Positions 1 through 64,000 of a stretch of 64,000 nucleotides of DNA are shown in pieces. The number at the start of each line of letters is the position of its first letter. Within the stretch, counting starts at the first letter, position 1. The position numbers and the translations under genes are program-made. Source of the stretch: Candidatus Nitrospira kreftii (GTDB lineage Bacteria > Nitrospirota > Nitrospiria > Nitrospirales > Nitrospiraceae). The notes under the pieces were generated by a model. It ran no database searches. It was given only the letters and a program-made list of their open reading frames with translations, and had not been told where the DNA came from. The stretch covers positions 2,170,001 through 2,234,000 of the forward strand of contig CP047423.1 in NCBI GenBank assembly GCA_014058405.1. Direction: 5' to 3'.

Positions 1-121
1 CCGATCGCGAGACCGAGCGCTAGCCCATTCAGACAAGTGCTGATGGAGGGTCGTTTCATTGACAAGCCTCTATCCCACGATCGGCCGCTCTGGTTCATCC
101 CACACAAACTCTTCTCTGGAC

Positions 122-676
122 CTAACCTTCCTCATCGAGTATGCAACGCTCATTGTGAGAGAGCGCTGGAATCTTCCACGCTGCAGCCAGAGCCTGACAG
201 ACGGCGACGACCAGATGGTTGACGGTGGGTTCTGATAAGTATTCTTCATATCGAGCGCTCCCGACCCACGCAACCTGCCGCTCAGGAAGTGTCAGCGCCC
301 GAACCAGAACCGCAGGAGCACGCTGATCTCCGACAAGGCGCACAAAGACCATCTCCTGGAGATCATACTTCTCCGCTACTTCGAGGATAGACTTTTCTTC
401 TACGATCAAAGTTGCGTTGTTGGCACCGCTGAGATGGACACGGATTTCGGCAGGATCCACCACTCGTAGCCCACGCTTGCCGAGCCACAAAATAGCCGTG
501 TGTTCGAGCGTCGGATGGGCTCCCCACACCCCAATGCGCGTGCCTTGAGTAGGAAGCGTCTCATGGACCCCTTCTGCGACAATTCGTGGTGAACAGGCGA
601 CTGCCGCAGTGAGGATCATCGGCCCAAGCAACCATTGAACCTTGATGGACCTGAGATACTCGTGGACACTATTCAT
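122..676 (-). CDS. putative lipoprotein of unknown function
   Basis: 184 aa from the ATG at 676. A longer in-frame ORF exists upstream, but this start puts a hydrophobic segment (about residues 14-28) at the N-terminus, ending in a lipobox-like AVAC at about residues 25-28. The mature part alternates beta-type and helical stretches and contains RIGVWGAHP and VVDPAEIRVHL. The overall feel is of the small CsgG/DUF4136-like periplasmic lipoproteins, but I do not recognise a family. The Shine-Dalgarno is weak. It points away from the cyclase gene at 991, with a 314-bp region between them. Lipoprotein status is inferred from the N-terminus only. Confidence 0.55.
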   Translation of the reverse strand: MNSVHEYLRSIKVQWLLGPMILTAAVACSPRIVAEGVHETLPTQGTRIGVWGAHPTLEHTAILWLGKRGLRVVDPAEIRVHLSGANNATLIVEEKSILEVAEKYDLQEMVFVRLVGDQRAPAVLVRALTLPERQVAWVGSARYEEYLSEPTVNHLVVAVCQALAAAWKIPALSHNERCILDEEG

Positions 677-990
677 CCAACATACACGGCTGTGCCGGTG
701 TGTAACAGGCTGCCTCATTTTTCCTCTTACCTGAACATCCGATGGCTCGCATTCTCTGTCTGTCTTCATGTTGCAGCTCACCATGATCTCGGTGAAACAA
801 CTACTGGAGCATTCCCCAGATTTCACCTACCAGAGGTACCTGGGAAACGCGCCAGTTCTCTTTCATCCGGCCCATCTTTATGGTCTGGATGGCGTGTGGA
901 CACTCAACCGCTTTTCACTCAGATGCGCTCTGCTAAGACCAGCGCTCCATCAACTGAGGGAGCACACATCACAAATAGGGAATCAGCTTC
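677..990. other. divergent intergenic region, no gene supported
   Basis: This region separates the minus-strand lipoprotein from the plus-strand cyclase gene. Short ORFs cross it on both strands, but they lack a ribosome binding site and read out of frame into the cyclase gene. It presumably carries promoters for both directions. I see no clear -35/-10 pair and no copy of the CTAG-N8-CTAG motif found elsewhere. Confidence 0.5.
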
Positions 991-1665
991 ATGAGACGAG
1001 ACAATCAACCGACCGGCTTGAACGATCGAACCGGGCGCGTGGAATGGATCGATATCTCTGTCCCTATTCTGACCGCCATGGTGCACTATCCCGGCACACC
1101 TACGGTCACCATTCAACGTATCAACCAGATAAAATCGGGGGATCCGGCGAACGAATCGCGAATCAGCATGGGAGCCCATACCGGGACTCACATGGATGCT
1201 CCGATTCATTTTCTTCCTGAAGCGGATGGCATCGATCAGATGCCCCTGTCTGCCACGATCGGGCAAACAACGGTCATTCAAATCCATGATCGGCGCCACA
1301 TCACCCGACACGAAGTGATGAGACATTCCATCTCGAAGGGAGACCGTGTCCTCTTTAAAACATATAACTCACCTCGATGCTGGCAGAGCGCACGGTTCCT
1401 GTCGGATTATGTGTATCTCACAATCGAGGCAGCTTTGTGGCTCGTTGACCGAGGTGTGCAGACGGTCGGGATAGACTATCTGTCTGTGGGGGGCTTTAAG
1501 CGGAACGGACCCGAGGTGCATCGTATTCTGTTACGCCATGGAGTCTGGATCATTGAAGGACTCGACCTCACACATGTTGAGCCGGGGACCTACGAGATGG
1601 TTTGTCTTCCACTTCGAATTGTGGGAGCCGGTGGAGCTCCGGCCCGCGCCGTCCTACGACCCTAG
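991..1665 (+). CDS. cyclase family protein (kynurenine formamidase-like metal-dependent hydrolase)
   Basis: 224 aa. It carries the hallmark motif of the Cyclase family (PF04199), GAHTGTHMDAPIHF at residues 61-74, whose His and Asp residues bind the divalent metal. The start of the fold, EWIDISVPI with YPGTPTV, is also typical, as is the C-terminal EGLDLTHVEPGTYEMVCLP. Family members hydrolyse N-formylkynurenine or cyclic amides. No tryptophan catabolic genes are nearby, so the substrate is open. The ATG at 991 follows a weak purine stretch (TAGGGAAT). The first 15 or so residues look unconserved, so a start slightly further downstream is possible. Length is normal for the family. Confidence 0.85.
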   Translation: MRRDNQPTGLNDRTGRVEWIDISVPILTAMVHYPGTPTVTIQRINQIKSGDPANESRISMGAHTGTHMDAPIHFLPEADGIDQMPLSATIGQTTVIQIHDRRHITRHEVMRHSISKGDRVLFKTYNSPRCWQSARFLSDYVYLTIEAALWLVDRGVQTVGIDYLSVGGFKRNGPEVHRILLRHGVWIIEGLDLTHVEPGTYEMVCLPLRIVGAGGAPARAVLRP

Positions 1666-1738
1666 ACTCGTCGAACACGCAGAAAAACAGTCGGTCCGTG
1701 ACATAGTCATGAACCGGTTTTGTTGAACATCCTGCTGC

Positions 1739-1921
1739 CTAGTCGATCACTTTATTCGCCACAATCAACCCGGCCGTCAACAAAATTAGGAAAATGCCTA
1801 GGAACAGATAAAAGGACACCTGGGCAAGCGCCGCCGCTCCTGCAGCGAGGCCGGTGAACCCTAACAATCCGGCTACGACGGACACGATGAAAAACACTGC
1901 GGCCCATTTCAGTAAAGTCAT
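1739..1921 (-). CDS. DUF1328 family small membrane protein
   Basis: 60 aa with two hydrophobic helices (about residues 5-27 and 33-55) joined by a Gly/Ala-rich turn. It matches the short YtjA-like DUF1328 family in length, in the N-terminal [22 protein letters not shown] pattern and in the second helix. The family is widespread, membrane-bound and of unknown function, and is often induced by stress. A good ribosome binding site (GAAGGTG) precedes the ATG. The gene converges with the cyclase gene and is divergent from nhaA. The CTAG-N8-CTAG site at 2077 lies 156 bp upstream. Confidence 0.85.
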
Positions 1922-2076
1922 ACGACACCTTCGTTAAAAATGTGCATCTGTCATCTTTTTACCTCTTGAGAGCGGACTATCACCACTGGGGATTACCCTT
2001 GTTCACCCGGTTCGGCCTCCTTCTCTATTCGCCATGCCGCGAGAAAAGGCGAATTCATCACTTATTTTCCTCGAGG

Positions 2077-2092
2077 CTAGGGGAATCACTAG
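2077..2092. promoter_or_regulatory. CTAG-N8-CTAG motif, copy 1 (exact)
   Basis: Exact CTAG-GGGAATCA-CTAG in the divergent region between the DUF1328 gene and nhaA, 107 bp before the nhaA start. It is one of five exact copies in intergenic DNA of this window (the others are at 13138, 34795, 37941 and 39103). A regulatory role is inferred from recurrence and position only. Confidence 0.5.
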
Positions 2093-2198
2093 TGCCCAGG
2101 AGACCAAGCACGCGGGACACTCATTCGTGTTCAGCATGCTCGATCTTCATTCGGTGGCCTGATGAGTTGTCACCTAACACTCGGCCTAAGCCGGATTT

Positions 2199-3566
2199 AT
2201 GGCAACATCCCCTGCAATCGAACCGCGTCCAGCTCATGACCATTCCACCGAGGGAGGGACCGGCGGGAAGCTTGTCAACGCCCAGGGCGATGTTTTGGGT
2301 GGAGCCCTCTTAGTTGGTGCCACGCTGCTCGGTCTGACGTGGGCGAATTCTCCCTGGGGCCAGAGCTATGAGATGCTCTGGCATATCCCCCTTTCGATTT
2401 CATTCGGGGATCTTGTCCTTGAGCGGTCGTTGCTGCATTGGATCAACGATGGGCTCATGGCCATGTTCTTCTTTGTGGCGGGACTCGAGATCAAACGCGA
2501 ATTTCTGGTCGGAGAATTGTCGTCGTTTCGAGAAGCTTCTCTCCCCGTGCTGTGCGCCGTTGGAGGAATGCTCATTCCGGCTCTGTGCTATATCGCCACC
2601 GTCACCATGATGGGGGGAACCGAACGGGCAGCCGACGGCTGGGGGATCCCTATGGCGACCGATATCGCCTTTGCGCTCGGTCTCTTCGCCATTGTTGCTC
2701 GTGGCGCGCCTCCCGGCTTGAGAATCCTTTTGCTCAGCCTCGCGATCGTCGATGATCTCGGCGCCGTGCTCGTCATTGCGTTTTTCTATACGTCGGACTT
2801 ATCCATCATGAGTCTGTATGTTGGGGGAGGATTTCTCGTGGCCTTAACGGCAGCGAACATTGCCGGATTTCGTCATTCTCTTATATACGGCGTCTTAGGA
2901 ATCGGTGGCCTCTGGGTTGCGTTTCTCATATCTGGGGTACACCCCACGGTTGCCGGAGTGCTGGCGGCATTCGCCATTCCAGCACGGCCTCATCTTGACC
3001 GACAAGAGTTCGTCAGGCGAGGCGCCCGTCTCCTCGCGACGTTTCATAAGGCCGGACAGGTCGAGGATTCCCCTTTAGCTAACCCTACCCAAGCTGATGC
3101 AGCCAGAAAGTTGGAACACGTGAGCGATCTTGCTCAAACACCATTACAACGCTTGGAGCATGCCTTACGGCCGTGGACCATGCTCGTTATCATGCCGCTG
3201 TTCGCGCTTTCGAACGCTGGCGTCCCAATCGAGCTAGACACTTTGAAGGCGTTGTCGAGCGCGGTGCCACTCAGCATTCTGGCCGGCCTCATCATCGGGA
3301 AACCATTCGGTATTGCCACTGCCGCATGGCTCGCCGTACGCAGTGGTCTTTCACCTCTCCCGAAAGGCGTATCGTTCAACCATATTCACGCGATTGCCTG
3401 GCTGGGGGGAATAGGGTTTACCATGTCGTTGTTCATCGCCAGCCTGGCGTTCGGCAGCTCTGAACATCTCGCGAATGCCAAAGTCGCAGTCCTCTTGAGT
3501 TCCACCTGTTGCGCTTTTCTGGGGAGTCTGCTTTTGCGTCGTGCCTCGGCAGCTTCGACAACATAA
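2199..3566 (+). CDS. nhaA: Na+/H+ antiporter NhaA
   Basis: 455 aa integral inner-membrane antiporter that exchanges Na+ or Li+ for protons. The family signatures are clear: WINDGLMAMFFFVAGLEIKRE (about residues 81-101), MATDIAFALG with D155, and LAIVDDLGAVLVIAFFYT with the ion-binding Asp pair D185/D186, equivalent to E. coli D163/D164. The length is longer than the 388 aa of E. coli NhaA. The additions are a hydrophilic N-terminal 30 residues and a cytoplasmic loop of about 60 residues (about 270-325) before the last helices. The Shine-Dalgarno at the ATG is weak. It is monocistronic by context, with an exact CTAG-N8-CTAG site upstream. It likely controls pH and salt homeostasis. Confidence 0.95.
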   Translation: MATSPAIEPRPAHDHSTEGGTGGKLVNAQGDVLGGALLVGATLLGLTWANSPWGQSYEMLWHIPLSISFGDLVLERSLLHWINDGLMAMFFFVAGLEIKREFLVGELSSFREASLPVLCAVGGMLIPALCYIATVTMMGGTERAADGWGIPMATDIAFALGLFAIVARGAPPGLRILLLSLAIVDDLGAVLVIAFFYTSDLSIMSLYVGGGFLVALTAANIAGFRHSLIYGVLGIGGLWVAFLISGVHPTVAGVLAAFAIPARPHLDRQEFVRRGARLLATFHKAGQVEDSPLANPTQADAARKLEHVSDLAQTPLQRLEHALRPWTMLVIMPLFALSNAGVPIELDTLKALSSAVPLSILAGLIIGKPFGIATAAWLAVRSGLSPLPKGVSFNHIHAIAWLGGIGFTMSLFIASLAFGSSEHLANAKVAVLLSSTCCAFLGSLLLRRASAASTT

Positions 3567-3687
3567 GCCGTTTGGCTCTCTATGTAAGAGCATTCCAATG
3601 CGTGCGCGCTGGATACGCCGAACTAATCGGATAAGCCAAATCTAGACGATGCTGATCTGCGCGAGCGAAAGAAAGATCACAGGCTTA

Positions 3688-6600
3688 TCATGCCGTGTTC
3701 TTCTGTTGTTTGGGTTCGAACCAAGGAAATATGCTGGGCAGTACCAGCAGCGTAAGGAAAGTCGAGGTGACCAAGCCGCCGATGACGACGATGGCCAACG
3801 GCCGCGTTACCTCCGACCCGACGCCATGGGCCAGCGCGAGGGGAATGAGCCCCAATAGTCCAGTGAGCGCCGTCATGAGGACCGGCCTCAATCTCATCAG
3901 ACAGGCGTTGACGATAGCGTCCTGTCCTTCTTCCCCGTCCTCTCGAAGTTTGAGAATGTACGAGACCAGCACGATCCCATTGAGCACCGCGACGCCGAAC
4001 AGGTTGATGAATCCGACCGACGCGGGCACGCTGAGATATTCTCCGGAGATCCACAAGGCAACGATACCGCCGATAAGCGCAAAGGGAAGATTCAGAATGA
4101 TCAATAACGCATAGCGTACAGAGTTAAACGAGGAGAAAAGGAGAAAAAAGATCAACGCCACCGTGATCGGAACCACAATTTTCAACCGCGCCATGGCCCG
4201 TTCCATGTTCTTAAACGACCCACCCCACATAATCTCATAGTCCGGCGGGACGTTCAGTTGCTTGTCCATCTTGTGTTTCGCTTCTTTCACGACGCTTTCA
4301 ATATCTCTTCCCATGGTGTTGAAACCGACATAGATGCGTCGCTTCAGGCCTTCGCGGCTGACCATCGCCGGGCCTTCCCGAGCCTCAACCAAGGCGATGT
4401 CCCCTAAAGGAACCAGTGCGCCGGTCATGGTCTTCAATAGCAATTGTTTGATGTGACCGACGCTATCGCGGAACGGCTTTGGAAATCGCAGGATGAGGTC
4501 GAACCGTCGGTTTCCCTCGTACACGGTCGTCACGGGTTCGGCACCGATGGCCATTCTGATGATATCGTGGATATCCGATACGTTGATGCCATGTCGTGCA
4601 ATCCGTTCACGATCCACCGTGACGGTCACATAGGATTGTCCGAACAACTGTTCGACGCGGATATCCTTTACCCCCTTCGTCGAGGCCAGAATACTCCGAA
4701 TCGTTTCGGCGGCTGACCGGAGAATTTGAAGATCCTCACCCAGGACCTTGACCACCGTATCAGTCCGCACTCCGCTGAGTACCTCATCCATTCGTTGTTG
4801 AATCGGTTGGCTGAGCAGATAGGATGCGCCGGTCACTTGGTTGATGCGTTGCCTGACAGCATCGTCGATTTCAGCCTTCGTATCGCCCGTCGTCCACTCC
4901 TCAATCGGCTTGAGTGCGAGGACAGGATCACTGGCATTCGGCTCTTGAGGTTCGTTGCCGGTCTCGGAACGCCCGATTTTCGAGACGATAAACTTGGTTT
5001 CGGGCACTTCAAGCGCTGCCCGCTGCATCTGTTTTTCAATTTCGATCGATTCCTCCAACGAAATGCTGGGATGACGGATGGTCTGGGGAGTGATGGCGAG
5101 CTCATTCATGTTCGGGATGAATTCGCCTCCCAAGAATGGAAAGACCGCCAGGCTTCCGGCCAAGAGCACCAGGGACACAATCAACACCACGACGCGATGC
5201 GCGATCGACCAGGTCAATACCGGTTTGTATCCTTTCTTAATCCACCGGACGGCAAACGTATCCTCCCCGGATCCTTTGCGCATCGTAAGAGAGGCCAGTA
5301 CCGGGGATAGGAAAAGCGAAAGAGTCAGTGAACACATCAAGGCGATCATGATGGTATAGGCCAGCGGACTGAACATTTTTCCTTCCACTCCCTGGAGTGA
5401 TAACAGCGGTAAAAATACCACGATGATGATTGTGGTCCCAAAGATCACCGGTCGAGCGACTTCTGCGGCCGCCTCTTTGACGAGCTGATTCAGGTCGGAG
5501 TCGCGTGCCTGTCCCGACAGCATGCGAAAAATGTTCTCCACCATCACGATCGACCCATCCACCATCATGCCGATGGCGATGGCTAATCCGCCTAGCGACA
5601 TGAGGTTAGCGGTGATCCCGACCTGTTTCATGATGAGAAGTGTAGCGAACGGAGCGGTGATCAGCGTCGCCGTCACGATCAGGGCGCTGCGCACGTTACC
5701 CAAAAACAGAAACAGAACCAGGACGACGAGACCGATACCTTCCAGTAATGCGAGGTAGACGGTGTTGAGCGCTTTGGAAATGAGCTCGGCCCTATCATAG
5801 AATGGTTTGATCGTGAGATTGCCAGGCAGCACTCCTTTACGATGGATTTCGTCCACAACGCGCTTGATGCCTTCGACGGCATCGCGTGCGTTGCCGCCCC
5901 GCAGCAACATGACGATACCGCTGACGACTTCCCGCTTCCCGTTGTACACCACGGCACCATGGCGAACGGCCTCTCCAAATCGCACCTCTGCGACATCTCG
6001 GACATAGACTGGGGTACCATCAAACTCCCGCAGCACGATGTTTTCAATGTCGCGGAGCGATTGGATCAGCCCGAGTCCTCGAATGACGGACTTTTCACCA
6101 TGTTTCTCAAGGATGTTCCCGCCCGCATTGGCATTGTTCTGTTCGATGGTATGGAAGACGTCACGAACCGCAAGATGGTATTTCCGAAGCAGGTCAGGGT
6201 TGAGCATCACTTGGTATTGCTTGACAAAGCCACCATGTGACTTGACATCCACAACGTCCGGTACCTTCAACAGCAGGGGTCGGAGCACCCAATCTTGCAA
6301 TGTACGGCGGTCTCTGAGTTCTTCGACGGTTACGGAATGATCGGCATCATCATCGTGTGGTCCTTGGAGAAAGTACTGGTATACCTCTCCGATGGCGGTA
6401 CTGTTCGGCACGATCTCGGAGAAGGACCCTGGCGGAAGCATGCGTTGCGCGCTCTGAATCTGCGTATTGACGACTTGTCGGGCCAGATAGATGTCAATGG
6501 CATCGTCGAAAACGACCGTCATGAGGGAGAGTCCGACCTTGGAGCGTGACCGAATTTCCCGCAGACCCGGAGAACCGGCCAGTTGCAGCTCCAAAGGAAA

Positions 6601-6795
6601 GGTAATGAAACGCTCGACTTCTTCCGGAGACAGGCCGGACGATTTTGTGACCACCTGCACATAGATGGGTGTGGCATCAGGAAAAGCGTCGATCGCAATG
6701 GTCTGGTACGAATAGATTCCACCGGCAATCAGTAAACAGGCGGCCGTCACGATGATGATGCGTTGACGAAGTACGAAGGCGATCAGAGCATCCAT
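3688..6795 (-). CDS. heavy-metal efflux (HME-type) RND pump, CzcA/CusA family
   Basis: 1035 aa inner-membrane proton-driven pump of the CzcA/CusA class, last gene of a three-gene efflux operon. The typical start (MDALIAFVLRQRIII), the first helix, the periplasmic YVQVVTKSSGLSPEEVERFITFP, and the TM4 stretch MMVDGSIVMVENIFRML with the proton-relay Asp are present, with a second helix block near the C-terminus. The region around residues 565-640 reads IPNMNELAITPQT and NASDPVLALKP. The positions of two CusA copper-binding methionines (M573, M672) hold other residues, and the DEGD stretch common in CzcA is also absent, so the substrate cannot be assigned. It lies 7 bp after the adaptor gene and is clearly co-transcribed with it. 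Length is normal for the family. Confidence 0.93.
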   Translation of the reverse strand: MDALIAFVLRQRIIIVTAACLLIAGGIYSYQTIAIDAFPDATPIYVQVVTKSSGLSPEEVERFITFPLELQLAGSPGLREIRSRSKVGLSLMTVVFDDAIDIYLARQVVNTQIQSAQRMLPPGSFSEIVPNSTAIGEVYQYFLQGPHDDDADHSVTVEELRDRRTLQDWVLRPLLLKVPDVVDVKSHGGFVKQYQVMLNPDLLRKYHLAVRDVFHTIEQNNANAGGNILEKHGEKSVIRGLGLIQSLRDIENIVLREFDGTPVYVRDVAEVRFGEAVRHGAVVYNGKREVVSGIVMLLRGGNARDAVEGIKRVVDEIHRKGVLPGNLTIKPFYDRAELISKALNTVYLALLEGIGLVVLVLFLFLGNVRSALIVTATLITAPFATLLIMKQVGITANLMSLGGLAIAIGMMVDGSIVMVENIFRMLSGQARDSDLNQLVKEAAAEVARPVIFGTTIIIVVFLPLLSLQGVEGKMFSPLAYTIMIALMCSLTLSLFLSPVLASLTMRKGSGEDTFAVRWIKKGYKPVLTWSIAHRVVVLIVSLVLLAGSLAVFPFLGGEFIPNMNELAITPQTIRHPSISLEESIEIEKQMQRAALEVPETKFIVSKIGRSETGNEPQEPNASDPVLALKPIEEWTTGDTKAEIDDAVRQRINQVTGASYLLSQPIQQRMDEVLSGVRTDTVVKVLGEDLQILRSAAETIRSILASTKGVKDIRVEQLFGQSYVTVTVDRERIARHGINVSDIHDIIRMAIGAEPVTTVYEGNRRFDLILRFPKPFRDSVGHIKQLLLKTMTGALVPLGDIALVEAREGPAMVSREGLKRRIYVGFNTMGRDIESVVKEAKHKMDKQLNVPPDYEIMWGGSFKNMERAMARLKIVVPITVALIFFLLFSSFNSVRYALLIILNLPFALIGGIVALWISGEYLSVPASVGFINLFGVAVLNGIVLVSYILKLREDGEEGQDAIVNACLMRLRPVLMTALTGLLGLIPLALAHGVGSEVTRPLAIVVIGGLVTSTFLTLLVLPSIFPWFEPKQQKNTA

Positions 6796-6802
6796 CGCCG
6801 TC

Positions 6803-8008
6803 TCATACCTGATCTCCGAAGAGCTCCGATTTAAGGGTAAAGGCGTTTTTCGTCACGATGTAGTCCCCCTCCTGCAACCCCTTCAATATGGTCGTCATCT
6901 CGCCGTTGGACTCACCCGTTTCGATCCACCGGACTTCGAACGTCGCGCGCGCGCTCTGAATAAACACGAACTGTTTCTCTCGACGGCTTTGCACGGCTGC
7001 TTGCGGCACCACCAGCACACCTTCCTCTGGTACTGAATACACGCGGATCATGGCGTACATCTCAGCTTTGAGCTTGAAGTCTGGATTGGGCAATTCCAGC
7101 CGCACACGAAGCGTCCGAGTCCGTGGATCGACGACGTTCCCCACATAGGTAATCGGCCCGCGAAACACCACGTCAGGGTAGCTGGGGAGACGTACTTCGA
7201 CTGACTCAGCGCGCGGAGTATTGGTGGACGGCAGAAACGGGATATCATGTTCCGGCACATCGGCGATCACCCAGACGTGTGAAAGATCGGCGATCACGAA
7301 CAAGGTTTCGGTAGTTTCCACGACCTCCCCAGCCACAATATTGCGCGCAATCACAAAGCCGTGGAACGGCGCCATGATGTGCACACGAGAACGAATAGAT
7401 TTACTTTGCGCAAGATCTTTGATGTCTGCATCACTCATGCCCATCAGGCGCAGACGCTGATAGGCTTCCCGAGTCTCGGCCTGCGCCTGCACCATTTGGC
7501 CTTCGCGTCGTTGTCCCTCGGCAACTGAAAGTATCTCTTCTTTCAACAAGGCCTGCGCACGCTCATACGCGCGGGTGACGACATACAATATCGCCTTCGC
7601 CTTGAGATAGGCTGATTGGGCATCTGCGAATTCCCGACTATCCAGCGTCGCCAGCACCATGCCTGGTTCAACCTCTTGACCCAGGTCGACTTCCACGCTG
7701 GTTGCTCGCCCACGCACAAGAGTCGTGAGGTTCGCCGTTTTCCGTTGATTCAGTTCGATGGTCCCTGGAAAATCACGATGGGTGCGAAAGAGTTGCCGTC
7801 TCACCGGTTCAACTATGATGCCGTTGTCCGCCATCGCTTTGTCGTCGAGGCGGACTGTTTTGGGTGTCTCTCCTTCCCTCGCTTTCTGGGATGTCTCGGC
7901 AGCACTATCTTTCGACCCGGCCTCACACCCGCAGGCAAGGGTCGCAACAATGAAAAGGATGATAAGATACCGCAATGTTCTGCTTGCATCACACAGTCGC
8001 TGAGTCAT
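6803..8008 (-). CDS. RND efflux periplasmic adaptor (CusB/CzcB-like membrane fusion lipoprotein)
   Basis: 401 aa. The N-terminus has a hydrophobic segment ending in TLACGC, a likely lipoprotein signal with two candidate cysteines. The membrane fusion protein layout follows: a beta-barrel and barrel-sandwich half (TTLVRGRATSVEVDLGQEV), a helical hairpin (about residues 130-200, SAYLKAKAILYVVTRAYERAQ), the second lipoyl half (IMAPFHGFVIARNIVAGEVV) and the membrane-proximal domain (VLVVPQAAVQSR). It links the RND pump to the TolC-like channel across the periplasm. It sits 42 bp after the channel gene. I see no His- or Met-rich metal-chaperone extension. Confidence 0.93.
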   Translation of the reverse strand: MTQRLCDASRTLRYLIILFIVATLACGCEAGSKDSAAETSQKAREGETPKTVRLDDKAMADNGIIVEPVRRQLFRTHRDFPGTIELNQRKTANLTTLVRGRATSVEVDLGQEVEPGMVLATLDSREFADAQSAYLKAKAILYVVTRAYERAQALLKEEILSVAEGQRREGQMVQAQAETREAYQRLRLMGMSDADIKDLAQSKSIRSRVHIMAPFHGFVIARNIVAGEVVETTETLFVIADLSHVWVIADVPEHDIPFLPSTNTPRAESVEVRLPSYPDVVFRGPITYVGNVVDPRTRTLRVRLELPNPDFKLKAEMYAMIRVYSVPEEGVLVVPQAAVQSRREKQFVFIQSARATFEVRWIETGESNGEMTTILKGLQEGDYIVTKNAFTLKSELFGDQV

Positions 8009-8050
8009 AGAAGGTCCGATCGATGAATCGCGGTATACCGTCGGCGGGCT

Positions 8051-9358
8051 CTATCGGACATAGAGACTTTGGCCGACGAACCGTTCCAACTGTGTTGTCG
8101 CAATGGAAAGGTCATGGCGGGCCTGCCAGTAATCCAGCATGATTTCACGATGCACTCGTTGGGCGTCCAACACCTGAAGCAAACTGCTTTCGCCGCGCTT
8201 AAAACTAAATTGCGCCATGTGCAGCGCGACCTGCGTTTTGCGCAGCAACCCTTGTTCAAACACCACGACAAGCCGACCTGCCGTCGTGGCATCTCTGAAA
8301 TGTTGATTCACCTGCCGAATGAAGTCATAACGGACACGCAGAAGATTGGCTTCCTCGCGCCGCAATGTCCCCAAGGCTGAGGCAATCTCCCCCTGCCGTT
8401 GGTACCAGATGGGGAAGGGCAAACTGAGGCCTCCTTGCACCGCTTCACGTCCGATTTCACGCCAATAGCCTCCTTGTACGGTCAGGTTGGGGACACGTGC
8501 CTGACGCTCAAAGTCCACCGTCCTGCCGGACTCTTCGATCACTTTTCGAAGACGACGAAGTGTGGGATGTTGTTGGAGCGCGTCTTCAACCAACTTTGTC
8601 CGTTCGAGAGCCGCTGGGATTCGTTCAAACTCACCCTCTATGCTATAGCGAGGGCCGAGCGATCCGGCCGTCAAGCTATCGAGTACGACGCGGCTGACTT
8701 CGACGTTGTTTTCTTCTCGAGTGACCCGCTGTTCGGCTTTGAGAACTTCCACCTCCGCCTTGATTGCTTCGAATCGCGGGGCTTCTCCCAGCTCCACTCG
8801 CCGATCAACGGTCTGACGGATATCTTCAATGATGGCTAGATTCTCTTTTGCAAGCTGAAGGCTTCGCTGCGCAGACAAGAGCGTCCAAAATGCGAGCTTC
8901 ACATCGGCCCGAAGATGGAGCAGGGTTTCATCGTACCCGACAATGGCTCCTTCCAGGCCGGCTTGTGCGGCATTCTTCCGCGCCTCTCGTTTCGGCGGCC
9001 ATTCGAAAGGTTGAGAGACTTGGGCATTATATTCGGCCGCTGTATTGGGTGGCGCCTCCGAGAAGACTCCAGGGCCTAAGACGCCCGCATCCCGAAGGGA
9101 ACCGCGACCGCCGCGCCCCGCGATACTGGGGTTAGGATAGGCGCCGGCCTGGATGACCAATCCTTGCTGGATGTCGATCGCGCCGATGGCACCAGCCGGT
9201 CGTGGGTTGTGATCAATCGCCAACCCGATGACGTCCGGTAAGGAGTACGATCGCTCAATATTCTGTGCCCGTGATTGCTCCTCATTCCAAATGACGAGCA
9301 GCAGCATGAGCGCCACGATGGTGCTCAGCCTTAGACAAGTCCGTCCTACAATCGTCAT
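8051..9358 (-). CDS. TolC-family outer membrane efflux channel
   Basis: 435 aa from the ATG at 9358. A longer ORF reaches 9481 but would run into the upstream Slp-like gene. The chosen start gives a clean signal sequence (LRLSTIVALMLLLVIW). Two outer-membrane efflux repeats follow, rich in long amphipathic helices (LHLRADVKLAFWTLLSAQRSLQLA near residue 150 and RRLRKVIEESGRTVDFERQ in the second half). The protein forms the outer-membrane exit duct of the tripartite pump. The gene follows the Slp-like gene by 23 bp, suggesting one transcript. Confidence 0.9.
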   Translation of the reverse strand: MTIVGRTCLRLSTIVALMLLLVIWNEEQSRAQNIERSYSLPDVIGLAIDHNPRPAGAIGAIDIQQGLVIQAGAYPNPSIAGRGGRGSLRDAGVLGPGVFSEAPPNTAAEYNAQVSQPFEWPPKREARKNAAQAGLEGAIVGYDETLLHLRADVKLAFWTLLSAQRSLQLAKENLAIIEDIRQTVDRRVELGEAPRFEAIKAEVEVLKAEQRVTREENNVEVSRVVLDSLTAGSLGPRYSIEGEFERIPAALERTKLVEDALQQHPTLRRLRKVIEESGRTVDFERQARVPNLTVQGGYWREIGREAVQGGLSLPFPIWYQRQGEIASALGTLRREEANLLRVRYDFIRQVNQHFRDATTAGRLVVVFEQGLLRKTQVALHMAQFSFKRGESSLLQVLDAQRVHREIMLDYWQARHDLSIATTQLERFVGQSLYVR

Positions 9359-9381
9359 GACAGACCTTAGGATCGATCTAT

Positions 9382-9933
9382 CTACCAATAATAGGGATAG
9401 CCATAGTAGCCACGATACCCCCAGCCATAGGGATAGCCGTAGCCATAATACGGAGCATATCCACCTTTCACCCGGTCCCAATCCCAGACCGTGACATGCT
9501 TGAGGGCCAGTTGAGGAACCTGTTGTTGCGCCTCATCGATGGTAATGGTTGTGGATCCCGCCACTTCTCCCACAACCGTGATGCGTTTGTTGTCATCCTC
9601 GAATATGGCCGGGTCAGACACCTGGTCGCCCCGGTCGATGACCACGAATCGTCCCTTCGACTCAGTTTCACGACCCGTAGGCATCAGATCTCCGGACAAC
9701 GGGATCTGCAGCACTTCGATCCGTGTACCGTCTTCGACACGTTTCGCCGACAGCACTTTGCCACCCGCCAGCATCAGTTTTCCTTTCTGTGCCTGCGGAT
9801 TATTTTTGATATCGGAATATCGCAGATCACGATCGACTTTCCCTTCGAGCCTATCAGGGATCACATCCGCCCGATTGCATCCATTGACGAACAAAAATGC
9901 CACCGACATCATCGTCATAATCAACACATTCAT
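9382..9933 (-). CDS. Slp-family outer membrane lipoprotein with Tyr/Gly-rich tail
   Basis: 183 aa. A lipoprotein signal ends at VNGC (Cys19). The core matches the Slp/YeaY family: LMLAGGKVLSAKRVEDGTRIEVLQIPL, GRFVVIDRGDQVSDPAIF and KRITVVGEVAG are in the family order. Slp of E. coli is a starvation- and acid-inducible outer membrane lipoprotein. The last 25 residues are almost entirely Tyr, Gly, Pro and Trp, a low-complexity tail seen in many envelope proteins. A good ribosome binding site (GAAAGGAAGG) precedes the ATG. It is the first well-supported gene of the row leading into the efflux operon and may be co-expressed with it. Confidence 0.82.
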   Translation of the reverse strand: MNVLIMTMMSVAFLFVNGCNRADVIPDRLEGKVDRDLRYSDIKNNPQAQKGKLMLAGGKVLSAKRVEDGTRIEVLQIPLSGDLMPTGRETESKGRFVVIDRGDQVSDPAIFEDDNKRITVVGEVAGSTTITIDEAQQQVPQLALKHVTVWDWDRVKGGYAPYYGYGYPYGWGYRGYYGYPYYW

Positions 9934-10051
9934 GGAATACCTTCCTTTCTTTCAGCCTGAAACAGATGAGATGTTTGCTGAACCGATTATCTAATCAACC
10001 CGCCGGCGTAGGTATGTGGAAAGACCCTCGGTGGGTTGATGAAAGACTTCT

Positions 10052-10516
10052 CTATCGCCCCAAGGATCCAGGAGGAGCACTTGGTTCTGAAAGGCCACTC
10101 CCACCCAGATCTCTCACAGCTGGATCACCTTCTGGCCCCGGTCTCGCGTCAGGAAAAGTCGGTAGGGGATTCGGGCCGCCACCATGGACACTGTTCGGCA
10201 TATCGGCGGAGGGAGTCATCGACCGGTTGACTCCGCTATCGGGCAGGTTGATGTCGTCATTCCCCATATTCCCTTTCCATGACGATTGGTCTTGCCTGAG
10301 CTGGTATGGAAGCTCAGAATCAGGCCTGCCACTATCAGGTATGCCGGGCTCGACTACCTTGTAGAGGAACCGATTCTGCTCCAACCAATTGTGATGGACA
10401 CCGTCGCGCTCACCCACTCCTATTCCAACCGTCAATCCGTCAGCTGAGGCCGCTCCCGCGAACGAGACGACGACTACTCCACAGAGATAGAATAGACAGG
10501 CATATATCGGTTTCAT
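10052..10516 (-). CDS. secreted protein of unknown function, Pro/Gly-rich C-terminus
   Basis: 154 aa. A clear Sec signal peptide (MKPIYACLFYLCGVVVVSF... with AASA at the predicted cleavage site, about residue 25) is followed by a short globular part (HNWLEQNRFLYKVVEPG) and a long disordered Pro/Gly/Asp-rich tail. A strong ribosome binding site (GGGGGAGG) lies 7-8 bases before the ATG. I recognise no family. It sits 118 bp upstream of the Slp-like gene on the same strand. Confidence 0.6.
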   Translation of the reverse strand: MKPIYACLFYLCGVVVVSFAGAASADGLTVGIGVGERDGVHHNWLEQNRFLYKVVEPGIPDSGRPDSELPYQLRQDQSSWKGNMGNDDINLPDSGVNRSMTPSADMPNSVHGGGPNPLPTFPDARPGPEGDPAVRDLGGSGLSEPSAPPGSLGR

Positions 10517-10520
10517 GAGA

Positions 10521-10628
10521 CTACCTCCCCCGCATGATTATGACTTGCCGCTTGAGCGTTCCAATGCTTTTAGTCTGCTCGGACGAACTGCGCATCGAAA
10601 CGCGCACTTTCCCTAGGTGTGTCCTCAT
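10521..10628 (-). CDS. candidate 35-aa basic small protein
   Basis: ATG at 10628 preceded by GGGAGGA (10637-10643) with 8-base spacing, a better ribosome binding site than most annotated genes here have. The 35-residue product is basic (MRTHLGKVRVSMRSSSEQT...MRGR) with no membrane segment. Its stop lies 4 bp before the start of the secreted-protein gene at 10516, and its last codons overlap that gene's ribosome binding site, so the two could be translationally coupled. No homology is recognised. A leader peptide or a small protein are equally possible. Confidence 0.4.
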   Translation of the reverse strand: MRTHLGKVRVSMRSSSEQTKSIGTLKRQVIIMRGR

Positions 10629-10722
10629 TGGTGTCGTCCTCCCGTGATCAAGAGCCGCTTGAACATCCTCCTGATGTTGCGCACTGATGTGTGAAGAATC
10701 GAAAGCACACAAACTCCAAGGC

Positions 10723-12960
10723 CTACTGCTCTGGCAGATGGTTCTCGGGGGTGGGGCTGCCTTCTTCAAAAAACTCGATCTGTCCTGTACCGACATTATA
10801 GATTGCGCCGACGACCGCCACCCGCCCCTCCCTGACGAGGCCGGCGAGCGTACGGCTCTTCTCGCGAAGTGCGGTCGTCACATGCAACACGTTCTGGCGG
10901 GCGACCGTGTCGACAAGCTGGTCCGTCTCGGCAGCTGGACGTGCCTCGACCGTCGCCTCAGACGCCGGGATGGCCGTTTGCTGAATGGCATGGATAATGT
11001 GATCGAGATTTTCACATCCTGTCGCCTCGGCAATCGATTGAGATGAGCCGTTGAGTTGTACGGCCGTCGTCACGGCTCCACACCGTGTATGGCCTAGCAC
11101 CAAAATCAACTTGGCTTGTGCGACCGCACAACCATACTCCGCGCCGGCCAGCACGTCCGCAGTCGCTACGTTTCCGGCAACGCGGATACTGAAGATGTCA
11201 CCCAGCCCAAGGTCCAAGATCAACTCAGCCGGCGTTCGGGAATCAATGCAACTGATGACGACGGCCAGGGGGTGTTGCCCTTTGCCGGTGGCGCGGATCT
11301 GTCTTCCCCAATCGCGAGTGAGCCGCCGTCCGGTGCAAAATCTCTCATGGCCCTCTCTCAGAATTGTTAGGACTTGCTGTGGAGTGAGTGTCGCTTGGAG
11401 CTCAGGGGTGGAGTAATCGACATACTGAAGCTTGTCCCGTAAGTCATACTTATCTTGAAAACCCAAGAGGCTGACCTTGATCCCACGCGCCGGCCCCGTT
11501 CGTTCTTTGTACTCACGTATCAAACCGAACACATCGGGATCGATGTAATCCGTACTTTGGGCGTCCAGCAACACATGCCCGTTGCGGGGAATCTCGGCCA
11601 ACGCATCGGACAGGGCGGCGCGATTCAGAAAACTCACCTGGTTGGGCAACTCAATATGGACGACGTCGTTGCCGGGATGCTTTTCCGTGTAATAATGCAT
11701 CGGGCGCCGAAGGTTACTGTGGAGAATGAACCCAATGCACACCGTCAGGCCGATGAGAGAGCCGATCAACGGATCGGTGAAGACGATGGCGACGACGGTC
11801 GTTGCGAACGGAAAGAACTGATTGTACCCTTCGCGCCACATCTGTTTGACCAGGGAAGGGCTTGCCAGTTTGGCACCGGTGTAAATCAGAATGGCCGCCA
11901 GACACGCCAACGGGATCATGTTCAGCCAGATGGGGATCAGCGGGACGCTGATCAGCAACAATGTGCCATGAGCGATCGTGGCAAGTTTTGTCTTCCCGCC
12001 TGAATTAGTGTTTACAGAACTGCGGACAATTTCTGAAATGACCGGAATTCCACCGATCAGCCCACAGGTCACGTTCCCGACACCCTGAGCCACCAGTTCT
12101 CGGCTGGGTGGAGAGGTGCGTTGCTGGGGATCGATTCTGTCTGCGGCTTTTAAGTTCAGTAGTGATGACAGGGATGCCACCATCGCGATGGTCACGGCGG
12201 CAGTATAGATTTCCGGATTGGCCCATTGAGAGAAATCAGGTGTCCGGAGAAGATCGAACAGTTCACCCACGTTCTCCGTGACCGGCACCTGAACCAGGTG
12301 GCTCGGCTCAAGCAGCCAGGGTTCGCCAAGGTGCTCAAACCAGAACTGAGCTCCGATGCCCAACAGGACCACGGCCATGGGGGCGGGGATAAATGAATTC
12401 TTGAGCGGCAACCACCGACTCCAGACGACAAGCAAGGCCAGCGACACAAGGCCGATAACGGATGCCCCTGGTTCGATGCCTCCCGTGAGACCAAACAGTT
12501 CAGAAAACGTGTTCTGACCGTCGAGCTGTCTGAAAGCCAGGTTTCCCTCAGGATTGAGATCATGGCCGAAGAGGTGGGGGATTTGCTTCAGAATCAGGAT
12601 CAACCCGATGGCAGCCATCAACCCCTTGATCAGACTGATCGGAAAGAAGGCGGCGAGGGATCCGGCCTGGGCCACACCCAAACCGATTTGGATCATCCCG
12701 GCAAGCAGTACGGCCAATAGGAACGCAGAGAACGATCCGAGGGCATGAATCTCAGCCGCCACAACGGCTGTCAACGAAGCACCCGGACCGCTGACACTGA
12801 TGTGCGACCCGCTGATGAACCCCACCAGAAGGCCGCCGACGATGCCCGTCAGCAATCCCGACAGCAATGGGGCATCGGACGCAAGCGCAATCCCAAGGCA
12901 CAAGGGGACCGCCACAATGAACACGATGATGCCGGCCTTAAGATCATTCAAATATTTCAT
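10723..12960 (-). CDS. SulP-family anion transporter fused to beta-carbonic anhydrase (putative bicarbonate transporter)
   Basis: 745 aa. Residues 1 to about 400 are a SulP transporter (GIVGGLLVGFISGSHISVSGPGAS and the following helices). About 430-510 is a STAS domain (HVLLDAQSTDYIDPDVFGLIREY). From about 520 comes a beta-class carbonic anhydrase whose zinc ligands are visible: C571 and D573 in CIDSR, H624 and C627 in HTRCG. SulP proteins such as BicA import bicarbonate, and the enzyme domain interconverts CO2 and bicarbonate, so the fusion probably supplies bicarbonate to carboxylases and helps pH control. It is inserted in the inner membrane with the STAS and anhydrase domains in the cytoplasm. 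The ribosome binding site is weak. It diverges from transketolase, with a CTAG-N8-CTAG site between them. Confidence 0.93.
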   Translation of the reverse strand: MKYLNDLKAGIIVFIVAVPLCLGIALASDAPLLSGLLTGIVGGLLVGFISGSHISVSGPGASLTAVVAAEIHALGSFSAFLLAVLLAGMIQIGLGVAQAGSLAAFFPISLIKGLMAAIGLILILKQIPHLFGHDLNPEGNLAFRQLDGQNTFSELFGLTGGIEPGASVIGLVSLALLVVWSRWLPLKNSFIPAPMAVVLLGIGAQFWFEHLGEPWLLEPSHLVQVPVTENVGELFDLLRTPDFSQWANPEIYTAAVTIAMVASLSSLLNLKAADRIDPQQRTSPPSRELVAQGVGNVTCGLIGGIPVISEIVRSSVNTNSGGKTKLATIAHGTLLLISVPLIPIWLNMIPLACLAAILIYTGAKLASPSLVKQMWREGYNQFFPFATTVVAIVFTDPLIGSLIGLTVCIGFILHSNLRRPMHYYTEKHPGNDVVHIELPNQVSFLNRAALSDALAEIPRNGHVLLDAQSTDYIDPDVFGLIREYKERTGPARGIKVSLLGFQDKYDLRDKLQYVDYSTPELQATLTPQQVLTILREGHERFCTGRRLTRDWGRQIRATGKGQHPLAVVISCIDSRTPAELILDLGLGDIFSIRVAGNVATADVLAGAEYGCAVAQAKLILVLGHTRCGAVTTAVQLNGSSQSIAEATGCENLDHIIHAIQQTAIPASEATVEARPAAETDQLVDTVARQNVLHVTTALREKSRTLAGLVREGRVAVVGAIYNVGTGQIEFFEEGSPTPENHLPEQ

Positions 12961-13298
12961 AGGTGTGTTCGCCGGGTTTGAGAACCATTATCTATCGAGG
13001 TATCGACTCTCACCGTCTCTATCGTGCACGTTGGACACGTTTCTCCAGTCAGACACCGGACACTTCAGAGACTCTTCTGAAACCAGAGATTACCAAGCCA
13101 TCCTGACACCCCTACCGCATCATCCACCCCAGCACACCTAGAATAACTACTAGGACGAATAGGGATAGTTTTCTCAAGCAAGGGGTTCGACCAGTTCCTC
13201 CATTCGACGGATTATCCTAAGCATGACGTCATACTTGGGTTGTGGTGACAGGGAGGAATGCTCCCCTCACTATGGGTCTCTTGTTGGGAGGAAACATC
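12961..13298. other. divergent regulatory region between SulP-CA and transketolase
   Basis: 338 bp without a credible gene. It must hold promoters for both directions. It contains the exact CTAG-N8-CTAG copy at 13138-13153 and, at the right end, the ribosome binding site GGGAGGA (13286-13292) of the transketolase gene. Short ORFs here lack ribosome binding sites. Confidence 0.6.
13138..13153. promoter_or_regulatory. CTAG-N8-CTAG motif, copy 2 (exact)
   Basis: CTAG-AATAACTA-CTAG, 146 bp before the transketolase start and 178 bp before the SulP-carbonic anhydrase start. Either or both divergent genes could be its target. Confidence 0.5.
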
Positions 13299-15191
13299 GT
13301 GACTCTTACTACACAGACGGACCGAGCGAGTGTTCATCACACGCTTCGCCCAGGTCTGCACAACATGGCGACACGATTGCGCATCGCCTGCATTCGCTCT
13401 ACCACCAAAGCCGGAAGCGGCCACGTCACAAGTTGCTGTTCAGCGGCAGACATTATGTCGGTGTTGTTCTTCGCGGTCATGCGCCACGACCCGCAACGCC
13501 CCGACTACGCCGGAAACGATCGCTTCATTCTCTCGAAGGGACACGCTGCTCCCTTGCTGTATGCCGCCTGGGCTGAAGCGGGCTTACTTCGGCAGGATGA
13601 GCTGCTGGAGCTACGAAAGCTGGACTCCGATCTTGAGGGGCATCCGACCCCCCGCCTTCCGTTCGTGGATTTTGCGACGGGCGCCTTAGGGCAAGGCCTC
13701 TCGGTCGCAGCTGGAATCGCGTTGGATGCGAAGCGGTGGGGACATGATGGGTTCCGTACGTATGCCTTACTCGGGGATGGAGAAACGGCTGAGGGTGCGG
13801 TGTGGGAAGCTGCAGAATTCGCGGCTGATCAATCATTGAATAATCTTTGTGCCATCGTTGACGTGAACCGCCTTGGACAATCCAGACCGACCAGGTTTCA
13901 GCATCACATGGAGGCCTATCGCGTCAGATGGGAGGCAGTCGGGTGGCATGCGATTGTGGTGGACGGACATGATTTGGGCGCACTCCTCGAGGCCTTTGAT
14001 GAAGCCGGAGCCACTCCCGACAAGCCGACGGTCATCTTGGCTCGCACCTTGAAAGGAAAAGGAATCCCATCGGTCGAAGACCGTGAAGGGAAACATGGAA
14101 AACCGCTTTCGGCAGACGAGGCCTCCCAGGCGATTTTGGCCTTGCAGGAAACATTGCTTGACCATGCCCCTCAACCATTGATTCCACGTCCCTCGACGGA
14201 AGAACCATCCATGATGGCCGGGAGCCCATCGAGGCAGATCGAGAAGATTCCGTCTACCGGAAGAAAAGCGATGGCGACGCGCTCAGCCTTCGGCGACGCG
14301 ATGGTCGCCTTGGGGCACCTCGACGGGCGCGTCGTTGGTCTGGACGGCGACGTTCAGGATTCCACACGGATGCAGACATTCGCCGAAGCATTCCCGGACC
14401 GGTTCATTCAATGCTTTATCGCGGAGCAGAACATGGTCGGCGTCGCCGCAGGACTCTCGGCCTGCGGCAAGGTTCCGTTTGCCGCAACGTTCGCCTGTTT
14501 TCTCACCAGGGCCCACGACGTTATCCGCATGGCGGCGATCAGCAACGCCAACATCAAGCTCGTGGGTTCTCATGCAGGGGTCAGCGTCGGACAAGATGGG
14601 CCTTCTCAGATGGGACTGGAAGACATCGCCATGATGGCAACTCAGCCGAACATCGTCGTGCTCTATCCGGCGGATGGCCCCGCTACACACCGGCTGGTGC
14701 AACAGGCGGCCAATCACCGAGGGCTCGTCTATATCAGGACGACCCGGGGAGAGACGCCGACGCTCTACTCCGATGAAGACAAGTTCATGATCGGAGGCAG
14801 CAAAATTCTCCGCGCGAGCGAGCACGATCACCTCACACTGGTGGCGGCGGGCATCACGATCGGTGAAGCATTGAAAGCGTACGACCGACTCAAAGAATAC
14901 GATATCTCCGCCAGGGTGGTGGATCTGTACAGCCTCAAACCCGTAGATCGCGCAACACTCATCGACTGCGCTCGGGCGACGCATGGTCGCCTCTTTACGG
15001 TTGAGGACCATTATGAACACGGCGGCATTGGAGACATCGTGCTCGCAAGCTTAAGCACGGAGCGCGTACGCGTTCATAAACTGGCTGTTCGCGAGATTCC
15101 CCGCAGCGGCAATCCCGATGAACTGCTGGACCGGTATGGGATCAGCTCCGGCGCGATCGTCAAGGCAGTCCGGGAGAACCTCCAGCTGTGA
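13299..15191 (+). CDS. tkt: transketolase
   Basis: 630 aa. The GTG at 13299 is chosen because GGGAGGA (13286-13292) stands 6 bases before it. The ATG at 13242 has no such site. The N-terminal half carries the thiamine diphosphate domain (GSGHVTSCCSAADIMSVLFF, SKGHAAP, GALGQGLSVAAG, the GDGETAEGAVWEA motif). The C-terminal half carries EQNMVGVAAGLS, FACFLTRAHDVIRMAAIS and SHAGVSVGQDGPSQMGLEDI. Both halves resemble the shorter mammalian-type transketolase rather than the E. coli form, and a poorly conserved linker of about 45 residues joins them. The enzyme moves two-carbon units in the non-oxidative pentose phosphate pathway. It lies 61 bp before nuoA on the same strand and may be co-transcribed. 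Confidence 0.93.
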   Translation: MTLTTQTDRASVHHTLRPGLHNMATRLRIACIRSTTKAGSGHVTSCCSAADIMSVLFFAVMRHDPQRPDYAGNDRFILSKGHAAPLLYAAWAEAGLLRQDELLELRKLDSDLEGHPTPRLPFVDFATGALGQGLSVAAGIALDAKRWGHDGFRTYALLGDGETAEGAVWEAAEFAADQSLNNLCAIVDVNRLGQSRPTRFQHHMEAYRVRWEAVGWHAIVVDGHDLGALLEAFDEAGATPDKPTVILARTLKGKGIPSVEDREGKHGKPLSADEASQAILALQETLLDHAPQPLIPRPSTEEPSMMAGSPSRQIEKIPSTGRKAMATRSAFGDAMVALGHLDGRVVGLDGDVQDSTRMQTFAEAFPDRFIQCFIAEQNMVGVAAGLSACGKVPFAATFACFLTRAHDVIRMAAISNANIKLVGSHAGVSVGQDGPSQMGLEDIAMMATQPNIVVLYPADGPATHRLVQQAANHRGLVYIRTTRGETPTLYSDEDKFMIGGSKILRASEHDHLTLVAAGITIGEALKAYDRLKEYDISARVVDLYSLKPVDRATLIDCARATHGRLFTVEDHYEHGGIGDIVLASLSTERVRVHKLAVREIPRSGNPDELLDRYGISSGAIVKAVRENLQL

Positions 15192-15252
15192 CAGTCTGAA
15201 TCGAGCGCGAATTGAGGGAAGGATACGACGTTGAACTTGAGTGTGATGCCAC

Positions 15253-15639
15253 ATGCCTGATTCTTTACAATCCCTGCTCTGGCATGCCGTCGCCGTACTC
15301 ATTGTCGTCGGCGCCACATTGGGCTTGTCCTACATTCTCGGGGAACGACACCGGAGCCCAGGCACATTCGAACCCTATGAGTCGGGCATCGCTCCGACCG
15401 GCTCAAGTCGATTCCCGATCCCGATTCAGTTTTATCTGGTCGCCATGCTGTTCGTCGTTTTCGATCTGGAGGCGGCCTTTGTTTTTGCTTGGGCGCTGGT
15501 TGTGCGAGAGGCGGGATGGCCGGCGTTCTGGGAGATGACGCTCTTTATCAGTGTCTTGCTCATCGCGCTCATCTATGTGTGGCGCGTCGGAGCCCTGGAC
15601 TGGAGGGATGATGCACCGCCAAGACGAATCACCCGATAA
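15253..15639 (+). CDS. nuoA: NADH-quinone oxidoreductase subunit A
   Basis: 128 aa small membrane subunit of complex I with three helices (about residues 8-28, 66-88 and 95-115). The conserved loop reads [38 protein letters not shown], which is diagnostic (the Cys of the usual YECG is Ser here). First gene of nuoA-N. A nine-codon TTG-started reading frame (15231-15260) with GAGGGAAGGA in front of it ends across the nuoA start and could couple its translation; this is weak evidence. nuoB overlaps the end of this gene. Confidence 0.95.
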
Positions 15640-16327
15640 CACGATGGGCAGGGAGGAGAATCAGACTGTTCACGGAACAGTCCCGAGTCGCATTCGTCTG
15701 CGCGAAGCGGACGGGATTGAGGAGACGGTGCGCCGTTCGGTCGTCCTGGCAAGCCTGCAAGATCTCGTCGCCTGGGGACGGAAACACTCCCTTTGGCCGT
15801 TCAACTTCGGGCTGTCCTGCTGCTACATCGAAATGGCGACGAGCCTGACCAGCCGGTACGATATCGCGCGCTTCGGCTCGGAAGTCGTCAGGGGAACACC
15901 TCGAGAGGCCGACGTCATCGTCATCGCAGGCACAGTGTTCCGCAAAATGGCCCCCATCATCAAACGATTGTACGATCAAATGATGGAGCCGCGCTGGGTC
16001 ATCTCGATGGGATCCTGCGCCAACTCGGGCGGGATGTATGACGTGTATTCCGTCGTTCAAGGAGTGGATAAGTTTCTTCCGGTCGATGTGTACGTCCCGG
16101 GGTGCCCGCCGGCGCCGCATACGCTGATGGAGGGTCTGTTGCTCTTGCAACAGGCCGTCGGCAGCGAACGACGGCCGCTGAGCTGGGTGCTTGGTCCCGA
16201 GCAAATCGAGCGCCCGACCTTGCCGGCCCGTCGAGACCTCGCCAGAGAGTTCCGGCAACGAGCACGGACATTTCCCAGCATGGATACGGTGGCCTGGTAT
16301 TCAAATCACGATCAGGGGACACGATGA
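15611..16327 (+). CDS. nuoB: NADH-quinone oxidoreductase subunit B
   Basis: 238 aa peripheral subunit that carries the terminal iron-sulfur cluster N2. The ligands are visible: the tandem Cys pair in LSCCYIEMA, the Cys of [12 protein letters not shown] and the Cys of VPGCPPAPH. The start is uncertain. ATG at 15608 and 15611 lie 1 and 4 bases after GGAGG (15602-15606), so 15611 is preferred; a further ATG at 15644 lacks a ribosome binding site. The gene overlaps nuoA by 29 bp. The N-terminal 35 residues and the C-terminal 60 residues are poorly conserved extensions. The stop overlaps the nuoCD start as ATGA. Confidence 0.94.
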
Positions 16328-18072
16328 TACAGGATCTACCGATAGTCAACGAACTGCGCCTGAAGTTCGGAACGCATGGCGCTCAGGTCGAGGGGACACA
16401 GGACGGCGTTCCGACCATCTGGGCGGAGAAAGCCTCCGTGCTTCCCCTGCTTCGCTATCTCAAACAGGACGCGGAACAGCCCTACCCGATGCTGTTCGAT
16501 ATGACCGCGATCGACGAGCGAAACCGAAAGACCCGTCCGATGGAAGCGTCGAACGACTTTACGGTCACCTACCAGTTGTTTTCGTTCATTCGCAATCAGG
16601 ATCTTCGTGTGAAAGTCGGTCTCTCCTCGGACGATCTCGCGCTCCCATCCGCCACATCGGTCTGGCCCTCAGCCAATTGGTATGAACGGGAGGTCTGGGA
16701 CATGTTCGGGATCAGGTTCAACGGGCATCCGCATCTGCGTCGACTGTTGATGCCGAAATCCTGGGAAGGACATCCTCTCAGAAAGGATCATCCGGCGCGA
16801 GCGACCGAGATGACACCGTTCGAGCTCACCGACGAGGATGCAGAAACCGAGCAGGACCTGCTGCAATTCAATCCGGACGATTGGGGCATGCAGCGGAAGG
16901 ACGACCACGTCGAGTACATGTTCCTCAATTTGGGTCCGGCGCATACCGGCACTCACGGAATACTCCGTCTCGTGGTACAGCTCGCCGGTGAACAGATCGT
17001 CGACATCGTGCCGGACATCGGGTTTCACCATCGCGCGGCGGAAAAAATGGGCGAACGCCAAACCTGGCACACCTATATCCCGTACACGGATCGAATCGAT
17101 TATCTTGGGGGGGTCATGAACGAGCTCCCCTACCTCCTCGCCGTCGAGCGGCTCGCCGGCATCCGCGTGCCGGCTCGGGCTGAGGTCATCCGGGTCATGC
17201 TCGCGGAACTGTTTCGGATCGCGAGTCACTTGGTCTGGTACGGCACCTTCGCTCAGGATGTGGGACAGCTGTCGCCGGTCTTTTACATGTTCACGGACCG
17301 CGAGCGGATCTTTCGCATCATCGAGGCGATTACCGGCGGGCGCATGCATCCGGGCTGGTTCCGCATCGGAGGAGTGGCCCACGACCTGCCGGTGGGATGG
17401 ACCCATCTTGTCCGTGAATTCCTGGAGTACTTGCCGTCTCGATTGAGCGAATATGATGATCTCGTTCTACGCAACCCTATTTTTCAGGCGCGGACCAAGG
17501 GCGTCGGTCGCTACTCCACCCAAGAAGCCATCGACTGGGGGGTGACCGGTCCCGGCCTCCGCGCCACCGGATTCAGCTGGGATTTTCGGAAAACCCAGCC
17601 CTATTCCGGTTATGAACAATTCGACTTTGACGTGCCGACGGCGGTCAATGGAGACTGCTACGACCGTGGCCTCGTGCGAGTCGAGGAAATGCGACAAAGT
17701 CTCCGCATCATCAGACAATGCCTGGAGCACATGCCGGAAGGACCGACAAAAGCCGACCACCCGCTCGCGACTCCGCCGAACAAGGATCGAACGCTGCAGG
17801 ACATCGAAACCCTCATTCATCACTTTCTTGCCGTCAGCTGGGGCCCTGTGATTCCTGCGGGTGAGGTCATGGCGAAGGTCGAGGCCACGAAGGGATGCAA
17901 CGCGTACTACTTGATCAGCGATGGAGCGCCCTGGCCGTATCGAGTCCGTATCCGCACCCCGTCGTTCCCGCATATCCAAATGGTCCCGTTGATCGCTAAG
18001 GGACATTTACTGGCGGATCTCTTGGCCATCTTGGGGAGCGTGGATTTTGTCCTGGCGGATGTAGACCGGTAG
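16324..18072 (+). CDS. nuoCD: NADH-quinone oxidoreductase subunits C and D, fused
   Basis: 582 aa. Residues 1 to about 180 are the 30-kDa NuoC domain ([19 protein letters not shown] and [11 protein letters not shown]). From about 195 is the 49-kDa NuoD domain ([33 protein letters not shown], the [16 protein letters not shown] stretch and the C-terminal FVLADVDR). NuoD forms part of the quinone site together with NuoB. The fusion is as in E. coli. The ATG at 16324 overlaps the nuoB stop by 4 bp. Longer in-frame extensions to 16102 lie inside nuoB and are not part of the gene. Confidence 0.96.
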
Positions 18073-18118
18073 CGGAAGGCACAAGACACGGCATCTGATG
18101 TTCACGAACGGGTGACCG

Positions 18119-18613
18119 ATGAGCAGAGACGAACACATCCGACCGGTATTGACGGAGGAAGAGAAGGGAATGATCGACGAGGAATTGTCTCACTACCCCA
18201 CTAAACGGGCCGGCGGGGTCGAGGCGTTAAAAATCGTGCAGCGCCGTCGGGGGTGGATCTCCGACGAGCTGTTGCTGGCGATAGCGCAACACGTGGGAAT
18301 GGCACCCGCCGAGCTGGATCGTTCGGCGACTTTCTATAACCTCATCTTCCGACGACCGGTCGGTCGGCATGTGGTACTTGTCTGCGACAGCGTGTCCTGT
18401 TGGATCATGGGCGCGGACCGCCTCAGAAATCGGCTTCGGCACCGGTTAGGCATCGAAGCCGGCGAGACTACGCCCGACGGCCGCTTCACCATGCTGCCGA
18501 ATGTCTGTTTGGGAGCCTGTGATCGTGCGCCGGCGGTGATGATCGATGAGACATTGCATGGACCCTTGACGGAGGATGAACTGGACCGACTCCTGGACTC
18601 GCATGTTCCGTGA
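18119..18613 (+). CDS. nuoE: NADH-quinone oxidoreductase subunit E
   Basis: 164 aa, 24-kDa thioredoxin-fold subunit of the NADH-oxidising arm. The four cysteines for the N1a [2Fe-2S] cluster are seen in VCDSVSCWIMG and NVCLGACDRAP. The helical N-terminal half has the usual ALKIVQRRRGWISDELL pattern. A 46-bp gap follows nuoCD, the longest inside the operon. nuoF starts 8 bases after the stop. Confidence 0.95.
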   Translation: MSRDEHIRPVLTEEEKGMIDEELSHYPTKRAGGVEALKIVQRRRGWISDELLLAIAQHVGMAPAELDRSATFYNLIFRRPVGRHVVLVCDSVSCWIMGADRLRNRLRHRLGIEAGETTPDGRFTMLPNVCLGACDRAPAVMIDETLHGPLTEDELDRLLDSHVP

Positions 18614-18621
18614 GAATTCCT

Positions 18622-19920
18622 ATGAACGATGACCGACCGTTAACAGGACAGATTCGTCGCCACGGCCCGCCGCCGACCCTCTCGGAATACGAGGATCTCG
18701 GTGGATACACATCGGTCCGCACGATGCTGCCCCACATGACACCGGAGGACGTCCAGCAAGAAGTCACGAATTCCAACCTACGTGGGCGCGGAGGTGCCGG
18801 GTTTCCTACCGGCCAAAAATGGAGCTTCGTCCCGATGGGAGCCGATGCGCCTCGTCCCAAATATCTCGTGGTCAACGCCGACGAGATGGAGCCGGGAAGT
18901 TTTAAAGATCGCCTGCTGCTCGAAGGTCATCCCCATCGCTTGATCGAAGGCATCATTATCGCGGCCTATGCCATTCAAGCCGAGTGTGCCTATGTGTTCG
19001 TGCGCTGGGCCTATCATCCGTCCGTGCATGCGCTCAGGCGAGCCATCCGTGAAGCACGCGAGGCGGGACTCCTCGGCCATAACCTTCTCGGCTCGGGTTT
19101 CAGCCTGACGGTCCATGTCCACACCAGCGCGGGGCGATACATCTGCGGAGAAGAAACTGCGCTCTTGAACGCATTGGAAGGACATCCGGTCATCCCTCGC
19201 GCCAAACCACCCTATCCGCAAGTCTGCGGCCTCTGGGGAAAGCCGACCATCGTGCAGAACGTGGAAACCCTCTGCAACCTTCCTCACATCCTCGCCCATG
19301 GCGCGGAATGGTTCAGAAATCTGGGAAAGGGCAAGGACGCGGGAACCAAGCTCTACGCCGTCAGCGGGCGGGTGAAACAGCCTGGTGTCTGGGAACTGCC
19401 GATCGGAACATCGATGCGCGAGATTCTCGAGAATCATGCCGGGGGAATGCAGGAAGGCTATGCCTTTCGCGCCATGCAACCGGGAGGAGGATCGACCGGA
19501 TTTCTCACCGAGGACCATCTGGATTTGGCGATGGACTTTGATTCGCTGTCGTCGGTCGGAAGCCGTCTCGGCACAGGGACTGCGATCGTCTTGGACGATC
19601 GCACCTGCCCCGTCGGCATGGTTCAAAACCTGGAGCACTTTTTTGCCCAAGAATCCTGTGGTTGGTGCACCCCCTGTCGAGACGGCTTGCCCTGGGTCGA
19701 GCGCCTCCTTGCCGACATCGAGAATGGAAACGGACGCCCACAGGATATGGACATCCTCGAGCGCCATGTGACGTTCTTAGGCCCCGGGAAAACCTATTGC
19801 GCGCATGCGCCCGGAGCGATGGAACCCCTGAAAACCGCGCTCCGGCATTTTCGTTCGGACTTCGACCGGCACATTCACGACCAGCATTGTCCGTGGAAAT
19901 CCCACGGGGCGGAGGCCTGA
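18622..19920 (+). CDS. nuoF: NADH-quinone oxidoreductase subunit F
   Basis: 432 aa from the ATG at 18622; a GTG at 18610 overlapping the nuoE stop is possible. This subunit holds the NADH and FMN sites: GRGGAGFPTGQKWSF and the following NADEMEPGSFKDR, and the Gly-rich GAYICGEE-like AGRYICGEETALL. The N3 [4Fe-4S] cluster ligands are SCGWCTPCRDG and the later Cys in GKTYCAHAPG. Its presence, with NuoE and NuoG, shows that this complex I has the full NADH module. In an autotrophic nitrite oxidiser such a complex could run in reverse to make NADH; that is inference. Confidence 0.96.
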   Translation: MNDDRPLTGQIRRHGPPPTLSEYEDLGGYTSVRTMLPHMTPEDVQQEVTNSNLRGRGGAGFPTGQKWSFVPMGADAPRPKYLVVNADEMEPGSFKDRLLLEGHPHRLIEGIIIAAYAIQAECAYVFVRWAYHPSVHALRRAIREAREAGLLGHNLLGSGFSLTVHVHTSAGRYICGEETALLNALEGHPVIPRAKPPYPQVCGLWGKPTIVQNVETLCNLPHILAHGAEWFRNLGKGKDAGTKLYAVSGRVKQPGVWELPIGTSMREILENHAGGMQEGYAFRAMQPGGGSTGFLTEDHLDLAMDFDSLSSVGSRLGTGTAIVLDDRTCPVGMVQNLEHFFAQESCGWCTPCRDGLPWVERLLADIENGNGRPQDMDILERHVTFLGPGKTYCAHAPGAMEPLKTALRHFRSDFDRHIHDQHCPWKSHGAEA

Positions 19921-19926
19921 TCACAA

Positions 19927-22680
19927 GTGACCAAGGACAACACACATTCCATTACGATCCACGTCGATGGGCGATCCGTTCAGGCGGATCCTCAGCACAA
20001 CCTCTTGGAGAGCTGTCTCTCGCTGGGCTTCGATCTCCCGTACTTTTGCTGGCATCCCGCCATGGGCTCAGTCGGCGCCTGTCGGCAATGCGCGGTGAAA
20101 CAATTCAAGGACGAATCCGACGAGGCCGGACGGATCGTGATGGCCTGCATGACTCCCTCGACGGAGGGAGCGCACATCTCCATCGAAGACCCTGAGGCGC
20201 AGGCATTCCGCGCGAGCGTGGTCGAATGGCTGATGTTGAATCATCCCCATGATTGTCCGGTCTGCGACGAGGGCGGTGAATGCCATCTCCAGGACATGAC
20301 CGTCATGACGGGCCATGTGACTCGGCGTTACCGAGAATCAAAACGAACCTATCGCAATCAGTACCTGGGACCATTCGTCACTCATGAGATGAACCGGTGT
20401 ATACAGTGTTACCGCTGTGTTCGATTCTACCGCGATATCGCCGGCGGGGAAGATCTGAATGCATTCGGTTCGCGCGATCGGCTGTATTTCGGCCGGATGG
20501 AAGACGGCACGCTCGAAAGCGCATTCAGCGGCAACTTGGTGGAGGTCTGCCCGACCGGCGTCTTTACGGATAAAACCCTCTCCCGCCATTACTCAAGAAA
20601 ATGGGACATGCAGAGTACCCCGTCGATCTGCAGTCACTGTAGCCTAGGATGCAACGTGCATCTGTCTGAGCGAGCCGGGATCATGCGAAGGGTGTCCAAT
20701 CGATACCACAGCCGCATCAACGGGTATTTCTTATGCGACCGCGGCCGATTCGGATATGAATACGTCAATCATCCTCGTCGACTGCGTCGTCCGGCAGTCC
20801 GTACATCACGAGAGAACGCCGCCCCCTTGATCCCGCTCTCACCCGCTGAGGCGCTTGCACAACTGGGTGCGCGCCTGGATGAACACAAACGAATCGTCGG
20901 CATCGGTTCGCCCAGGGCGTCGCTTGAGTCCAACTACGCGTTGAGAACGCTGGTCGGCAGCGCGCATTTCTTCAGCGGAATGTCCGAGACCGAACACCAC
21001 CATGCGTCGCTGATCCTCCGAGTGCTCAAAGACGGACCCGCTCCGAGCTGGTCCGTTCAAGAAGTCGAACAGGCGGATGCGGCCCTGATCTTGGGTGAAG
21101 ACCTGGTGCATACCGCGCCTCGACTCGCGCTGGCGCTGCGCCAGTCGGTGCGCAACCAGCCGATGGAACAACTCGAGGGACTGAAGATTCCCCGTTGGCA
21201 AGATGCCGCCGTGCGCACCGCGTTGCATGATCAGAGGGGACCCCTGTACATCGGAGCCGTCGCCGGCACGTCTCTCGATGACGTGGCCACGCGAACGTTT
21301 CGTGGGACACCCCACGACCTCGCCCGACTGGGATGCGCCGTGGCGCATGAGATTTGTCCGGACTCACCGAACCCCTCTGAGCTCTCGCTCAGCGAAGCCG
21401 ATCTGATCCGTGAAATCGCCGAAGCGCTGGCTTCGGCGAAGCGCCCGGTTGTGGTGGCAGGCACCGGAACGGGGGACGCATGGGTCATCAAAGCCGCCGC
21501 GAACGTGGCCTGGGCCTTGCGCCGCAGAGGTGTGGCGGCCGGCATCGCTTTCGCCCTTCAGGACTGTAATTCGCTGGGCATTGCCCTGCTCGACGGGAAG
21601 AGTCTCGGTGAAACGGCTGCGACCGGAGCCGATCAGAGTCGCGATGCGTTGATCATCCTGGAGAACGATCTACGCCGTCGTCTGGAGACGGCGACCCTCG
21701 ACCGTTGGCTGGAGCGGTTCGATCCGGTGATCGTGATCGATCATGTCGATGAGGCCGTTCCCGATCAAGCCGATTTCGTCCTCCCCGCTTCCTCCATCGC
21801 GTGCAGCGACGGAACGCTCGTGAATAATGAGGGCTGCGCCCAACGGTTTTTCTCCGCCATGCCGAAAGAGCCGGAGGTCGAGGATAGTTGGCGGTGGGTA
21901 TGCGACATCGCTCGACGCGCATCGCGGAATTCCTTCGAACGGATGTCGAATTGGAACCACCTCGAAGATATTCACACCGCGATCGCCGGGGAATTCCCGC
22001 TCTTACGCCGCATCGGAGAAACGGCCCCGCCCGCGCCGTTCAGGATCTCGGACCAGAAAATTCCACGCGCTCCTCATCGGTTCAGCGGGCGCACCGCGCT
22101 TCCCATGCTCGAGACGATCCATGAGCCTCAGCCGCCCGATGACCCTGAAAGCCCATTGGCGTTTTCGATGGAAGGAACACCGGAACACCCCCCCTCCCCG
22201 CTCATTCCATTCTTCTGGTCCTCTCGCTGGAACTCCAGCGAAGCAGTCAACAAGTTTCAAGATGAAGTCGGCGGACCGCTCCGCAACGAGAACACCGGCA
22301 TCAGATTATTCGAGGCGCAATCCCATGCGGAGATCCCGTTCTTCGAGAATGCGCCCGCTCCTAGCAATAGCCGGAACAATCAACTGCTCCTCGTGCCGCT
22401 TCCCCGCTTGTTCGGCACGGAAGAATTGAGCGCTCGAGGTTCCGCAATCCGCGAACGGACTCCGCAGGCTGCCGTCGTGCTCAATCCCCGAGACGCCGAT
22501 CGACTCGGTGTGCGGAAGGGTCACGCCGTCGACATGACGGCGCCGGGTCTCGCGCGCCGCCTCCCGGTCGAGACGGACGAGACCATGGCCGGTGGCATCG
22601 CCGGACTCCTTCTCGTCGGGGACGGAGCCTACGTCACGCTTCCTGCGTGGGTGACGCTGAGAAAGGCACCGTCCACATGA
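19927..22680 (+). CDS. nuoG: NADH-quinone oxidoreductase subunit G
   Basis: 917 aa with a GTG start at 19927, 6 bases after nuoF. The N-terminal ferredoxin domain carries the cysteines of [21 protein letters not shown]. Next come [16 protein letters not shown] and the [4Fe-4S] ligands of [13 protein letters not shown] and [11 protein letters not shown], then the N7-type [12 protein letters not shown] motif of the molybdopterin-oxidoreductase-like domain. The C-terminal third (from about residue 700) is Pro-rich and weakly conserved. The iron-sulfur chain links FMN in NuoF to NuoI and NuoB. Length is normal for bacterial NuoG with the N7 cluster. The stop overlaps the nuoH start as ATGA. Confidence 0.95.
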
Positions 22681-23630
22681 AAGAGGTGCCGTTCATCATG
22701 CTCCTTTTAGGATCGCTCCTCACGATCAGTGCGCTCCTCATCTGGGTGGAGCGGAGGCTCTTGGGACGGTGGCAAGAACGCTACGGCCCCAATCGTGTTG
22801 GGCCCGGGGGAATTCTGCAAACGGCGGCGGATGTCATCAAACTTTTCACGAAGGAGGATTGGATTCCTCCTTTTGCCGACAAAACAGTGTTCATTTTGGC
22901 GCCGGCCGTGGTGGTGTCCGCCGTACTGTTGTCGTTCGCCGTCGTGCCCTTCGGACCTTCGCTGGTCGTAGCCGACCTCAACATCGGCGTCTTGTTCCTG
23001 TTGGCGCTGTCGTCGTTGAGCGCCTACAGTATCGTCCTGGCGGGGTGGGCATCGAACAGCAAGTACGCGATGATCGGTGGACTGCGCGGAGCGGCCCAGA
23101 TGTTCAGTTATGAAGTCTATATGGGGCTTTCCCTCATGGGGGTCGTCATGCTTGCCGGGTCGTTTCGGTTACGGGACATCGTGGAGGCCCAGCAGGATCT
23201 CTGGTTCTGCATTCCACAATTCCTCGGAGTCGGAATTTTTTTCATCGCGGCCTTGGCGGAGACACACCGTCTCCCGTTCGATATTCCCGAGGCCGAAGCG
23301 GAACTCGTCGCAGGTTACCACACGGAATATTCAGGCATGAAATTCGGTCTGTTTTTTCTCGGAGAATACCTCGGCATCGTGCTGATGTCGTCGCTCATCG
23401 TGATCCTTTTCTTCGGCGGATGGCACGGCCCGTGGTTGCCGCCGTTCGTCTGGTTTGGGGTAAAGACGGTCGTGGTCATGATGCTGTTCCTCCTCATGCG
23501 GGCGACGCTGCCGAGGCCTCGCTTCGACCAGTTGATTGCGTTCGGATGGACGATCATGTTGCCGGCGACATTGATCAATCTCCTCGTGACGGCCGCCCTC
23601 ATTCTCATGTACCGACCCGACGCGTCGTGA
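22677..23630 (+). CDS. nuoH: NADH-quinone oxidoreductase subunit H
   Basis: 317 aa membrane subunit with eight predicted helices that forms the mouth of the quinone channel. Signatures are [19 protein letters not shown] near the N-terminus and the acidic loop [19 protein letters not shown]. The ATG at 22677 overlaps the nuoG stop by 4 bp; an in-frame ATG at 22647 lies within nuoG. Length is typical. Confidence 0.96.
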
Positions 23631-23644
23631 AAAGGGAAACGTGG

Positions 23645-24169
23645 ATGACACTGCTGATACCCAGCCTGAAAGCGATGTGGCGAGTGTTCGCGCGGCTGTT
23701 CAAGCGGCCCGTGACGATTCAATATCCGGATCAGCCTCTCCCCGTTTCTTCACGATGGCGCGGGCGCATCATCCTGTCACGTGATCCGGACGGCGAAGAA
23801 CGATGCGTCGGCTGCTACCTCTGCTCCGTGGCCTGTCCGGTGGATTGCATCGCGCTTCAGGCGACGGAGGATGCGCATGGTCGCCGGTATCCGGAATGGT
23901 TTCGCATCAATTTTTCACGGTGCATTTTTTGCGGCTATTGCGAAGAGGCTTGTCCGACCTATGCGATCCAACTCATCCAGGATTTTGAGATGAGCGAGTA
24001 TCGGCGAACGAGTCTCGTGTATGAAAAGGACGACCTGTTGATCTCCGGGACCGGCAAGTATCCCGAGTATAACTTCTACCGGGTCGCCGGCGTCGCGATC
24101 AGCGGCAAGGACAAAGGCGAGGCGCAACGTGAACACCCGCCGGTGGATGTTCGGAGTCTGCTGCCATGA
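23645..24169 (+). CDS. nuoI: NADH-quinone oxidoreductase subunit I
   Basis: 174 aa. Two [4Fe-4S] ferredoxin motifs are seen: [16 protein letters not shown] (about residues 57-72) and [16 protein letters not shown] (about 96-111), the clusters N6a and N6b. The N-terminal [23 protein letters not shown] matches the membrane-anchoring helix region. The ATG at 23645 is 14 bases after the nuoH stop. The longer ORF that begins at 23420 lies inside nuoH. The stop overlaps nuoJ. Confidence 0.96.
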
Positions 24170-24669
24170 TGGTGTTGTTCTATCTTTCAGCCTCCGTGGC
24201 GGTCTTGGCTACTCTGCTGTTCGTCGTCTCGCCCAATGCCGTCCATGCATTGCTGAACCTGATCGTCTCGTTCGTCGCAATTGCGTTGATCCTACTCCTG
24301 TTGGGCGCTCCTTTCGCCGCCGCCTTGGAGATCATCATCTATGCCGGCGCCATTATGGTGTTGTTCGTGTTTCTGATCATGATGCTGCACGTGGGTCCCA
24401 CGTCGGTGGAGCAGGAACGCCGCCTGCTGGGAGTTCGCATCTGGTGGGGACCTGCGGTGCTCGCTCTAATTCTTGTGGCGGAGGTGGGGTTCCTGATCGT
24501 CACGGGAGCGGTCACCGCTGAATCCGGACCTCGTCCGATTGACCCCCAGGAGGTCGGCCTTGTGCTGCTCGGTCCCTATGTCGTGGGTGTGGAGCTGGCC
24601 TCCATCCTCCTGCTACCAGGAATTCTCGGGGCCTATTATCTCGGACGGCGTCGGAGGGAGGGGTCATGA
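24166..24669 (+). CDS. nuoJ: NADH-quinone oxidoreductase subunit J
   Basis: 167 aa, five hydrophobic helices. The conserved TM3 stretch [20 protein letters not shown], which contains the pi-bulge glycine region that moves during coupling, is clear at about residues 55-74. The start overlaps the nuoI stop and the stop overlaps the nuoK start, each as ATGA. Confidence 0.95.
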
Positions 24670-24974
24670 GCGGCTCGCTGGTGGTGCATACCATGATGTT
24701 GGCCGGAATTCTCTTCGCCCTCGGCCTGATCGGTTTCCTCGCGCGGCGCAATCTGTTGTTCATGTTGATGTCGGTAGAAATTATGCTCAACGCCGCAGGT
24801 CTCGGGTTCATCGCAGCCGGTGCCCGATGGGGACAGGCTGATGGGCACGTCATGTTTCTGTTCATTCTGACGCTGGCTGCGGCGGAAGTGCCCGTCGCGC
24901 TCGCGCTGGTGCTGCAGGTGCATCGCCGAATCCGTACCCTGGACGCCGATGCCGTTACACTGATGGCGGGATAA
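24666..24974 (+). CDS. nuoK: NADH-quinone oxidoreductase subunit K
   Basis: 102 aa with three helices. The conserved membrane glutamates in [20 protein letters not shown] (TM2) and [16 protein letters not shown] (TM3) are present; these are on the proton path of complex I. Length is standard. The gene lies 2 bp before nuoL. Confidence 0.95.
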
Positions 24975-24976
24975 TC

Positions 24977-27010
24977 ATGCTCGACTGGTTCTGGACGATT
25001 CCAGCTGTGCCTCTGGCCGGATTTCTCATCCTGACGCTCGGCCCATCGTTGTCTCGCGCGATCGTCTCCTGGATTGCGCTCGGGACATCGGCGCTGACCG
25101 CCGGGCTGGCGGCCTCCCTCGCCGTCACGCTCCAGCATCAGGGATTTCATCCCATGGGACAGACACAGGTCCTCTGGACATGGATGGATCTCGACGGGTT
25201 CACCCCGAGGATAGCCCTGTACGCCGACGCGCTGTCGATGACGATGGTCCTGATCATCACCGGGGTCGGAGTCCTTGTCCAGCTCTACGCGACGGAGTAC
25301 ATGTCCGACGACTCCGATTACCAGCGGTTTTTTGCCTACATGGGCCTGTTCATCGGCGCCATGCTCCTGCTGGTGCTGGCGGATAATTTGCTTCTGCTCT
25401 TTCTCGGTTGGGAAGGCGTGGGTCTGTGCAGTTATCTCTTGATCGGGTTCTGGTATCGCGATCTGCTCAACGGACTGGCGGCTCGAAAAGCGTTCATCGT
25501 GAACAGGATCGGTGATACAGCCATGATCGTCGGCCTCTGTATGTTGTTTACCGAGTTGGGAACGCTGGAGATTCAAGCGATGCTCCGGCAGGCGTCACTG
25601 CAGTGGACGATCGGCCATCCGATGGCGGTCGCAGCCACCGCACTTCTGCTGGGCGCCGCCGTCGGCAAATCCGCGCAGATTCCGCTGCAGGTGTGGTTGC
25701 CGGATGCGATGGCCGGACCCACACCGGTCAGCGCGCTGATTCATTCCGCCACCATGGTGACGGCCGGGGTGTATTTGATCGCGAGGACCCAGACGCTCTT
25801 CGCCCTTGCGCCGGCCACACAAACGGCCATCGTCGTCATCGGAACGACGACGATGCTGTTCGCCGCTTCAAGCGCGCTGGTTCAACGGGATATCAAACGC
25901 ATCTTCGCGTACTCCACCATCAGCCAACTGGGCTACATGTTCATAGCCCTGGGAGTCGGCGCGGCTGGAACGGCGATCTTTCATCTCTTGACCCACGCCT
26001 GTTTCAAGGCGCTCCTGTTCCTGGTGGCCGGAGCGCTCATGTTCAGCCTTCATCATGAAAAGGACCTGTTCAACATGGGAGGGCTACGACGGGATCTTCC
26101 TCTTATCTTCTGGGCGGCCGTCATCGGAGTCGCCTCGCTGTCTGGCCTTCCTTTCATCACGGCGGGATTTTTCAGCAAGGACCAGATCCTCCTCCAGGCC
26201 TGGCGTTCGCCGAGCGGAAGTCCATGGTTGCTGGCCGCCGGCTTACTCGGCAGTGTATTGACCGCCCTCTACAGTTTCCGAGTGGTGTTCTTGGCGTTCT
26301 TCGGCGACAAGCACAGCGAGGTCACACGATCTCCGGGATGGAGGATGACCGTTCCGATGGGGGTATTGGCCGCCTTATCCATCGGCGTCGGTTGGCTCGG
26401 GTGGTCCGCGCGGGCAGAGGAGCCTTCCTGGTTCCTTCGGCTGATGGACACCGCCATGCCGGTGCACCGACCGGATCCCGTCACCGAGGCGCAGGCCGGC
26501 ACGATCGCGCTCCTGGCTTCGGGCGCCGCGTTGCTGGGGATGGGTTTAGCCTATCTGATGTACATGCATCGACCGGCGATCCTCGAAGCCGTAGGTGAGA
26601 CGGAAACTGTTCAGACGATCCGGCGGTTCCTGCTTCGTGAATGGGGGTTCAATTGGGTCTACCGCTGGACGATCAAAAAGCCATTCGGGTTTTTTGCTCG
26701 GGCGGCAAAAAGTGATTTCGTGGAGCAAACATATGATCGGTTGTTGGTTCGGCCTTTTCTCCTCCTAGCTGGTTCAGCCAAAGGCGACATCGTCGATCAA
26801 GGCTATGACCGTTTGATCATGCGTCCCTTTCTTTGGATCGCCGATATCAACCGAAACGATGTGCTGGATCGTGTCTATGGAGGACTCATCCGGTTGGTCG
26901 AACAATCCGCCGTCGCGGCCGGTCGACTGCAGACCGGTCACGTACGATGGTATGCCACGGTCTTGGTTGCCGGCGCCCTCGGCCTGGCGGGATTCGCGGT
27001 GTTCACATGA
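24977..27010 (+). CDS. nuoL: NADH-quinone oxidoreductase subunit L, with repeated lateral-helix segment
   Basis: 677 aa antiporter-like subunit at the distal end of the membrane arm. The core holds the usual FFAYMGLFIGAMLLLVLADN, FLGWEGVGLCSYLLIGFW, the proton-relay glutamate and lysines, and VGKSAQIPLQVWLPDAMAGPTPVSALIHSATMV. The protein is about 60 residues longer than E. coli NuoL (613 aa). The extra length lies in the C-terminal lateral-helix region, where residues 568-639 form three consecutive 24-residue repeats (see the repeat entry). A final transmembrane helix follows (about 652-675). nuoM overlaps the stop by 4 bp. Confidence 0.95.
   Translation: MLDWFWTIPAVPLAGFLILTLGPSLSRAIVSWIALGTSALTAGLAASLAVTLQHQGFHPMGQTQVLWTWMDLDGFTPRIALYADALSMTMVLIITGVGVLVQLYATEYMSDDSDYQRFFAYMGLFIGAMLLLVLADNLLLLFLGWEGVGLCSYLLIGFWYRDLLNGLAARKAFIVNRIGDTAMIVGLCMLFTELGTLEIQAMLRQASLQWTIGHPMAVAATALLLGAAVGKSAQIPLQVWLPDAMAGPTPVSALIHSATMVTAGVYLIARTQTLFALAPATQTAIVVIGTTTMLFAASSALVQRDIKRIFAYSTISQLGYMFIALGVGAAGTAIFHLLTHACFKALLFLVAGALMFSLHHEKDLFNMGGLRRDLPLIFWAAVIGVASLSGLPFITAGFFSKDQILLQAWRSPSGSPWLLAAGLLGSVLTALYSFRVVFLAFFGDKHSEVTRSPGWRMTVPMGVLAALSIGVGWLGWSARAEEPSWFLRLMDTAMPVHRPDPVTEAQAGTIALLASGAALLGMGLAYLMYMHRPAILEAVGETETVQTIRRFLLREWGFNWVYRWTIKKPFGFFARAAKSDFVEQTYDRLLVRPFLLLAGSAKGDIVDQGYDRLIMRPFLWIADINRNDVLDRVYGGLIRLVEQSAVAAGRLQTGHVRWYATVLVAGALGLAGFAVFT
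26678..26893 (+). repeat. three tandem 24-residue repeats inside nuoL
   Basis: Three contiguous units of 72 bp each (26678-26749, 26750-26821, 26822-26893), NuoL residues 568-591, 592-615 and 616-639. Each unit begins [KR]PF, has Asp at position 13, a hydrophobic-Val/Leu-Asp/Glu stretch at 14-16, Tyr at 19 and a hydrophobic end. Units 1 and 2 share YDRL at 19-22, while unit 3 is more diverged (YGGL). The DNA is diverged between units, so the duplication is old and kept at protein level. Confidence 0.85.
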
Positions 27011-28563
27011 TCTTGCTCGTATTGATTGCACTGCTGATGCTCGGCGGCCTCATCGCATGGGTTTCAGAACGGGCCGGATCAAACTGGCCCCGCTGGATCA
27101 CCCTCGGAACCACAGTCGTCGGTCTCTGCGCGATCGGGGCCGATACGATTCCTCAATTGATCGGTCAGGCGGAACTGCCGTCGAATCCATGGCTACGGGA
27201 ATATGATGTGCCGTGGATCCCGCGTTTCGGCATCGGCCTTCATCTGGCGATGGACGGCCTGGGATTTGTGCTCATCGTCCTGACGCTCATACTCGGGATC
27301 GTCGCCGTCATCGCGTCCTGGACGGAAATCACGACCGGCATCGGATTTTTTCACTTCAATCTGCTCTGGGTGTTAGCCGGGATCGCGGGGGTGTTCCTTG
27401 CGATGGACCTGTTTCTGTTCTTCGTCTTTTGGGAATTGATGCTGGTGCCGATGTACCTCCTCATCAGTCTCTGGGGCCATGAGCGCCGATCGTATGCCGC
27501 GACGAAATTTTTTCTCTTCACGCAGGCCGGCGGGTTGCTGATGTTGATCTCGATTCTTGCGCTCTCAGTCGTGCATTACCGCCAGACCGGCATTGCGACG
27601 TTCGATTATTCCGCTCTGCTGGGGACGTCGCTTCCTCCGGAGACGGAGTTTTGGCTGATGTTGGGATTTTTCGCCGCATTTGCGGTGAAGCTGCCGGTGG
27701 TCCCGTTGCATCCATGGCTGCCCGATGCCCATACCGAAGCACCGACCGGAGGCAGTATCATCCTCGCCGGACTGTTGTTGAAAACCGGCGCCTACGGCCT
27801 CTTGCGGTTTGCCATCCCCCTCTTCCCCAATGCTTCGGAAACGTTCGCGATCGTGGCCATGACGCTGGGCGTGGTGGGAATTCTCTATGGCGCGCTGTTG
27901 GCGTTCTCGCAGACCGACTTCAAACGGCTCGTGGCCTACAGCAGCGTCGCTCACCTTGGGTTTGTCCTGCTCGGGATCTACAGCGGCAATCTGCACGCGC
28001 GACAAGGAGCGATCATGGCGATGGTCGCTCACGGTCTCAGCACGGGAGCGCTGTTCATGATCGCCGGGCTCCTGCAGGAACGCCTCCATACGCGCGATCT
28101 GAGACGCATGGGCGGATTATGGCCTGTCGTTCCCAAATTGAGCGGGGTGACGCTCGTGTTCTCAATGGCATCCCTCGGCATCCCGGGCCTGGCAAACTTC
28201 ATCGGAGAGTTCCTCGTCTTGCTGGGCACCTATCGCGTCAATATTCCTCTGGCGATTCTTGCGACGATCGGTGTCGTGGGAGCCGCGCTGTATTCGTTGA
28301 TCCTCATTCAGCGGGCTTTTCACGGGGAGAACACCGAAGGCTGGAAGGTGCCGGATCTCGGCGGAGCCCAGTTCACTACCCTCGGCGCGATGATCCTATT
28401 GAGCCTGACACTCGGGCTCTACCCGCAGCCTCTTCTCAATGCTGCGCAGCCTGCGATTGCGCGGGTCCAAACATGGGGGTCCCCGCCCGCCACCGAGGAC
28501 ACGCCCGCCGTCCTCGAGCATGACGCCTCGGGCGTCGCCACTCCCGCGCCGCCGGGTCGATGA
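27007..28563 (+). CDS. nuoM: NADH-quinone oxidoreductase subunit M
   Basis: 518 aa antiporter-like proton-pumping subunit. Signatures are FFVFWELMLVPMYLLISLWG with the key Glu, and FAVKLPVVPLHPWLPDAHTEAPTGGSIILAG with the relay lysine. The ATG at 27007 overlaps nuoL by 4 bp; the longer ORF from 26833 lies inside nuoL. The C-terminal 25 residues are Pro/Ala-rich and not conserved. Only one nuoM is present in this operon. Confidence 0.95.
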   Translation: MILLVLIALLMLGGLIAWVSERAGSNWPRWITLGTTVVGLCAIGADTIPQLIGQAELPSNPWLREYDVPWIPRFGIGLHLAMDGLGFVLIVLTLILGIVAVIASWTEITTGIGFFHFNLLWVLAGIAGVFLAMDLFLFFVFWELMLVPMYLLISLWGHERRSYAATKFFLFTQAGGLLMLISILALSVVHYRQTGIATFDYSALLGTSLPPETEFWLMLGFFAAFAVKLPVVPLHPWLPDAHTEAPTGGSIILAGLLLKTGAYGLLRFAIPLFPNASETFAIVAMTLGVVGILYGALLAFSQTDFKRLVAYSSVAHLGFVLLGIYSGNLHARQGAIMAMVAHGLSTGALFMIAGLLQERLHTRDLRRMGGLWPVVPKLSGVTLVFSMASLGIPGLANFIGEFLVLLGTYRVNIPLAILATIGVVGAALYSLILIQRAFHGENTEGWKVPDLGGAQFTTLGAMILLSLTLGLYPQPLLNAAQPAIARVQTWGSPPATEDTPAVLEHDASGVATPAPPGR

Positions 28564-30023
28564 TCATGACTCTGGACAACTTCATCGCGTTGCTGCCCGC
28601 TCTCATTCTTGCGGCCGGCGCGCTCGGCATCATGTTGTTAGCCGCGTGGAACCGCCCTCACGGCATGGTGAGTCGGACGGCGGCGATCGTGCAAGCGTCG
28701 GCGTTCGCGGGCGTGCCCCTCGCTTCGGCCGTGGTTCCCAGACAGGCCACTGCTCTCCTACTGGTGGATGAATTCGCGCTCTTCTATATTGCGCTCATTC
28801 TCCTCGGCGGCATAGCGGTGACTGTCCTCTCCCACGGCTATCTCGACGCCAAGCTGGACCGGTGCAATGAATACTATTCGTTGCTCTTGCTCGCCTCTTT
28901 GGGAGGCGTGGTGCTGGCGATGTCCGTTCATGCAGCCTCTTTTTTTTTAGGTCTGGAATTGCTGAGCGTGTCCCTCTACACGCTCCTTTCGTATGATCGA
29001 GAGAATCCACGCGCGCTGGAAGCCGGAGTCAAGTACCTGCTTCTTTCGGCTGTCGCTTCGGCGTTCCTCCTTTTGGGATTGGCATTGCTCTACTTTCTCA
29101 CCGGCGAGCTGACTTTTTCGGCCCTGCGCCAGGCGCTGGCCGATGACGGGCCCAGTCGCACGGTGGGCCTGGCCGGTCTGGCTCTGATTCTTACCGGCAT
29201 CGGATTTAAGCTGGCGGTGGTGCCCTTTCATATGTGGGCGCCCGACGTCTATCAGGGTTCCCCGACGCCGGTAACCGCATTCGTGGCGACGCTGTCGAAA
29301 ATCGCCGTGGTCGCGCTGCTCCTCCGGGCCTTGTTCCACATGGGCGCGTTGAACGATACGGCTGTGACCGCCGCCCTCAGCGTCTTGGCGGTGGCGTCCA
29401 TGTTCGCGGGAAACTTGTTGGCGCTGCTCCAAGACAATGTGAAGCGCCTGCTGGCCTATTCCTCGATCGCGCACCTTGGATACTTGCTTGTGGCCGTCAT
29501 TGCGGGCGGCGCGCTGGGAGCGGAAGCAGTCGGCTTTTATGTCGCTGCCTACATGGTGACGATGCTCGGCATCTTCGGGGTTCTGATTCTTTTGTCAAGG
29601 CCCTACGTCGAGACCGAACGCATGGAGGATCTCCGAGGATTGATGTGGCGAGATCCTCCCGCCGGGGCGATCTGGGTCATCGCCGTGTTATCCCTGGCCG
29701 GTGTGCCGCTGACGGCCGGTTTCGTCATCAAGTTCTATGTGGTCGTGGCAGGCCTCTCGAGCGATCGATGGCTGTTGGTGCTCTTCTTCGTCCTAAACAG
29801 CGTGATCGGGCTCTTCTATTACCTCAAATTGATCCGCGTCGCTTTGGCGAGAGAGTCCGAATCCTCCGCAAGACAGCGACAAGCGGTTGTCCCGAGGTGG
29901 ACCTGGTCCAATGGGCTCGTGATGGCAACGCTCATTCTCGCCATCGTCTGGTTGGGCGTCTATCCCATTCCCTTTATCAACTGGATTGAGCAGACGACGA
30001 CGGTCTTGGTGGCTGCCGACTAA
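28560..30023 (+). CDS. nuoN: NADH-quinone oxidoreductase subunit N
   Basis: 487 aa antiporter-like subunit and last gene of the operon. FFLGLELLSVSLYTLLSYDR carries the conserved Glu, followed by GIGFKLAVVPFHMWAPDVYQGSPTPVTAFVATLSK with the relay lysines. The ATG at 28560 overlaps the nuoM stop; a second ATG at 28566 is equally possible. No clear terminator follows. The transaldolase-family gene starts 208 bp downstream. Confidence 0.95.
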   Translation: MIMTLDNFIALLPALILAAGALGIMLLAAWNRPHGMVSRTAAIVQASAFAGVPLASAVVPRQATALLLVDEFALFYIALILLGGIAVTVLSHGYLDAKLDRCNEYYSLLLLASLGGVVLAMSVHAASFFLGLELLSVSLYTLLSYDRENPRALEAGVKYLLLSAVASAFLLLGLALLYFLTGELTFSALRQALADDGPSRTVGLAGLALILTGIGFKLAVVPFHMWAPDVYQGSPTPVTAFVATLSKIAVVALLLRALFHMGALNDTAVTAALSVLAVASMFAGNLLALLQDNVKRLLAYSSIAHLGYLLVAVIAGGALGAEAVGFYVAAYMVTMLGIFGVLILLSRPYVETERMEDLRGLMWRDPPAGAIWVIAVLSLAGVPLTAGFVIKFYVVVAGLSSDRWLLVLFFVLNSVIGLFYYLKLIRVALARESESSARQRQAVVPRWTWSNGLVMATLILAIVWLGVYPIPFINWIEQTTTVLVAAD

Positions 30024-30073
30024 GCGATCTGGGTCTTACGAGGGGATTCCGCTCGGCTCACTGCATCGACTCA

Positions 30074-30089
30074 CTAGGGTCTCCACCAG
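30074..30089. promoter_or_regulatory. CTAG-N8-CCAG, one-mismatch copy of the CTAG motif
   Basis: CTAG-GGTCTCCA-CCAG in the gap between nuoN and the transaldolase-family gene, 143 bp before the start of the latter. It resembles the copy at 44072, which also begins CTAGGG and ends CACCAG. Tentative because of the mismatch. Confidence 0.3.
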
Positions 30090-30231
30090 TAGCGCTCGGT
30101 GAGGTCCATGGTTATGTTGAAGATAATCTAAGAAACACACCATCGTCTGTTCCATGGCCCATCAATGATCCATGAGGTGAATGGTCGGATCTCAGGAAGC
30201 AATCACTCTGGGGGTCAGAGGAGAACGACAC

Positions 30232-31545
30232 ATGGAATACGATTCTCTTCTCGCCGGAACGATAACAGGCGATGAGTTCGACGCGATGAGAGAGTTGGCG
30301 CGGCCAGCGCACCCATTCCGCGAGCCGAAGCTCATTCCTCATCCGCGCCTGAATGCATTGCGCCGTCTCGGCACCAAGAAGATCTATGCCGACACGGCCG
30401 ACATTGGAGAACTGAACGGAACCATCTCAATCGACGAGTCCTCGATCTATTCCGACGTGGACGGCAATACCATCAACCAACCGCTCGTGCACAACGTCAT
30501 CCGAGAATATCTCGACCAGTGGGACCCGCAGGTCTGTTCCGATCGCTTCGGGTTTTCGGTCAACAAACCGGCCACGCTTGAACAAACCGCGCTCTGTTAT
30601 GCGGTGCTCTGCGCCAAGATCGGAAACGATTTTGATCATCTTTTCACCGGCCGCAGATCGTGGGAGGTCAGTCTTCAACTTCACATGGGCCTGACCACGT
30701 TTCCGAATCTCGCGAAGGATTTCGCCCGATGGATGCATCGGATGGCTCCGTCGGCGATCATCAAGGTTCCTTTCGTCCCCTACGCTCCCGAATGTTTTAT
30801 CGTGGCCCGCGATCTTGAGCGTGAGGGCATCCCCGTGAATTTCACCTCGACCTTCTCCGCCCGGCAGGTGGTCGCAGCGGCGCTCCTCTGCGACGTAAGC
30901 AGAACCAACATTTTCCTTGGTCGTCTCGACCAAGGGCTCGAAGCCTGTCTGCTCGGCGCACAGGTGAGTCTGGAAGCACAACGGGCATTGCGGCGGCTCC
31001 GCCATACTCTCGGAGTGAAAACTCTCTTGATCGTCGCCAGCATACGGAACTGGGACACGTTCGTTCAGACGGCCGGGTGCGACGTGTATACGGCCCCGGT
31101 GAATGTCCTCCGCGACTGGATGAAGCAAGATCAGATCGCTCCAGAGCAGCTAACATCACGGCTCGACGACTCCTACGGCGATTGTCTCGGGATATCCGCT
31201 CGGGTCCTATCGCTGATCGGAACCGAACGGATCGCGAGACTGTATGATGTCGAACCGTCTTTTATCGACTTCTTGCAGTCATTCGGATCGACTCAGGAAT
31301 GGCGGGAGCTCAACGATGCCGAAACGCTGTTCACACGCTTTGAGGAGGCCGGCTACGGCGATATGTTTTATAGCCCACGGCAGGATGATTGGGCGGAAAT
31401 TCGTGGAGGGAAGGTCCCTGATCTGAACGGCTCACTCACACAACGCCTTCCGCTCGATACCCTGTACAGCTTGCTCGCAGACGCAGACTTCGAGAAACAT
31501 CAGGAGGAAATGGATGACCAAATCGCGCGCCACATACGCCGGTAA
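30232..31545 (+). CDS. transaldolase family protein
   Basis: 437 aa from the ATG at 30232, which follows GAGGAGA by about 8 bases; the earlier start at 30181 has no such site. The fold is recognised by KKIYADTADIGEL (strand 1, as in the DSTDLGEI of transaldolases), SAIIKVPFVPYAPE with K178 as the likely Schiff-base lysine, and PVNFTSTFSARQVVAAA. It is about 120 residues longer than E. coli TalB, with an N-terminal extension and a C-terminal helical part. The likely reaction is transfer of dihydroxyacetone units in the pentose phosphate pathway. It lies downstream of nuoN on the same strand, and transketolase sits upstream of nuoA, so the two pathway partners bracket the nuo operon. A different aldolase-type activity is possible. 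Confidence 0.75.
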   Translation: MEYDSLLAGTITGDEFDAMRELARPAHPFREPKLIPHPRLNALRRLGTKKIYADTADIGELNGTISIDESSIYSDVDGNTINQPLVHNVIREYLDQWDPQVCSDRFGFSVNKPATLEQTALCYAVLCAKIGNDFDHLFTGRRSWEVSLQLHMGLTTFPNLAKDFARWMHRMAPSAIIKVPFVPYAPECFIVARDLEREGIPVNFTSTFSARQVVAAALLCDVSRTNIFLGRLDQGLEACLLGAQVSLEAQRALRRLRHTLGVKTLLIVASIRNWDTFVQTAGCDVYTAPVNVLRDWMKQDQIAPEQLTSRLDDSYGDCLGISARVLSLIGTERIARLYDVEPSFIDFLQSFGSTQEWRELNDAETLFTRFEEAGYGDMFYSPRQDDWAEIRGGKVPDLNGSLTQRLPLDTLYSLLADADFEKHQEEMDDQIARHIRR

Positions 31546-31633
31546 CCGCCTGATCACGGCGATCGATCAACGGCCGACGTTCTCCGTGCGGCAAGGTCTA
31601 CCGGTCGAACCACATCAGCGAGGTAATCCATGA
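31514..31633 (+). CDS. candidate 39-aa small protein, coupled to doxX
   Basis: ATG at 31514 is preceded by AGGAGG (31502-31507) at 6-base spacing, inside the 3' end of the transaldolase-family gene. The frame reads 39 residues (MTKSRATYAGNRLITAIDQ...) and its stop overlaps the ATG of the DoxX gene as ATGA (31630-31633), the same coupling used throughout the nuo operon. The DoxX gene has no strong ribosome binding site of its own, which supports coupling. No homology is recognised; it may act as a translational link rather than as a protein. Confidence 0.5.
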   Translation: MTKSRATYAGNRLITAIDQRPTFSVRQGLPVEPHQRGNP

Positions 31634-32088
31634 ACATGTCAGAACCCTATCTTTCGCTCGTCGGTCGCATCTTGATCGGGCTCATTTTCGTCATGTCGGG
31701 AATCAATAAAATACTCACGCCCGAGGCGACACAGCAGTACATGGCCTCGCATGGGTTGAACACCCTCACGACGGCACTCTACGTCGCGGCCATCATGGTC
31801 GAGGTAGGAGCCGGAGCATGCCTGTTGGTCGGGTATCAGACCAGGCGCGCCGCGTCGCTCCTCCTGTTCTTCATGATCCCGACAACGTTGCTCTTTCATA
31901 CGAACTTCGATGATCAGAATCAAATGATCCACTTTCTCAAGAACTTGTCGATGAGCGGAGGGCTGTTGTACGTGATGGTTTATGGAGCAGGACCCATCAG
32001 CCTGGACGTCCGAGAGCGGATTCGCCACCCCCATCGTGCGAACGTGACAGACTCTTCGAGAGAGGCTCGCATCGGCGACCGAAATTAA
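31630..32088 (+). CDS. DoxX family membrane protein
   Basis: 152 aa with four hydrophobic segments. The start is typical of DoxX (SLVGRILIGLIFVMSGINKILTPEATQQYM), followed by the AAIMVEVGAGACLLVG helix and the NLSMSGGLLYVMVYGAGPISLD end. Family members are small inner-membrane proteins linked to redox or quinone functions; the exact role is unknown. It is coupled to the 39-aa ORF and probably shares a transcript with the transaldolase-family gene. An ATG at 31636 is an alternative start. Confidence 0.87.
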   Translation: MNMSEPYLSLVGRILIGLIFVMSGINKILTPEATQQYMASHGLNTLTTALYVAAIMVEVGAGACLLVGYQTRRAASLLLFFMIPTTLLFHTNFDDQNQMIHFLKNLSMSGGLLYVMVYGAGPISLDVRERIRHPHRANVTDSSREARIGDRN

Positions 32089-32140
32089 AAATCGATCGTG
32101 AGATGAGCGGGAGTTGGGAAGCCGTTCATCGCCAAACGGC

Positions 32141-32449
32141 TTACTTGACCAAGTCCAGTTGCTCTCTGATGACTTTCCTGACGTTGATCGGTCCGTCTTC
32201 CTTGCCGGACGGGCAGAGGTTCGCGAGAGGATAGAGCAATCGGCTGAATTCCCGCACGAGTGAGGCGATCACACGATCAGTCGCCCAATCCTGCTCCGCC
32301 ACCTCCATGATCCACCGCAAGGCCCCGGCAGACGTTTGGCATCGGTCAAGCCGAACTACATATGGTTTGCCGCCGTTGGATGGCCGGTGAGTCACGGTAC
32401 GATGCTTCGGATCGAAGATCCAAGAGGATACCCTGCTGGTTCGCTTCAT
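32141..32449 (-). CDS. conserved-looking hypothetical protein
   Basis: 102 aa with a good ribosome binding site (GGAAGGGAAACTCAC before the ATG). Soluble and mixed alpha/beta: SWIFDPKHRTVTHRPSNGGKPYVVRLDRC suggests a beta-rich N-terminal half, then two amphipathic helices (TSAGALRWIMEVAEQ and ATDRVIASLVREFSRLL). No family is recognised. It follows the dodecin gene by 30 bp and may be co-transcribed with it. The head-to-tail arrangement with DoxX is convergent. Confidence 0.6.
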   Translation of the reverse strand: MKRTSRVSSWIFDPKHRTVTHRPSNGGKPYVVRLDRCQTSAGALRWIMEVAEQDWATDRVIASLVREFSRLLYPLANLCPSGKEDGPINVRKVIREQLDLVK

Positions 32450-32479
32450 GTGAGTTTCCCTTCCAGCGCTAGCAGACTG

Positions 32480-32806
32480 CTAGAGGCGCTGATGGTGACG
32501 TGTTCTCCGCTTGGTCACAGACGGTCCACCAGGCTGCCACACACCCTTTTTGCCGGATGTCTGTCGTCTGCGATCACCTGTTGGATCCTCAGATGGTTCG
32601 ACGGTGAATCCAACCTTCAGCATGACTTGCCAGTGAATATCGGAGCCCTGTTCAATTTCTCCACGGACTTCAACGACTTCGAACCACCGCAGATGCCGAA
32701 GCGTTTTGGAGGCTGTTCGGATCGCACTCTGAACCGCCGCTTCAAACGTCGAGCGAGAGGTGCCGGTCAATTCCACAGTTTTATAGACATGGTCGTCTGT
32801 GATCAT
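32480..32806 (-). CDS. dodecin family flavin-binding protein with basic C-terminal tail
   Basis: 108 aa. Residues 5-71 match dodecin closely ([39 protein letters not shown] with the flavin-stacking Trp, [10 protein letters not shown]). Dodecins form hollow dodecamers that store and shield flavins. The usual length is about 68-75 residues, so about 35 extra residues here ([18 protein letters not shown]... to RRTRHHQRL) form an unusual Arg/Lys/His-rich tail, perhaps from loss of a stop codon. A strong ribosome binding site (GGAAGGAG) precedes the ATG. Confidence 0.88.
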
Positions 32807-32855
32807 TTCAACTCCTTCCAGGCCTGGACATGCCGACTCGATACGGATGAGCCGG

Positions 32856-32871
32856 CTAGGCTCCTTCCTGG
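32856..32871. promoter_or_regulatory. CTAG-N8-CTGG, one-mismatch copy of the CTAG motif
   Basis: CTAG-GCTCCTTC-CTGG, 50 bp before the dodecin start in the 69-bp gap after the GH15 gene. Tentative because of the mismatch. Confidence 0.25.
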
Positions 32872-32875
32872 ACGT

Positions 32876-34735
32876 TCACTGGTTGCTCCCTTCGAGGCGT
32901 CGGTCCAGATCATAGGCCGCGCTGATCAACGCCAGATGCGTGAAGGCTTGAGGGAAATTCCCCAAATGGTTGTTGCTCCGACCCAGTTCTTCCGCATACA
33001 GCCCAAGATGGTTGGCGTAGCCGAGCATCTTTTCAAAGATTAAACGGGCTTTATGCAGATCGCCGGCACGGGACAAACACTCCACATACCAGAATGAGCA
33101 CAATGAAAAGGTGCCTTCCACACCCGCCAACCCATCGGTCTTCCGGGCGAGTCCGTCATAGCGATACACCAGGGAGTCCTCGACCAGATGCTGCTCCACG
33201 GCCTTCATGGTCGAAAGCCAGCGGGGATCGGTCGGTCCGATAAATTTGACCAGAGGCATCAAGAGACAGGATGCGTCCAGCGACCGGCTGCCCTTATATT
33301 GAGTGAATGTCGCGCGTTCGGCGTCCCAGAATGTCGTCATCATCTCCGAAAAAATGGCATCGCGACCTTGCACCCATCGATGTGTGGGCGCCGGGAACGA
33401 GCGTTTCTGTGCCAAGCGGATACCCCGATCAAGCGCGACCCAGCACATCAATCGCGAGCTCAGCCACTCCTGTGTGTGCCCGCGGATCTCCCAAATGCCC
33501 TGTCCCGTCTGTCGCCAATTCTCACAAACCCAGTCGAGAAGGCGAGTCAGATGATGCCAGAGATCGTATGAAATCGGGGTCCCGTATTTGTTGTAGAGAT
33601 ACACGGCATCCATGAGGGCACCGTAGAGGTCAAATTGAATTTGGGAATAGGCATCGTTGCCGATTCGGACCGGTGCGGAACCCCGGTATCCCCGCCAGTG
33701 TTTCAAGTCAACTTCTTGCAATTCTTTTTGACCGCTGATTCCATACACGACCTGTAACGATCCGTCCCATTCCTGCGCAGCGCATCGTTCTTCAATCCAA
33801 TGCATGAACGCAGCGGCTTCTTCCGTATACCCCAGGCGAAGGAACGCATAGATCGTAAAGGTCGCATCACGAATCCACGTATATCGATAATCCCAATTTC
33901 TCGTCCCGCCGACTTCCTCGGGAAGGCCGAAAGTGGGAGCGGCGACCACGGCCCCGGTGGGCCGGTAGGTCAGCAGTTTGAGGGTGAGGGCCGACCGAGT
34001 GACCATCTCGCGCCAACGGCCGCGATAGGTCGAACGTCCTACCCACCCACGCCAGAAATTTAACGTGCGCTTGAAGGCCTCGGACACTTCATGGTCGTCG
34101 ACCCGGCCTGTCGGTGTGTCCAATTCGGCGTCCTCCAGAATGAACGATGCATGCTCGTCCGTCGTCAGCCGAAACTCCGCCGTGGCCGTACCGTTTCGCA
34201 CGCGCATCGGGATCGAACTCCTCAGCCGCAGCGTCACCTTGTGTTCCCCTTCAGAGACAAACAGAATTTCATTCTCTCCGTGGCGCAGAACTTTGTGGTC
34301 TGCTCGGCCGTAATCGAAGCGGGGCGCGCAGACCATGCGAAATTCTGCCGCACCATGAATCATTTTGATTCGACGAATCAGTTGATGGGCGTGATCCTGC
34401 TCCTCAACGGGCATCAGATCGGATAACTCGACGACCCCCTCGTCAAAATAGAAGCGCGTCAGCAGAATGTTGGAGTCCGGGAGATAGAATTGGGAGCGAC
34501 GACCCGGCGTATGCAGGGGATCGATTCGGAAGAGGCCGCCGCGTTCGGGATCCAATAAGGATGCGAAGATCGTCGGCGAATCAAACGATGGGAAACACAT
34601 GAAGTCGATGGCGCCGTCCATCGCCACGAGTGCCACGGTATGAAGATCGCCGATGATCCCGTGATTCTCGATCGGCGGAAATGCATCCGTGCACGGACGT
34701 TTGGAAATAGGTCGTTGTGGTCTGGCGCGAGTCAC
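32876..34735 (-). CDS. glycoside hydrolase family 15 protein (glucoamylase/trehalase-like)
   Basis: 619 aa with a GTG start at 34735 preceded by GGAGAGG at 4-base spacing. The N-terminal beta-sandwich begins IENHGIIGDLHTVALVAMDGAIDFMCFPSFDSP, typical of bacterial and archaeal GH15 enzymes. The (alpha/alpha)6 barrel shows GTRNWDYRYTWIRDATFTIYA, WEIRGHTQEWLSSRLMCWVALDRG and GVEGTFSLCSFWYVE, which contain the regions of the two catalytic glutamates. Likely substrate is trehalose or alpha-glucan. No signal peptide, so it acts in the cytoplasm, in keeping with storage-glucan turnover together with the debranching enzyme at the right edge. An exact CTAG-N8-CTAG site lies 60 bp upstream. Confidence 0.9.
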   Translation of the reverse strand: MTRARPQRPISKRPCTDAFPPIENHGIIGDLHTVALVAMDGAIDFMCFPSFDSPTIFASLLDPERGGLFRIDPLHTPGRRSQFYLPDSNILLTRFYFDEGVVELSDLMPVEEQDHAHQLIRRIKMIHGAAEFRMVCAPRFDYGRADHKVLRHGENEILFVSEGEHKVTLRLRSSIPMRVRNGTATAEFRLTTDEHASFILEDAELDTPTGRVDDHEVSEAFKRTLNFWRGWVGRSTYRGRWREMVTRSALTLKLLTYRPTGAVVAAPTFGLPEEVGGTRNWDYRYTWIRDATFTIYAFLRLGYTEEAAAFMHWIEERCAAQEWDGSLQVVYGISGQKELQEVDLKHWRGYRGSAPVRIGNDAYSQIQFDLYGALMDAVYLYNKYGTPISYDLWHHLTRLLDWVCENWRQTGQGIWEIRGHTQEWLSSRLMCWVALDRGIRLAQKRSFPAPTHRWVQGRDAIFSEMMTTFWDAERATFTQYKGSRSLDASCLLMPLVKFIGPTDPRWLSTMKAVEQHLVEDSLVYRYDGLARKTDGLAGVEGTFSLCSFWYVECLSRAGDLHKARLIFEKMLGYANHLGLYAEELGRSNNHLGNFPQAFTHLALISAAYDLDRRLEGSNQ

Positions 34736-34794
34736 TGGCCTCTCCTGTGGAGCACCTTCAGCGCCATTTCTATCGAATCCGATTCCACAGGTAA

Positions 34795-34810
34795 CTAGAC
34801 AAAACCCTAG
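34795..34810. promoter_or_regulatory. CTAG-N8-CTAG motif, copy 3 (exact)
   Basis: CTAG-ACAAAACC-CTAG, centred about 67 bp before the GTG start of the GH15 gene, in a 156-bp gap whose other side is the end of a minus-strand gene. The GH15 gene is therefore its only plausible target. Confidence 0.5.
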
Positions 34811-34891
34811 CCCGTATCATGCCACTCATGCGGAATGCTCATGTGAACTGATGCGGGCCGGAAATTGGGAGGAATGTCTGGGGAGCGCGCG

Positions 34892-37855
34892 TCAGGTTTG
34901 AGGAATCCGGTCCGCCATCAGTTCGTCAAGGACGCGACAGAGCTCGTCGCCGGCCACATCCTTGCCTAGAAATGCCTTCGCCCCCGCATTGAGCATCGCG
35001 CTCCTTGTGCTCTCGTCGGTGTTCACCGACAACGCAATGACGCGAACGGACGGCAGGTTCGATGTAATCCGTTGTGTCGCCTCGATCCCGTTGATGCCCG
35101 GCATGTTCACATCCATCACGATGGCGTCCGGGTTCAACACGTGAGCCAGTTCCATCGCCTCCGTACCGCTCACTGCTTCCCCGACAATTTCGAAGCCTCC
35201 GTGGGTTTCAAGAGAGGTGCGGACTCCTTCTCGCACCATGGCATGATCATCGACCAGCAGCACACGAACGGTGAATTCAGATGGTCGATCGGAGGCTCCC
35301 CGCTCTCGTATCAACAACCCGGATACCTTGGATTGACTCTGGGTCGTCTTGACCAGACCCTTCGACTCATACGGCAGCACGAGAGTCACGCGCGTGCCTC
35401 GGCCAGGTGAAGAATCAATGGTCAGTCGCCCCTTGAGCGCATTCATGCGCTCCTGAATACTGAAATGGCCGAAACCCATAGAGAGGGACCGTTTGCCGGC
35501 TGCAGCAGCAAGGTCAAAGCCCTGCCCTTCATCCGAAACCCGGATGCAGATCTCTCCGTTGGATTGTGTGGTCAGTGACACTGACGCATGATCCGTCTTT
35601 GCGTACTTGACGATGTTAAAGAGCAACTCTCGGACCGATTGAAATAACAGAACGGCCTGCGATTCGGATAGCGGAAGGGAATCGGTGTCGCTGTCGACTT
35701 GCACCAGAAGTCCATGCTGACGCATCTGGTCGCCAAGGAACTCCAGCGCCTTCGAAAGGCCGAATTGATACAGTACGTGGGGGCTGAGTTCGGCAACCAG
35801 TGATTTGGTGTAAGTCAGTGATTGATCTAACACATGATCGATGTCCTGGAGCGTCTTGCCATGATGTTCGGAATGGAGCGTATTCCTGAGCTGGCCAAGT
35901 TTCATACGACCAACGACGAGGAGCTGAGCCAGGTAATCGTGCAAGTCGGTTGCCAGACGACGACGCTCGCGCTGCTCGGTCAGAGTCAGCTCTGCTGCCA
36001 TCGTTCGAAGTTGTTCCTGTTTTTCCATGAGTTCATGTGTCCGCTCGACGACCCGTGTTTCCAGCTCATCCTTCAAACGGTGAACCTCTGCCTCCTGCCG
36101 AGCTCGCTCAGTCATGTCATACAAATAGCACACCACTCCAAACTGCCCATCCGGGAGTGTGACTCGGTCGATCCTCCAGTCGTACGTTTCAACCTCTGCG
36201 GTGTCATCGCGCCGCTCTGTCGTGTTCGTTGAGTGGTACGGCTCACCCGTCGCCAGCGTATGACAAAAACGCTCGATGGCATGACTGGCGAACGGCTCAG
36301 GCCAAATGGCTCGCAGGATCTCGGCAAAGTCTCGCCCGATCAAGGAGTGCACGTTACCAAATATCTTCTGCGATCCGGTGCTCATCTGCGCGAGGCGAAA
36401 GCCGGAGTCCACCAGGTACACACCGAACGGGTTATTCTGGATCAGGTTCAGAAACATGTCCCGGCTGCGGCGGAGCTCCTCCACGCTTCGGATACGCTCC
36501 GTTTCAGCATAGAAACGCTGCACCGACTGAGCGACCACGTTTGCAATCGATTCGAGAAAGTGGACGTCGTCTTGTGAAAACGATCGCTTGTGGGCCGTAT
36601 GAACTCCGAGTACGCCGTAGGGAGCGTTCGGTGCACCCGCAATAATGCAACTCATTCCGCTCACAATCCCATGGTCGGTCAGGAGAGCCGTCCCGGAGAA
36701 ACGGGGCTCGCTCCGTAAGTCCTCAACGATCACCGATGAGTGACACATGAGCGTAAAGCCGGCTTGTGAGGCAGGCTCCGTGCCGACCGTGGCGGATCCG
36801 ACTAATCCTTCTCGCCAGCCGACTCCCGCCCGGAGTCTGAGTTGTTTCCCGTTCGGCATCAGCTCAAGGATTTTGCAGAACTCCACATCCAACGTCTCGG
36901 CCAGCCGCACGACAACCTGGTTTAAGACCTCGTCCAGATCGGAGACTTCCAGGGCAAACTGTCCCAGATCGGCAACGACGCCTTGCTGCCTGGCATGGAT
37001 CCGAAGCAGCGCTTGAGACGCTTCGCGTTCACTGACACTGACGATTGAAAGCAGCGTGGCTTTTCCTGTAGATGTGCGCGCAGGACTCACTGCGAGCTCG
37101 ATCGGAAACTCCATCCCATCCTTGCGTCTTGCGATCAGTGCTTGCCCCTGTCCTCGTGAACGAGCCGTCCGGGCAGCAAGAGCAAGCTCGGTTCTCAATT
37201 TGAGGAATTTGGCCTGGAATCGTTCCGGCACCAGATGTTCCACTGCCATTCCGATCCACTCGTCGGCTCCATAGCCGAACAAGGATTCGGCCTGCCGATT
37301 CATGACTTGGATTCTTCCGATTGAATCGATCAGGATCTGGCCGATGGGGGACCCTTGGATGATCGATTCCAAGGTCTCTTCACTGTGCTTTCGATTCAAG
37401 ACGGCTCCCGTCACGATCCAAATGACGGCAATCGTCAAGCCACGGTTCAGGAGGACAATCAAGGGATTCCCGGCAAACGACCCAGCAGTCAGGGCCACAG
37501 CCAGCAGTGTCAGCGCCGTACACACAACAGCCGTGACAATAGGGATCAGGGGTCCAGGAGGCCACGCAGTGATCAAGATGGCCATCACATAGAGAAAGGA
37601 TATGGACACTCCAAGGGGCGAAAGGAGATCGGCGAGAAAGACTGCGGCGATGACCAATCCTACCAGAATCAGAATCGACACCGTACTCCGTGGAGGCTTT
37701 GTGAGCGATGCCGTTTCGGACGGATCGACCTTCTGGGGAGAATGATCAGGAGAAAATGATGACATCTTGATCGACACGTCTGAGCCAGGTGCTTTCTGCA
37801 TCGAGGCCGTCGGCAGGAGGGTGCACTGCGTGAGGTAATATAAATCACGTCTCAT
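34892..37855 (-). CDS. membrane-bound PAS-GAF-PAS hybrid histidine kinase ending in a NarL-type receiver
   Basis: 987 aa. After a short N-terminal tail come four or so membrane helices (about residues 55-155), a PAS domain (about 165-280), a GAF domain (about 290-440, VVADLGQFALEVSDLDEVLNQV), a second PAS (about 455-580), a coiled linker, a HisKA_3-type dimerisation helix with its phosphorylatable His near 639 (RRRLATDLHDYLAQLL), and a HATPase domain (SDEGQGFDLAAAAGKRSL). A receiver domain ends the protein (about 865-985; VRVLLVDDHAMVREG, phospho-acceptor Asp near 913 in IVMDVNMPGINGIEA). The receiver is NarL-type, but no LuxR-type HTH follows. Its own start is uncertain; ATGs at residues 19 and 31 are alternatives. 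Four CTAG tetramers lie in the upstream gap. Confidence 0.9.
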   Translation of the reverse strand: MRRDLYYLTQCTLLPTASMQKAPGSDVSIKMSSFSPDHSPQKVDPSETASLTKPPRSTVSILILVGLVIAAVFLADLLSPLGVSISFLYVMAILITAWPPGPLIPIVTAVVCTALTLLAVALTAGSFAGNPLIVLLNRGLTIAVIWIVTGAVLNRKHSEETLESIIQGSPIGQILIDSIGRIQVMNRQAESLFGYGADEWIGMAVEHLVPERFQAKFLKLRTELALAARTARSRGQGQALIARRKDGMEFPIELAVSPARTSTGKATLLSIVSVSEREASQALLRIHARQQGVVADLGQFALEVSDLDEVLNQVVVRLAETLDVEFCKILELMPNGKQLRLRAGVGWREGLVGSATVGTEPASQAGFTLMCHSSVIVEDLRSEPRFSGTALLTDHGIVSGMSCIIAGAPNAPYGVLGVHTAHKRSFSQDDVHFLESIANVVAQSVQRFYAETERIRSVEELRRSRDMFLNLIQNNPFGVYLVDSGFRLAQMSTGSQKIFGNVHSLIGRDFAEILRAIWPEPFASHAIERFCHTLATGEPYHSTNTTERRDDTAEVETYDWRIDRVTLPDGQFGVVCYLYDMTERARQEAEVHRLKDELETRVVERTHELMEKQEQLRTMAAELTLTEQRERRRLATDLHDYLAQLLVVGRMKLGQLRNTLHSEHHGKTLQDIDHVLDQSLTYTKSLVAELSPHVLYQFGLSKALEFLGDQMRQHGLLVQVDSDTDSLPLSESQAVLLFQSVRELLFNIVKYAKTDHASVSLTTQSNGEICIRVSDEGQGFDLAAAAGKRSLSMGFGHFSIQERMNALKGRLTIDSSPGRGTRVTLVLPYESKGLVKTTQSQSKVSGLLIRERGASDRPSEFTVRVLLVDDHAMVREGVRTSLETHGGFEIVGEAVSGTEAMELAHVLNPDAIVMDVNMPGINGIEATQRITSNLPSVRVIALSVNTDESTRSAMLNAGAKAFLGKDVAGDELCRVLDELMADRIPQT

Positions 37856-37940
37856 TTTTCCGTAACTGGGTAATTTGCTAGTTAATAGGAAGACGAGCTG
37901 TTTGCATACTAGACTTTTGAGGCCTGTATTGGGTCTACAC

Positions 37941-37956
37941 CTAGAAGATTTACTAG
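37941..37956. promoter_or_regulatory. CTAG-N8-CTAG motif, copy 4 (exact)
   Basis: CTAG-AAGATTTA-CTAG, 86 bp before the hybrid kinase start. Two further single CTAG tetramers at 37878 and 37909 lie between it and the gene, at 31-32 bp steps, about three helical turns. Confidence 0.5.
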
Positions 37957-37993
37957 CTTACTCAACCGCGCGGGCATATCAGACACACTCGCT

Positions 37994-38566
37994 TTACCGC
38001 AAATCTTCCGATCGATGATCGTGAGAGGAAGGATCGTCTTGAGTCGACCATGCCGCTTGCTCCAATAATTCCTGATAGCCCGTTGGTTGCATTGTACCCA
38101 ACCGTCGGAGAAAGGCTGCCACGTCCCAGATCTCTTCGTCGGTATGGGTGGGACCGAACGCCGGCATCCCGCTCATCTTAATCCCATGTTTGATGATCCA
38201 AAACAGCTCCGCGTCGGTTCGCTGTCGGACGCGATCCTCCGTCAGCCTGGGCGGCTCCGGATTGAGCCCCGTCCGTACCACCGAATCGTTTAGTCCCGGC
38301 GCGGCATGACAGACGACACACATGTCATGATAGCTTCGGAAGCCATTTTTGAGATCGGCGCGTTCAAGCCAGCCGGAAGGCGGAGTCATCTCCTGTGCGC
38401 GAACGGCAATGGCTCGATCTCTGGCGGCGGAGAAGAGCGATATGGTGATCGCATAGTGCGGCTCAGTGGCTGCGACATTGTAAGCGCCGGTTACAATTGT
38501 CACCCCACCGATCAGGCCGACCAGTCCGATCGCTGCGAAGAGCACCTTGAGGGCTCCGGTGATCAT
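37994..38566 (-). CDS. membrane-anchored class I cytochrome c
   Basis: 190 aa. One N-terminal hydrophobic helix (about residues 8-30) is either an uncleaved anchor or a signal. A single heme c site, CVVCH at residues 83-87, is followed by a likely axial methionine in SGMPAFGPTH (M134). DEEIWDVAAFLRRLGTM is the conserved C-terminal helix of cytochrome c class I (Cytochrome_C551/552 type). It is exported to the periplasm and probably carries electrons. The C-terminal tail is His/Asp/Ser-rich. A good ribosome binding site (AGGAGAG) supports the ATG at 38566. It precedes the hybrid kinase gene on the same strand, 138 bp away. Confidence 0.88.
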   Translation of the reverse strand: MITGALKVLFAAIGLVGLIGGVTIVTGAYNVAATEPHYAITISLFSAARDRAIAVRAQEMTPPSGWLERADLKNGFRSYHDMCVVCHAAPGLNDSVVRTGLNPEPPRLTEDRVRQRTDAELFWIIKHGIKMSGMPAFGPTHTDEEIWDVAAFLRRLGTMQPTGYQELLEQAAWSTQDDPSSHDHRSEDLR

Positions 38567-38640
38567 CGGGCTCTCCTGCTGAATCCGAGCCGTAGAATCC
38601 CACTGCTGCCAAGCTCTACTATGTGATGGGTGAAATTCGG

Positions 38641-39000
38641 CTACGCATAGCCCTTGAAGTCCGCTTTCTTTTGGTCCCCGGTGGCTTCCTCTGGAAAAGA
38701 CGGCTCCTCGACCGAGGTGGCCTTGCCCGGCAGAGGAGGCGGCTCCTTAACCGGCTCGGGAGGTTTATAGAACGCGTTCAGATATGACAAGATTTTCTCC
38801 TCGTCTCCCGCCAAGATTTGATCACGATCACTATCGACAAGAGTCGGCACTTTTGCCTGCCCCGACAGATTCATGAGTTGGGTGCGTTGTTCCACATCTC
38901 TCGGAACGTTGCGGAGAATATAATCGATCCTCCACTCCGACAACTGCCGGCGAACCTTTTGACTGTAGGGACATTCTTCAAATTGATACAGTTCAAGCAT
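38641..39000 (-). CDS. glutaredoxin/GST-N-like thioredoxin-fold protein
   Basis: 119 aa. The ATG at 39000 is chosen because GAGG sits about 9 bases before it and within the codons that follow an earlier GTG at 39015. The first 85 residues are a thioredoxin fold (LELYQFEECPYSQKVRRQL) with a CPYS active site at residues 10-13, then the cis-Pro segment KVPTLVDSD. A single active-site Cys with Ser at the fourth position suggests a monothiol glutaredoxin or a GST N-terminal domain. The C-terminal 35 residues are Pro/Glu-rich and disordered. An exact CTAG-N8-CTAG site lies about 100 bp upstream. Confidence 0.82.
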   Translation of the reverse strand: MLELYQFEECPYSQKVRRQLSEWRIDYILRNVPRDVEQRTQLMNLSGQAKVPTLVDSDRDQILAGDEEKILSYLNAFYKPPEPVKEPPPLPGKATSVEEPSFPEEATGDQKKADFKGYA

Positions 39001-39102
39001 CGCCGCTTTCCTCACTTTAACGCTTGCCTACCAAATGAACCTCACCGAGTTAGTGCCTACCGGCATATGATTAACATTAAGGCAGGCGGATGCACGTGAC
39101 TA

Positions 39103-39118
39103 CTAGAATATTCCCTAG
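39103..39118. promoter_or_regulatory. CTAG-N8-CTAG motif, copy 5 (exact)
   Basis: CTAG-AATATTCC-CTAG, 103 bp before the glutaredoxin-like gene. On the gene's strand it reads CTAGGGAATATTCTAG, close to the copy upstream of the GH15 gene (CTAGGG...CTAG). Confidence 0.5.
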
Positions 39119-39210
39119 GCTCCCTCGAATCAGAACAGCAGTCTCCTTGCGTGAGCACCTTACAACCCCTGCAGTCCAGGTGATGCGCGAGGAGCCATCC
39201 GCGAGCAACG

Positions 39211-39534
39211 CTACCGATTTTCTTTCATCACGATGTTCTGGAGGGCGGCGCCGAGCTCGGGGTTCGCATAGACCCCGAACGCGTCCACGATCGTTCCACG
39301 AGTGCCGTCCGATGCTTCCACTGCATAGAGGACCGACATGTCGTCAGGATCGCTGATCCCTTCGAACCGATGATGCTCCACGATACTCAACTCCTGTCCT
39401 CCAAACGCACGCTCCGAATTGACTATGCGAAACGCCCCGTCCACATACTCGAAATCGGCTTCAAATCCACGTGCTTTCAACGAGCGAACGGCTTCGGTCA
39501 TGGTGGAATAGGATGTGGTTCTGTCAGTATTCAT
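39211..39534 (-). CDS. conserved small protein of unknown function (family sometimes mislabelled PRPP synthetase)
   Basis: 107 aa with a strong ribosome binding site (GAAGGAG before the ATG). The sequence matches a widespread short family defined by an N-terminal TEAVRSLKARGFEADF helix, HRFEGISDPDDMSVLYAVE and GTIVDAFGVYANPE. Database entries of this family often carry the name phosphoribosylpyrophosphate synthetase, but it has no PRPP-synthetase motifs and is too short, so the name should not be used. Function is unknown. It follows the large CheB/CheR kinase gene by 60 bp and may be co-transcribed with it. Confidence 0.75.
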   Translation of the reverse strand: MNTDRTTSYSTMTEAVRSLKARGFEADFEYVDGAFRIVNSERAFGGQELSIVEHHRFEGISDPDDMSVLYAVEASDGTRGTIVDAFGVYANPELGAALQNIVMKENR

Positions 39535-39594
39535 GTTTAGACTCCTTCAAGATCCTCGTGTCGTTTCAACGAGTACGTACCACAAGCTCCTCGT

Positions 39595-42500
39595 TCACGA
39601 TGGAGGTGACTCCAAGAACTGTCGGATAGTGCGATACAGCTCTTCCGCTGCCGCCTCTTTGGTCACCAGCGCCACGGCCCCGGCCTCGAGCAGTGCCGAC
39701 CGACTGTGCGCATCCGCCTGAACCGACAAGCCGATCACCACGACGGCTGGATCATGCGCCTTAATGTGAGCCGTAGCCTCGATGCCGTTCATCCTGGGCA
39801 TATTGATATCCATCACGACGACCGACGGGCGGAGACGATCGGCCGACGCTACGGCCTCTTCTCCATCCGCGGCCTCGCCGACCACCTCAATATCGGGATA
39901 GCTATCCAGAATGGTTCGCAGGCCCTGTCGGACCATGGCATGGTCGTCCACCAACAACACGCGAATGGTTTGTGAGTCGTCAGGCGTGACGCGTGGGACA
40001 TGGTGCGTGGTGCGTGGTGCGCCTGCGGAAAGAGGGATCGGCTCTGCACCGCGTAACGGCGCGACGGCTTGACCGCCGATCGGCAACACGAGCGTTGCGC
40101 GAGTGCCGTCGCCTGGTCTGGAGACCAGCTCCAAACGGCCGCCGAGCGCACGCATCCGTTCATGAATACTGAACAATCCAAAGCCGGGCACACGATTCGT
40201 CTGCTCGTCGGCACCTGCCAGCGACATTGCCGCGGCAACGTCAAAGCCGCTCCCCTCGTCCGAGACCGTGATATGGACGGTCCCATCCGCAGTGGTCACC
40301 GCAAGTCTGGCGTGGTCGGTTCCCGCGTGTTTCACCACGTTCATGAGGAGTTCACGCGCCGCCTGAAACAACAAGGTGGCGTCATCATCCGCCACCGACG
40401 GGAATCCATTCTCCACCTCAACCGTGAGGCGGAGACCGCGCGGCTCCATCTGCTCGGCCAGCCATTTGAAAGCGTACGGTAACCCGAGATCGCGGAAAAA
40501 CGGTGGACTCAGCTGCGCCACCAGTGTGCGGGTGTAGGTCAAAGCTTGGTCCAGGATTCCATCCAGCTCCTCGACGAGAGGGCCTCCAGTCTGTTGTTTG
40601 ATCTGGTCCGCTTTGATTTTGCTGAGCGCCAAGAGTTGCACGAGGCTATCGTGCAACTCCGTCGCCAGCGACTTGCGCTCGCGCTGTTCGGTGAGGGTCA
40701 GTTCTTTCGTCAGCATCAGCAGATTCTTTTCAGCTCGCAGGCGCTCCGTCACATCTTGGATGGCGAGGAGGATGCGTGGAGATTTGCCGTAAATCTCCAG
40801 TCGGCGCGCATTGAGCACCATGGTGCGAAAACCACGTCGCGTGGAGGGATACGTGACCTGGAATTCTTCTACAGTGGTCCGGAGGGGCAAGACATCTTGG
40901 AGCAAGCTCCGCAGGTCCGGACTGTCCAACTGGTGATCGCCCAACTCAAACACTGTTCGACCAATCGTCTCAGCCGGCGAGATCTCGAAAGCTCGATAGA
41001 AGGCGCGATTGGCTCGCTCGACGCACAACGCGCCATCGAGCACGAGCATCGGCTCGTGGCCGGTTTCGATGATGGCCTCGGCATATTCGCGTGCGTGAGT
41101 GATCTGTCGCTCGTTCCGTTTTAGTTCCGTGATGTCCATCAATACCATGACAGCACCGTCCACCTTGTTGTCGAGGGTGAGATATGGGCGCACACGCATC
41201 AGATACCACTGGTCCTTCGGGCTGCGCACCTCGGACTCGCAGGCGCGAACCGTGGCGATGACCTCAGCGGCCACCGACTCCATGTCGATCGGGACGTCCT
41301 CGATTTCAGCCGCACGGCCCTCATCCTCCGTGAGCTCCAACTTCCCGTGCTCCTGTTGTTCACGACATCGCTTATTCCACCTCAGATTATGGCGAATGCT
41401 GCCGATAGGCCGATGTACGTCGTCGCTGCGGATACTCAACAGTGTTTCTGCCCGCGCACTCAGCCAGCGGATGGTAAGGTCGCGTTCCAGCACCACGACT
41501 GGAAGATTGATCGAGTGGTTGAGGTTAAGCCAGTCTGCGTTGAGCCGCGAGAGTTCAGCGTTACGATTGGCCATCTCATCGTTGACGGTGATCAACTCCT
41601 CATTGGCCGATTCGAGTTCTTCCTTGGACGTTTCCAGTTCTTCATTGAGACTCTGCAGCTCTTCGTTCGCGGACTGCACTTCTTCATTAGACGCCTGCAG
41701 CTCCTGATTGCTTGCTTCGGATTGTTCTTGGATCGAGTGAAGATATTCTCGTGTGTCGGCGAGTTCTCGCTTCAAGTCGGCAAGACGGCGGAGCTCTTGT
41801 GCGGCCGGGCGCCTGCCAGGGGGTGGCTTCGGCATCCTCGCGGCGTCTTCGAACACCACGAGGAAGCAGCGTTCCCCCACTTGACGTAGCGGGACGACTT
41901 TCAGATTCACCGTGCGCATTCGGCCGTTCTGTTCCACGCGCACGTGATTTCGGCGTGCAAGGGTATGACCCTTCTTCGCTTGATTGATGACGGTGCGCAG
42001 CGGCAATAGCAACCCTTCATGTGCCATCTTCAACAGGTGGAAGGTTGCTTTCCCCTTGGGTGGCTCGAGATACGCATTGATGGGTCCGCGGAATTGGAGG
42101 ATCTGAAAGTGTGAGTCGATGAGCACCGAGGGGGGGGCAAATTGAGTGATGATGATGCGGTCCGCCTCCTGCTGGACGGTGAGTTCACTTTGGAATGCGT
42201 CTGTCCGTCCAGGACCGCCCCTTGTCGGGAAAAGCGTCTCGCGCTCCTGAGGCCGATCGACTACGCGGTTCTCACGCATGTCTTGTCGGACCGGCAGATG
42301 ATAGGCCGAGGTCGGCATAGCCTTCTTCTGATAGATTTTATGTCTTCTATCGACCGGCTCAAATAAATCGGTGGAGCTTCCGATCGATTCCGACGTGCCG
42401 AGCACTAAGTACCCTCCCGGCTTGAGCGCGTAATGAAACGTCTCCATGGCTCGCTTCTGCATAGACGGATCAATATATATTAAGACATTGCGGCAACTGA

Positions 42501-43959
42501 TGAGGTCTATCCGCGAGAAAGGCGGATCGGCGAAGAGATTCTGCCGGGCGAAGACGACCATATCGCGGAGCGTCTTCGCGATCCGATAGCCGCCGTTCTC
42601 TTGGCGAAAAAAGCGCCGCAACCGCTCCGGGGACACATCCTGCACGAGTGGTTTGGCGTACAAGCCGCGGCGAGCGGTCTCCAGCAGGTCGACGTTGGGG
42701 TCGGTGGCAAATATATTGACCGCGCGCGTGCGGGGAGCCTGGTCCATCGCCTCCATACATGCCATGGCAATGGAGTATACTTCTTGGCCGGTTGAGCAAC
42801 CGACGACCCATACGCGACAGGGGTGGTCGCCCGGCCGCCGGAGAAGGTCTGGAATGATCCGACTCTCGAGCGCGTCAAAGACGTCCCGATTACGGAAGAA
42901 ACTCGTCACGCTGATGAGCGCATCGGTATAGAGCGCGTCCAGTTCTTTGGGGTTGGTGCGGAGGAAGGGGATGTAGTCGTCGAGCGTCTCGTGACTGGTC
43001 AACACCATGCGCCGGAGGACACGGCGTCGGATGGTGCTGTGTTTGTATTGCGAGAAATCAACTCCGGTCTTCTTGTGAAGGAACAACAGGATTTCCTGAA
43101 ACCCATTCTCATCCTCTCGCTGCCCGGTCCGGTCTGCTCCTCCCTTTGCAGCCACGGAACGGGCCATTTTGGCCCTGCCGGACGGTAGTCCACGCTCGCC
43201 GGAACGCCCGGAAGTCTCTTCGCCTTGGTGGGGAGTCAGCCGTGGTTCGGCGTGTTCCTCTAAGCTGAGGAACTCACCACCGTACGGATGCATGGCGATT
43301 CTCGCCAACTCCTTCGCAATATCCTCGGGCGAAAGCACGAAATCCACACAGCCAACAGCGACGGCGTTGCGCGGCATCGAATCATAGGCGGCCGACTCAT
43401 CCTGCGCGAACGTGATGCCGCCCTCTGCTTTGATCGCCTCCAGGCCCACGGTGCCGTCGGAGGCCGTGCCGGACAGGATCACGCCGATCGCCCGTCCGCG
43501 TTGGTCGTGAGCCAAGGACTCAAAAAACACATCGATGCTTCGCGGTGGATGGTCGTCCGATCGACGTGGCTCGAGTTTCATGCGGCCTTGTTCGAGGGTC
43601 AGGATTGTGTTGGGCGGAATGATGTAGACGTGATCGGCCTCCACCCGCATCAGATTCCTCGCTTCTCGTACCGGCAGGTTCGTGGCCCGAGTCAGGATCT
43701 GCGCGAGCGCGCTTTCATGTTCCGGATCGAGATGCTGCACCAGCACGAATCCCAGGCCCGTGTCGAGCGGTAGCCGGCGCAACAGCCTCGTGAAGGCGTC
43801 TAATCCGCCGGCGGATGCGCCGATCCCGACGATGGGAACGAAAGGGGGAGTTCCGTCTTGATGAGATGGGTTGTGGGATCGCCTTCGTTCAGCCGGTCGG
43901 ACTGCCTTCGATAATTGAGCGGAAGAGTCTGCCTTTGCGGTGTGTTTCTTCTTTCTCAT
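39595..43959 (-). CDS. CheB-CheR-PAS-histidine kinase-receiver fusion
   Basis: 1454 aa. Residues 41-228 are a CheB methylesterase domain with its triad visible (S49 in GASAGG, H76 in VQHLDPE, D168 in GTASDGT). About 285-545 is a CheR methyltransferase domain (STIRRRVLRRM, VWVVGCSTGQEVYSIAMA, ISCRNVLIYI). About 735-800 is a coiled coil of Glu/Leu/Ser/Asn repeats. Two PAS domains follow (about 805-930 and 955-1075), then a HisKA_3 helix with His near 1100 (RKSLATELHDSLVQLL), a HATPase domain and a NarL-type receiver (about 1335-1450, Asp near 1380) without an HTH. No chemoreceptor or other che genes are nearby. The last three domains are paralogous to those of the kinase at 34892-37855. Confidence 0.92.
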   Translation of the reverse strand: MRKKKHTAKADSSAQLSKAVRPAERRRSHNPSHQDGTPPFVPIVGIGASAGGLDAFTRLLRRLPLDTGLGFVLVQHLDPEHESALAQILTRATNLPVREARNLMRVEADHVYIIPPNTILTLEQGRMKLEPRRSDDHPPRSIDVFFESLAHDQRGRAIGVILSGTASDGTVGLEAIKAEGGITFAQDESAAYDSMPRNAVAVGCVDFVLSPEDIAKELARIAMHPYGGEFLSLEEHAEPRLTPHQGEETSGRSGERGLPSGRAKMARSVAAKGGADRTGQREDENGFQEILLFLHKKTGVDFSQYKHSTIRRRVLRRMVLTSHETLDDYIPFLRTNPKELDALYTDALISVTSFFRNRDVFDALESRIIPDLLRRPGDHPCRVWVVGCSTGQEVYSIAMACMEAMDQAPRTRAVNIFATDPNVDLLETARRGLYAKPLVQDVSPERLRRFFRQENGGYRIAKTLRDMVVFARQNLFADPPFSRIDLISCRNVLIYIDPSMQKRAMETFHYALKPGGYLVLGTSESIGSSTDLFEPVDRRHKIYQKKAMPTSAYHLPVRQDMRENRVVDRPQERETLFPTRGGPGRTDAFQSELTVQQEADRIIITQFAPPSVLIDSHFQILQFRGPINAYLEPPKGKATFHLLKMAHEGLLLPLRTVINQAKKGHTLARRNHVRVEQNGRMRTVNLKVVPLRQVGERCFLVVFEDAARMPKPPPGRRPAAQELRRLADLKRELADTREYLHSIQEQSEASNQELQASNEEVQSANEELQSLNEELETSKEELESANEELITVNDEMANRNAELSRLNADWLNLNHSINLPVVVLERDLTIRWLSARAETLLSIRSDDVHRPIGSIRHNLRWNKRCREQQEHGKLELTEDEGRAAEIEDVPIDMESVAAEVIATVRACESEVRSPKDQWYLMRVRPYLTLDNKVDGAVMVLMDITELKRNERQITHAREYAEAIIETGHEPMLVLDGALCVERANRAFYRAFEISPAETIGRTVFELGDHQLDSPDLRSLLQDVLPLRTTVEEFQVTYPSTRRGFRTMVLNARRLEIYGKSPRILLAIQDVTERLRAEKNLLMLTKELTLTEQRERKSLATELHDSLVQLLALSKIKADQIKQQTGGPLVEELDGILDQALTYTRTLVAQLSPPFFRDLGLPYAFKWLAEQMEPRGLRLTVEVENGFPSVADDDATLLFQAARELLMNVVKHAGTDHARLAVTTADGTVHITVSDEGSGFDVAAAMSLAGADEQTNRVPGFGLFSIHERMRALGGRLELVSRPGDGTRATLVLPIGGQAVAPLRGAEPIPLSAGAPRTTHHVPRVTPDDSQTIRVLLVDDHAMVRQGLRTILDSYPDIEVVGEAADGEEAVASADRLRPSVVVMDINMPRMNGIEATAHIKAHDPAVVVIGLSVQADAHSRSALLEAGAVALVTKEAAAEELYRTIRQFLESPPS

Positions 43960-44071
43960 GACGACGGGTCCAGCGCCGATGAGTTGATTTCATCGACGCC
44001 CATGATTGTCCCGGAATCAACATAGTTCCTTGGTCGCGCTTGTTCAACTCTTCTTTTGATCCTACTGCCCA

Positions 44072-44087
44072 CTAGGGGTTTCACCAG
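44072..44087. promoter_or_regulatory. CTAG-N8-CCAG, one-mismatch copy of the CTAG motif
   Basis: CTAG-GGGTTTCA-CCAG in the divergent gap between the CheB-CheR kinase gene (113 bp upstream of it) and the zinc-ribbon ORF (77 bp upstream of it). Eleven of the first 12 bases after ACTAGG... resemble the copy at 30074 only loosely. Tentative. Confidence 0.35.
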
Positions 44088-44163
44088 TTCTCCTTCCCTG
44101 AGCAGTCCGGCAGAGTCAGTCCACAATCGTTAACCTTTAATTGCCAAATGGGGCGTATCACGA

Positions 44164-44397
44164 ATGAAACGACAACCAGCCAAATTTTGCAGTGGTTGCG
44201 GAAAGATTCTGGATGAGATACAACCGGCCGATCATCCGACGCCGTGGGTGGAGGCAGGGTCTTTCCTGGTCAAATACGGGTTTACCTGGGACGACCTTGT
44301 TCTCCAGCAAAGCTTTTGTCCTGGATGTCAAAAACTGATTGAAACGACCAACCACCGCAGCGAGCCGAGACCTGATCCAACGCAATGCCTTCATTGA
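44164..44397 (+). CDS. small protein with two CxxC pairs (zinc-ribbon-like)
   Basis: 77 aa. FCSGCGK at about residues 8-14 and FCPGCQK at about 52-58 form a classic pair of zinc knuckles, with an aromatic and acidic stretch between them (FLVKYGFTWDDLVLQQS). A competing minus-strand ORF over the same bases lacks any such pattern. The ribosome binding site is poor (GGGG 12 bases before the ATG), so the start is uncertain. Function unknown; zinc binding is inferred from the cysteines. Confidence 0.6.
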   Translation: MKRQPAKFCSGCGKILDEIQPADHPTPWVEAGSFLVKYGFTWDDLVLQQSFCPGCQKLIETTNHRSEPRPDPTQCLH

Positions 44398-44627
44398 CTC
44401 CACGGGACTCGGTTGAGGCCTGGGACCATGTCACTGTTTCATGCCCCTCACATGCCGGTTGTCCGCTGGCTGATTGAGCCTCCGTGCGCCGCATCGCAAT
44501 CGTTGCCGGGCAGTACGATCAAGAGCACGGGCCCCTGGTTGGACACGAGACGTACTGACACCGCTTTTCCGCCGAATCTTGATGGTCCCTGAAATCCCTC
44601 CGTCGCCGATTTTCGAGCGCGTTCGAC

Positions 44628-45455
44628 TCATTGATCCGGCGTTCGACCTGTGGCCACACCTTGTGGAATTTGTAATCCCGCCGCTTGCGACAGCTTCATA
44701 ATGGCATGCATCATATGCTCGGTGGCATCGGTGGTCTGTTTCTGCTGTCCATGTTCAATGGCGTCCCCCAACGCATAGACTCCTTCATTGAGCCGTTCAT
44801 TATGCCCATGGCGTTGCGCCTGCTTCGCCAAATCGAGAGATGTCTTGGCGTGTTTGACCAACGCGTCGGCTTTGCCTTGTGTCCCCGCGGATTTTGCTTC
44901 CATCGCATGGTGGATCGCTTCACGCACATCATTCGTGAATTCAGCCTGATCCTCTCCCTTCATCTTCTGACTTCCTCCGGCCGATGGAGAGCGCTTCGCC
45001 GCTTGTATGACATTCGGATCCAACTCGTAGAATTGATAGATCACGAGAGCCCACTCGTGATTCGACATATCGGGCCAGTTGTTTTTGTCGAACCCAGGCG
45101 CCTTCTTGAGACGCTCCTCCTTTACATTCAGGATGAAATGCTCCTTATCATCGCTCAGTGCCATCGCGACCCATGGGATGGCAAAATACTTATCACCGAT
45201 GCCCAACCCCCCCCCGAACGAAAGGACGGCATATTCGACAACTCCTCCGTCTCGCCAGTTGATGACCAGGTCCTGAATTTCACCAAGGTCTTTCCCTTCA
45301 GAATTGTGCACCGGTTTGCCGATCAAGCTCGTCGCCTTTGACGCTCCCTCCAGCGCCTGACCCGCATGCGCCATGGCTGTCTGCGCAGCAAAGACCATGG
45401 CCAGCACGGTCAATCCACATCCGAGCACTGTCCGTCGTATCCTTTTCATCTTCAT
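44628..45455 (-). CDS. exported PRC-barrel protein with SmbP-like helical C-terminal domain
   Basis: 275 aa with a strong ribosome binding site (AAGGAG). A Sec signal peptide ends near residue 29 (TAMAHA). Residues 42-110 are a PRC-barrel (SLIGKPVHNSEGKDLGEIQDLVINWRDGG, then YFAIPWVAMALS). From about 180 the protein is helical with periodic His pairs (REAIHHAMEAK, LVKHAKTSLDLAKQAQRHGH, DAIEHGQQ, EHMMHAIMKL). This pattern strongly recalls SmbP, the small periplasmic metal-binding protein of Nitrosomonas europaea, in which EH and HA pairs bind divalent metals. The fusion suggests a periplasmic metal-buffering PRC protein. A paralogous PRC gene lies immediately upstream on the same strand. Confidence 0.8.
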   Translation of the reverse strand: MKMKRIRRTVLGCGLTVLAMVFAAQTAMAHAGQALEGASKATSLIGKPVHNSEGKDLGEIQDLVINWRDGGVVEYAVLSFGGGLGIGDKYFAIPWVAMALSDDKEHFILNVKEERLKKAPGFDKNNWPDMSNHEWALVIYQFYELDPNVIQAAKRSPSAGGSQKMKGEDQAEFTNDVREAIHHAMEAKSAGTQGKADALVKHAKTSLDLAKQAQRHGHNERLNEGVYALGDAIEHGQQKQTTDATEHMMHAIMKLSQAAGLQIPQGVATGRTPDQ

Positions 45456-45513
45456 CAGAGAGATCTCCTTTTCTCGCTAGGGCGATAGGTCGCGACTGTA
45501 GTCACGGGCTTCG

Positions 45514-46092
45514 TCATGATCGCTTTCGAGTGAACTCCGGCTTCATGACATGCCGTATACCGAACGATGTTGCCTCAGACACATTCTCGGCAGATGCGAT
45601 GTTGTCCCCCATCACATCTGCCGATGGTGCGGCCGGCGATCGACCGGCTCCGAGCGCGGCAGCGACTGAACGATCATACAAACGATACACCACCAATTCG
45701 GGGTCCTCGTTGAGTTGGACCCTGTTCATATTCAGCGCGAAGTGATCCTTTCTTGTGTTGGGCGACAACGCCTTACTTGGCACGGCAACATGGGCTTCTC
45801 CTACGTCCCAAAAGCCTCCCATGGACAACACGGCATATTCGGCATACCCGTCGCTGCGCCAGTGGAACACCACGTCACGAATCCGACCGATCACGTTCCC
45901 CTCCCGATCTGTCACGAGTTTGCCGATCATACTTGGTGGAGTCGACATCCTCACCGGCTGATCATCAGCGGAGGCCACGGTTCCCGCCCACATAACCAGG
46001 ACGATCCTCGCCATCACCGTTACCCATCTCACTGGAGCAATCGGTCGTGGTCGACCAGAACTCGCCATAGGATCACCATCACTCGGTGACAT
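45514..46092 (-). CDS. exported PRC-barrel protein
   Basis: 192 aa. Start taken at ATG 46092 because GGGAG stands 8 bases before it; an earlier ATG at 46131 and a later one lack a ribosome binding site. A basic N-terminus then a hydrophobic signal (ARIVLVMWAGTVASA) leads into a PRC-barrel (IGKLVTDREGNVIGRIRDVVFHW, VPSKALSPNTRKDHFALNM). The domain matches that of the neighbour at 44628-45455, without its helical part. The C-terminal 45 residues are low-complexity. Envelope location is inferred from the signal. Confidence 0.72.
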   Translation of the reverse strand: MSPSDGDPMASSGRPRPIAPVRWVTVMARIVLVMWAGTVASADDQPVRMSTPPSMIGKLVTDREGNVIGRIRDVVFHWRSDGYAEYAVLSMGGFWDVGEAHVAVPSKALSPNTRKDHFALNMNRVQLNEDPELVVYRLYDRSVAAALGAGRSPAAPSADVMGDNIASAENVSEATSFGIRHVMKPEFTRKRS

Positions 46093-46168
46093 TTCCCGCG
46101 CTCCCGCTGCCTCCCCAGGTGACGACTGCATACAGATCTAAGCGATACGTTGCAAAACATAGGCCTCT

Positions 46169-46387
46169 TTATCGATCCCGATCTCGCTTGGCTTTGCCGC
46201 TCTGCAAATCCTGAACAGCCATGCCAAAGGCACGTATTGATAGTGCAAGAACACGGGGAACCTGCGCGGACAAGCTGTCTAGTTTGAGACAGGTCTTCCA
46301 CTGGTACAGAGGCAATTGCCGCCCGACGAGTAAGGTCACACCCGAGAGTCCTGCCGCCAAGGGAATGCCCCAGTACCATCGCGTCAT
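46169..46387 (-). CDS. small single-pass membrane protein
   Basis: 72 aa. It begins MTRWYWGIPLAAGLSGVTLLVGRQLPLYQWKT as a predicted transmembrane helix, and the start resembles small uncharacterised membrane proteins with a K-R-W-Y-W-G start (DUF6893-like). The rest is basic (ending KAKRDRDR). The upstream bases show no good ribosome binding site, and the two competing ORFs on this strand lack any protein-like features. The DUF assignment is from memory and uncertain. Confidence 0.45.
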   Translation of the reverse strand: MTRWYWGIPLAAGLSGVTLLVGRQLPLYQWKTCLKLDSLSAQVPRVLALSIRAFGMAVQDLQSGKAKRDRDR

Positions 46388-46443
46388 GGGTTGATGTACA
46401 TGTGCCCAATACCTTTCTAAATTTCATAGGAGGACTTCGTGAC

Positions 46444-46983
46444 ATGACTAAACCGAAACATACACATGTTGATCCGAACAATGCTGACCACGTCATTCGG
46501 CAGGACTACGAAGGGGAAGACGTTCAGCAGGAAGGGGCTTTTCCTGCAGACACACTAGCCTCTGTCTCCACTGCTGATCCACAACCGTCTGACGCAACAC
46601 TGTACGGCGGCGATATCGACGCCGCCCAGCATCAGACAGATGCAGGCGAGGAAGCGGTGGGTGGTTCGAGCCCCACGCCCGATCAGGACGTGGTTCAAGA
46701 GTTAGGGGATGCCGTGGGGATCACATATGAGGACAATGAGCCTCTTCGGTTCGGCGATAAAGTGGCAGATCGCGATACCCAGCGATGGGAACTGAACGCT
46801 GCTTCTTCCGAAGGCTATCAAGAACGACTGCGCGAACTGTCAGGGAACGCCGATTCGCCTGCAGAGCAGGCTCCACAGAAGATCAAACAACCGACACGCG
46901 CACGAAAGGGCAGCAAAAGCGAATCGCCCGCAGGCCGTCGCACCGGATTCCGTGCCCGCAAGGCACCCAAGAACAAGCGCTGA
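46444..46983 (+). CDS. DUF6335-like acidic protein with basic tail
   Basis: 179 aa. The ATG at 46444 is preceded by AGGAGG (46428-46433); the longer frame from 46402 has none. The core ATLYGGDIDAAQHQTDAGEEAVGGS, PTPDQDVVQELGDAVGITYED and DTQRWELNAASSE is the pattern of DUF6335, a soluble family of unknown function common in cyanobacteria and Nitrospira. The C-terminal 40 residues are Arg/Lys-rich (RARKGSKSESPAGRRTGF...), giving a charge-split protein that could bind nucleic acid. The family name is recalled, not checked. Confidence 0.7.
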   Translation: MTKPKHTHVDPNNADHVIRQDYEGEDVQQEGAFPADTLASVSTADPQPSDATLYGGDIDAAQHQTDAGEEAVGGSSPTPDQDVVQELGDAVGITYEDNEPLRFGDKVADRDTQRWELNAASSEGYQERLRELSGNADSPAEQAPQKIKQPTRARKGSKSESPAGRRTGFRARKAPKNKR

Positions 46984-47037
46984 GAGTGGCCTGATTCACA
47001 TGCCGCGCCGGACGAATGGTTCATAACATTGGCGTTC

Positions 47038-47454
47038 TTATGTCGTTTCATTCGGCTGATGATTGTTGGTTCTGATCTCACGTTCTGCTTCCAGCCAATG
47101 CTCGAGATGACGGCCATGTTGACACCCACAGTCCAGATACAATAGAAACGCTCGTTCCGCGATGCGGCAGTGGATCAGTTCGTGCGATTCCTCCTCAGCA
47201 CCGGGCATGGTATCCGTCGCCTGTGACGAAGGCCTTTGAGATTCTGATACTGAGTCCGCTTCCCCAGGGATAGGTCGATCAATCTCCAGCTCGTCGGTCT
47301 CGGAGGTCGATTGATCACCCATATGAGAAGACGTGCGTGAGAGAGAAGTCGTATTAGGCTCGACCGATTTCTTACTGCTCACTTTTCTTGTCGCGTTGGT
47401 TGTGGCCGTATTCTTCTCCCTGCGTTTCGTCGATTGATTGCGCGCCGCTTTCAT
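47038..47454 (-). CDS. DUF2934 domain protein
   Basis: 138 aa. A long disordered, Ser/Thr/Glu-rich N-terminal part with a basic start (KAARNQSTKRREKNT) ends in the short domain RIAERAFLLYLDCGCQHGRHLEHWLEAEREI (about residues 95-125), which is the DUF2934 helix-loop-helix with its GRxxxHWLxAE signature. Strong ribosome binding site AAGGAGG, 11-12 bases before the ATG. The start overlaps the end of the next gene (47451-48188) by 4 bp, so the two are co-translated. Function unknown. Confidence 0.75.
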   Translation of the reverse strand: MKAARNQSTKRREKNTATTNATRKVSSKKSVEPNTTSLSRTSSHMGDQSTSETDELEIDRPIPGEADSVSESQRPSSQATDTMPGAEEESHELIHCRIAERAFLLYLDCGCQHGRHLEHWLEAEREIRTNNHQPNETT

Positions 47455-48188
47455 TTGTTGTCCGAACCTCCTTGCGCATTCGTGAGCTGCTTGATGGTTG
47501 TTGCCGTCCCCATGTCAGACGCTTCGACCCGGACATGATCGCCTTCCTTGAAGGTACATCCTCCGACGACGAAGCCTGATCCCCGAGCCACATCCTCATT
47601 CGCTCGAGGATCGGTCGATCCCATCTTCGTCTTCAACTCGGAAGGATCTGTTGAGGGAGGTGATGTCGCGTGTCGTGTGAGATCCTGTTGATCATCAGTG
47701 CGCGATGTCTTCCCGCTAGCGACGTGTTCGCCGGAAGATTTCTGATGCTCCATATATGGCGTTGGAGGAATCTCTGCGCGTTCCGTGACACCTTCTTGTC
47801 CCGAAGAGACCTTCCCGTGACCACCTGGCACACAAACCTTATTCGTGTCGGCAGTCACCCGAATCTGTATCTGCTGCCCACGGTCTCCGCTGATCGTATA
47901 GTTTTCATCGTGGATCTTTTTGATCGATCCGATGATGATCTCCGGGCCCCCAAGTATGACATTCGAAGAGCCGGCGTCTTTGACCCCTAATCCCTGCTGC
48001 CCACTTTGTTGGGTGGATTCACCACCCGCAACACCGACTTGGTCACGCTGTTCCAGTGCCGATACCGGATAATCCAAGCCAATGACTCCCCACATAGCGA
48101 TGTAAACCACGCAGACCACACGGAATAAACCGAACATCGGGTGGACATGATAGCGACGCGGTATTTGCAAGATTTTTGCGTTTCTCAT
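47451..48188 (-). CDS. exported protein of unknown function with split OB-like segments
   Basis: 245 aa with a strong ribosome binding site (AAGGAG). An N-terminal hydrophobic segment (about residues 18-42, FGLFRVVCVVYIAMWGVIGL) directs it to the envelope. The part IIGSIKKIHDENYTISGDRGQQIQIRVTADTNK and the C-terminal GDHVRVEASDMGTATTIKQL look like two halves of a small beta-barrel separated by a Ser/Pro/Thr-rich insert of about 80 residues. The same layout (secreted, hydrophilic spacer, beta-barrel) is seen in the protein at 61103-61618. No established family recognised. It is in an operon with the DUF2934 gene. Confidence 0.65.
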   Translation of the reverse strand: MRNAKILQIPRRYHVHPMFGLFRVVCVVYIAMWGVIGLDYPVSALEQRDQVGVAGGESTQQSGQQGLGVKDAGSSNVILGGPEIIIGSIKKIHDENYTISGDRGQQIQIRVTADTNKVCVPGGHGKVSSGQEGVTERAEIPPTPYMEHQKSSGEHVASGKTSRTDDQQDLTRHATSPPSTDPSELKTKMGSTDPRANEDVARGSGFVVGGCTFKEGDHVRVEASDMGTATTIKQLTNAQGGSDNK

Positions 48189-48609
48189 GGTGAACTCCTT
48201 ATAAAGCTTCGCTTATTATTATTCGGCCATTACGATTCGGCGATGTCGCCGCTGTGTTCATTCGCACACATATAGTTCTCGCAAAATGCGCGCCATACCT
48301 TGATCTCGCGCACGATTGACTTGGGCATGGGGCGTAAACTTTGGCAGAGCTTTCGTTAGGGGTCCGGCGTGAAGCATGCTGCTCGAGGCAAGACGGTTCC
48401 CACATTGTTCCGTAAATGAGAGACAACTCGTCTTCGTATGGAAGTTCTGTCCGCGCGACGCCTAGGATAGTGTGTGCAATCTGAGTCGCCTAGCCATTCA
48501 ATACATATCAATACATAGAAAGCATAAGACGGCAGACCTCAACGAGAGACCGCTCGCTTCCATGTTGATGCCGCAAGCTCAGAGCCCTCGGCCATCTACC
48601 CTCTCGCGA
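48189..48609. other. intergenic region without supported genes
   Basis: 421 bp. The left end carries the promoter and ribosome binding region of the exported-protein gene (minus strand). A 75-codon minus-strand ORF at 48199-48426 lacks a ribosome binding site and protein-like composition, and is not called. A direct ATCAATACAT-type repeat lies near 48497-48517. Nothing else seen. Confidence 0.5.
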
Positions 48610-49356
48610 CTAGACCGCCTCGTTCCCGTAGTGTGTGAAGAGCCGCACTTCATAGTCGGGGGTAATGAGTTGTGCTGGGTCATACGGCGGTGCCGATTGG
48701 ATAGCGTGCCGAGGCAGCGACATTGAGACGGATCGAGTGTCCCAATCGATCTGCCTGACCCGACCGGCCGGCACCAAGACCTTTTTCCCCGGCAACCAAT
48801 TTCTCGTGTCGACCTCGACATACCGTACGATCCAATCCTGATCGTCAAAGATCAGATCCTCGATATGACCGATTTCTCTGTCCGTCGCATGGACCCCGTA
48901 GCCGGTCACTTCCGCGCTGCTGCGAAGATGAGATTGCTCGGGGGATTTCGATACGAGGGGCTGCTCCATACTCATCATGGGCGTCTCAGGATAGGGCAAC
49001 GGGTTTCCCCATACCGTTTGGCCAGGTTGCCAATAGGGCGCCCAACCAAAATGCCTAAAATAGGCCTCTTCATGCCGGCGTGAGATGGGCTTCGCTTTGT
49101 CGATCGATGGAGCCTGTTCGATCTGGTCCTTTCGCAAGTTGATCCGCATAGAGGCATCACGATCATCAATGCCTTCGATCGCAATCGGCGCAACCAGGAC
49201 ATCGCGTCCCAGAAGCCACCCTCCGGTCCTCATAACCATGTAGCGAACCACCCAGGTTTGATCATCGAAATAGAACTCTTGCACGGTTCCCAGTTGACCG
49301 TCGTCGCCATGAAGAATCAATGTGAGAGTGTCTCGCACACGTCTGAATTGCTTCAT
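48610..49356 (-). CDS. cytoplasmic protein with two PRC-barrel domains
   Basis: 248 aa from the ATG at 49356 (a TTG at 49374 is an alternative). No signal peptide, unlike the two other PRC proteins nearby. The first PRC-barrel is at about residues 5-80 (TLTLILHGDDGQLGTVQEFYFDDQTWVVRYMVM) and the second at about 150-230 (VTGYGVHATDREIGHIEDLIFDDQDWIVRYVEVDTRNWLPGKKVLV). The duplicated FDDQ-W-VRY elements show internal duplication. The linker has FRHFGWAPYWQPGQ. PRC domains mediate protein or RNA interactions; function unknown. Confidence 0.8.
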   Translation of the reverse strand: MKQFRRVRDTLTLILHGDDGQLGTVQEFYFDDQTWVVRYMVMRTGGWLLGRDVLVAPIAIEGIDDRDASMRINLRKDQIEQAPSIDKAKPISRRHEEAYFRHFGWAPYWQPGQTVWGNPLPYPETPMMSMEQPLVSKSPEQSHLRSSAEVTGYGVHATDREIGHIEDLIFDDQDWIVRYVEVDTRNWLPGKKVLVPAGRVRQIDWDTRSVSMSLPRHAIQSAPPYDPAQLITPDYEVRLFTHYGNEAV

Positions 49357-49789
49357 GTTCTTATCTCGGCGCAATCTCCACTGGTGTATGAATGGAGTCG
49401 CTCATCCACAATCGCGACAGTGTCCTGACAGATAACGAATTTCGCAAGAGTCATACCAATGTGAGAATTGTTGGATACAGAAAACCACAAAGCGGGCACC
49501 AATGTTGCTGTTCACAACTTCATGCCCGTAGGAGATGCAAGATACTGTTGGGATGACTTGTTACACGTAAGGAATTATGGAAGCGGAACCTTACCGAGTA
49601 GGTTGTACGGGTCACAAGGTCTGACCATTTGTCACCCATCGGACACAATGTCTCACGGAAACACCGCAGGAAAGCGAGCTGGAAAAGAGCGAATCGAACA
49701 AGCAGGTCCCTGTCTCTGAATCAGAACGATGTATATCCTCATTGTCAAATACAGAACGACAGTGAAAAAAGCCAGATAGGAGGTTTCGG
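49357..49789. other. intergenic region without supported genes
   Basis: 433 bp between a minus-strand PRC gene and a plus-strand membrane protein gene. Short ORFs (for instance 49468-49719) have no ribosome binding site. The composition becomes visibly more AT-rich than in the genes to the left. It ends with AGGAGG (49780-49785), the ribosome binding site of the next gene. Confidence 0.5.
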
Positions 49790-49987
49790 ATGGTCACACT
49801 CCTCGCAGGCGTGGTCTTGTGTGGGCTGATCTTGCTTGGCTTGTATGCCTTCGGCTGGTTTAGTACGCCCTATTCGGATGCCTTCCGGTTTGTGTTGTAT
49901 CTGTTCCTTGTGCTGTCCGTCCTCATTATCGGCTTCGCAGTCTACGACCATCCGGTAGTGCATCATTTTGATTTAGGCCCTGATTGA
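49790..49987 (+). CDS. small two-helix membrane protein
   Basis: 65 aa with a strong ribosome binding site (AGGAGG at 49780-49785). Two hydrophobic helices (about residues 3-24 and 32-54), followed by a short His/Asp tail (VYDHPVVHHFDLGPD). No family recognised. It precedes a Lys-rich small gene by 32 bp. Confidence 0.7.
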   Translation: MVTLLAGVVLCGLILLGLYAFGWFSTPYSDAFRFVLYLFLVLSVLIIGFAVYDHPVVHHFDLGPD

Positions 49988-50019
49988 AAACCCGCCTCAT
50001 CTGTGCCATGCTTAGCGGT

Positions 50020-50256
50020 ATGCAAAAGAAGCCTAAGCGACCACGCGACCCTAACCAGCTCGGCAAGCTCATTGTAGACATCAGTGTAGGTGAAGCCGAC
50101 GACTCCAAAAACCTGCCAGATGAGAGCGGGAAAGATCCGGCTGCAGTCGCCCTTGGAAAGAAGGGCGGGAAAGCTCGGGCGGCCTCTCTGTCCAATAAAA
50201 GAAAGTCAGAGATTGCCAAGAAGGCGGCAATATCCAGGTGGGAAAAGCGAAAATAG
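50020..50256 (+). CDS. small basic protein, KGG-like
   Basis: 78 aa from the ATG at 50020; a TTG at 49984 and an ATG at 50008 are in frame upstream. The pattern RPRDPNQLGKLIVDISVGE, then ALGKKGGKARAASLSNKRKSEIAKKAAISRWEKRK, is that of a common family of small basic proteins found on chromosomes and mobile elements, often labelled histone-like or RNA-associated. The basic second half suggests nucleic acid binding. Function unproven. Ribosome binding site weak. Confidence 0.7.
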   Translation: MQKKPKRPRDPNQLGKLIVDISVGEADDSKNLPDESGKDPAAVALGKKGGKARAASLSNKRKSEIAKKAAISRWEKRK

Positions 50257-50270
50257 CCGCAAGCCATCCG

Positions 50271-50292
50271 TATAAAACTTATATAAAACTTA
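50271..50292. repeat. 11-bp tandem duplication
   Basis: Two adjacent perfect copies of TATAAAACTTA (50271-50281 and 50282-50292), in an AT-rich stretch upstream of the 171-aa gene at 50415. A 7-bp direct repeat GCGCGAA (50348-50354 and 50369-50375, 21 bp apart) lies closer to the gene and could be a binding site. Confidence 0.6.
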
Positions 50293-50414
50293 CAAGTAAT
50301 TGATTCGCAACGTAAAAGCTATGCCATTGCTTTAAGTGGACAGCTTTGCGCGAATTATGGTATTCTCAGCGCGAAAGTAATGATACTAGTGTGACCTACC
50401 CAAGGGAGGTTGGC

Positions 50415-50930
50415 ATGGAAGACAGATTGGCTGGAGCCATCGAGGTATTGCAGGAGAAGTTACAAGAACAAATCCGCTCCGTTCTTGAAACCAAAAAAAT
50501 GATCAACTCACTCCGACAAATGAATGGTGAAGCGCCACTCTTCAATGACGCTGATCTTCGACTCGAAGACAGCGGCCCATCAAGGCCGGATCAATATTAC
50601 GGCAAAGGTCCCGGTACTGCCTGCAGGGAATATCTGGAATGGAGAAAGCGAGCGTGCTCAGCAGATGAAATTTTAAAAGGTCTTAGTCAGGGCGGATTCG
50701 ATTTTAAAGCAGCTGGCTATGAAGATGAAGACAGTAGGCTTCGATCTCTTTCTATCTTACTGGCTAAAAATACGGCAATGTTTCATCGTCTTCCAAATGG
50801 AACGTTTGGGCTTATTGCATGGTATCCGGAGGTTGCAAAAAAGAAGGCGAAGGAAAAGCCTAATGAAGGAGATTCGAAAAAGAAAGGGGACAAGGAGGAG
50901 GAAGATACGAAAACGGAGGTTTCGGGTTAA
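50415..50930 (+). CDS. HARE-HTH-like winged-helix protein with charged tail
   Basis: 171 aa from the ATG at 50415, preceded by GGGAGGT (50404-50410). The N-terminal 45 residues form a coiled coil (AGAIEVLQEKLQEQIRSVL). Residues about 68-140 (YYGKGPGTACREYLEWRKRACSADEILKGLSQGGFDFKA... SILLAKNTAMFHRLPNGTFGLIAWYP) have the pattern of the HARE-HTH winged helix found in restriction enzymes and chromatin proteins. This assignment is by pattern only. The last 30 residues are almost all Lys, Glu and Asp. The codon use and base composition are more AT-rich than in the flanks, suggesting acquisition. Confidence 0.6.
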   Translation: MEDRLAGAIEVLQEKLQEQIRSVLETKKMINSLRQMNGEAPLFNDADLRLEDSGPSRPDQYYGKGPGTACREYLEWRKRACSADEILKGLSQGGFDFKAAGYEDEDSRLRSLSILLAKNTAMFHRLPNGTFGLIAWYPEVAKKKAKEKPNEGDSKKKGDKEEEDTKTEVSG

Positions 50931-50954
50931 ACTGAACTTATAAAGGAGGTCGCG

Positions 50955-51047
50955 ATGCGTGTATTGAAATTATTAAAGCATAGCCCCTGTTCTCCCGCTC
51001 ACCGAAGCAGGGGCCATGACGACAAGGGCCACCCCCCTACGCCCTGA
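50955..51047 (+). CDS. candidate 30-aa leader peptide
   Basis: ATG at 50955 follows AAAGGAGGT (50942-50950), a near-perfect complement of the 16S rRNA 3' end, with 4 bases of spacing. The 30 residues (MRVLKLLKHSPCSPAHRSRG...) end at TGA 51045-51047. The ORF covers hairpin 1 (50983-51014) and the left arm of hairpin 2 (51023-51069), and its stop lies in the loop of hairpin 2. Translation would therefore open both structures. This is a layout expected for an attenuator, though a plain small gene or spurious frame is possible. Confidence 0.4.
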   Translation: MRVLKLLKHSPCSPAHRSRGHDDKGHPPTP

Positions 51048-51069
51048 GAAGCAAAAGGGGTGGCCCTTG
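50983..51069 (+). terminator. two consecutive strong hairpins (terminator or attenuator)
   Basis: Hairpin 1: GCCCCTG (50983-50989) pairs with CAGGGGC (51008-51014). Hairpin 2: a perfect 13-bp stem, CAAGGGCCACCCC (51023-51035) with GGGGTGGCCCTTG (51057-51069), and a 21-base loop. No run of T follows, so it is not a classic intrinsic terminator. They lie after the HARE-HTH-like gene and 85 bp before the gene at 51154. Confidence 0.65.
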
Positions 51070-51153
51070 GTGGGCTCCAATGATTTTGGGTAGCTCAGGT
51101 ATTATCCTGCCTGATCTCCCCCGGTACTGTCAACATAAGGAATACTACTTTAA

Positions 51154-51441
51154 ATGGCCTCTGAGGAATGGCTTTCTATTGATTATAAGAACTGTAGCCC
51201 ACACGAATTATTAAGTCTGCTGAAACAGCTTGAAGGCGGGGATCATCCATCTATTCGAGCGTCGATCCAGAGGGAGCTTATTGATAGGCTAAAAGCCCTT
51301 GAAATGAGCGACCGGCAGATCGTTGACGTGCTATTGCAGGGAGTGGGATACAAAGCCAAACGCAATAAGATTGCCAAAGAATGGGCTCCCATCTTTGGCA
51401 TAACCGCAGAAGAGTTTAAGCGGATTGCATTTGGGAATTAA
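51154..51441 (+). CDS. hypothetical helical protein
   Basis: 95 aa with AAGGA about 12 bases before the ATG. The sequence is strongly helical (PHELLSLLKQLEGG, RASIQRELIDRLKAL) and ends KEWAPIFGITAEEFKRIAFGN, possibly a small DNA- or protein-binding fold. MSDRQIVDVLLQGVGYKAKRNKIAKE resembles an HTH-like turn. No family recognised. The base composition is AT-richer than flanking chromosome genes. A convergent 45-aa ORF overlaps its stop. Confidence 0.6.
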   Translation: MASEEWLSIDYKNCSPHELLSLLKQLEGGDHPSIRASIQRELIDRLKALEMSDRQIVDVLLQGVGYKAKRNKIAKEWAPIFGITAEEFKRIAFGN

Positions 51442-51575
51442 CTGGCCTTGCGTGTGAGGCGATCCAGGAGCGCTACCAAGCGCTTGGCTGGCTCTACAAC
51501 TATTTCCTGGTAATCCTTCCGCCTCTTTGCAGGCAGCTTCGCCGTAGGTCGCTTCCTGGAAATCAATGTCGGCAT
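51438..51575 (-). CDS. candidate 45-aa basic small protein
   Basis: Minus-strand frame of 45 codons from ATG 51575 to the stop at 51438, whose last bases overlap the stop of the plus-strand gene at 51441. The product is Lys/Arg-rich (MPTLISRKRPTAKLPAKRRK...) with a helical second half (VEPAKRLVALLDRLTRK). Codon third positions are mostly G or C, as expected for a gene here. No clear ribosome binding site. Candidate only. Confidence 0.35.
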   Translation of the reverse strand: MPTLISRKRPTAKLPAKRRKDYQEIVVEPAKRLVALLDRLTRKAS

Positions 51576-51657
51576 ACGAGCGCATAGTACACGACCTCTA
51601 GCAGGAGCAACAAGATAGTATTAATTCCTATCACACCTTCTAATTGAATATTATTAC

Positions 51658-51687
51658 TTGACAGTAAGCATAAAGATTCAGTATGAT
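51658..51687 (+). promoter_or_regulatory. sigma70-type promoter of the transposase gene
   Basis: TTGACA (51658-51663) and TATGAT (51682-51687) with an 18-bp spacer, a near-consensus promoter. The start site expected 6-8 bases beyond the -10 box falls at about 51694, on the second ATG of the transposase, so the transcript would be leaderless or nearly so. Confidence 0.6.
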
Positions 51688-52533
51688 ATGAGCATGAACA
51701 AATTGGATCATGCAAAGCGAGTCCAAATCATCAACCTTCTGGTTGAGGGTAACAGCATGCGGGCCACGGCTCGTATCGCTGATGTGGCCTTCAACACAGT
51801 GGCCAAGCTATTCATTGATACCGCTAGGATGTGTGCCGAATATCAGGATCAAACCTTCCGCAACCTGACATGCAAGAAATTGCAGCTGGACGAGATCTGG
51901 AGCTTTGTGTATGCCAAGGCGAAGAACGTTCCTGATGAGAAGCGTGGACAGGCTGGCGATGTGTGGACATGGGTTGCCATAGATGCAGACAGTAAGCTGG
52001 TCCCTTCGTGGAGGATTGGCAATCGTGATGCTGGCACCGCTTGTGAGTTCGTAGACGATCTAGCGGGTCGGTTGGCAAACCGAGTGCAGATCACAGCGGA
52101 CGGTCACAAGCCCTACCTTGTCGCCATTGAGGGAGCATTCGGCGCTGATGTGGATTTTGCCCAGCTCATCAAGCTCTATGGCGATACCGTGGAAGGTCAG
52201 AAGCGCTATAGTCCTGCTGCTTGTGTCGGGGCCAAGAAATCAGTAGTTACCGGCAATCCCGATATGTGCTGTGTGAGTACGTCCTACGTTGAGCGTCAGA
52301 ACCTAACCATGCGGATGAGCATTCGAAGGTTCACCAGGCTCACCAATGCCTTCAGTAAGAAGATCGAGAATCACGCTCTCTCTGTGGCCTTGCACTATAT
52401 GCACTATAACTTTTGCCGGATTCACAAGACGCTTCGGGTTACTCCTGCTATGGCTGCTGGTGTCTCCGATCATGTATGGACGATTAACGAGATCGTTGCT
52501 CTCGTCGAACAAGCTGAGGCGATTTCAAAATGA
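51688..52533 (+). CDS. IS1-family-like DDE transposase
   Basis: 281 aa from the ATG at 51688; the ATG at 51694 is equally likely. An N-terminal HTH (RVQIINLLVEGNSMRATARIADVAFNTVAKLF) precedes a catalytic core with D68 in LDEIWSFVY, D138 in ITADGHKPY and E202 in SYVERQNLTMRM, the DDE triad of transposases of the IS1 type. The C-terminal ALHYMHYNFCRIHKTLRVTPAMAAG is typical. I looked for terminal inverted repeats upstream and downstream and found no convincing pair, so the element ends are unknown. Composition is AT-richer than the host genes to the right. Confidence 0.88.
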   Translation: MSMNKLDHAKRVQIINLLVEGNSMRATARIADVAFNTVAKLFIDTARMCAEYQDQTFRNLTCKKLQLDEIWSFVYAKAKNVPDEKRGQAGDVWTWVAIDADSKLVPSWRIGNRDAGTACEFVDDLAGRLANRVQITADGHKPYLVAIEGAFGADVDFAQLIKLYGDTVEGQKRYSPAACVGAKKSVVTGNPDMCCVSTSYVERQNLTMRMSIRRFTRLTNAFSKKIENHALSVALHYMHYNFCRIHKTLRVTPAMAAGVSDHVWTINEIVALVEQAEAISK

Positions 52534-52612
52534 TGCACTACCGACCATCCATATGAGGGCTATGATCCGACCGCGAAGGTGCCGTGACGCGCTAGCCTAG
52601 AACACTCAGTTC

Positions 52613-53668
52613 TTGGTCAATCCCAAGCGCAAAAGAAAGGGGAAGATCCTGAGAGTTCACGATCACCGAACGAGCAAGTCTGACGTCGTCGTGGTAACCG
52701 GTGCCTCGGCCGGCATCGGCAGAGCGATCGCGAGAGAGTTCGGCGCGCATGGCGCATCCGTCGTCCTGCTGGCTCGCAGCCGGGATGGCCTTGAAGGAGC
52801 GAGACAGGATGTGGAACACCTCGGAGGCCGAGCGTTGGCCATCGAGACAGACGTCTCCGATGACCGACAGGTTGAGGCGGCAGCCGATCAAGCAGAACGC
52901 GAATTCGGCCCCATCGATCTATGGATCAACAATGCCATGGTTTCCGTCTTGTCTCCTGCTCTTCAGATGACGGCAGCAGAGTACCGGCGAGTGACGGAGG
53001 TCACGTACCTCGGTTATGTCCACGGCACCTTGTCGGCGTTGCGCCGGATGGTGCCGCGAGACCACGGTGTCATCCTGCAAATCGGCTCTGCCCTTGCGTA
53101 TCGCTCCATCCCGCTTCAATCCGCCTATTGCGGCGCCAAACATGCGATTCAGGGGTTCACGGAATCGTTACGTTCGGAACTGATTCATGACGGAAGTCGT
53201 GTTCGTCTCACAATCGTTCAATTGCCGGCGGTCAACACGCCGCAATTCTCATGGATAAAGACCCGCATGCCGCGTCACCCGCAACCGGTGCCGCCGATTT
53301 TTCAACCGGAAGTGATCGCCCGGTCCGTGTACTGGGTCGCTCATCACCCTCGGCGCGAGTTCACCATCGGCCTGTCCGCGGTGCAAGCCATCCTCGGTGA
53401 TAAGTTCGTGCCCGGCCTGTTGGATCACTACCTAGCTGCGGTCGGGTACGAGGGGCAACAAACACAGGAACTCGTGGATATCAATCGTCCCAACAATCTT
53501 TATGACCCCTTGCCCGGAGATTACGGCGCAAGAGGACAATTTGGTAACCGTGCCGCCGCGTATAGTGTGCAGGCATGGGCCAATCGTCACCGGCGTTGGT
53601 TGGTATTTGCTGGAGTGAGCCTTGCGGTCCTAACGAAGTTCTTCCTGAAATCCAGAAGCTCACATTAA
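52613..53668 (+). CDS. short-chain dehydrogenase/reductase with C-terminal membrane helix
   Basis: 351 aa if the TTG at 52613 is the start; no ATG or ribosome binding site lies near it, and the gene may have lost its original start when the adjacent mobile patch arrived. The Rossmann motif TGASAGIG (about residues 29-36), WINNAMV (instead of NNAG), and the catalytic S159, Y172 and K176 are in place (GSALAYRSIPLQSAYCGAKH). After residue 240 the C-terminal part is longer than in most SDRs and ends with a hydrophobic segment and basic tail (LVFAGVSLAVLTKFFLKSR), a likely membrane anchor. Substrate unknown. Confidence 0.8.
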   Translation: MVNPKRKRKGKILRVHDHRTSKSDVVVVTGASAGIGRAIAREFGAHGASVVLLARSRDGLEGARQDVEHLGGRALAIETDVSDDRQVEAAADQAEREFGPIDLWINNAMVSVLSPALQMTAAEYRRVTEVTYLGYVHGTLSALRRMVPRDHGVILQIGSALAYRSIPLQSAYCGAKHAIQGFTESLRSELIHDGSRVRLTIVQLPAVNTPQFSWIKTRMPRHPQPVPPIFQPEVIARSVYWVAHHPRREFTIGLSAVQAILGDKFVPGLLDHYLAAVGYEGQQTQELVDINRPNNLYDPLPGDYGARGQFGNRAAAYSVQAWANRHRRWLVFAGVSLAVLTKFFLKSRSSH

Positions 53669-53773
53669 CGGAAGCAGTCTTTCCATCAGTTCTCCTGTGC
53701 TTTCCTCAGACCAAACGTTGCCGGACTGCCTCGACCCCAACATGCACGTCTCATTGAAGGAGGCCACACCATC

Positions 53774-53926
53774 TTGTCCGGAACACGACAATCTGTCCCA
53801 CTCGGCATCTACGGTGCTCTCTTAAATCATATTACCCCATCCGAAACTATACCGGTCGATACGGAATCGACGAGTGTGCAAACACGATCGATCGGCCCGA
53901 GCTTTGCAAGCAAGATAATTGTTTGA
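53774..53926 (+). CDS. weak candidate 50-aa ORF
   Basis: A TTG-started frame of 50 codons in the gap between the SDR and HAD genes, behind a strong AAGGAGG (53757-53763) at 10-base spacing. The product (SGTRQSVPLGIYGALLNHITP... FASKIIV) has no recognisable features. A ribosome binding site this strong without a standard start codon nearby is unusual, so either a small protein with a rare start or a chance match is possible. Confidence 0.25.
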   Translation: MSGTRQSVPLGIYGALLNHITPSETIPVDTESTSVQTRSIGPSFASKIIV

Positions 53927-53943
53927 TTACCGAAGGAGCCGTG

Positions 53944-54570
53944 ATGGCCGGAATCAGAAAAAGTGTGTTTCTTGATATGCATGGGATGCTGAACCACAAC
54001 CATGTGCGCGACTCGGGTGAAGGGCACAGCGAAGGGTTCTCAGACACCATTGAAGGGATCCGGTTGCTGCATCTAGCAGGGTACGCATTGATCGTGATCA
54101 CTCATGAAACCGAAGCCGGGCGCGGAACGTATGGGAAGCAGACGATATCTCATCAGGAAGCCCCATTCCTGAACCACCTGGCCGTGTCCGGCATTCCACT
54201 ACACGGATATTTTCGTTGTCCCCATTATCACCAAGGCACGTCGGCCCCGGTTGCGTATCAATACCGCTGCCGCAGATCAAATCCCGAGTTGTTGATTCAG
54301 GCTGCGTGCGAACTGCACGTCGATCCGCAGCGCTCCTGGTTCATCGGTGACACCTTGGACGATATGGAGGCAGGCGGAACAGCCGGCTGCCGAACGATTC
54401 TCTTGATAAACGGCCAAGAGAGCAACTGGAACATGACCGAGCGACGCTGGCCGGGATTCATCGCCGCGAACATGATCGAAGCCACTTCGCTCATTCTTCT
54501 CACCGATGTGGATACGTTGCTAGACAGGACGCTGGAATCGTTCCGACTTGATGACGAGGAAGAGGCCTAG
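53944..54570 (+). CDS. HAD-IIIA-like hydrolase with altered catalytic motifs (GmhB-related)
   Basis: 208 aa from the ATG at 53944, behind GAAGGAG. The fold follows D,D-heptose 1,7-bisphosphate phosphatase (GmhB). Motif I reads FLDMHGMLN where the family has DRDGTLN: D11 is kept but the second Asp, the general acid/base, is His13. Motif II reads VITHETEAGRG instead of VVTNQSGIARG. The zinc loop keeps CPHYH and one later Cys (YRCRRSNPELL) but lacks the first Cys of the usual CxC. Motif III/IV IGDTLDDMEAG is intact. It could be a weak phosphatase, a different hydrolase or a non-catalytic homologue. No heptose genes are nearby. Confidence 0.75.
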   Translation: MAGIRKSVFLDMHGMLNHNHVRDSGEGHSEGFSDTIEGIRLLHLAGYALIVITHETEAGRGTYGKQTISHQEAPFLNHLAVSGIPLHGYFRCPHYHQGTSAPVAYQYRCRRSNPELLIQAACELHVDPQRSWFIGDTLDDMEAGGTAGCRTILLINGQESNWNMTERRWPGFIAANMIEATSLILLTDVDTLLDRTLESFRLDDEEEA

Positions 54571-54646
54571 TGATCGTGGTTATCGCCTCGACGCAGGTAA
54601 TCAATTTATGGCATGAGAGACAGTATCTCGACTAAAAGATTGCCAG

Positions 54647-55168
54647 ATGAATGCAGATATCATCCGGGATATTCTGTTACAGGTAGTCCTCGCCTTTGCC
54701 TATTATGCGATTCTCGTGACCGTCATGCGGCTGGCCGGGAAACGGCTGGCTGGTCAGACTACCACGTTCGATCTGGTGATCCTCATCACTATCAGTGTCG
54801 TGCTGCAGACGACGGCGCTGCGCGAGGGTGTTCTCAACGCGCTTGTCTTCATCGCGACGGTATTCGGTGCCCACCAACTCCTGGCGGCAACGTGCGCCCG
54901 GTCATCACGCATCCGTAACATCGTGCGCGGTTGTCCACGCCCGCTCATTCGAAACGCGCGTGTAGATTTCGATGCATTGGCTAGGGAAGGGCTCTCCTAT
55001 GATGAGCTCCTGGCTGGTTTACGCAAACTAGGCTACTCCTCTCCGGAAGGGATCCGTGTCGCCACGCTTGAGGAGACCGGACACATTAGCGCGATTGCAC
55101 TGGAGGAAAATGGAGAGCGCAGCTCGACGGGTCACGCCGGGAGTGGTGGTCACGGGGGTCGAGGGTGA
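54647..55168 (+). CDS. DUF421 family membrane protein (YcaP/YetF-like)
   Basis: 173 aa. Three membrane helices (about residues 8-28, 39-57 and 62-80) include TVMRLAGKRLAGQTTTFDLVILITISVVLQTTAL, the conserved region of DUF421. The soluble C-terminal domain (PRPLIRNARVDFDALAREGLSYDELLAGLRKLG... VATLEETGHISAI) is the typical DUF421 cytoplasmic fold. The C-terminal 15 residues are Gly/His-rich. Function unknown. It ends 3 bp before the isochorismatase gene, so the two are likely co-transcribed. Confidence 0.82.
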   Translation: MNADIIRDILLQVVLAFAYYAILVTVMRLAGKRLAGQTTTFDLVILITISVVLQTTALREGVLNALVFIATVFGAHQLLAATCARSSRIRNIVRGCPRPLIRNARVDFDALAREGLSYDELLAGLRKLGYSSPEGIRVATLEETGHISAIALEENGERSSTGHAGSGGHGGRG

Positions 55169-55171
55169 GCC

Positions 55172-55780
55172 ATGAGCGAAAGAACACTACTAAACCCTAT
55201 AGGCAGGCATGCGATACACGTGTGCGTAGACATGCAGCGCATGTTTGCGGAGCCGACTGAGTGGATGACCCCTTGGTCAGCAAAGGTTTTACCGCACATA
55301 ACGGCTCTGGTGGAATGCCGGCCTGACAAAACGATCTTCACTCGCTTCATTCCCGCACAACGACCCAGTGAAGGACAAGGGATGTGGAAACGATATTACG
55401 AGCATTGGGCCTCCATGACAGTGGAAAAGCTGGGTACAGATATGTTGGAGCTTGTGCCTGCCTTAGCCCGCTTTTCACCGCCCGCGTCCCTGGTCAATAA
55501 GCATGTCTATTCGCCCTGGCTAGAAACCGATCTTCATCAGCGTCTGCAACAACAGGGTGTGACGACACTCATCATATCCGGTGGCGAAACGGATGTGTGT
55601 ATTCTTGCCACTGTTTTAGGAGCCGTGGATCTGGGATATCGGGTTGTTTTGGCGAAAGATGCCTTATGCAGTTCGTCCGACGAAGCGCATGATTCCGCAA
55701 TCGATCTCTATCATCAGCGCTATAGCATTCAGGTTGAGCCGATTGAAACGGAGACCATCCTTCGCCACTGGCGGCCGTAA
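55172..55780 (+). CDS. isochorismatase family cysteine hydrolase
   Basis: 202 aa with the ribosome binding region GAGGGTGAG directly before the ATG. The catalytic triad of the family is visible: D20 in HVCVDMQRMF, K110 in VNKHVYSPW and C143 in GGETDVCILATVLG. The fold includes the expected FTRFIPAQRP and VVLAKDALCSSSDEAHD. Such enzymes hydrolyse amides (nicotinamide, N-carbamoyl compounds) or vinyl ethers. The substrate cannot be told from sequence. Follows DUF421 closely. Confidence 0.88.
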   Translation: MSERTLLNPIGRHAIHVCVDMQRMFAEPTEWMTPWSAKVLPHITALVECRPDKTIFTRFIPAQRPSEGQGMWKRYYEHWASMTVEKLGTDMLELVPALARFSPPASLVNKHVYSPWLETDLHQRLQQQGVTTLIISGGETDVCILATVLGAVDLGYRVVLAKDALCSSSDEAHDSAIDLYHQRYSIQVEPIETETILRHWRP

Positions 55781-55832
55781 TAGGTGCCTGACGAGCTCCC
55801 TCATGACAGAATAGCGAGCGCTTGGGTTGCCT

Positions 55833-55997
55833 TTATGGCCGACCCTTTTTCTTAGAATCCTTGCGCTTTGGTGTGCAGGGTTTCTCAATGGTCTGTTCAA
55901 CCACAGTTCGGGCGAGCTTCATGGGGACGGATGGATTCTTGGCGGGGAGTTTCTTAGGGACTGGCTTCATTGTGGCTTTTCGTTTGGGTTGCAGCAT
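55833..55997 (-). CDS. small Lys/Pro-rich basic protein
   Basis: 54 aa from the ATG at 55997. Composition is strongly non-random: Lys and Pro dominate, with a central helix (LARTVVEQTIEKP) flanked by basic arms and ending RKDSKKKGRP. A stop codon in frame just upstream fixes the start. No strong ribosome binding site. The plus-strand ORFs over the same bases have Cys/Phe-rich, unconserved translations. It probably binds nucleic acid or another acidic partner; that is inferred from charge only. Confidence 0.45.
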   Translation of the reverse strand: MLQPKRKATMKPVPKKLPAKNPSVPMKLARTVVEQTIEKPCTPKRKDSKKKGRP

Positions 55998-56106
55998 GGC
56001 TCATCATGCCAGAGACTCAAGCCTTTCGCTACCCTCTCTGGATTCAAACCTTACCTGGCCCCGCAGCTGATGGGCTCGCGAGCGACGGAAAGCGCCAAAT
56101 CCCGCT

Positions 56107-57681
56107 TCATGCCCCGCCTTCAAACCCCGGAAGAATCACGTTGAAAAATGCGTTCTGTACAAGCTTACCGATAATCTCCCAGGTATTGGCCTTGGGATTG
56201 TCGACAGGACCTGACAGATCGCTTTGTGTGGCGACTTCATCGCGAGGGTCATTTTCCAATAATGCCGTCACGCCCCCGATGACGGCATTGTAGATCTGGG
56301 TGGACCACGCTTTATCTTGATCCTTTTCCGGATCGTAGACGTCGACATCTTGGAACAGCGGCTTGACATAGCCGTCGATGCGGTTGTCTTTCACTGCAAT
56401 CTCGCTGAACAGGGCGAACTTCCCCCGATGCGTATCGACATTGCCGTGGGCGCGCAAGACGTCGTTCAGCGCGGCGACATCCGTTTTGATTATTTTCACC
56501 GCCAAATCCAAATCCGGACGCGGTGTTTCTGGGCGAAACGTAGCCGTGATGACGGTCGGACCGCTGCCCATGAATTTTCCGGTGATTTTCACGACACCAG
56601 TACCTTCCTCCAGCCGATTGCTGAAGTTATCCACGTCGGCATTGACGTCGGCCAAGAATATGCGATAGTCGGGATCCCCCGACCGATTCTGGAATCCCAC
56701 CTCGCTGTTGAGTATCTTGCCATGGCCGATCTTAAAGAGGAATGACGGCGCACGATAAGCTTTAGCCGCCTGTTTGGCGCCTCGCTCCAGTTGACGCCGC
56801 TGCTTGGATGTGGTCGCTGTCTGATACACATAGCCAATCATGGCGTCTTCCAAGAGAAAAGATTCGAGCATGAGGACCGTTCGCTTATCTTGCACGACCC
56901 GGCCCGTCGCATTAAACATTCCGCTATTCAACATCAGATTGTAAGAGCCCGCAATGGGCATCAAGTCACCGACCCGAATCCCGCTCAACTTGATGGACGC
57001 CTCGACCGCAGGAAGAGGCGCTGCCAGCGGATTCGCTCTCCCCTCGATTTCCATGCGCCCGTGACCGGCCAACCTGCCGCTCATGCGCAATTCGGATGAA
57101 TAGGCTTGCGCGTCCGCCGGTCGATTCGTCAGGTTGTGTGCCTCCACATCCAGCTCTGTCATCCTGATCGGTTCGTCGCTCAGCTGCCCTGCGTATCGGA
57201 TCTCGCCGTCTCTAACAAACAGATTCGCTTCGAACGGCATCATGTCACGGACCTGATCTTGCCACGGCACCGACCGCTCCGCGTGCTTCGCCTTTGCGGA
57301 TGCAGCTTCTATGTGTCGCCGCGTGATGAACACAACCGGATGGCGAAGATGAATATCCGCCGCTACTTTTCCGGCTAATAAGGGAGCCAGTTGGGAATTG
57401 ATCACGATTTCCTGAATTTCGCCTAGCGGCGGATCCGGACGAGCCTCTCGGCGGACGACCACATCGCGAAGATCGACCGAAAGAGTAAACGGGTGTGAGT
57501 CCAGCGTGCCGATGCGGACATGGTATCCCTTGACGTATCCCTTGACGGCATCGTTTGCGGAGCGCTCGATATACTGACGGAGCGGTTCATCTGCAATAAA
57601 CGCGGCTATGAATATGATCGCGATCAACATCGCGATGCTGATCGTGGTCCATTTGAGCCAGTGAAGCTTCATAACACTCAC
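56107..57681 (-). CDS. AsmA-like DUF748 protein
   Basis: 524 aa. A single N-terminal membrane helix (about residues 10-28, TTISIAMLIAIIFIAAFIAD) anchors a long beta-rich periplasmic part. The signature strings are RIGTLDSHPFTLSVDLRDVVV near the N-terminus and NALRAHGNV-like LNDVLRAHGNVDTHRGKFALFSEIAVKDNRIDGYVKPLF near residue 395-435, which belong to DUF748 in the AsmA/TamB-like superfamily of lipid-transfer and outer-membrane biogenesis proteins. Length is shorter than most DUF748 proteins (often 900 or more), so only one repeat unit is present. An ATG three codons further in is an alternative start. Confidence 0.82.
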   Translation of the reverse strand: MSVMKLHWLKWTTISIAMLIAIIFIAAFIADEPLRQYIERSANDAVKGYVKGYHVRIGTLDSHPFTLSVDLRDVVVRREARPDPPLGEIQEIVINSQLAPLLAGKVAADIHLRHPVVFITRRHIEAASAKAKHAERSVPWQDQVRDMMPFEANLFVRDGEIRYAGQLSDEPIRMTELDVEAHNLTNRPADAQAYSSELRMSGRLAGHGRMEIEGRANPLAAPLPAVEASIKLSGIRVGDLMPIAGSYNLMLNSGMFNATGRVVQDKRTVLMLESFLLEDAMIGYVYQTATTSKQRRQLERGAKQAAKAYRAPSFLFKIGHGKILNSEVGFQNRSGDPDYRIFLADVNADVDNFSNRLEEGTGVVKITGKFMGSGPTVITATFRPETPRPDLDLAVKIIKTDVAALNDVLRAHGNVDTHRGKFALFSEIAVKDNRIDGYVKPLFQDVDVYDPEKDQDKAWSTQIYNAVIGGVTALLENDPRDEVATQSDLSGPVDNPKANTWEIIGKLVQNAFFNVILPGFEGGA

Positions 57682-57756
57682 TCATGCACTACCATGACGA
57701 GTAGGGTACTCCGGCCGCTCACAGTAGGGATTAGCAACCAATTTTTCTGGCTCCGG

Positions 57757-57800
57757 TTCAAGCCGCCTCTCCCCGTTGGTCGGGGAAGAGGTGGCTCGAA
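57757..57800. terminator. strong hairpin downstream of the hemerythrin gene
   Basis: The arms 57757-57775 and 57781-57800 pair over about 15 bp with a 5-base loop (CCGTTGGTCGG in the middle), with one bulge and one G-U pair. It lies between the hemerythrin stop and the DUF748 start. No T-run follows on either strand. A transcript end for hemerythrin is likely. Confidence 0.5.
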
Positions 57801-57805
57801 GTCCT

Positions 57806-57875
57806 ATCCCTAGCCTTTAGAGGTCTTCTTAGATCCGGATATCCCTAGCCTTTAGAGGTCTTCTTAGATCCGGAT
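57806..57875. repeat. 35-bp perfect tandem duplication at the 3' end of the hemerythrin gene
   Basis: Two adjacent identical 35-bp units, 57806-57840 and 57841-57875. The right copy contains the last nine codons (SGSKKTSKG) and stop of the hemerythrin gene; the left copy repeats them downstream. Identical copies mean a recent event. Confidence 0.95.
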
Positions 57876-58327
57876 AATTTTGCGATCAGGGTGTCCCGAC
57901 GCTTCATCACAGCCCTTTCAAGCGATTCCCAATCGATATCGCTCTCTTGGGCCTTTGGCAATATCTCCCCTTCCTCTTCCTCAATATGGTGTTTCACCAG
58001 CTCGCCCAGCACCTTAAATTTGGCTTGGAACACCTCGTCCTTGGGTTTCAGCTTCTTCAATTCTTTAATGAGGACATGGACAAGATGGTGTTCTTCCACC
58101 GCCTCGTTCATCATCTCATCATCGTCGATTTGCTCACGAATCGCTGGGTAGATGAGCTTCTCTTCCAGGTCGGCGTGGACTTCGAGCTCCATGATGGCAG
58201 TCGCTGCAATGTCCCCCTGCTGTTTTTGCTCAGCGGACTCGAACTCTTCGAACAGACCTTTAACTTTCTCATGATCCTCTTTCAACATCTCTACGACACC
58301 GGTCGCCACTTCTGCTTTACTTGTCAT
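57845..58327 (-). CDS. hemerythrin HHE cation-binding domain protein
   Basis: 160 aa with a strong ribosome binding site (GGGGAGGG). Iron-ligand residues are spaced as in the HHE family: H19 (LKEDHEKVK), H51 with E55 (LEVHADLEEKLIYP), H80/H81/H84 (EEHHLVHVLI) and H113/H114 with the following acidic run (VKHHIEEEEGEILP). The four-helix bundle should hold a di-iron site that binds oxygen or senses it, often linked to oxidative or nitrosative stress. The C-terminus is Lys/Ser-rich. A one-mismatch CTAG motif lies 124 bp upstream. Confidence 0.9.
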   Translation of the reverse strand: MTSKAEVATGVVEMLKEDHEKVKGLFEEFESAEQKQQGDIAATAIMELEVHADLEEKLIYPAIREQIDDDEMMNEAVEEHHLVHVLIKELKKLKPKDEVFQAKFKVLGELVKHHIEEEEGEILPKAQESDIDWESLERAVMKRRDTLIAKLSGSKKTSKG

Positions 58328-58772
58328 CGGTTACCCTCCCCGTTACGAATATTAATTGTGATTGATGCCTGCGAAGATGCAACTACATCTTCCAGAGCTC
58401 TAGATCATCGCTTGTATCTGGCAATATAGGGCAAGAGACAAAACCGGCCACTAGCAAATGCCCTGGCGTTGTTACCCAGACTGACGTTATGTGGTGCCGG
58501 AGACATGCGGGTGGAAATACAGTCAATCCTGCGCTGAGCTTCCCGGGTAGGTACTCTGCAAAACTTGAACCCTCCGATCGAATACAGATCCTTTGCTTTG
58601 CCGCGTGCGACACGGCCCGTCGAGCCCAGTACCGATGATCAACACCCGGCTACCAGTTACATGCATATTGGCTACACACAGCAGAAAGTACGCATTCCGA
58701 TAAGGAGAAGACTGCATGTGCCGTGACAAGCCGTTTACATGCAGTATCCATCAGCCGTGCGCCGATCGAAGC
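58328..58772. other. intergenic region with a one-mismatch CTAG motif
   Basis: 445 bp between two minus-strand genes. At 58451-58466 it holds CTAG-CAAATGCC-CTGG, one mismatch from the CTAG-N8-CTAG motif, 124 bp before the hemerythrin start. Short ORFs on both strands lack ribosome binding sites. No terminator for the catalase gene is evident. Confidence 0.45.
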
Positions 58773-60905
58773 TTAGGCTTTCATGGCTGCAGCCTCGCGC
58801 TCCCAGAAACGAAGTTGACGGCAGGCCGCAATAAATTTTGAGCTGCCATCCGATTCATCAAGCGCGATAAATCCAGCGTCGCGACTCTCATTCAAACCGG
58901 CCTTCTTGAATAGCGAAGTGGCGGCCTCGACGTAACCAATGAACTTCATGTGAGCAAAGGCATCCGCGATATAATCACGCGCTGGTCCTTCCTTGGCTAG
59001 CTTCGAAGCACCATCTTCGGACGGCAGCAGCGCCACGGCATCGTAGAGAACCGATGGCGCACCACCAACCATCTGAGCTGCTTCAATCCATGAACCGTCG
59101 CTCGCCTCGACACCGCCTACCATCGGCGCGACAACCTCCAGTACCGCCCCTTCCCCTTCCACCGCCGCTTTGAGCGAATTGAACAGGTCGACATCGACCC
59201 CATCGGTGACGAGCACGCCGACCTTACGTCCCTTGAAGCTGGCGGGAGCGTTGAGGAGAATGCTCAGCGCCGGCGATTTTTTCAGGTCCTCCCGTGTCGG
59301 CCTCGCGGCATCCGCCGGACGAGGCATGGTTTTCAGGCGCAGACCATCCGCAACCTGTTTGGCCAGATCCGCGTGAATATTGCGTAGGTGCGAGACAATA
59401 CGGACTCGAATTTCGAGTCTTTCGCACTTGCTCAGCTCAAAAATAAAAGCGTCGACGATGTGGCGCTGCTCGATCTCTGTTTGGCTGATGTAAAACTGCC
59501 GTCCCTGGCTGTAATGGTCGGCAAAGGTTTCTGAGCGGATGTGGAGTTTGGGTCCCTCCTCCTGGCCGGCATACGATTGAAATCCTTTCTCAGGTGATTC
59601 GCGCGGACCTTCACCCTGGCCGTTCCATGAATTCGGTTCATAGTTGACTCGTCCGGTGGGATTCATCATCGCCATGTGTCCATCCTGCTGAAAATGTGCG
59701 AAGGGGCATTTGGGCGCATTGATCGGCAGGTGCGTGAAGTTCGGGCTGCCGAGCCGTTTGAGCTGCGTGTCGAGGTATGAGAAGTTGCGTCCCTGCAAAA
59801 GCGGATCGTTTGTAAAATCGATTCCAGGTACGATGTTTTGAGTACAAAAGGCCACTTGCTCGGTCTCAGCAAAGAAGTTGTCGACACAGCGATCGAGCAC
59901 GAGCCGGCCGACGCGCCTGACGGGCACCTCTTCCTCCGGAATGATTTTTGTGGCGTCCAGCACATCGAAGTCGAACCGTTCGGCAAAGTCCTCGTCAAAA
60001 AGCTGGAAGCCCAGTTCCCATTCGGGATAGTCGCCCATCTTGATGGCATTCCACAGATCCCGGCGATGAAAGTCAGGATCGGCGCCGTTGATCTTGACGG
60101 CTTCGTTCCAAACCACGGACTGAAGGCCTAGCTTCGGTTTCCAGTGAAACTTGACGAAGGTTGATTTTCCCTCGGCATTGACGAGGCGAAACGTATGGAC
60201 GCCAAACCCCTCCATGAAGCGGAAGGAACGCGGAATCGTCCGATCGGACATGATCCATATCGCCATATGCATGCTTTCCGGCGTCAGCGATATGAAGTCC
60301 CAGAAGTTGTCATGCGCCGTTTGGGCCTGAGGAAAGCCTCGATCCGGTTCCTGCTTAGCCGCATGGATGATGTCCGGAAACTTAACGGCATCCTGAATAA
60401 AAAACACCGGAATGTTGTTACCGACGATGTCCCAGTTGCCTTCTTTGGTGTACAGCTTCACGGCAAAGCCTCGGACGTCCCGCGCCAGATCACTCGAGCC
60501 TTTGTTCCCAGCGACGGTCGAGAATCGCACGAACGCGGGGGTCTTTTCTCTGGCCCGTTGGAAGAGATCAGCCTTCGTGAAATCCGTGAGGGGCTCGTAA
60601 TTCTCGAAATAGCCATGCGCTCCAAAGCCGCGAGCATGGACGACCCGTTCGGGGATGCGTTCATGATCGAAGTGAAAGAGCTTTTCGCGGAAGTGGAAAT
60701 CTTCCAGCGCCGTGGGGCCACGTGAGCCGATCTTGAGGGAGTTTTGATCGTCCGAGACCGGAATCCCCTGCTGAGTGGTTAATACGGGCGTGTCGCCGTC
60801 GGCAGTCTGATGCACTTCTCCACCACTTCCGGTAGAGACGGTCTGATCACTGTACTGTGCTTTCTTATTGTCCCTAGCTGCTTCCGCCATGTGTTTCTTC
60901 TTCAT
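58773..60905 (-). CDS. katE: catalase HPII-type (large-subunit, clade 2)
   Basis: 710 aa from the ATG at 60905. A frame start 18 bases upstream (60923) exists, but GAGGAGG lies between the two, so the inner ATG is correct. It degrades hydrogen peroxide. The heme active-site His H90 is in [14 protein letters not shown], the Asn in [12 protein letters not shown] and the proximal Tyr in [15 protein letters not shown]. After residue 540 a flavodoxin-like/GATase1-like domain ([20 protein letters not shown]) marks the clade with long subunits. The N-terminus has an extra hydrophilic segment. Cytoplasmic. Confidence 0.95.
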
Positions 60906-61102
60906 ACCAGCCTCCTCGTTCAAAACATCGCCTGCATCGACAGTCCCGTACCCACACGTGTTGAACCAGACACATCACACTATTCCGCTTCCATAAGAAT
61001 CCGCGACTTGTACTTCAGCGATACGGCCCAGTATGCCGAGCGACTCTTGGGAAGGAACCGGAGCCAGGCTCACCAGAGCCGGCCCCGATACTTTCAGCGG
61101 GC

Positions 61103-61618
61103 TCACGGTTGAGGTGTACCTTCCTTTTGAACTATTACGGCTCGACTCTGGTTTGTGACAGTCCCGGTAATGCGATCGCCGAGATGTATATCGGCATTGA
61201 GTGTTGTCTGAGGGTCGATCGTAAGAACGGTCTCCTCACCATTCACTTGCTCGATCGTAATAGTCTTTTCCTCGGACTTTGTGACGCGACCACGCACCGT
61301 CTTCAATCCCGATGCTTGACCGGGATTCACACTTGGATCTTCAATGCCGGTGCCCTCACGGTCATGGCCTTGTGAATCCTCGATTATGGGTCCTTTTGAT
61401 CCGCCTTGGAGTTGTCCCTCAATTCGGTAATTCTCTCCCTGCCCCTGTTGTTTCAGCCGGTTTTTACGGAACTCCTCACGCCGTTCTTGTTTCGCTGCAT
61501 CGGATTGCTGAAGCCGAGGCTCCCCTTGCGGAAGGATCGTATCGCTGGCTAAGACTAAAGAGGTCCAGAGAGCAAAGCCTGAAAACACACACAGCATCTG
61601 TCGAATGACTCGTTTCAC
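61103..61618 (-). CDS. exported protein with Gln/Glu-rich linker and small beta-barrel domain
   Basis: 171 aa with a GTG start at 61618 preceded by AGGAG. A signal peptide (residues 1-25, CVFSGFALWTSLVLAS) is followed by a charged linker (KQERREEFRKNRLKQQGQGENY) and, from about residue 105, a domain TVRGRVTKSEEKTITIEQVNGEETVLTIDPQTTLNADIHLGDRITGTVTNQSRAVIVQ. This recalls the OB-like DUF5666 fold and the exported protein at 47451-48188. Function unknown; periplasmic location is inferred from the signal. Confidence 0.65.
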   Translation of the reverse strand: MKRVIRQMLCVFSGFALWTSLVLASDTILPQGEPRLQQSDAAKQERREEFRKNRLKQQGQGENYRIEGQLQGGSKGPIIEDSQGHDREGTGIEDPSVNPGQASGLKTVRGRVTKSEEKTITIEQVNGEETVLTIDPQTTLNADIHLGDRITGTVTNQSRAVIVQKEGTPQP

Positions 61619-62117
61619 GATGATCTCCTGTTGGCCTGATGCTCCGGTAAACCTTGTGAGTTTCTAAAACCAGCGGACCGAGGACACTTCATTGATTCAG
61701 AAGTTATTAGAAGCAACTTTCGGACCGATAGGCTGCTTTCAACACATCTGAGAATTTCTACGTTAAAATGAACCGGTTCTTATAAATCCCAGCGTCGACA
61801 GCGAATGTGAATGACGCATCCTGATGTCCAAACAGTCTTTCGAAGGACAGAATGCGCGAGAGCGCCATCCGTGCTGGTGACAGAATAGGGTGCTCAGCAT
61901 TGGCCTGCACCGCCTCAAAGTGCGTATGAATTGATCGTCCCAACACCGATATGAAGAGGAGCGCCTCAATGCTGAGTCCTAGCCGAAGATGAGAATTGCT
62001 GAAGCCCATAGCCTGCCATACAACGCAGACGAGGATGGATGATCGCTTGTGGAAGCATCGCTCTTAACAGCAATGGATGACGAGCATGCGGGTGACGGTC
62101 CATTACCGCCTGATTAC
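61619..62117. other. intergenic region without supported genes
   Basis: 499 bp. A minus-strand frame of 83 codons (61758-62009) has a hydrophobic start but no ribosome binding site, so it is not called. I see no repeat, no CTAG motif and no terminator hairpin here. Confidence 0.4.
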
Positions 62118-62375
62118 TTATCCATACCGCAGCTTGAGCATAAGATTGGTTCCCGCCAGGAGGAACGTCACACCGTTCGTGAGGGTAATCGGCATCGAAT
62201 CGATCCAGAGGCCGTAGACAAACCAACAGGCTACACCGCCGGTGAATGCCGACAGCATCGGCAAGGAGAGATCCTTCGTAGATTTGGTGCGCCACGTACG
62301 AATCACCTGAGGGAGAAAAGCCAGGGTCGTCAAGGTGCCTGCCACGTAACCCAATACCGTCGTCGCAAGGTCCAT
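62118..62375 (-). CDS. SemiSWEET sugar transporter
   Basis: 85 aa with a strong ribosome binding site (GAGGAG). Three membrane helices form a single SemiSWEET unit: TTLAFLPQVIRTWRTKSTKDLSLPML carries the PQ-loop Pro22-Gln23, followed by GVACWFVYGL and LTNGVTFLLAGTNLML. SemiSWEETs dimerise to make a sugar uniporter. It stands next to the debranching enzyme gene, in keeping with sugar handling. Length is standard. Confidence 0.9.
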   Translation of the reverse strand: MDLATTVLGYVAGTLTTLAFLPQVIRTWRTKSTKDLSLPMLSAFTGGVACWFVYGLWIDSMPITLTNGVTFLLAGTNLMLKLRYG

Positions 62376-62434
62376 AGGTCAGGCTCCTCTATCAAGGCCG
62401 GCTCACTATCCCACTCGCACTGCCCACTGTGGCG

Positions 62435-64000
62435 TTAGCCTTGGTTTCCTTTGTCCACCTGAATGTCCAGCTCGCCGTCAACCTTGGTCACATCGACGTG
62501 AACTCCCTGCTCGCCACGTTGAAAATGGAGGTCGACGCTCGCCTGCCCAACTTCTAGATTGCGGAGGTCCAAACGATCCAGGACTTTCGGTAGGAGAGGT
62601 CTGACGATACGCAGCCGCTTGGCGAACGCGTCCGGTGCCACCCCGAGCAGCGTCGTCAGGAGAAACGGGATCGTGCCTGAGGCCCAGGCCTGCGGATGGC
62701 ACGCCACAGGATAATTGATCGGTATGTCATACTCCTCCCGTCCAAAGCCGCAGAAGACTTCCGGCAATTGGTGCTCGCGAAAATGAAACGCGGCATCGAA
62801 CAATCCCTGAAAGATACGCAGCGCCGAGTCATCCGATCCGTAACGGCGACAACCCGCCGCGATGATCGAATTGTCGTGCGGCCACACCGTACCGAGATGA
62901 TATCCGATAGGATTGTAGCCACGTGCTTGTGATGATAAGGTCCGGACGCCCCATCCGCTGAACATATCATCAGCCATGAGTCGCCGGATCGTCCGCTCAG
63001 CCTTATCGGCGTCGGCGATCCCGGTCCAGAGCGCTTGACCGGGATTTGACGAGACCACGGTCACCGGCTTTCCATCCCCCTGCAACGCGAGGGCGTAACA
63101 ATCCTGTTGTTCCAACCAGAAGTCTCGATTGAACCGTTCACGCAACCGGCGGGCTTCCTCCCTGAGGATTGCTCCCCGGTGGAAATCCCCAGCCTGCTCA
63201 AATAGACCGGCAATCCCAATTTTGGCGGCATAGGCATAGCCCTGCACTTCCACGAGCGCGATGGGCGGTTTCGCCAGGCCCCCGTCGGCATTGACGATAG
63301 CATCACCGGAATCTTTCCATCCCTTGTTAATGACTTTGTTCTTCGCGCGGCTGAGATAGGTCAGGTATCCGTTGCCGTGCCGAGTACCGTACTGGTCCAT
63401 CCACGACAGAGCCCGCCCGACATGTGGCCTCAAGGCTTCGAATATATGTAACGAGCCGGTCCAGGCCGCGTGCTCCGCCATCAGCATAAGAAACAGCGGC
63501 GTAGCATCGACAGTGCCGTAAAACGGAGTGTGCGGAATGGCATTGATGTTGGCCATTTCGCCGATCCGCAGCTCATGTAGAATTTTTCCCGGCTCCTCGT
63601 CGCACCACGCGTCCTCACGCGTCCCCTGATACTTTGCCAACAGACGCAGTGTTTGCTCCGCGATTTGGGGACGGTAGGCCAGCATTTGCCAGGCAGTAAT
63701 CAAACTGTCCCGGCCGAACAGTGTGGCGAACCACGGCACTCCCGCTGCGAAAAAGGTTTCCTCGCGCAAATGGGAGCGCAGGATTCGCAAGCCGCGAAAC
63801 GACCGGTCCATGAGTTCACCCAGAGACGATCCGTTGCTCGACACCTTGGCGACCTGCCGCATCCAGGCCTGAGTATCCCGTTCCACGTCTGCTTCCAATA
63901 CCCTCAGCGCACTGGGATCAGGCGTCCGGGGAGGGACGGGCCGGTCCGTGGATTCTTCGATGACCAGCATGAGATCAACCTGTTGCCGCCCGCGCGGATC
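62435..64000 (-). CDS. amylo-alpha-1,6-glucosidase (glycogen debranching enzyme), 5' end outside the window
   Basis: At least 521 codons; the frame is open to the right edge (the ten codons beyond ATG 63970 encode DPRGRQQVDL), so the ATG there is not proven to be the start and the N-terminal domain is probably cut off. The part inside is the (alpha/alpha)6 catalytic region: AAGVPWFATLFGRDSLITAWQML, KILHELRIGEMANIN and YGTVDATPLFLMLMAEHA are typical of GDE C-terminal domains, with FSGWGVRTLSSQARGYNPIGYHLGTVWPHDN holding the conserved catalytic region. It removes alpha-1,6 branches of glycogen. It pairs functionally with the GH15 enzyme at 32876-34735. Confidence 0.88.
   Translation of the reverse strand, partial: DPRGRQQVDLMLVIEESTDRPVPPRTPDPSALRVLEADVERDTQAWMRQVAKVSSNGSSLGELMDRSFRGLRILRSHLREETFFAAGVPWFATLFGRDSLITAWQMLAYRPQIAEQTLRLLAKYQGTREDAWCDEEPGKILHELRIGEMANINAIPHTPFYGTVDATPLFLMLMAEHAAWTGSLHIFEALRPHVGRALSWMDQYGTRHGNGYLTYLSRAKNKVINKGWKDSGDAIVNADGGLAKPPIALVEVQGYAYAAKIGIAGLFEQAGDFHRGAILREEARRLRERFNRDFWLEQQDCYALALQGDGKPVTVVSSNPGQALWTGIADADKAERTIRRLMADDMFSGWGVRTLSSQARGYNPIGYHLGTVWPHDNSIIAAGCRRYGSDDSALRIFQGLFDAAFHFREHQLPEVFCGFGREEYDIPINYPVACHPQAWASGTIPFLLTTLLGVAPDAFAKRLRIVRPLLPKVLDRLDLRNLEVGQASVDLHFQRGEQGVHVDVTKVDGELDIQVDKGNQG

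Follow-up and report, generated by a model that had tools for sequence, protein, structure and literature searches.

Lengthened lateral helices in complex I

The lateral helix (HL) of NuoL is a strap across the antiporter-like subunits of complex I, and whether it serves as coupling rod, strap or ruler has been argued over ever since membrane-arm structures first appeared. 2M complex I is already known to have a lengthened HL (Chadwick et al. 2018, ISME J, as described in PMC9040806 and PMC6606698). HL inserts have also been called curious in Complex_I_1 and Complex_I_2 of 'Ca. Manganitrophaceae', for which extra pumping subunits were not noted (PMC9040806). The 64,000-nucleotide stretch of 'Candidatus Nitrospira kreftii' analysed here (the window) encodes a complex I in which the strap helix is doubled by whole 24-residue copies, as if for extra pump modules; the cluster encodes the usual three. 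The window complex resembles 2M complex I in that HL is longer by about one antiporter-subunit step (+25 residues there, +24 per unit here), and window NuoL, at +48, has gained two such steps. 2M operons have a second nuoM and belong to the separate-CD set, whereas the window operon has one nuoM and a fused CD. Because the defining second NuoM was looked for in the operon and is absent, the system is classed under canonical fused-CD complex I, as a variant, and not under 2M, although the canonical class has an HL of two 24-residue units and the window HL has 96 residues in four units.

Three further systems are close. The 'Ca. Manganitrophaceae' complexes likewise have an HL insertion without noted extra pumps and come from the same phylum, but their insert is of a 26-residue kind for which no unit repeat is described (PMC9040806); this description sets them apart from the extended NuoLs here, with +24 or +48 by visible unit duplication. 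E. coli NuoL (PDB 3rko, 7z7s) shares the fold, the anchors and the unit motif and has two HL units against four in the window. Other Nitrospira fused-CD complexes (e.g., L073 of N. moscoviensis and L050 of genome G031) share the operon order and contain the nearest two-unit NuoLs in the tree, but their HL spans 47-48 residues against 96. The window HL is a clearly modular, new variant of the lengthened HL. In the literature on HL inserts, as represented by papers that cite Chadwick et al. (2018), we found no lengthening by exact 24-residue units, no HL of 96 residues and no sister species that differ in unit number while their subunit set stays constant; all three are apparently new to that literature.

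The repeat array in NuoL

The gene and its C-terminal elements are as follows.

24977..27010, + strand: nuoL, 677 aa, subunit L of fused-CD complex I (translation, homology with E. coli NuoL)
26642..26929, + strand: lateral helix HL, W556-L651, four 24-residue units where two are normal (anchored alignment of 80 NuoLs)
26642..26713, + strand: HL unit 0, residues 556-579, WGFNWVYRWTIKKPFGFFARAAKS, first canonical unit (alignment register)
26714..26785, + strand: HL unit 1, residues 580-603, DFVEQTYDRLLVRPFLLLAGSAKG, extra, missing from the three-unit gene of ACE_NIT12 (alignment register)
26786..26857, + strand: HL unit 2, residues 604-627, DIVDQGYDRLIMRPFLWIADINRN, extra relative to two-unit genes (alignment register)
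26858..26929, + strand: HL unit 3, residues 628-651, DVLDRVYGGLIRLVEQSAVAAGRL, last canonical unit (alignment register)
26942..27004, + strand: TM16, predicted helix 656-676, after HL (AlphaFold2)

An earlier note on this DNA described three 24-residue units at NuoL residues 568-639 (window 26678-26893), which read in translation KPFGFFARAAKSDFVEQTYDRLLV / RPFLLLAGSAKGDIVDQGYDRLIM / RPFLWIADINRNDVLDRVYGGLIR. These coordinates and the period stand, but the full periodic array comprises four units and runs over 556-651, as it also takes in residues 556-579 and what follows D628. In the frame of the three units, [KR]PF opens each and Tyr occupies position 19 (586, 610, 634) as had been reported; the D-x-V-[DE] motif is present in the first two, whereas the third has D-V-L-D. 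The excess over E. coli NuoL, put at about 60 residues, is 64 (677 versus 613), but only 48 of these form the HL insertion. The repeats are real and far above chance, with a best ungapped self-match of NuoL at lag 24 and a BLOSUM62 score of 113 against a shuffle maximum of 44-45 (C-terminus or whole protein). Tandem Repeats Finder shows no DNA-level tandem repeat at the HL locus, and a DNA-level repeat was rejected on this ground in favour of an old protein repeat; at DNA level the two middle units have 56% identity, which also indicates an old duplication.

The lateral helix across homologues

HL span was measured between the conserved anchors WG[FM][DN] and Q[TN]GxxRWY in window NuoL and 79 others. 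It is 48 residues in 56 of these 80 proteins, 47 in 20, 72 in two (L056 of Nitrospira ACE_NIT12 and L060 of NPIRA01) and 96 in two (window NuoL and L057 of Nitrospira ACE_NIT10); L208, from the same family as NPIRA01, is a fifth extended gene and again spans 72. In the alignment with the 79 other NuoLs, the length change is restricted to HL, between the anchors, and to judge from these spans HL is lengthened only in whole 24-residue steps. In the two units of two-unit genes, D occupies unit position 3 in 56/56 and 48/56 and Y occupies position 6 in 55/56 and 36/56, and D542 and N566 of E. coli NuoL are 24 residues apart. By this register the normal fused-CD HL is itself two 24-residue units, which the earlier note missed. 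Its reading is otherwise supported. The repeats lie within the lateral helix, since E. coli W539-N566 aligns with window W556-E583 (D542, K551, P552 and the P564 kink corresponding to N559, K568, P569 and F581) and the insertion falls between conserved anchors; a segment of this length is absent from ordinary bacterial NuoL (76/80 have two units); and the repeat count varies among Nitrospirota, with two, three or four units even in close Nitrospira. The extra units resemble the last canonical unit in their N-terminal half (D-x-[IV]-[DE]-x-x-Y) and the first canonical unit in their C-terminal half (RPF, A, K), a hybrid composition that would be expected from duplication of a 72-bp stretch across a unit boundary.

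The 47-residue span, found mostly in Nitrospira (e.g., L073, L067, L104), has VRPW in place of VRPF in the aligned sequences displayed, and it is the sole HL length in the 80 NuoLs that is not a multiple of 24. A match in genome G121 with wider coverage of the HL query proved to be a two-unit gene.

The best solved relative of window NuoL is E. coli NuoL (E 1.4e-137), on which the window model superposes in Foldseek with a TMt of 0.86, and the TM15-HL-TM16 fold is present (Foldseek and AlphaFold2 elements). AlphaFold2, run on a 64-sequence alignment of window NuoL, predicts four successive HL helices (558-577, 582-598, 605-624 and 629-651) followed by TM16, and two HL helices (558-576 and 581-602) in the two-unit control L059. 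Prediction of the C-terminal helix, suggested earlier as a check, thus yields four helices in HL, but pLDDT is low there (about 36-45 across residues 561-610, the first two units) and the structural effect is still inferred. Only the pattern of one helix per unit is used from the model because of this low HL confidence.

Operon and antiporter-like gene inventory

The remaining genes of the operon are as follows.

15253..24974, + strand: nuoA, B, CD (fused), E, F, G, H, I, J and K (ORFs, same order in homologous loci)
27007..28563, + strand: nuoM, 518 aa, the operon's only nuoM, overlapping nuoL by 4 bp (ORF, homology, normal length)
28560..30023, + strand: nuoN, 487 aa (ORF, homology)

The operon is complete (nuoA-B-CD-E-F-G-H-I-J-K-L-M-N), with fused nuoCD and single L, M and N. 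All extended operons have one L, one M and one N; no extra antiporter-like gene occurs in any of them, and their NuoM, N, H, J and K have no matching insertions and are of unchanged length. By cluster position, no orphan complex-I-type nuoM was found in the window genome, ACE_NIT12, ACE_NIT10 or NPIRA01. The window genome (4.13 Mb, single contig), to which Nitrospira MAGs are the nearest relatives among named collections, has two more complex I clusters, one canonical (3.427-3.442 Mb) and one 2M with two nuoM (4.024-4.037 Mb). A hidden extra pump was rejected because all 15 Proton_antipo_M genes of this genome are accounted for by the three complex I clusters, a NuoL/H/N/CD/B-like cluster (142-150 kb) and NuoL-like genes (3.88 Mb). 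The NuoL/H/N/CD/B-like cluster (L054, G000:C1 142629-147129) lies outside complex I and is possibly related to membrane-bound hydrogenase; two adjacent NuoL-like genes outside complex I (L055, G000:C1 3881807-3886092) are possibly DabB-like. Apparent double nuoM genes in L103 and L135 are short or split ORFs, probably frameshifts, and not 2M.

The 2M complex I of the same genome (L047, G000:C1 4023880-4030005; L, M1, M2, N), with a NuoL HL longer by 25 residues, served as calibration. In separate-CD Nitrospirota complexes, wherever the distance from the first-unit D to Q was measured, it came to 49 in operons with one NuoM and 74 in those with two, which puts the strap length per NuoM at about 25 residues; the same segments are visible in the remaining 2M helices. 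Window NuoL measures 93 from D to Q and normal fused-CD genes give 45, a difference of two steps, and the extended fused-CD NuoLs carry their +24 or +48 HL residues alongside a single nuoM. This matching +25 extension, which accompanies the second NuoM in 2M complex I, had also been missed earlier. Duplication of the same 24-residue unit is unsupported for the 2M insert, in which no internal repeat was detected.

Distribution, history and selection

Within Nitrospira, unit number is four in the window and ACE_NIT10, three in ACE_NIT12 and two in the others; the NuoLs of the window, ACE_NIT10 and ACE_NIT12 are 83-85% identical outside HL. No further extended NuoL was found in 79 Nitrospira genomes or in a search of 396 Nitrospirota genomes, although the family of NPIRA01 gave L208. 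In a small sample from other phyla, no extended HL was found in 11 detectable Pseudomonadota genes and five Acidobacteriota genes. A NuoL tree built without HL columns unites the five extended NuoLs (bootstrap 90, SH-aLRT 93), a deeper grouping that is likely only, because the branches are long. In the Nitrospira trio, one HL unit was probably lost in ACE_NIT12, since its three-unit gene pairs with that of four-unit ACE_NIT10 while the four-unit window gene branches outside (98/95). The HL units, extra ones included, are under purifying selection, with a dN/dS of 0.17 for HL against 0.14 for the part of NuoL before it. A record titled uncultured Nitrosospira sp. isolate CMX (L130) is probably mislabelled because its NuoL is nested among those of Nitrospira in the tree.

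Possible roles of the added units

The account that we tentatively favour is that HL was lengthened by tandem duplication of its own 24-residue segment, which may give room for extra antiporter-like subunits. In its favour are the lengthening in whole 24-residue steps, the recurrence of D and Y at this spacing even in two-unit genes, the purifying selection on the extra units, the one predicted helix per unit, the loss of pumping in E. coli after insertions at P552 and the match with the +25 step of 2M complexes. Its structural and evolutionary part, a segment duplication in the strap helix that gives four units in place of two, is held with high confidence, and an extra-docking function of the added units is quite possible, if doubtful. 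Each HL segment is predicted to form one helix of about 20 residues that starts near D-x-[IVL]-[DE]-x-x-Y, a position that in E. coli is the kink touching NuoM. P552 of E. coli NuoL is part of a regular helix situated between NuoL and NuoM, and L565 and N566, beside the P564 kink, are the residues closest to NuoM (PMC3274701). The NuoM-contact motif (E. coli D563-P-L-N566) occurs three times in window NuoL, as D580-FVE, D604-IVD and D628-VLD. Since HL straps the antiporter-like subunits, each extra segment should add one antiporter-subunit-sized docking step, and the four-unit HL would carry extra docking positions of that size. The membrane arm would then have space for more antiporter-like subunits, either further NuoM copies or a recruited paralogue, as in 2M; the docking sites would be filled most simply by more than one copy of the operon's own NuoM or by such a paralogue. 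Extra docking has against it the lack of an extra antiporter gene and of insertions in NuoM, N, H, J and K, the low confidence of the HL model and the insertions tolerated in E. coli. We know of no complex I that contains one nuoM product in several copies. A self-closing two-helix hairpin of the extra units is argued against by the one-unit insertions (L056, L060, L208).

A tolerated expansion, in which units bulge at natural kinks with no effect on pump number or coupling and unequal recombination alters their count, is rather unlikely. It would suit the difference in unit number between sister species, with the probable loss in ACE_NIT12, the fact that E. coli largely withstands flexible insertions in HL at G532 or P564 (PMC3274701), and the scant transcription of the fused-CD copy CI_3 of N. 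moscoviensis (PMC6606698), which may not be of this lineage. All four units are, however, under purifying selection, and the exact 24-residue quantisation is found in an old clade. Moreover, insertion of 6-7 residues after P552 strongly cuts pumping in E. coli, where much complex remains with 22-27% relative pumping efficiency (PMC3274701), so that an insertion of 48 residues in nature is probably not neutral. An extension of HL heelwards, past NuoN over NuoK/J/A/H, would re-anchor TM16 and brace the quinone-site end with three pumps as usual; 48 helix residues would add roughly 70 A (1.5 A per residue), HL is conserved and predicted helical, and extra pump genes were not found. This is nonetheless unlikely, as TM16 and the QTGxVRWYA leading into it show the same conservation as in two-unit genes, suggesting the usual anchoring site, and NuoH, J and K have no new length features. 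Repeats can be mis-assembled, but an assembly or sequencing artefact can practically be discounted: the genome is a single contig with an intact ORF, units of only 56% DNA identity would not confuse an assembler, and independent assemblies already refute it, since ACE_NIT10 has an orthologue with four units and three others have genes with three.

Extra docking has a stricter form, in which HL acts as a molecular ruler: each antiporter-like subunit other than NuoL takes up one 24-residue unit, and one nuoM gives two or three NuoM (L-M-M-M-N). We consider this improbable; if it were true, NuoL repeat number and not gene content would set pump number, and hence protons per electron. More generally, either the assembled arm holds more pumps than there are genes for in the operon, or pump number does not depend on HL length. 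Should the complex contain additional NuoM copies, its proton stoichiometry in these Nitrospira would be altered without a trace in gene counts. Homologous complexes with two, three and four equal HL segments and an otherwise unchanged subunit set offer a natural test of the role of HL.

Elsewhere in the window, a 35-bp direct repeat occurs in two exact copies at 57805-57876.

Follow-up and report, generated by a model that had tools for sequence, protein, structure and literature searches.

Organization of the fusion gene and its product

The window analysed here is a 64,000-nucleotide stretch of contig CP047423.1 of Candidatus Nitrospira kreftii, whose genome is one contig of 4.13 Mb. On its reverse strand lies a gene for a two-domain protein, in which an N-terminal signal region is followed by a PRC-barrel domain, a linker and a C-terminal SMBP domain, and a second PRC-barrel gene stands upstream (Table 1). 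No well-placed lipobox was recognized by eye in the signal region, as the motif VLGC (aa 10-13) stands too near the N-terminus for one and is missing in the orthologues, in an alignment that covers three of the five intact fusions. The signal region evolves fast, with Ka/Ks values of 0.41-0.47 against the orthologues. The protein is predicted to be exported to the periplasm, and the envelope location suggested for it in an earlier note on this DNA agrees with the export signal as read by eye.

Table 1. Features of the fusion gene and its surroundings (window coordinates)
Feature	Position	Strand	Basis
PRC-SMBP fusion gene, 275 aa	44628..45455	(-)	ORF, ATG start, Pfam, orthologues, Ka/Ks
AAGGAG, ribosome-binding-like, 9 nt 5' of ATG	45465..45470	(-)	sequence
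Putative Sec-type signal peptide, aa 1-29 (MKMKRIRR, hydrophobic core, AMA before H30)	45369..45455	(-)	by eye
PRC-barrel domain, aa 38-115	45111..45344	(-)	PF05239 E 6e-13; Foldseek 3htr_A E 1.6e-7
PRC C-terminal extension and low-confidence linker, aa 116-172	44940..45110	(-)	pLDDT, Ka/Ks
SMBP domain, aa 178-257	44685..44924	(-)	PF16785 E 4.6e-15; model; 3u8v Z 17.7
H183 codon, retained SmbP His column (His in 60/60 canonical rows)	44907..44909	(-)	alignment
H202 codon, retained SmbP His column (60/60 canonical rows)	44850..44852	(-)	alignment
H235 codon, retained SmbP His column (60/60 canonical rows)	44751..44753	(-)	alignment
H247 codon, retained SmbP His column (40/60 canonical rows)	44715..44717	(-)	alignment
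H250 codon, His of PRC-fused members only	44706..44708	(-)	alignment
Upstream PRC-barrel gene, 205 aa	45514..46131	(-)	PF05239 24.8 bits

Identification of the two domains

The results of the Pfam search placed both domains above their curated cut-offs, with 49.1 bits against 21.2 for the PRC-barrel (PF05239) and 56.2 bits against 29 for SMBP (PF16785). NCBIfam gave no match above a cut-off. Searching the PDB sequences with phmmer returned the PRC-barrel protein 3htr (E 1.5e-10) and 3u8v, the SmbP of Nitrosomonas europaea (E 1.2e-8). Scored with a profile made solely from canonical SMBP domains, aa 150-275 gave 63.8 bits, whereas the best of 2000 composition-keeping shuffles reached 9.9 bits and the reversed sequence -2.6 bits. 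The joining of a PRC-barrel to an SmbP-like domain, which the earlier note had proposed, was thereby confirmed, and similarity to SmbP lies well above the background to which the note had tied the fate of its proposal.

An AlphaFold model was computed from an alignment of 12 sequences, of which only two besides that of the window cover any part of the SMBP domain. The model comprises a PRC-type barrel, a low-confidence linker (pLDDT <50 at aa 152-164) and four helices (167-192, 196-214, 220-237 and 241-258); its mean pLDDT of 69.8 and pTM of 0.45 give no reliable mutual placement of the two domains. In Foldseek, 3htr_A, 3htr_B and 3u8v_A were the best and the sole matches under E 0.001, and the TM score of 0.69 on the target 3htr_A identified the PRC-barrel fold. 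VIA-align ranked 3u8v first among the structures compared with the model (Z 17.7, rmsd 1.1, 83/83 residues, 40% identity), followed by a row at Z 14.6, on a scale on which helical bundles without kinship reach Z of about 13. The structure prediction thus bore out the SmbP-like four-helix fold in the C-terminal part.

Comparison with the two proteins of known structure delimits what is shared. The fusion resembles N. europaea SmbP in the four-helix fold over the whole domain and in the columns on which its remaining histidines stand; a putative export signal, read by eye, may be a further resemblance. SmbP, however, stands alone as a protein of about 10 kDa, whereas the SMBP part of the fusion is the C-terminal domain of a protein of 275 aa. 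The Rhodopseudomonas palustris protein of entry 3htr shares the PRC-barrel by fold and sequence, but its chain of 120 residues lacks an SMBP tail and matches aa 44-125 only.

Loss of most SmbP histidines

To describe the histidine pattern, an alignment was made of N. europaea SmbP, 60 distinct stand-alone SMBP domains (61 loci) and 10 domains that are fusion-type or related, and a column was counted as a His column if 50% or more of the canonical rows have His there. Twelve such columns were obtained, in two sets of six offset by 45 positions, as an internal duplication would give. All 60 canonical rows occupy 10-12 of the 12 columns, and the three canonical SMBPs of the window's genome occupy 11, 12 and 11. 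The SMBP domain of the fusion retains four (H183, H202, H235 and H247) and lacks the other eight. The same number, 4/12, was counted in the fused domains of G034, G063, G327, G186 and G052 and in the stand-alone protein of G002, and the stand-alone protein of G178 keeps five. The earlier note had read periodic His-containing helices like those of SmbP in this region. The EH, HH and HA pairs are indeed there (H182-H183-A184, H202-A203, E234-H235, E246-H247 and H250-A251) and the retained histidines stand on SmbP columns, but the periodicity extends to only 4 of the 12 columns, against 10-12 in 60/60 stand-alone domains. Judged as SmbP proper, the protein has neither the His-rich pattern (4/12) nor the small single-domain build (275 aa, with PRC).

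The window's SMBP domain holds eight histidines; the four outside the SmbP columns are not invariant in the subfamily, and H183, H202, H235 and H247 are the sole invariant histidines in an alignment of its seven members (7/7). With 35 of 100 columns invariant in that alignment, the invariance of 4/4 SmbP-column histidines corresponds to p 0.013, a value resting on seven related rows. H250 occurs in 6/6 fused rows and in 0/60 canonical rows, and both stand-alone subfamily members have R there. In an up-down-up-down bundle, the heptad register would put H183, H202 and H247 at one level, with H235 a layer away; the four retained histidines may therefore not share one site.

His-poor SMBP relatives occur in the family as well (L186 1520-2344 and L187 1516-1950); those of G067 and G157 hold 2-3 of the 12 columns, and the one of G157 scores 39.8 bits against the cut-off of 29.

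Selection on the fusion and its gene neighbourhood

That this is one conserved gene is indicated by orthologues, about 80% and 68% identical to it, which carry both domains at full length. The Ka/Ks values against G034 were 0.099 (PRC), 0.056 (SMBP) and 0.31 (linker, taken over aa 148-172), and those against G063 were 0.131, 0.073 and 0.27, respectively, the latter being rough since dS is 1.3-2.1 and thus near saturation. Given these low values on the domains and the higher value of the linker, strong purifying selection keeps both domains, and it keeps SMBP more strictly.

The upstream PRC gene and the fusion gene share a strand and are separated by 58 bases, which suggests that the two are possibly co-transcribed. 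A PRC gene also stands directly upstream of the fusion in G034, G063, G052 and G053. In G063, the fusion is followed on its 3' side by another PRC protein gene, with a 4-base overlap, and then by a gene for a Slp-family outer-membrane lipoprotein. Slp-family lipoprotein genes adjoin PRC genes at two sites (L145 3454-4044 and L185 8029-8646), and a third (window 9382-9933) is a neighbour of the window's RND efflux operon. Within 44400-46500, no sigma-70-like promoter was found, and the two terminator-like sites are about as many as in shuffles.

On a larger scale, 7/8 PRC matches of the window's genome fall within 83 kb (genome positions 2162087-2245246). This PRC-rich island, which includes the window positions 45111-45344, 45742-45933, 48745-48894 and 49126-49308, also carries catalase, cytochrome c and DUF6335 genes. 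The window itself holds a long catalase, a cytochrome c, a sensor kinase and the RND efflux operon, which encodes a CusB-type adaptor and lies about 35 kb from the fusion. The surroundings thus form a stress-type neighbourhood, and the neighbours point to no direct function.

Host and distribution of the fusion

Nitrospira with ammonia monooxygenase (AMO) are comammox organisms. The window's genome has one AMO-family gene (PF02461, E 4.5e-101), so that the host is a comammox nitrifier, and the nitrifier host supposed in the earlier note is borne out by a gene of its own. AMO was detected in 61/235 Nitrospirales genomes. Among the seven genomes with an intact or broken fusion it was detected in three and was not found in the other four; a tie of the fusion to comammox was thus considered and not seen.

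Intact fusions were found in 5/235 Nitrospirales genomes, namely the window's own (G000), G034 and G063 of the same genus, and G327 and G186 of another genus of the same family, in which Pfam confirmed both domains. Two genomes (G052 and G053) carry a frame-broken fusion, the break being real or due to assembly, and that of G053 ends at a contig edge. In G051, only about the last 53 fusion residues remain, behind another signal-like start (L150, about 5203-5469, an ORF of about 89 codons that includes the last half of the SMBP domain), as if a deletion had occurred inside the PRC gene pair. Two tail-less PRC orthologues group with the fusion PRCs. That of G030 (55% identity over about aa 3-168) is cut short by a stop codon within the linker, beyond which the sequence looks like decayed linker, and has probably lost its SMBP domain, whereas that of G056 (59-60% over about aa 3-159) runs into unrelated sequence. 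Having been lost or broken several times, the fusion is dispensable. The fused SMBP subfamily also has stand-alone members in G178 and G002, which share 56% identity and the same four invariant histidines with the window's domain, but in which Pfam found no PRC domain.

Among 395 genomes drawn across the phylum, intact members of this subfamily scored at least 155 bits, the G051 remnant 90 and the next SMBP 73.6, so the subfamily is sharply bounded within the draw. The SMBP family as a whole was detected in 78/79 genomes of the window's genus, with up to eight copies, and in 90/245 genomes in the phylum draw. A short-peptide-pattern scan of contigs, which reaches close relatives only, found the full-length fusion only in Nitrospira. 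On plasmids, none of the 165 matching records covers 80% of the fusion protein. In Nitrosomonadaceae, the family of Nitrosospira, SMBP occurs in at least 104/125 genomes and no fusion was seen among the matches listed; the longest frames among those matches are tandem SMBP-SMBP proteins of 218 and 213 aa in G585 and G597 (L221 and L222).

SMBP was met in two other contexts. The same genus has another kind of SMBP fusion, 308-326 aa in total, which consists of a signal, a His-rich SMBP domain and about 200 residues resembling an outer-membrane beta-barrel (L133-L140 and L151, in G020, G016, G014, G009, G078, G075, G059, G031 and G036). The four members checked hold 10-11 His, and in the one member scanned the barrel part matched PF13505 at E 0.0028, below the cut-off. 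In addition, a stand-alone SMBP gene adjoins a gene named by eye as a two-domain rhodanese-like sulfurtransferase (L119, L141, L142 and L152, in G000, G054, G008 and G018).

Origin of the fusion

The PRC tree was built from 58 of 69 domains after 11 near-identical Janthinobacterium rows had been dropped, a smaller tree from 31 of the 69, and the SMBP tree from rows that included 26 of the 60 canonical domains and N. europaea SmbP. The PRC group to be tested was defined by fusion state before tree building. The results showed that the PRC halves of G327 and G186 group with unfused PRC proteins of a type that also occurs elsewhere in the window's own genome (96/94), apart from the PRC of the other fusions; the G327 PRC is 57-60% identical to this unfused type, versus 51% to the window's PRC over aa 38-147. 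AU tests rejected a single clade of all fusion PRC halves (p 1.7e-4, seven rows), of the fusion PRCs with the tail-less orthologues (p 1.1e-4, nine rows), and of the fusion PRCs in the smaller tree (p 7e-7, five rows). The reading that the whole fusion arose once and has kept its first PRC half was rejected accordingly.

In the SMBP tree, the fused domains together with those of G002 and G178 and two His-poor rows split from canonical SMBP, N. europaea SmbP included, at 100/98, and the narrower set without the His-poor rows received 87/78. For the fused SMBPs as one clade, p was 0.505, a value that gives no decision either way. With PRC halves of two lineages and SMBP halves of one subfamily, the fusion would have been made twice, or made once and followed by replacement of the PRC half; the trees fit both. 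That two PRC lineages came to be joined to one SMBP subfamily suggests that the pairing is useful.

Functional interpretation

PMC7137794 describes SmbP as a periplasmic protein with Ni(II), Cu(II), Zn(II) and Fe(III) as its ligands. PMC6284046 reports, for a study of salinity, that the level of SmbP in N. europaea was 2.2 times higher, efflux proteins being higher as well, and the letters SMBP in PMC7283456 are a soil phosphorus term. The PRC-barrel and SMBP are each known; no description of their fusion or of a His-reduced SMBP subfamily was found in the open-access library searched; the statement of the earlier note that it knew of no such fusion has held there.

The retention of four of the 12 SmbP histidines, all of them invariant, is less in keeping with a high-capacity buffer than with a single fixed metal site, or a few of them, or with a domain whose role is mainly structural. 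We tentatively favour, at somewhat less than even confidence, low-capacity binding of one or a few divalent ions by the SMBP domain. PRC is a docking module in other PRC proteins, and in the exported two-domain protein the PRC-barrel would dock to a partner in the envelope. The four-helix SMBP domain would have given up most of its metal-loading surface while keeping H183, H202, H235 and H247 as a few fixed ligands, with H250 as a possible further ligand in the fused forms. Copper would be the first guess for the ion, given the comammox host. Occupancy by metal would then steady or switch the protein or its docking, instead of serving bulk metal uptake. In this scheme, export, PRC docking, metal binding at the retained histidines, the identity of the metal and the switching are the steps that we infer.

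The invariance of the four histidine columns in 7/7 subfamily rows and the addition of H250 in 6/6 fused rows count against the view that the SMBP domain is now mainly structural, a stable bundle that spaces or binds other protein parts and whose histidines are remnants without a physiological metal role. This account nevertheless deserves serious, if lesser, credence, as 8/12 His columns are absent and the relatives in G067 and G157, with 2-3/12 and one of them at 39.8 bits, indicate that the fold persists without most histidines. The function offered in the earlier note, a high-capacity metal buffer of the envelope in which SmbP is tethered by the PRC domain, is weakened by the occupation of 4/12 columns against 10-12 in 60/60 stand-alone domains, and we regard it as unlikely despite the clear SmbP homology (Pfam, phmmer and 3u8v), the periplasmic metal binding reported for SmbP (PMC7137794) and the RND efflux operon with its CusB-type adaptor in the same window. 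The three canonical SMBPs of the genome would already act as buffers, and the unrelated SMBP-outer-membrane-barrel fusion keeps its 10-11 His, so that fusion as such costs no histidines. A chance resemblance, a frame artefact or a mis-assembly of two genes might be read into the two frame-broken relatives (G052 and G053), but was rejected as having hardly any probability in view of the shuffles (9.9 vs 63.8 bits), the five intact full-length members in five genomes of two genera and the Ka/Ks values, which stay well under 1 to either side of the junction.

Carrying the favoured low-capacity reading further, the fusions might represent recurrent metal-gated envelope adaptors, in which a His-reduced SmbP subfamily was captured twice in Nitrospiraceae, by different PRC-barrel lineages, and turned from a metal sponge into a low-capacity sensor that steers PRC docking; we put this forward as a conjecture of low probability. 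The PRC-SMBP protein bears on envelope metal handling in nitrifiers, organisms that rely on copper enzymes, and its subfamily on whether the SMBP family has regulators besides buffers. A four-His subfamily that keeps the fold, coupled to a PRC adaptor, offers a way to learn which histidines of SmbP matter.
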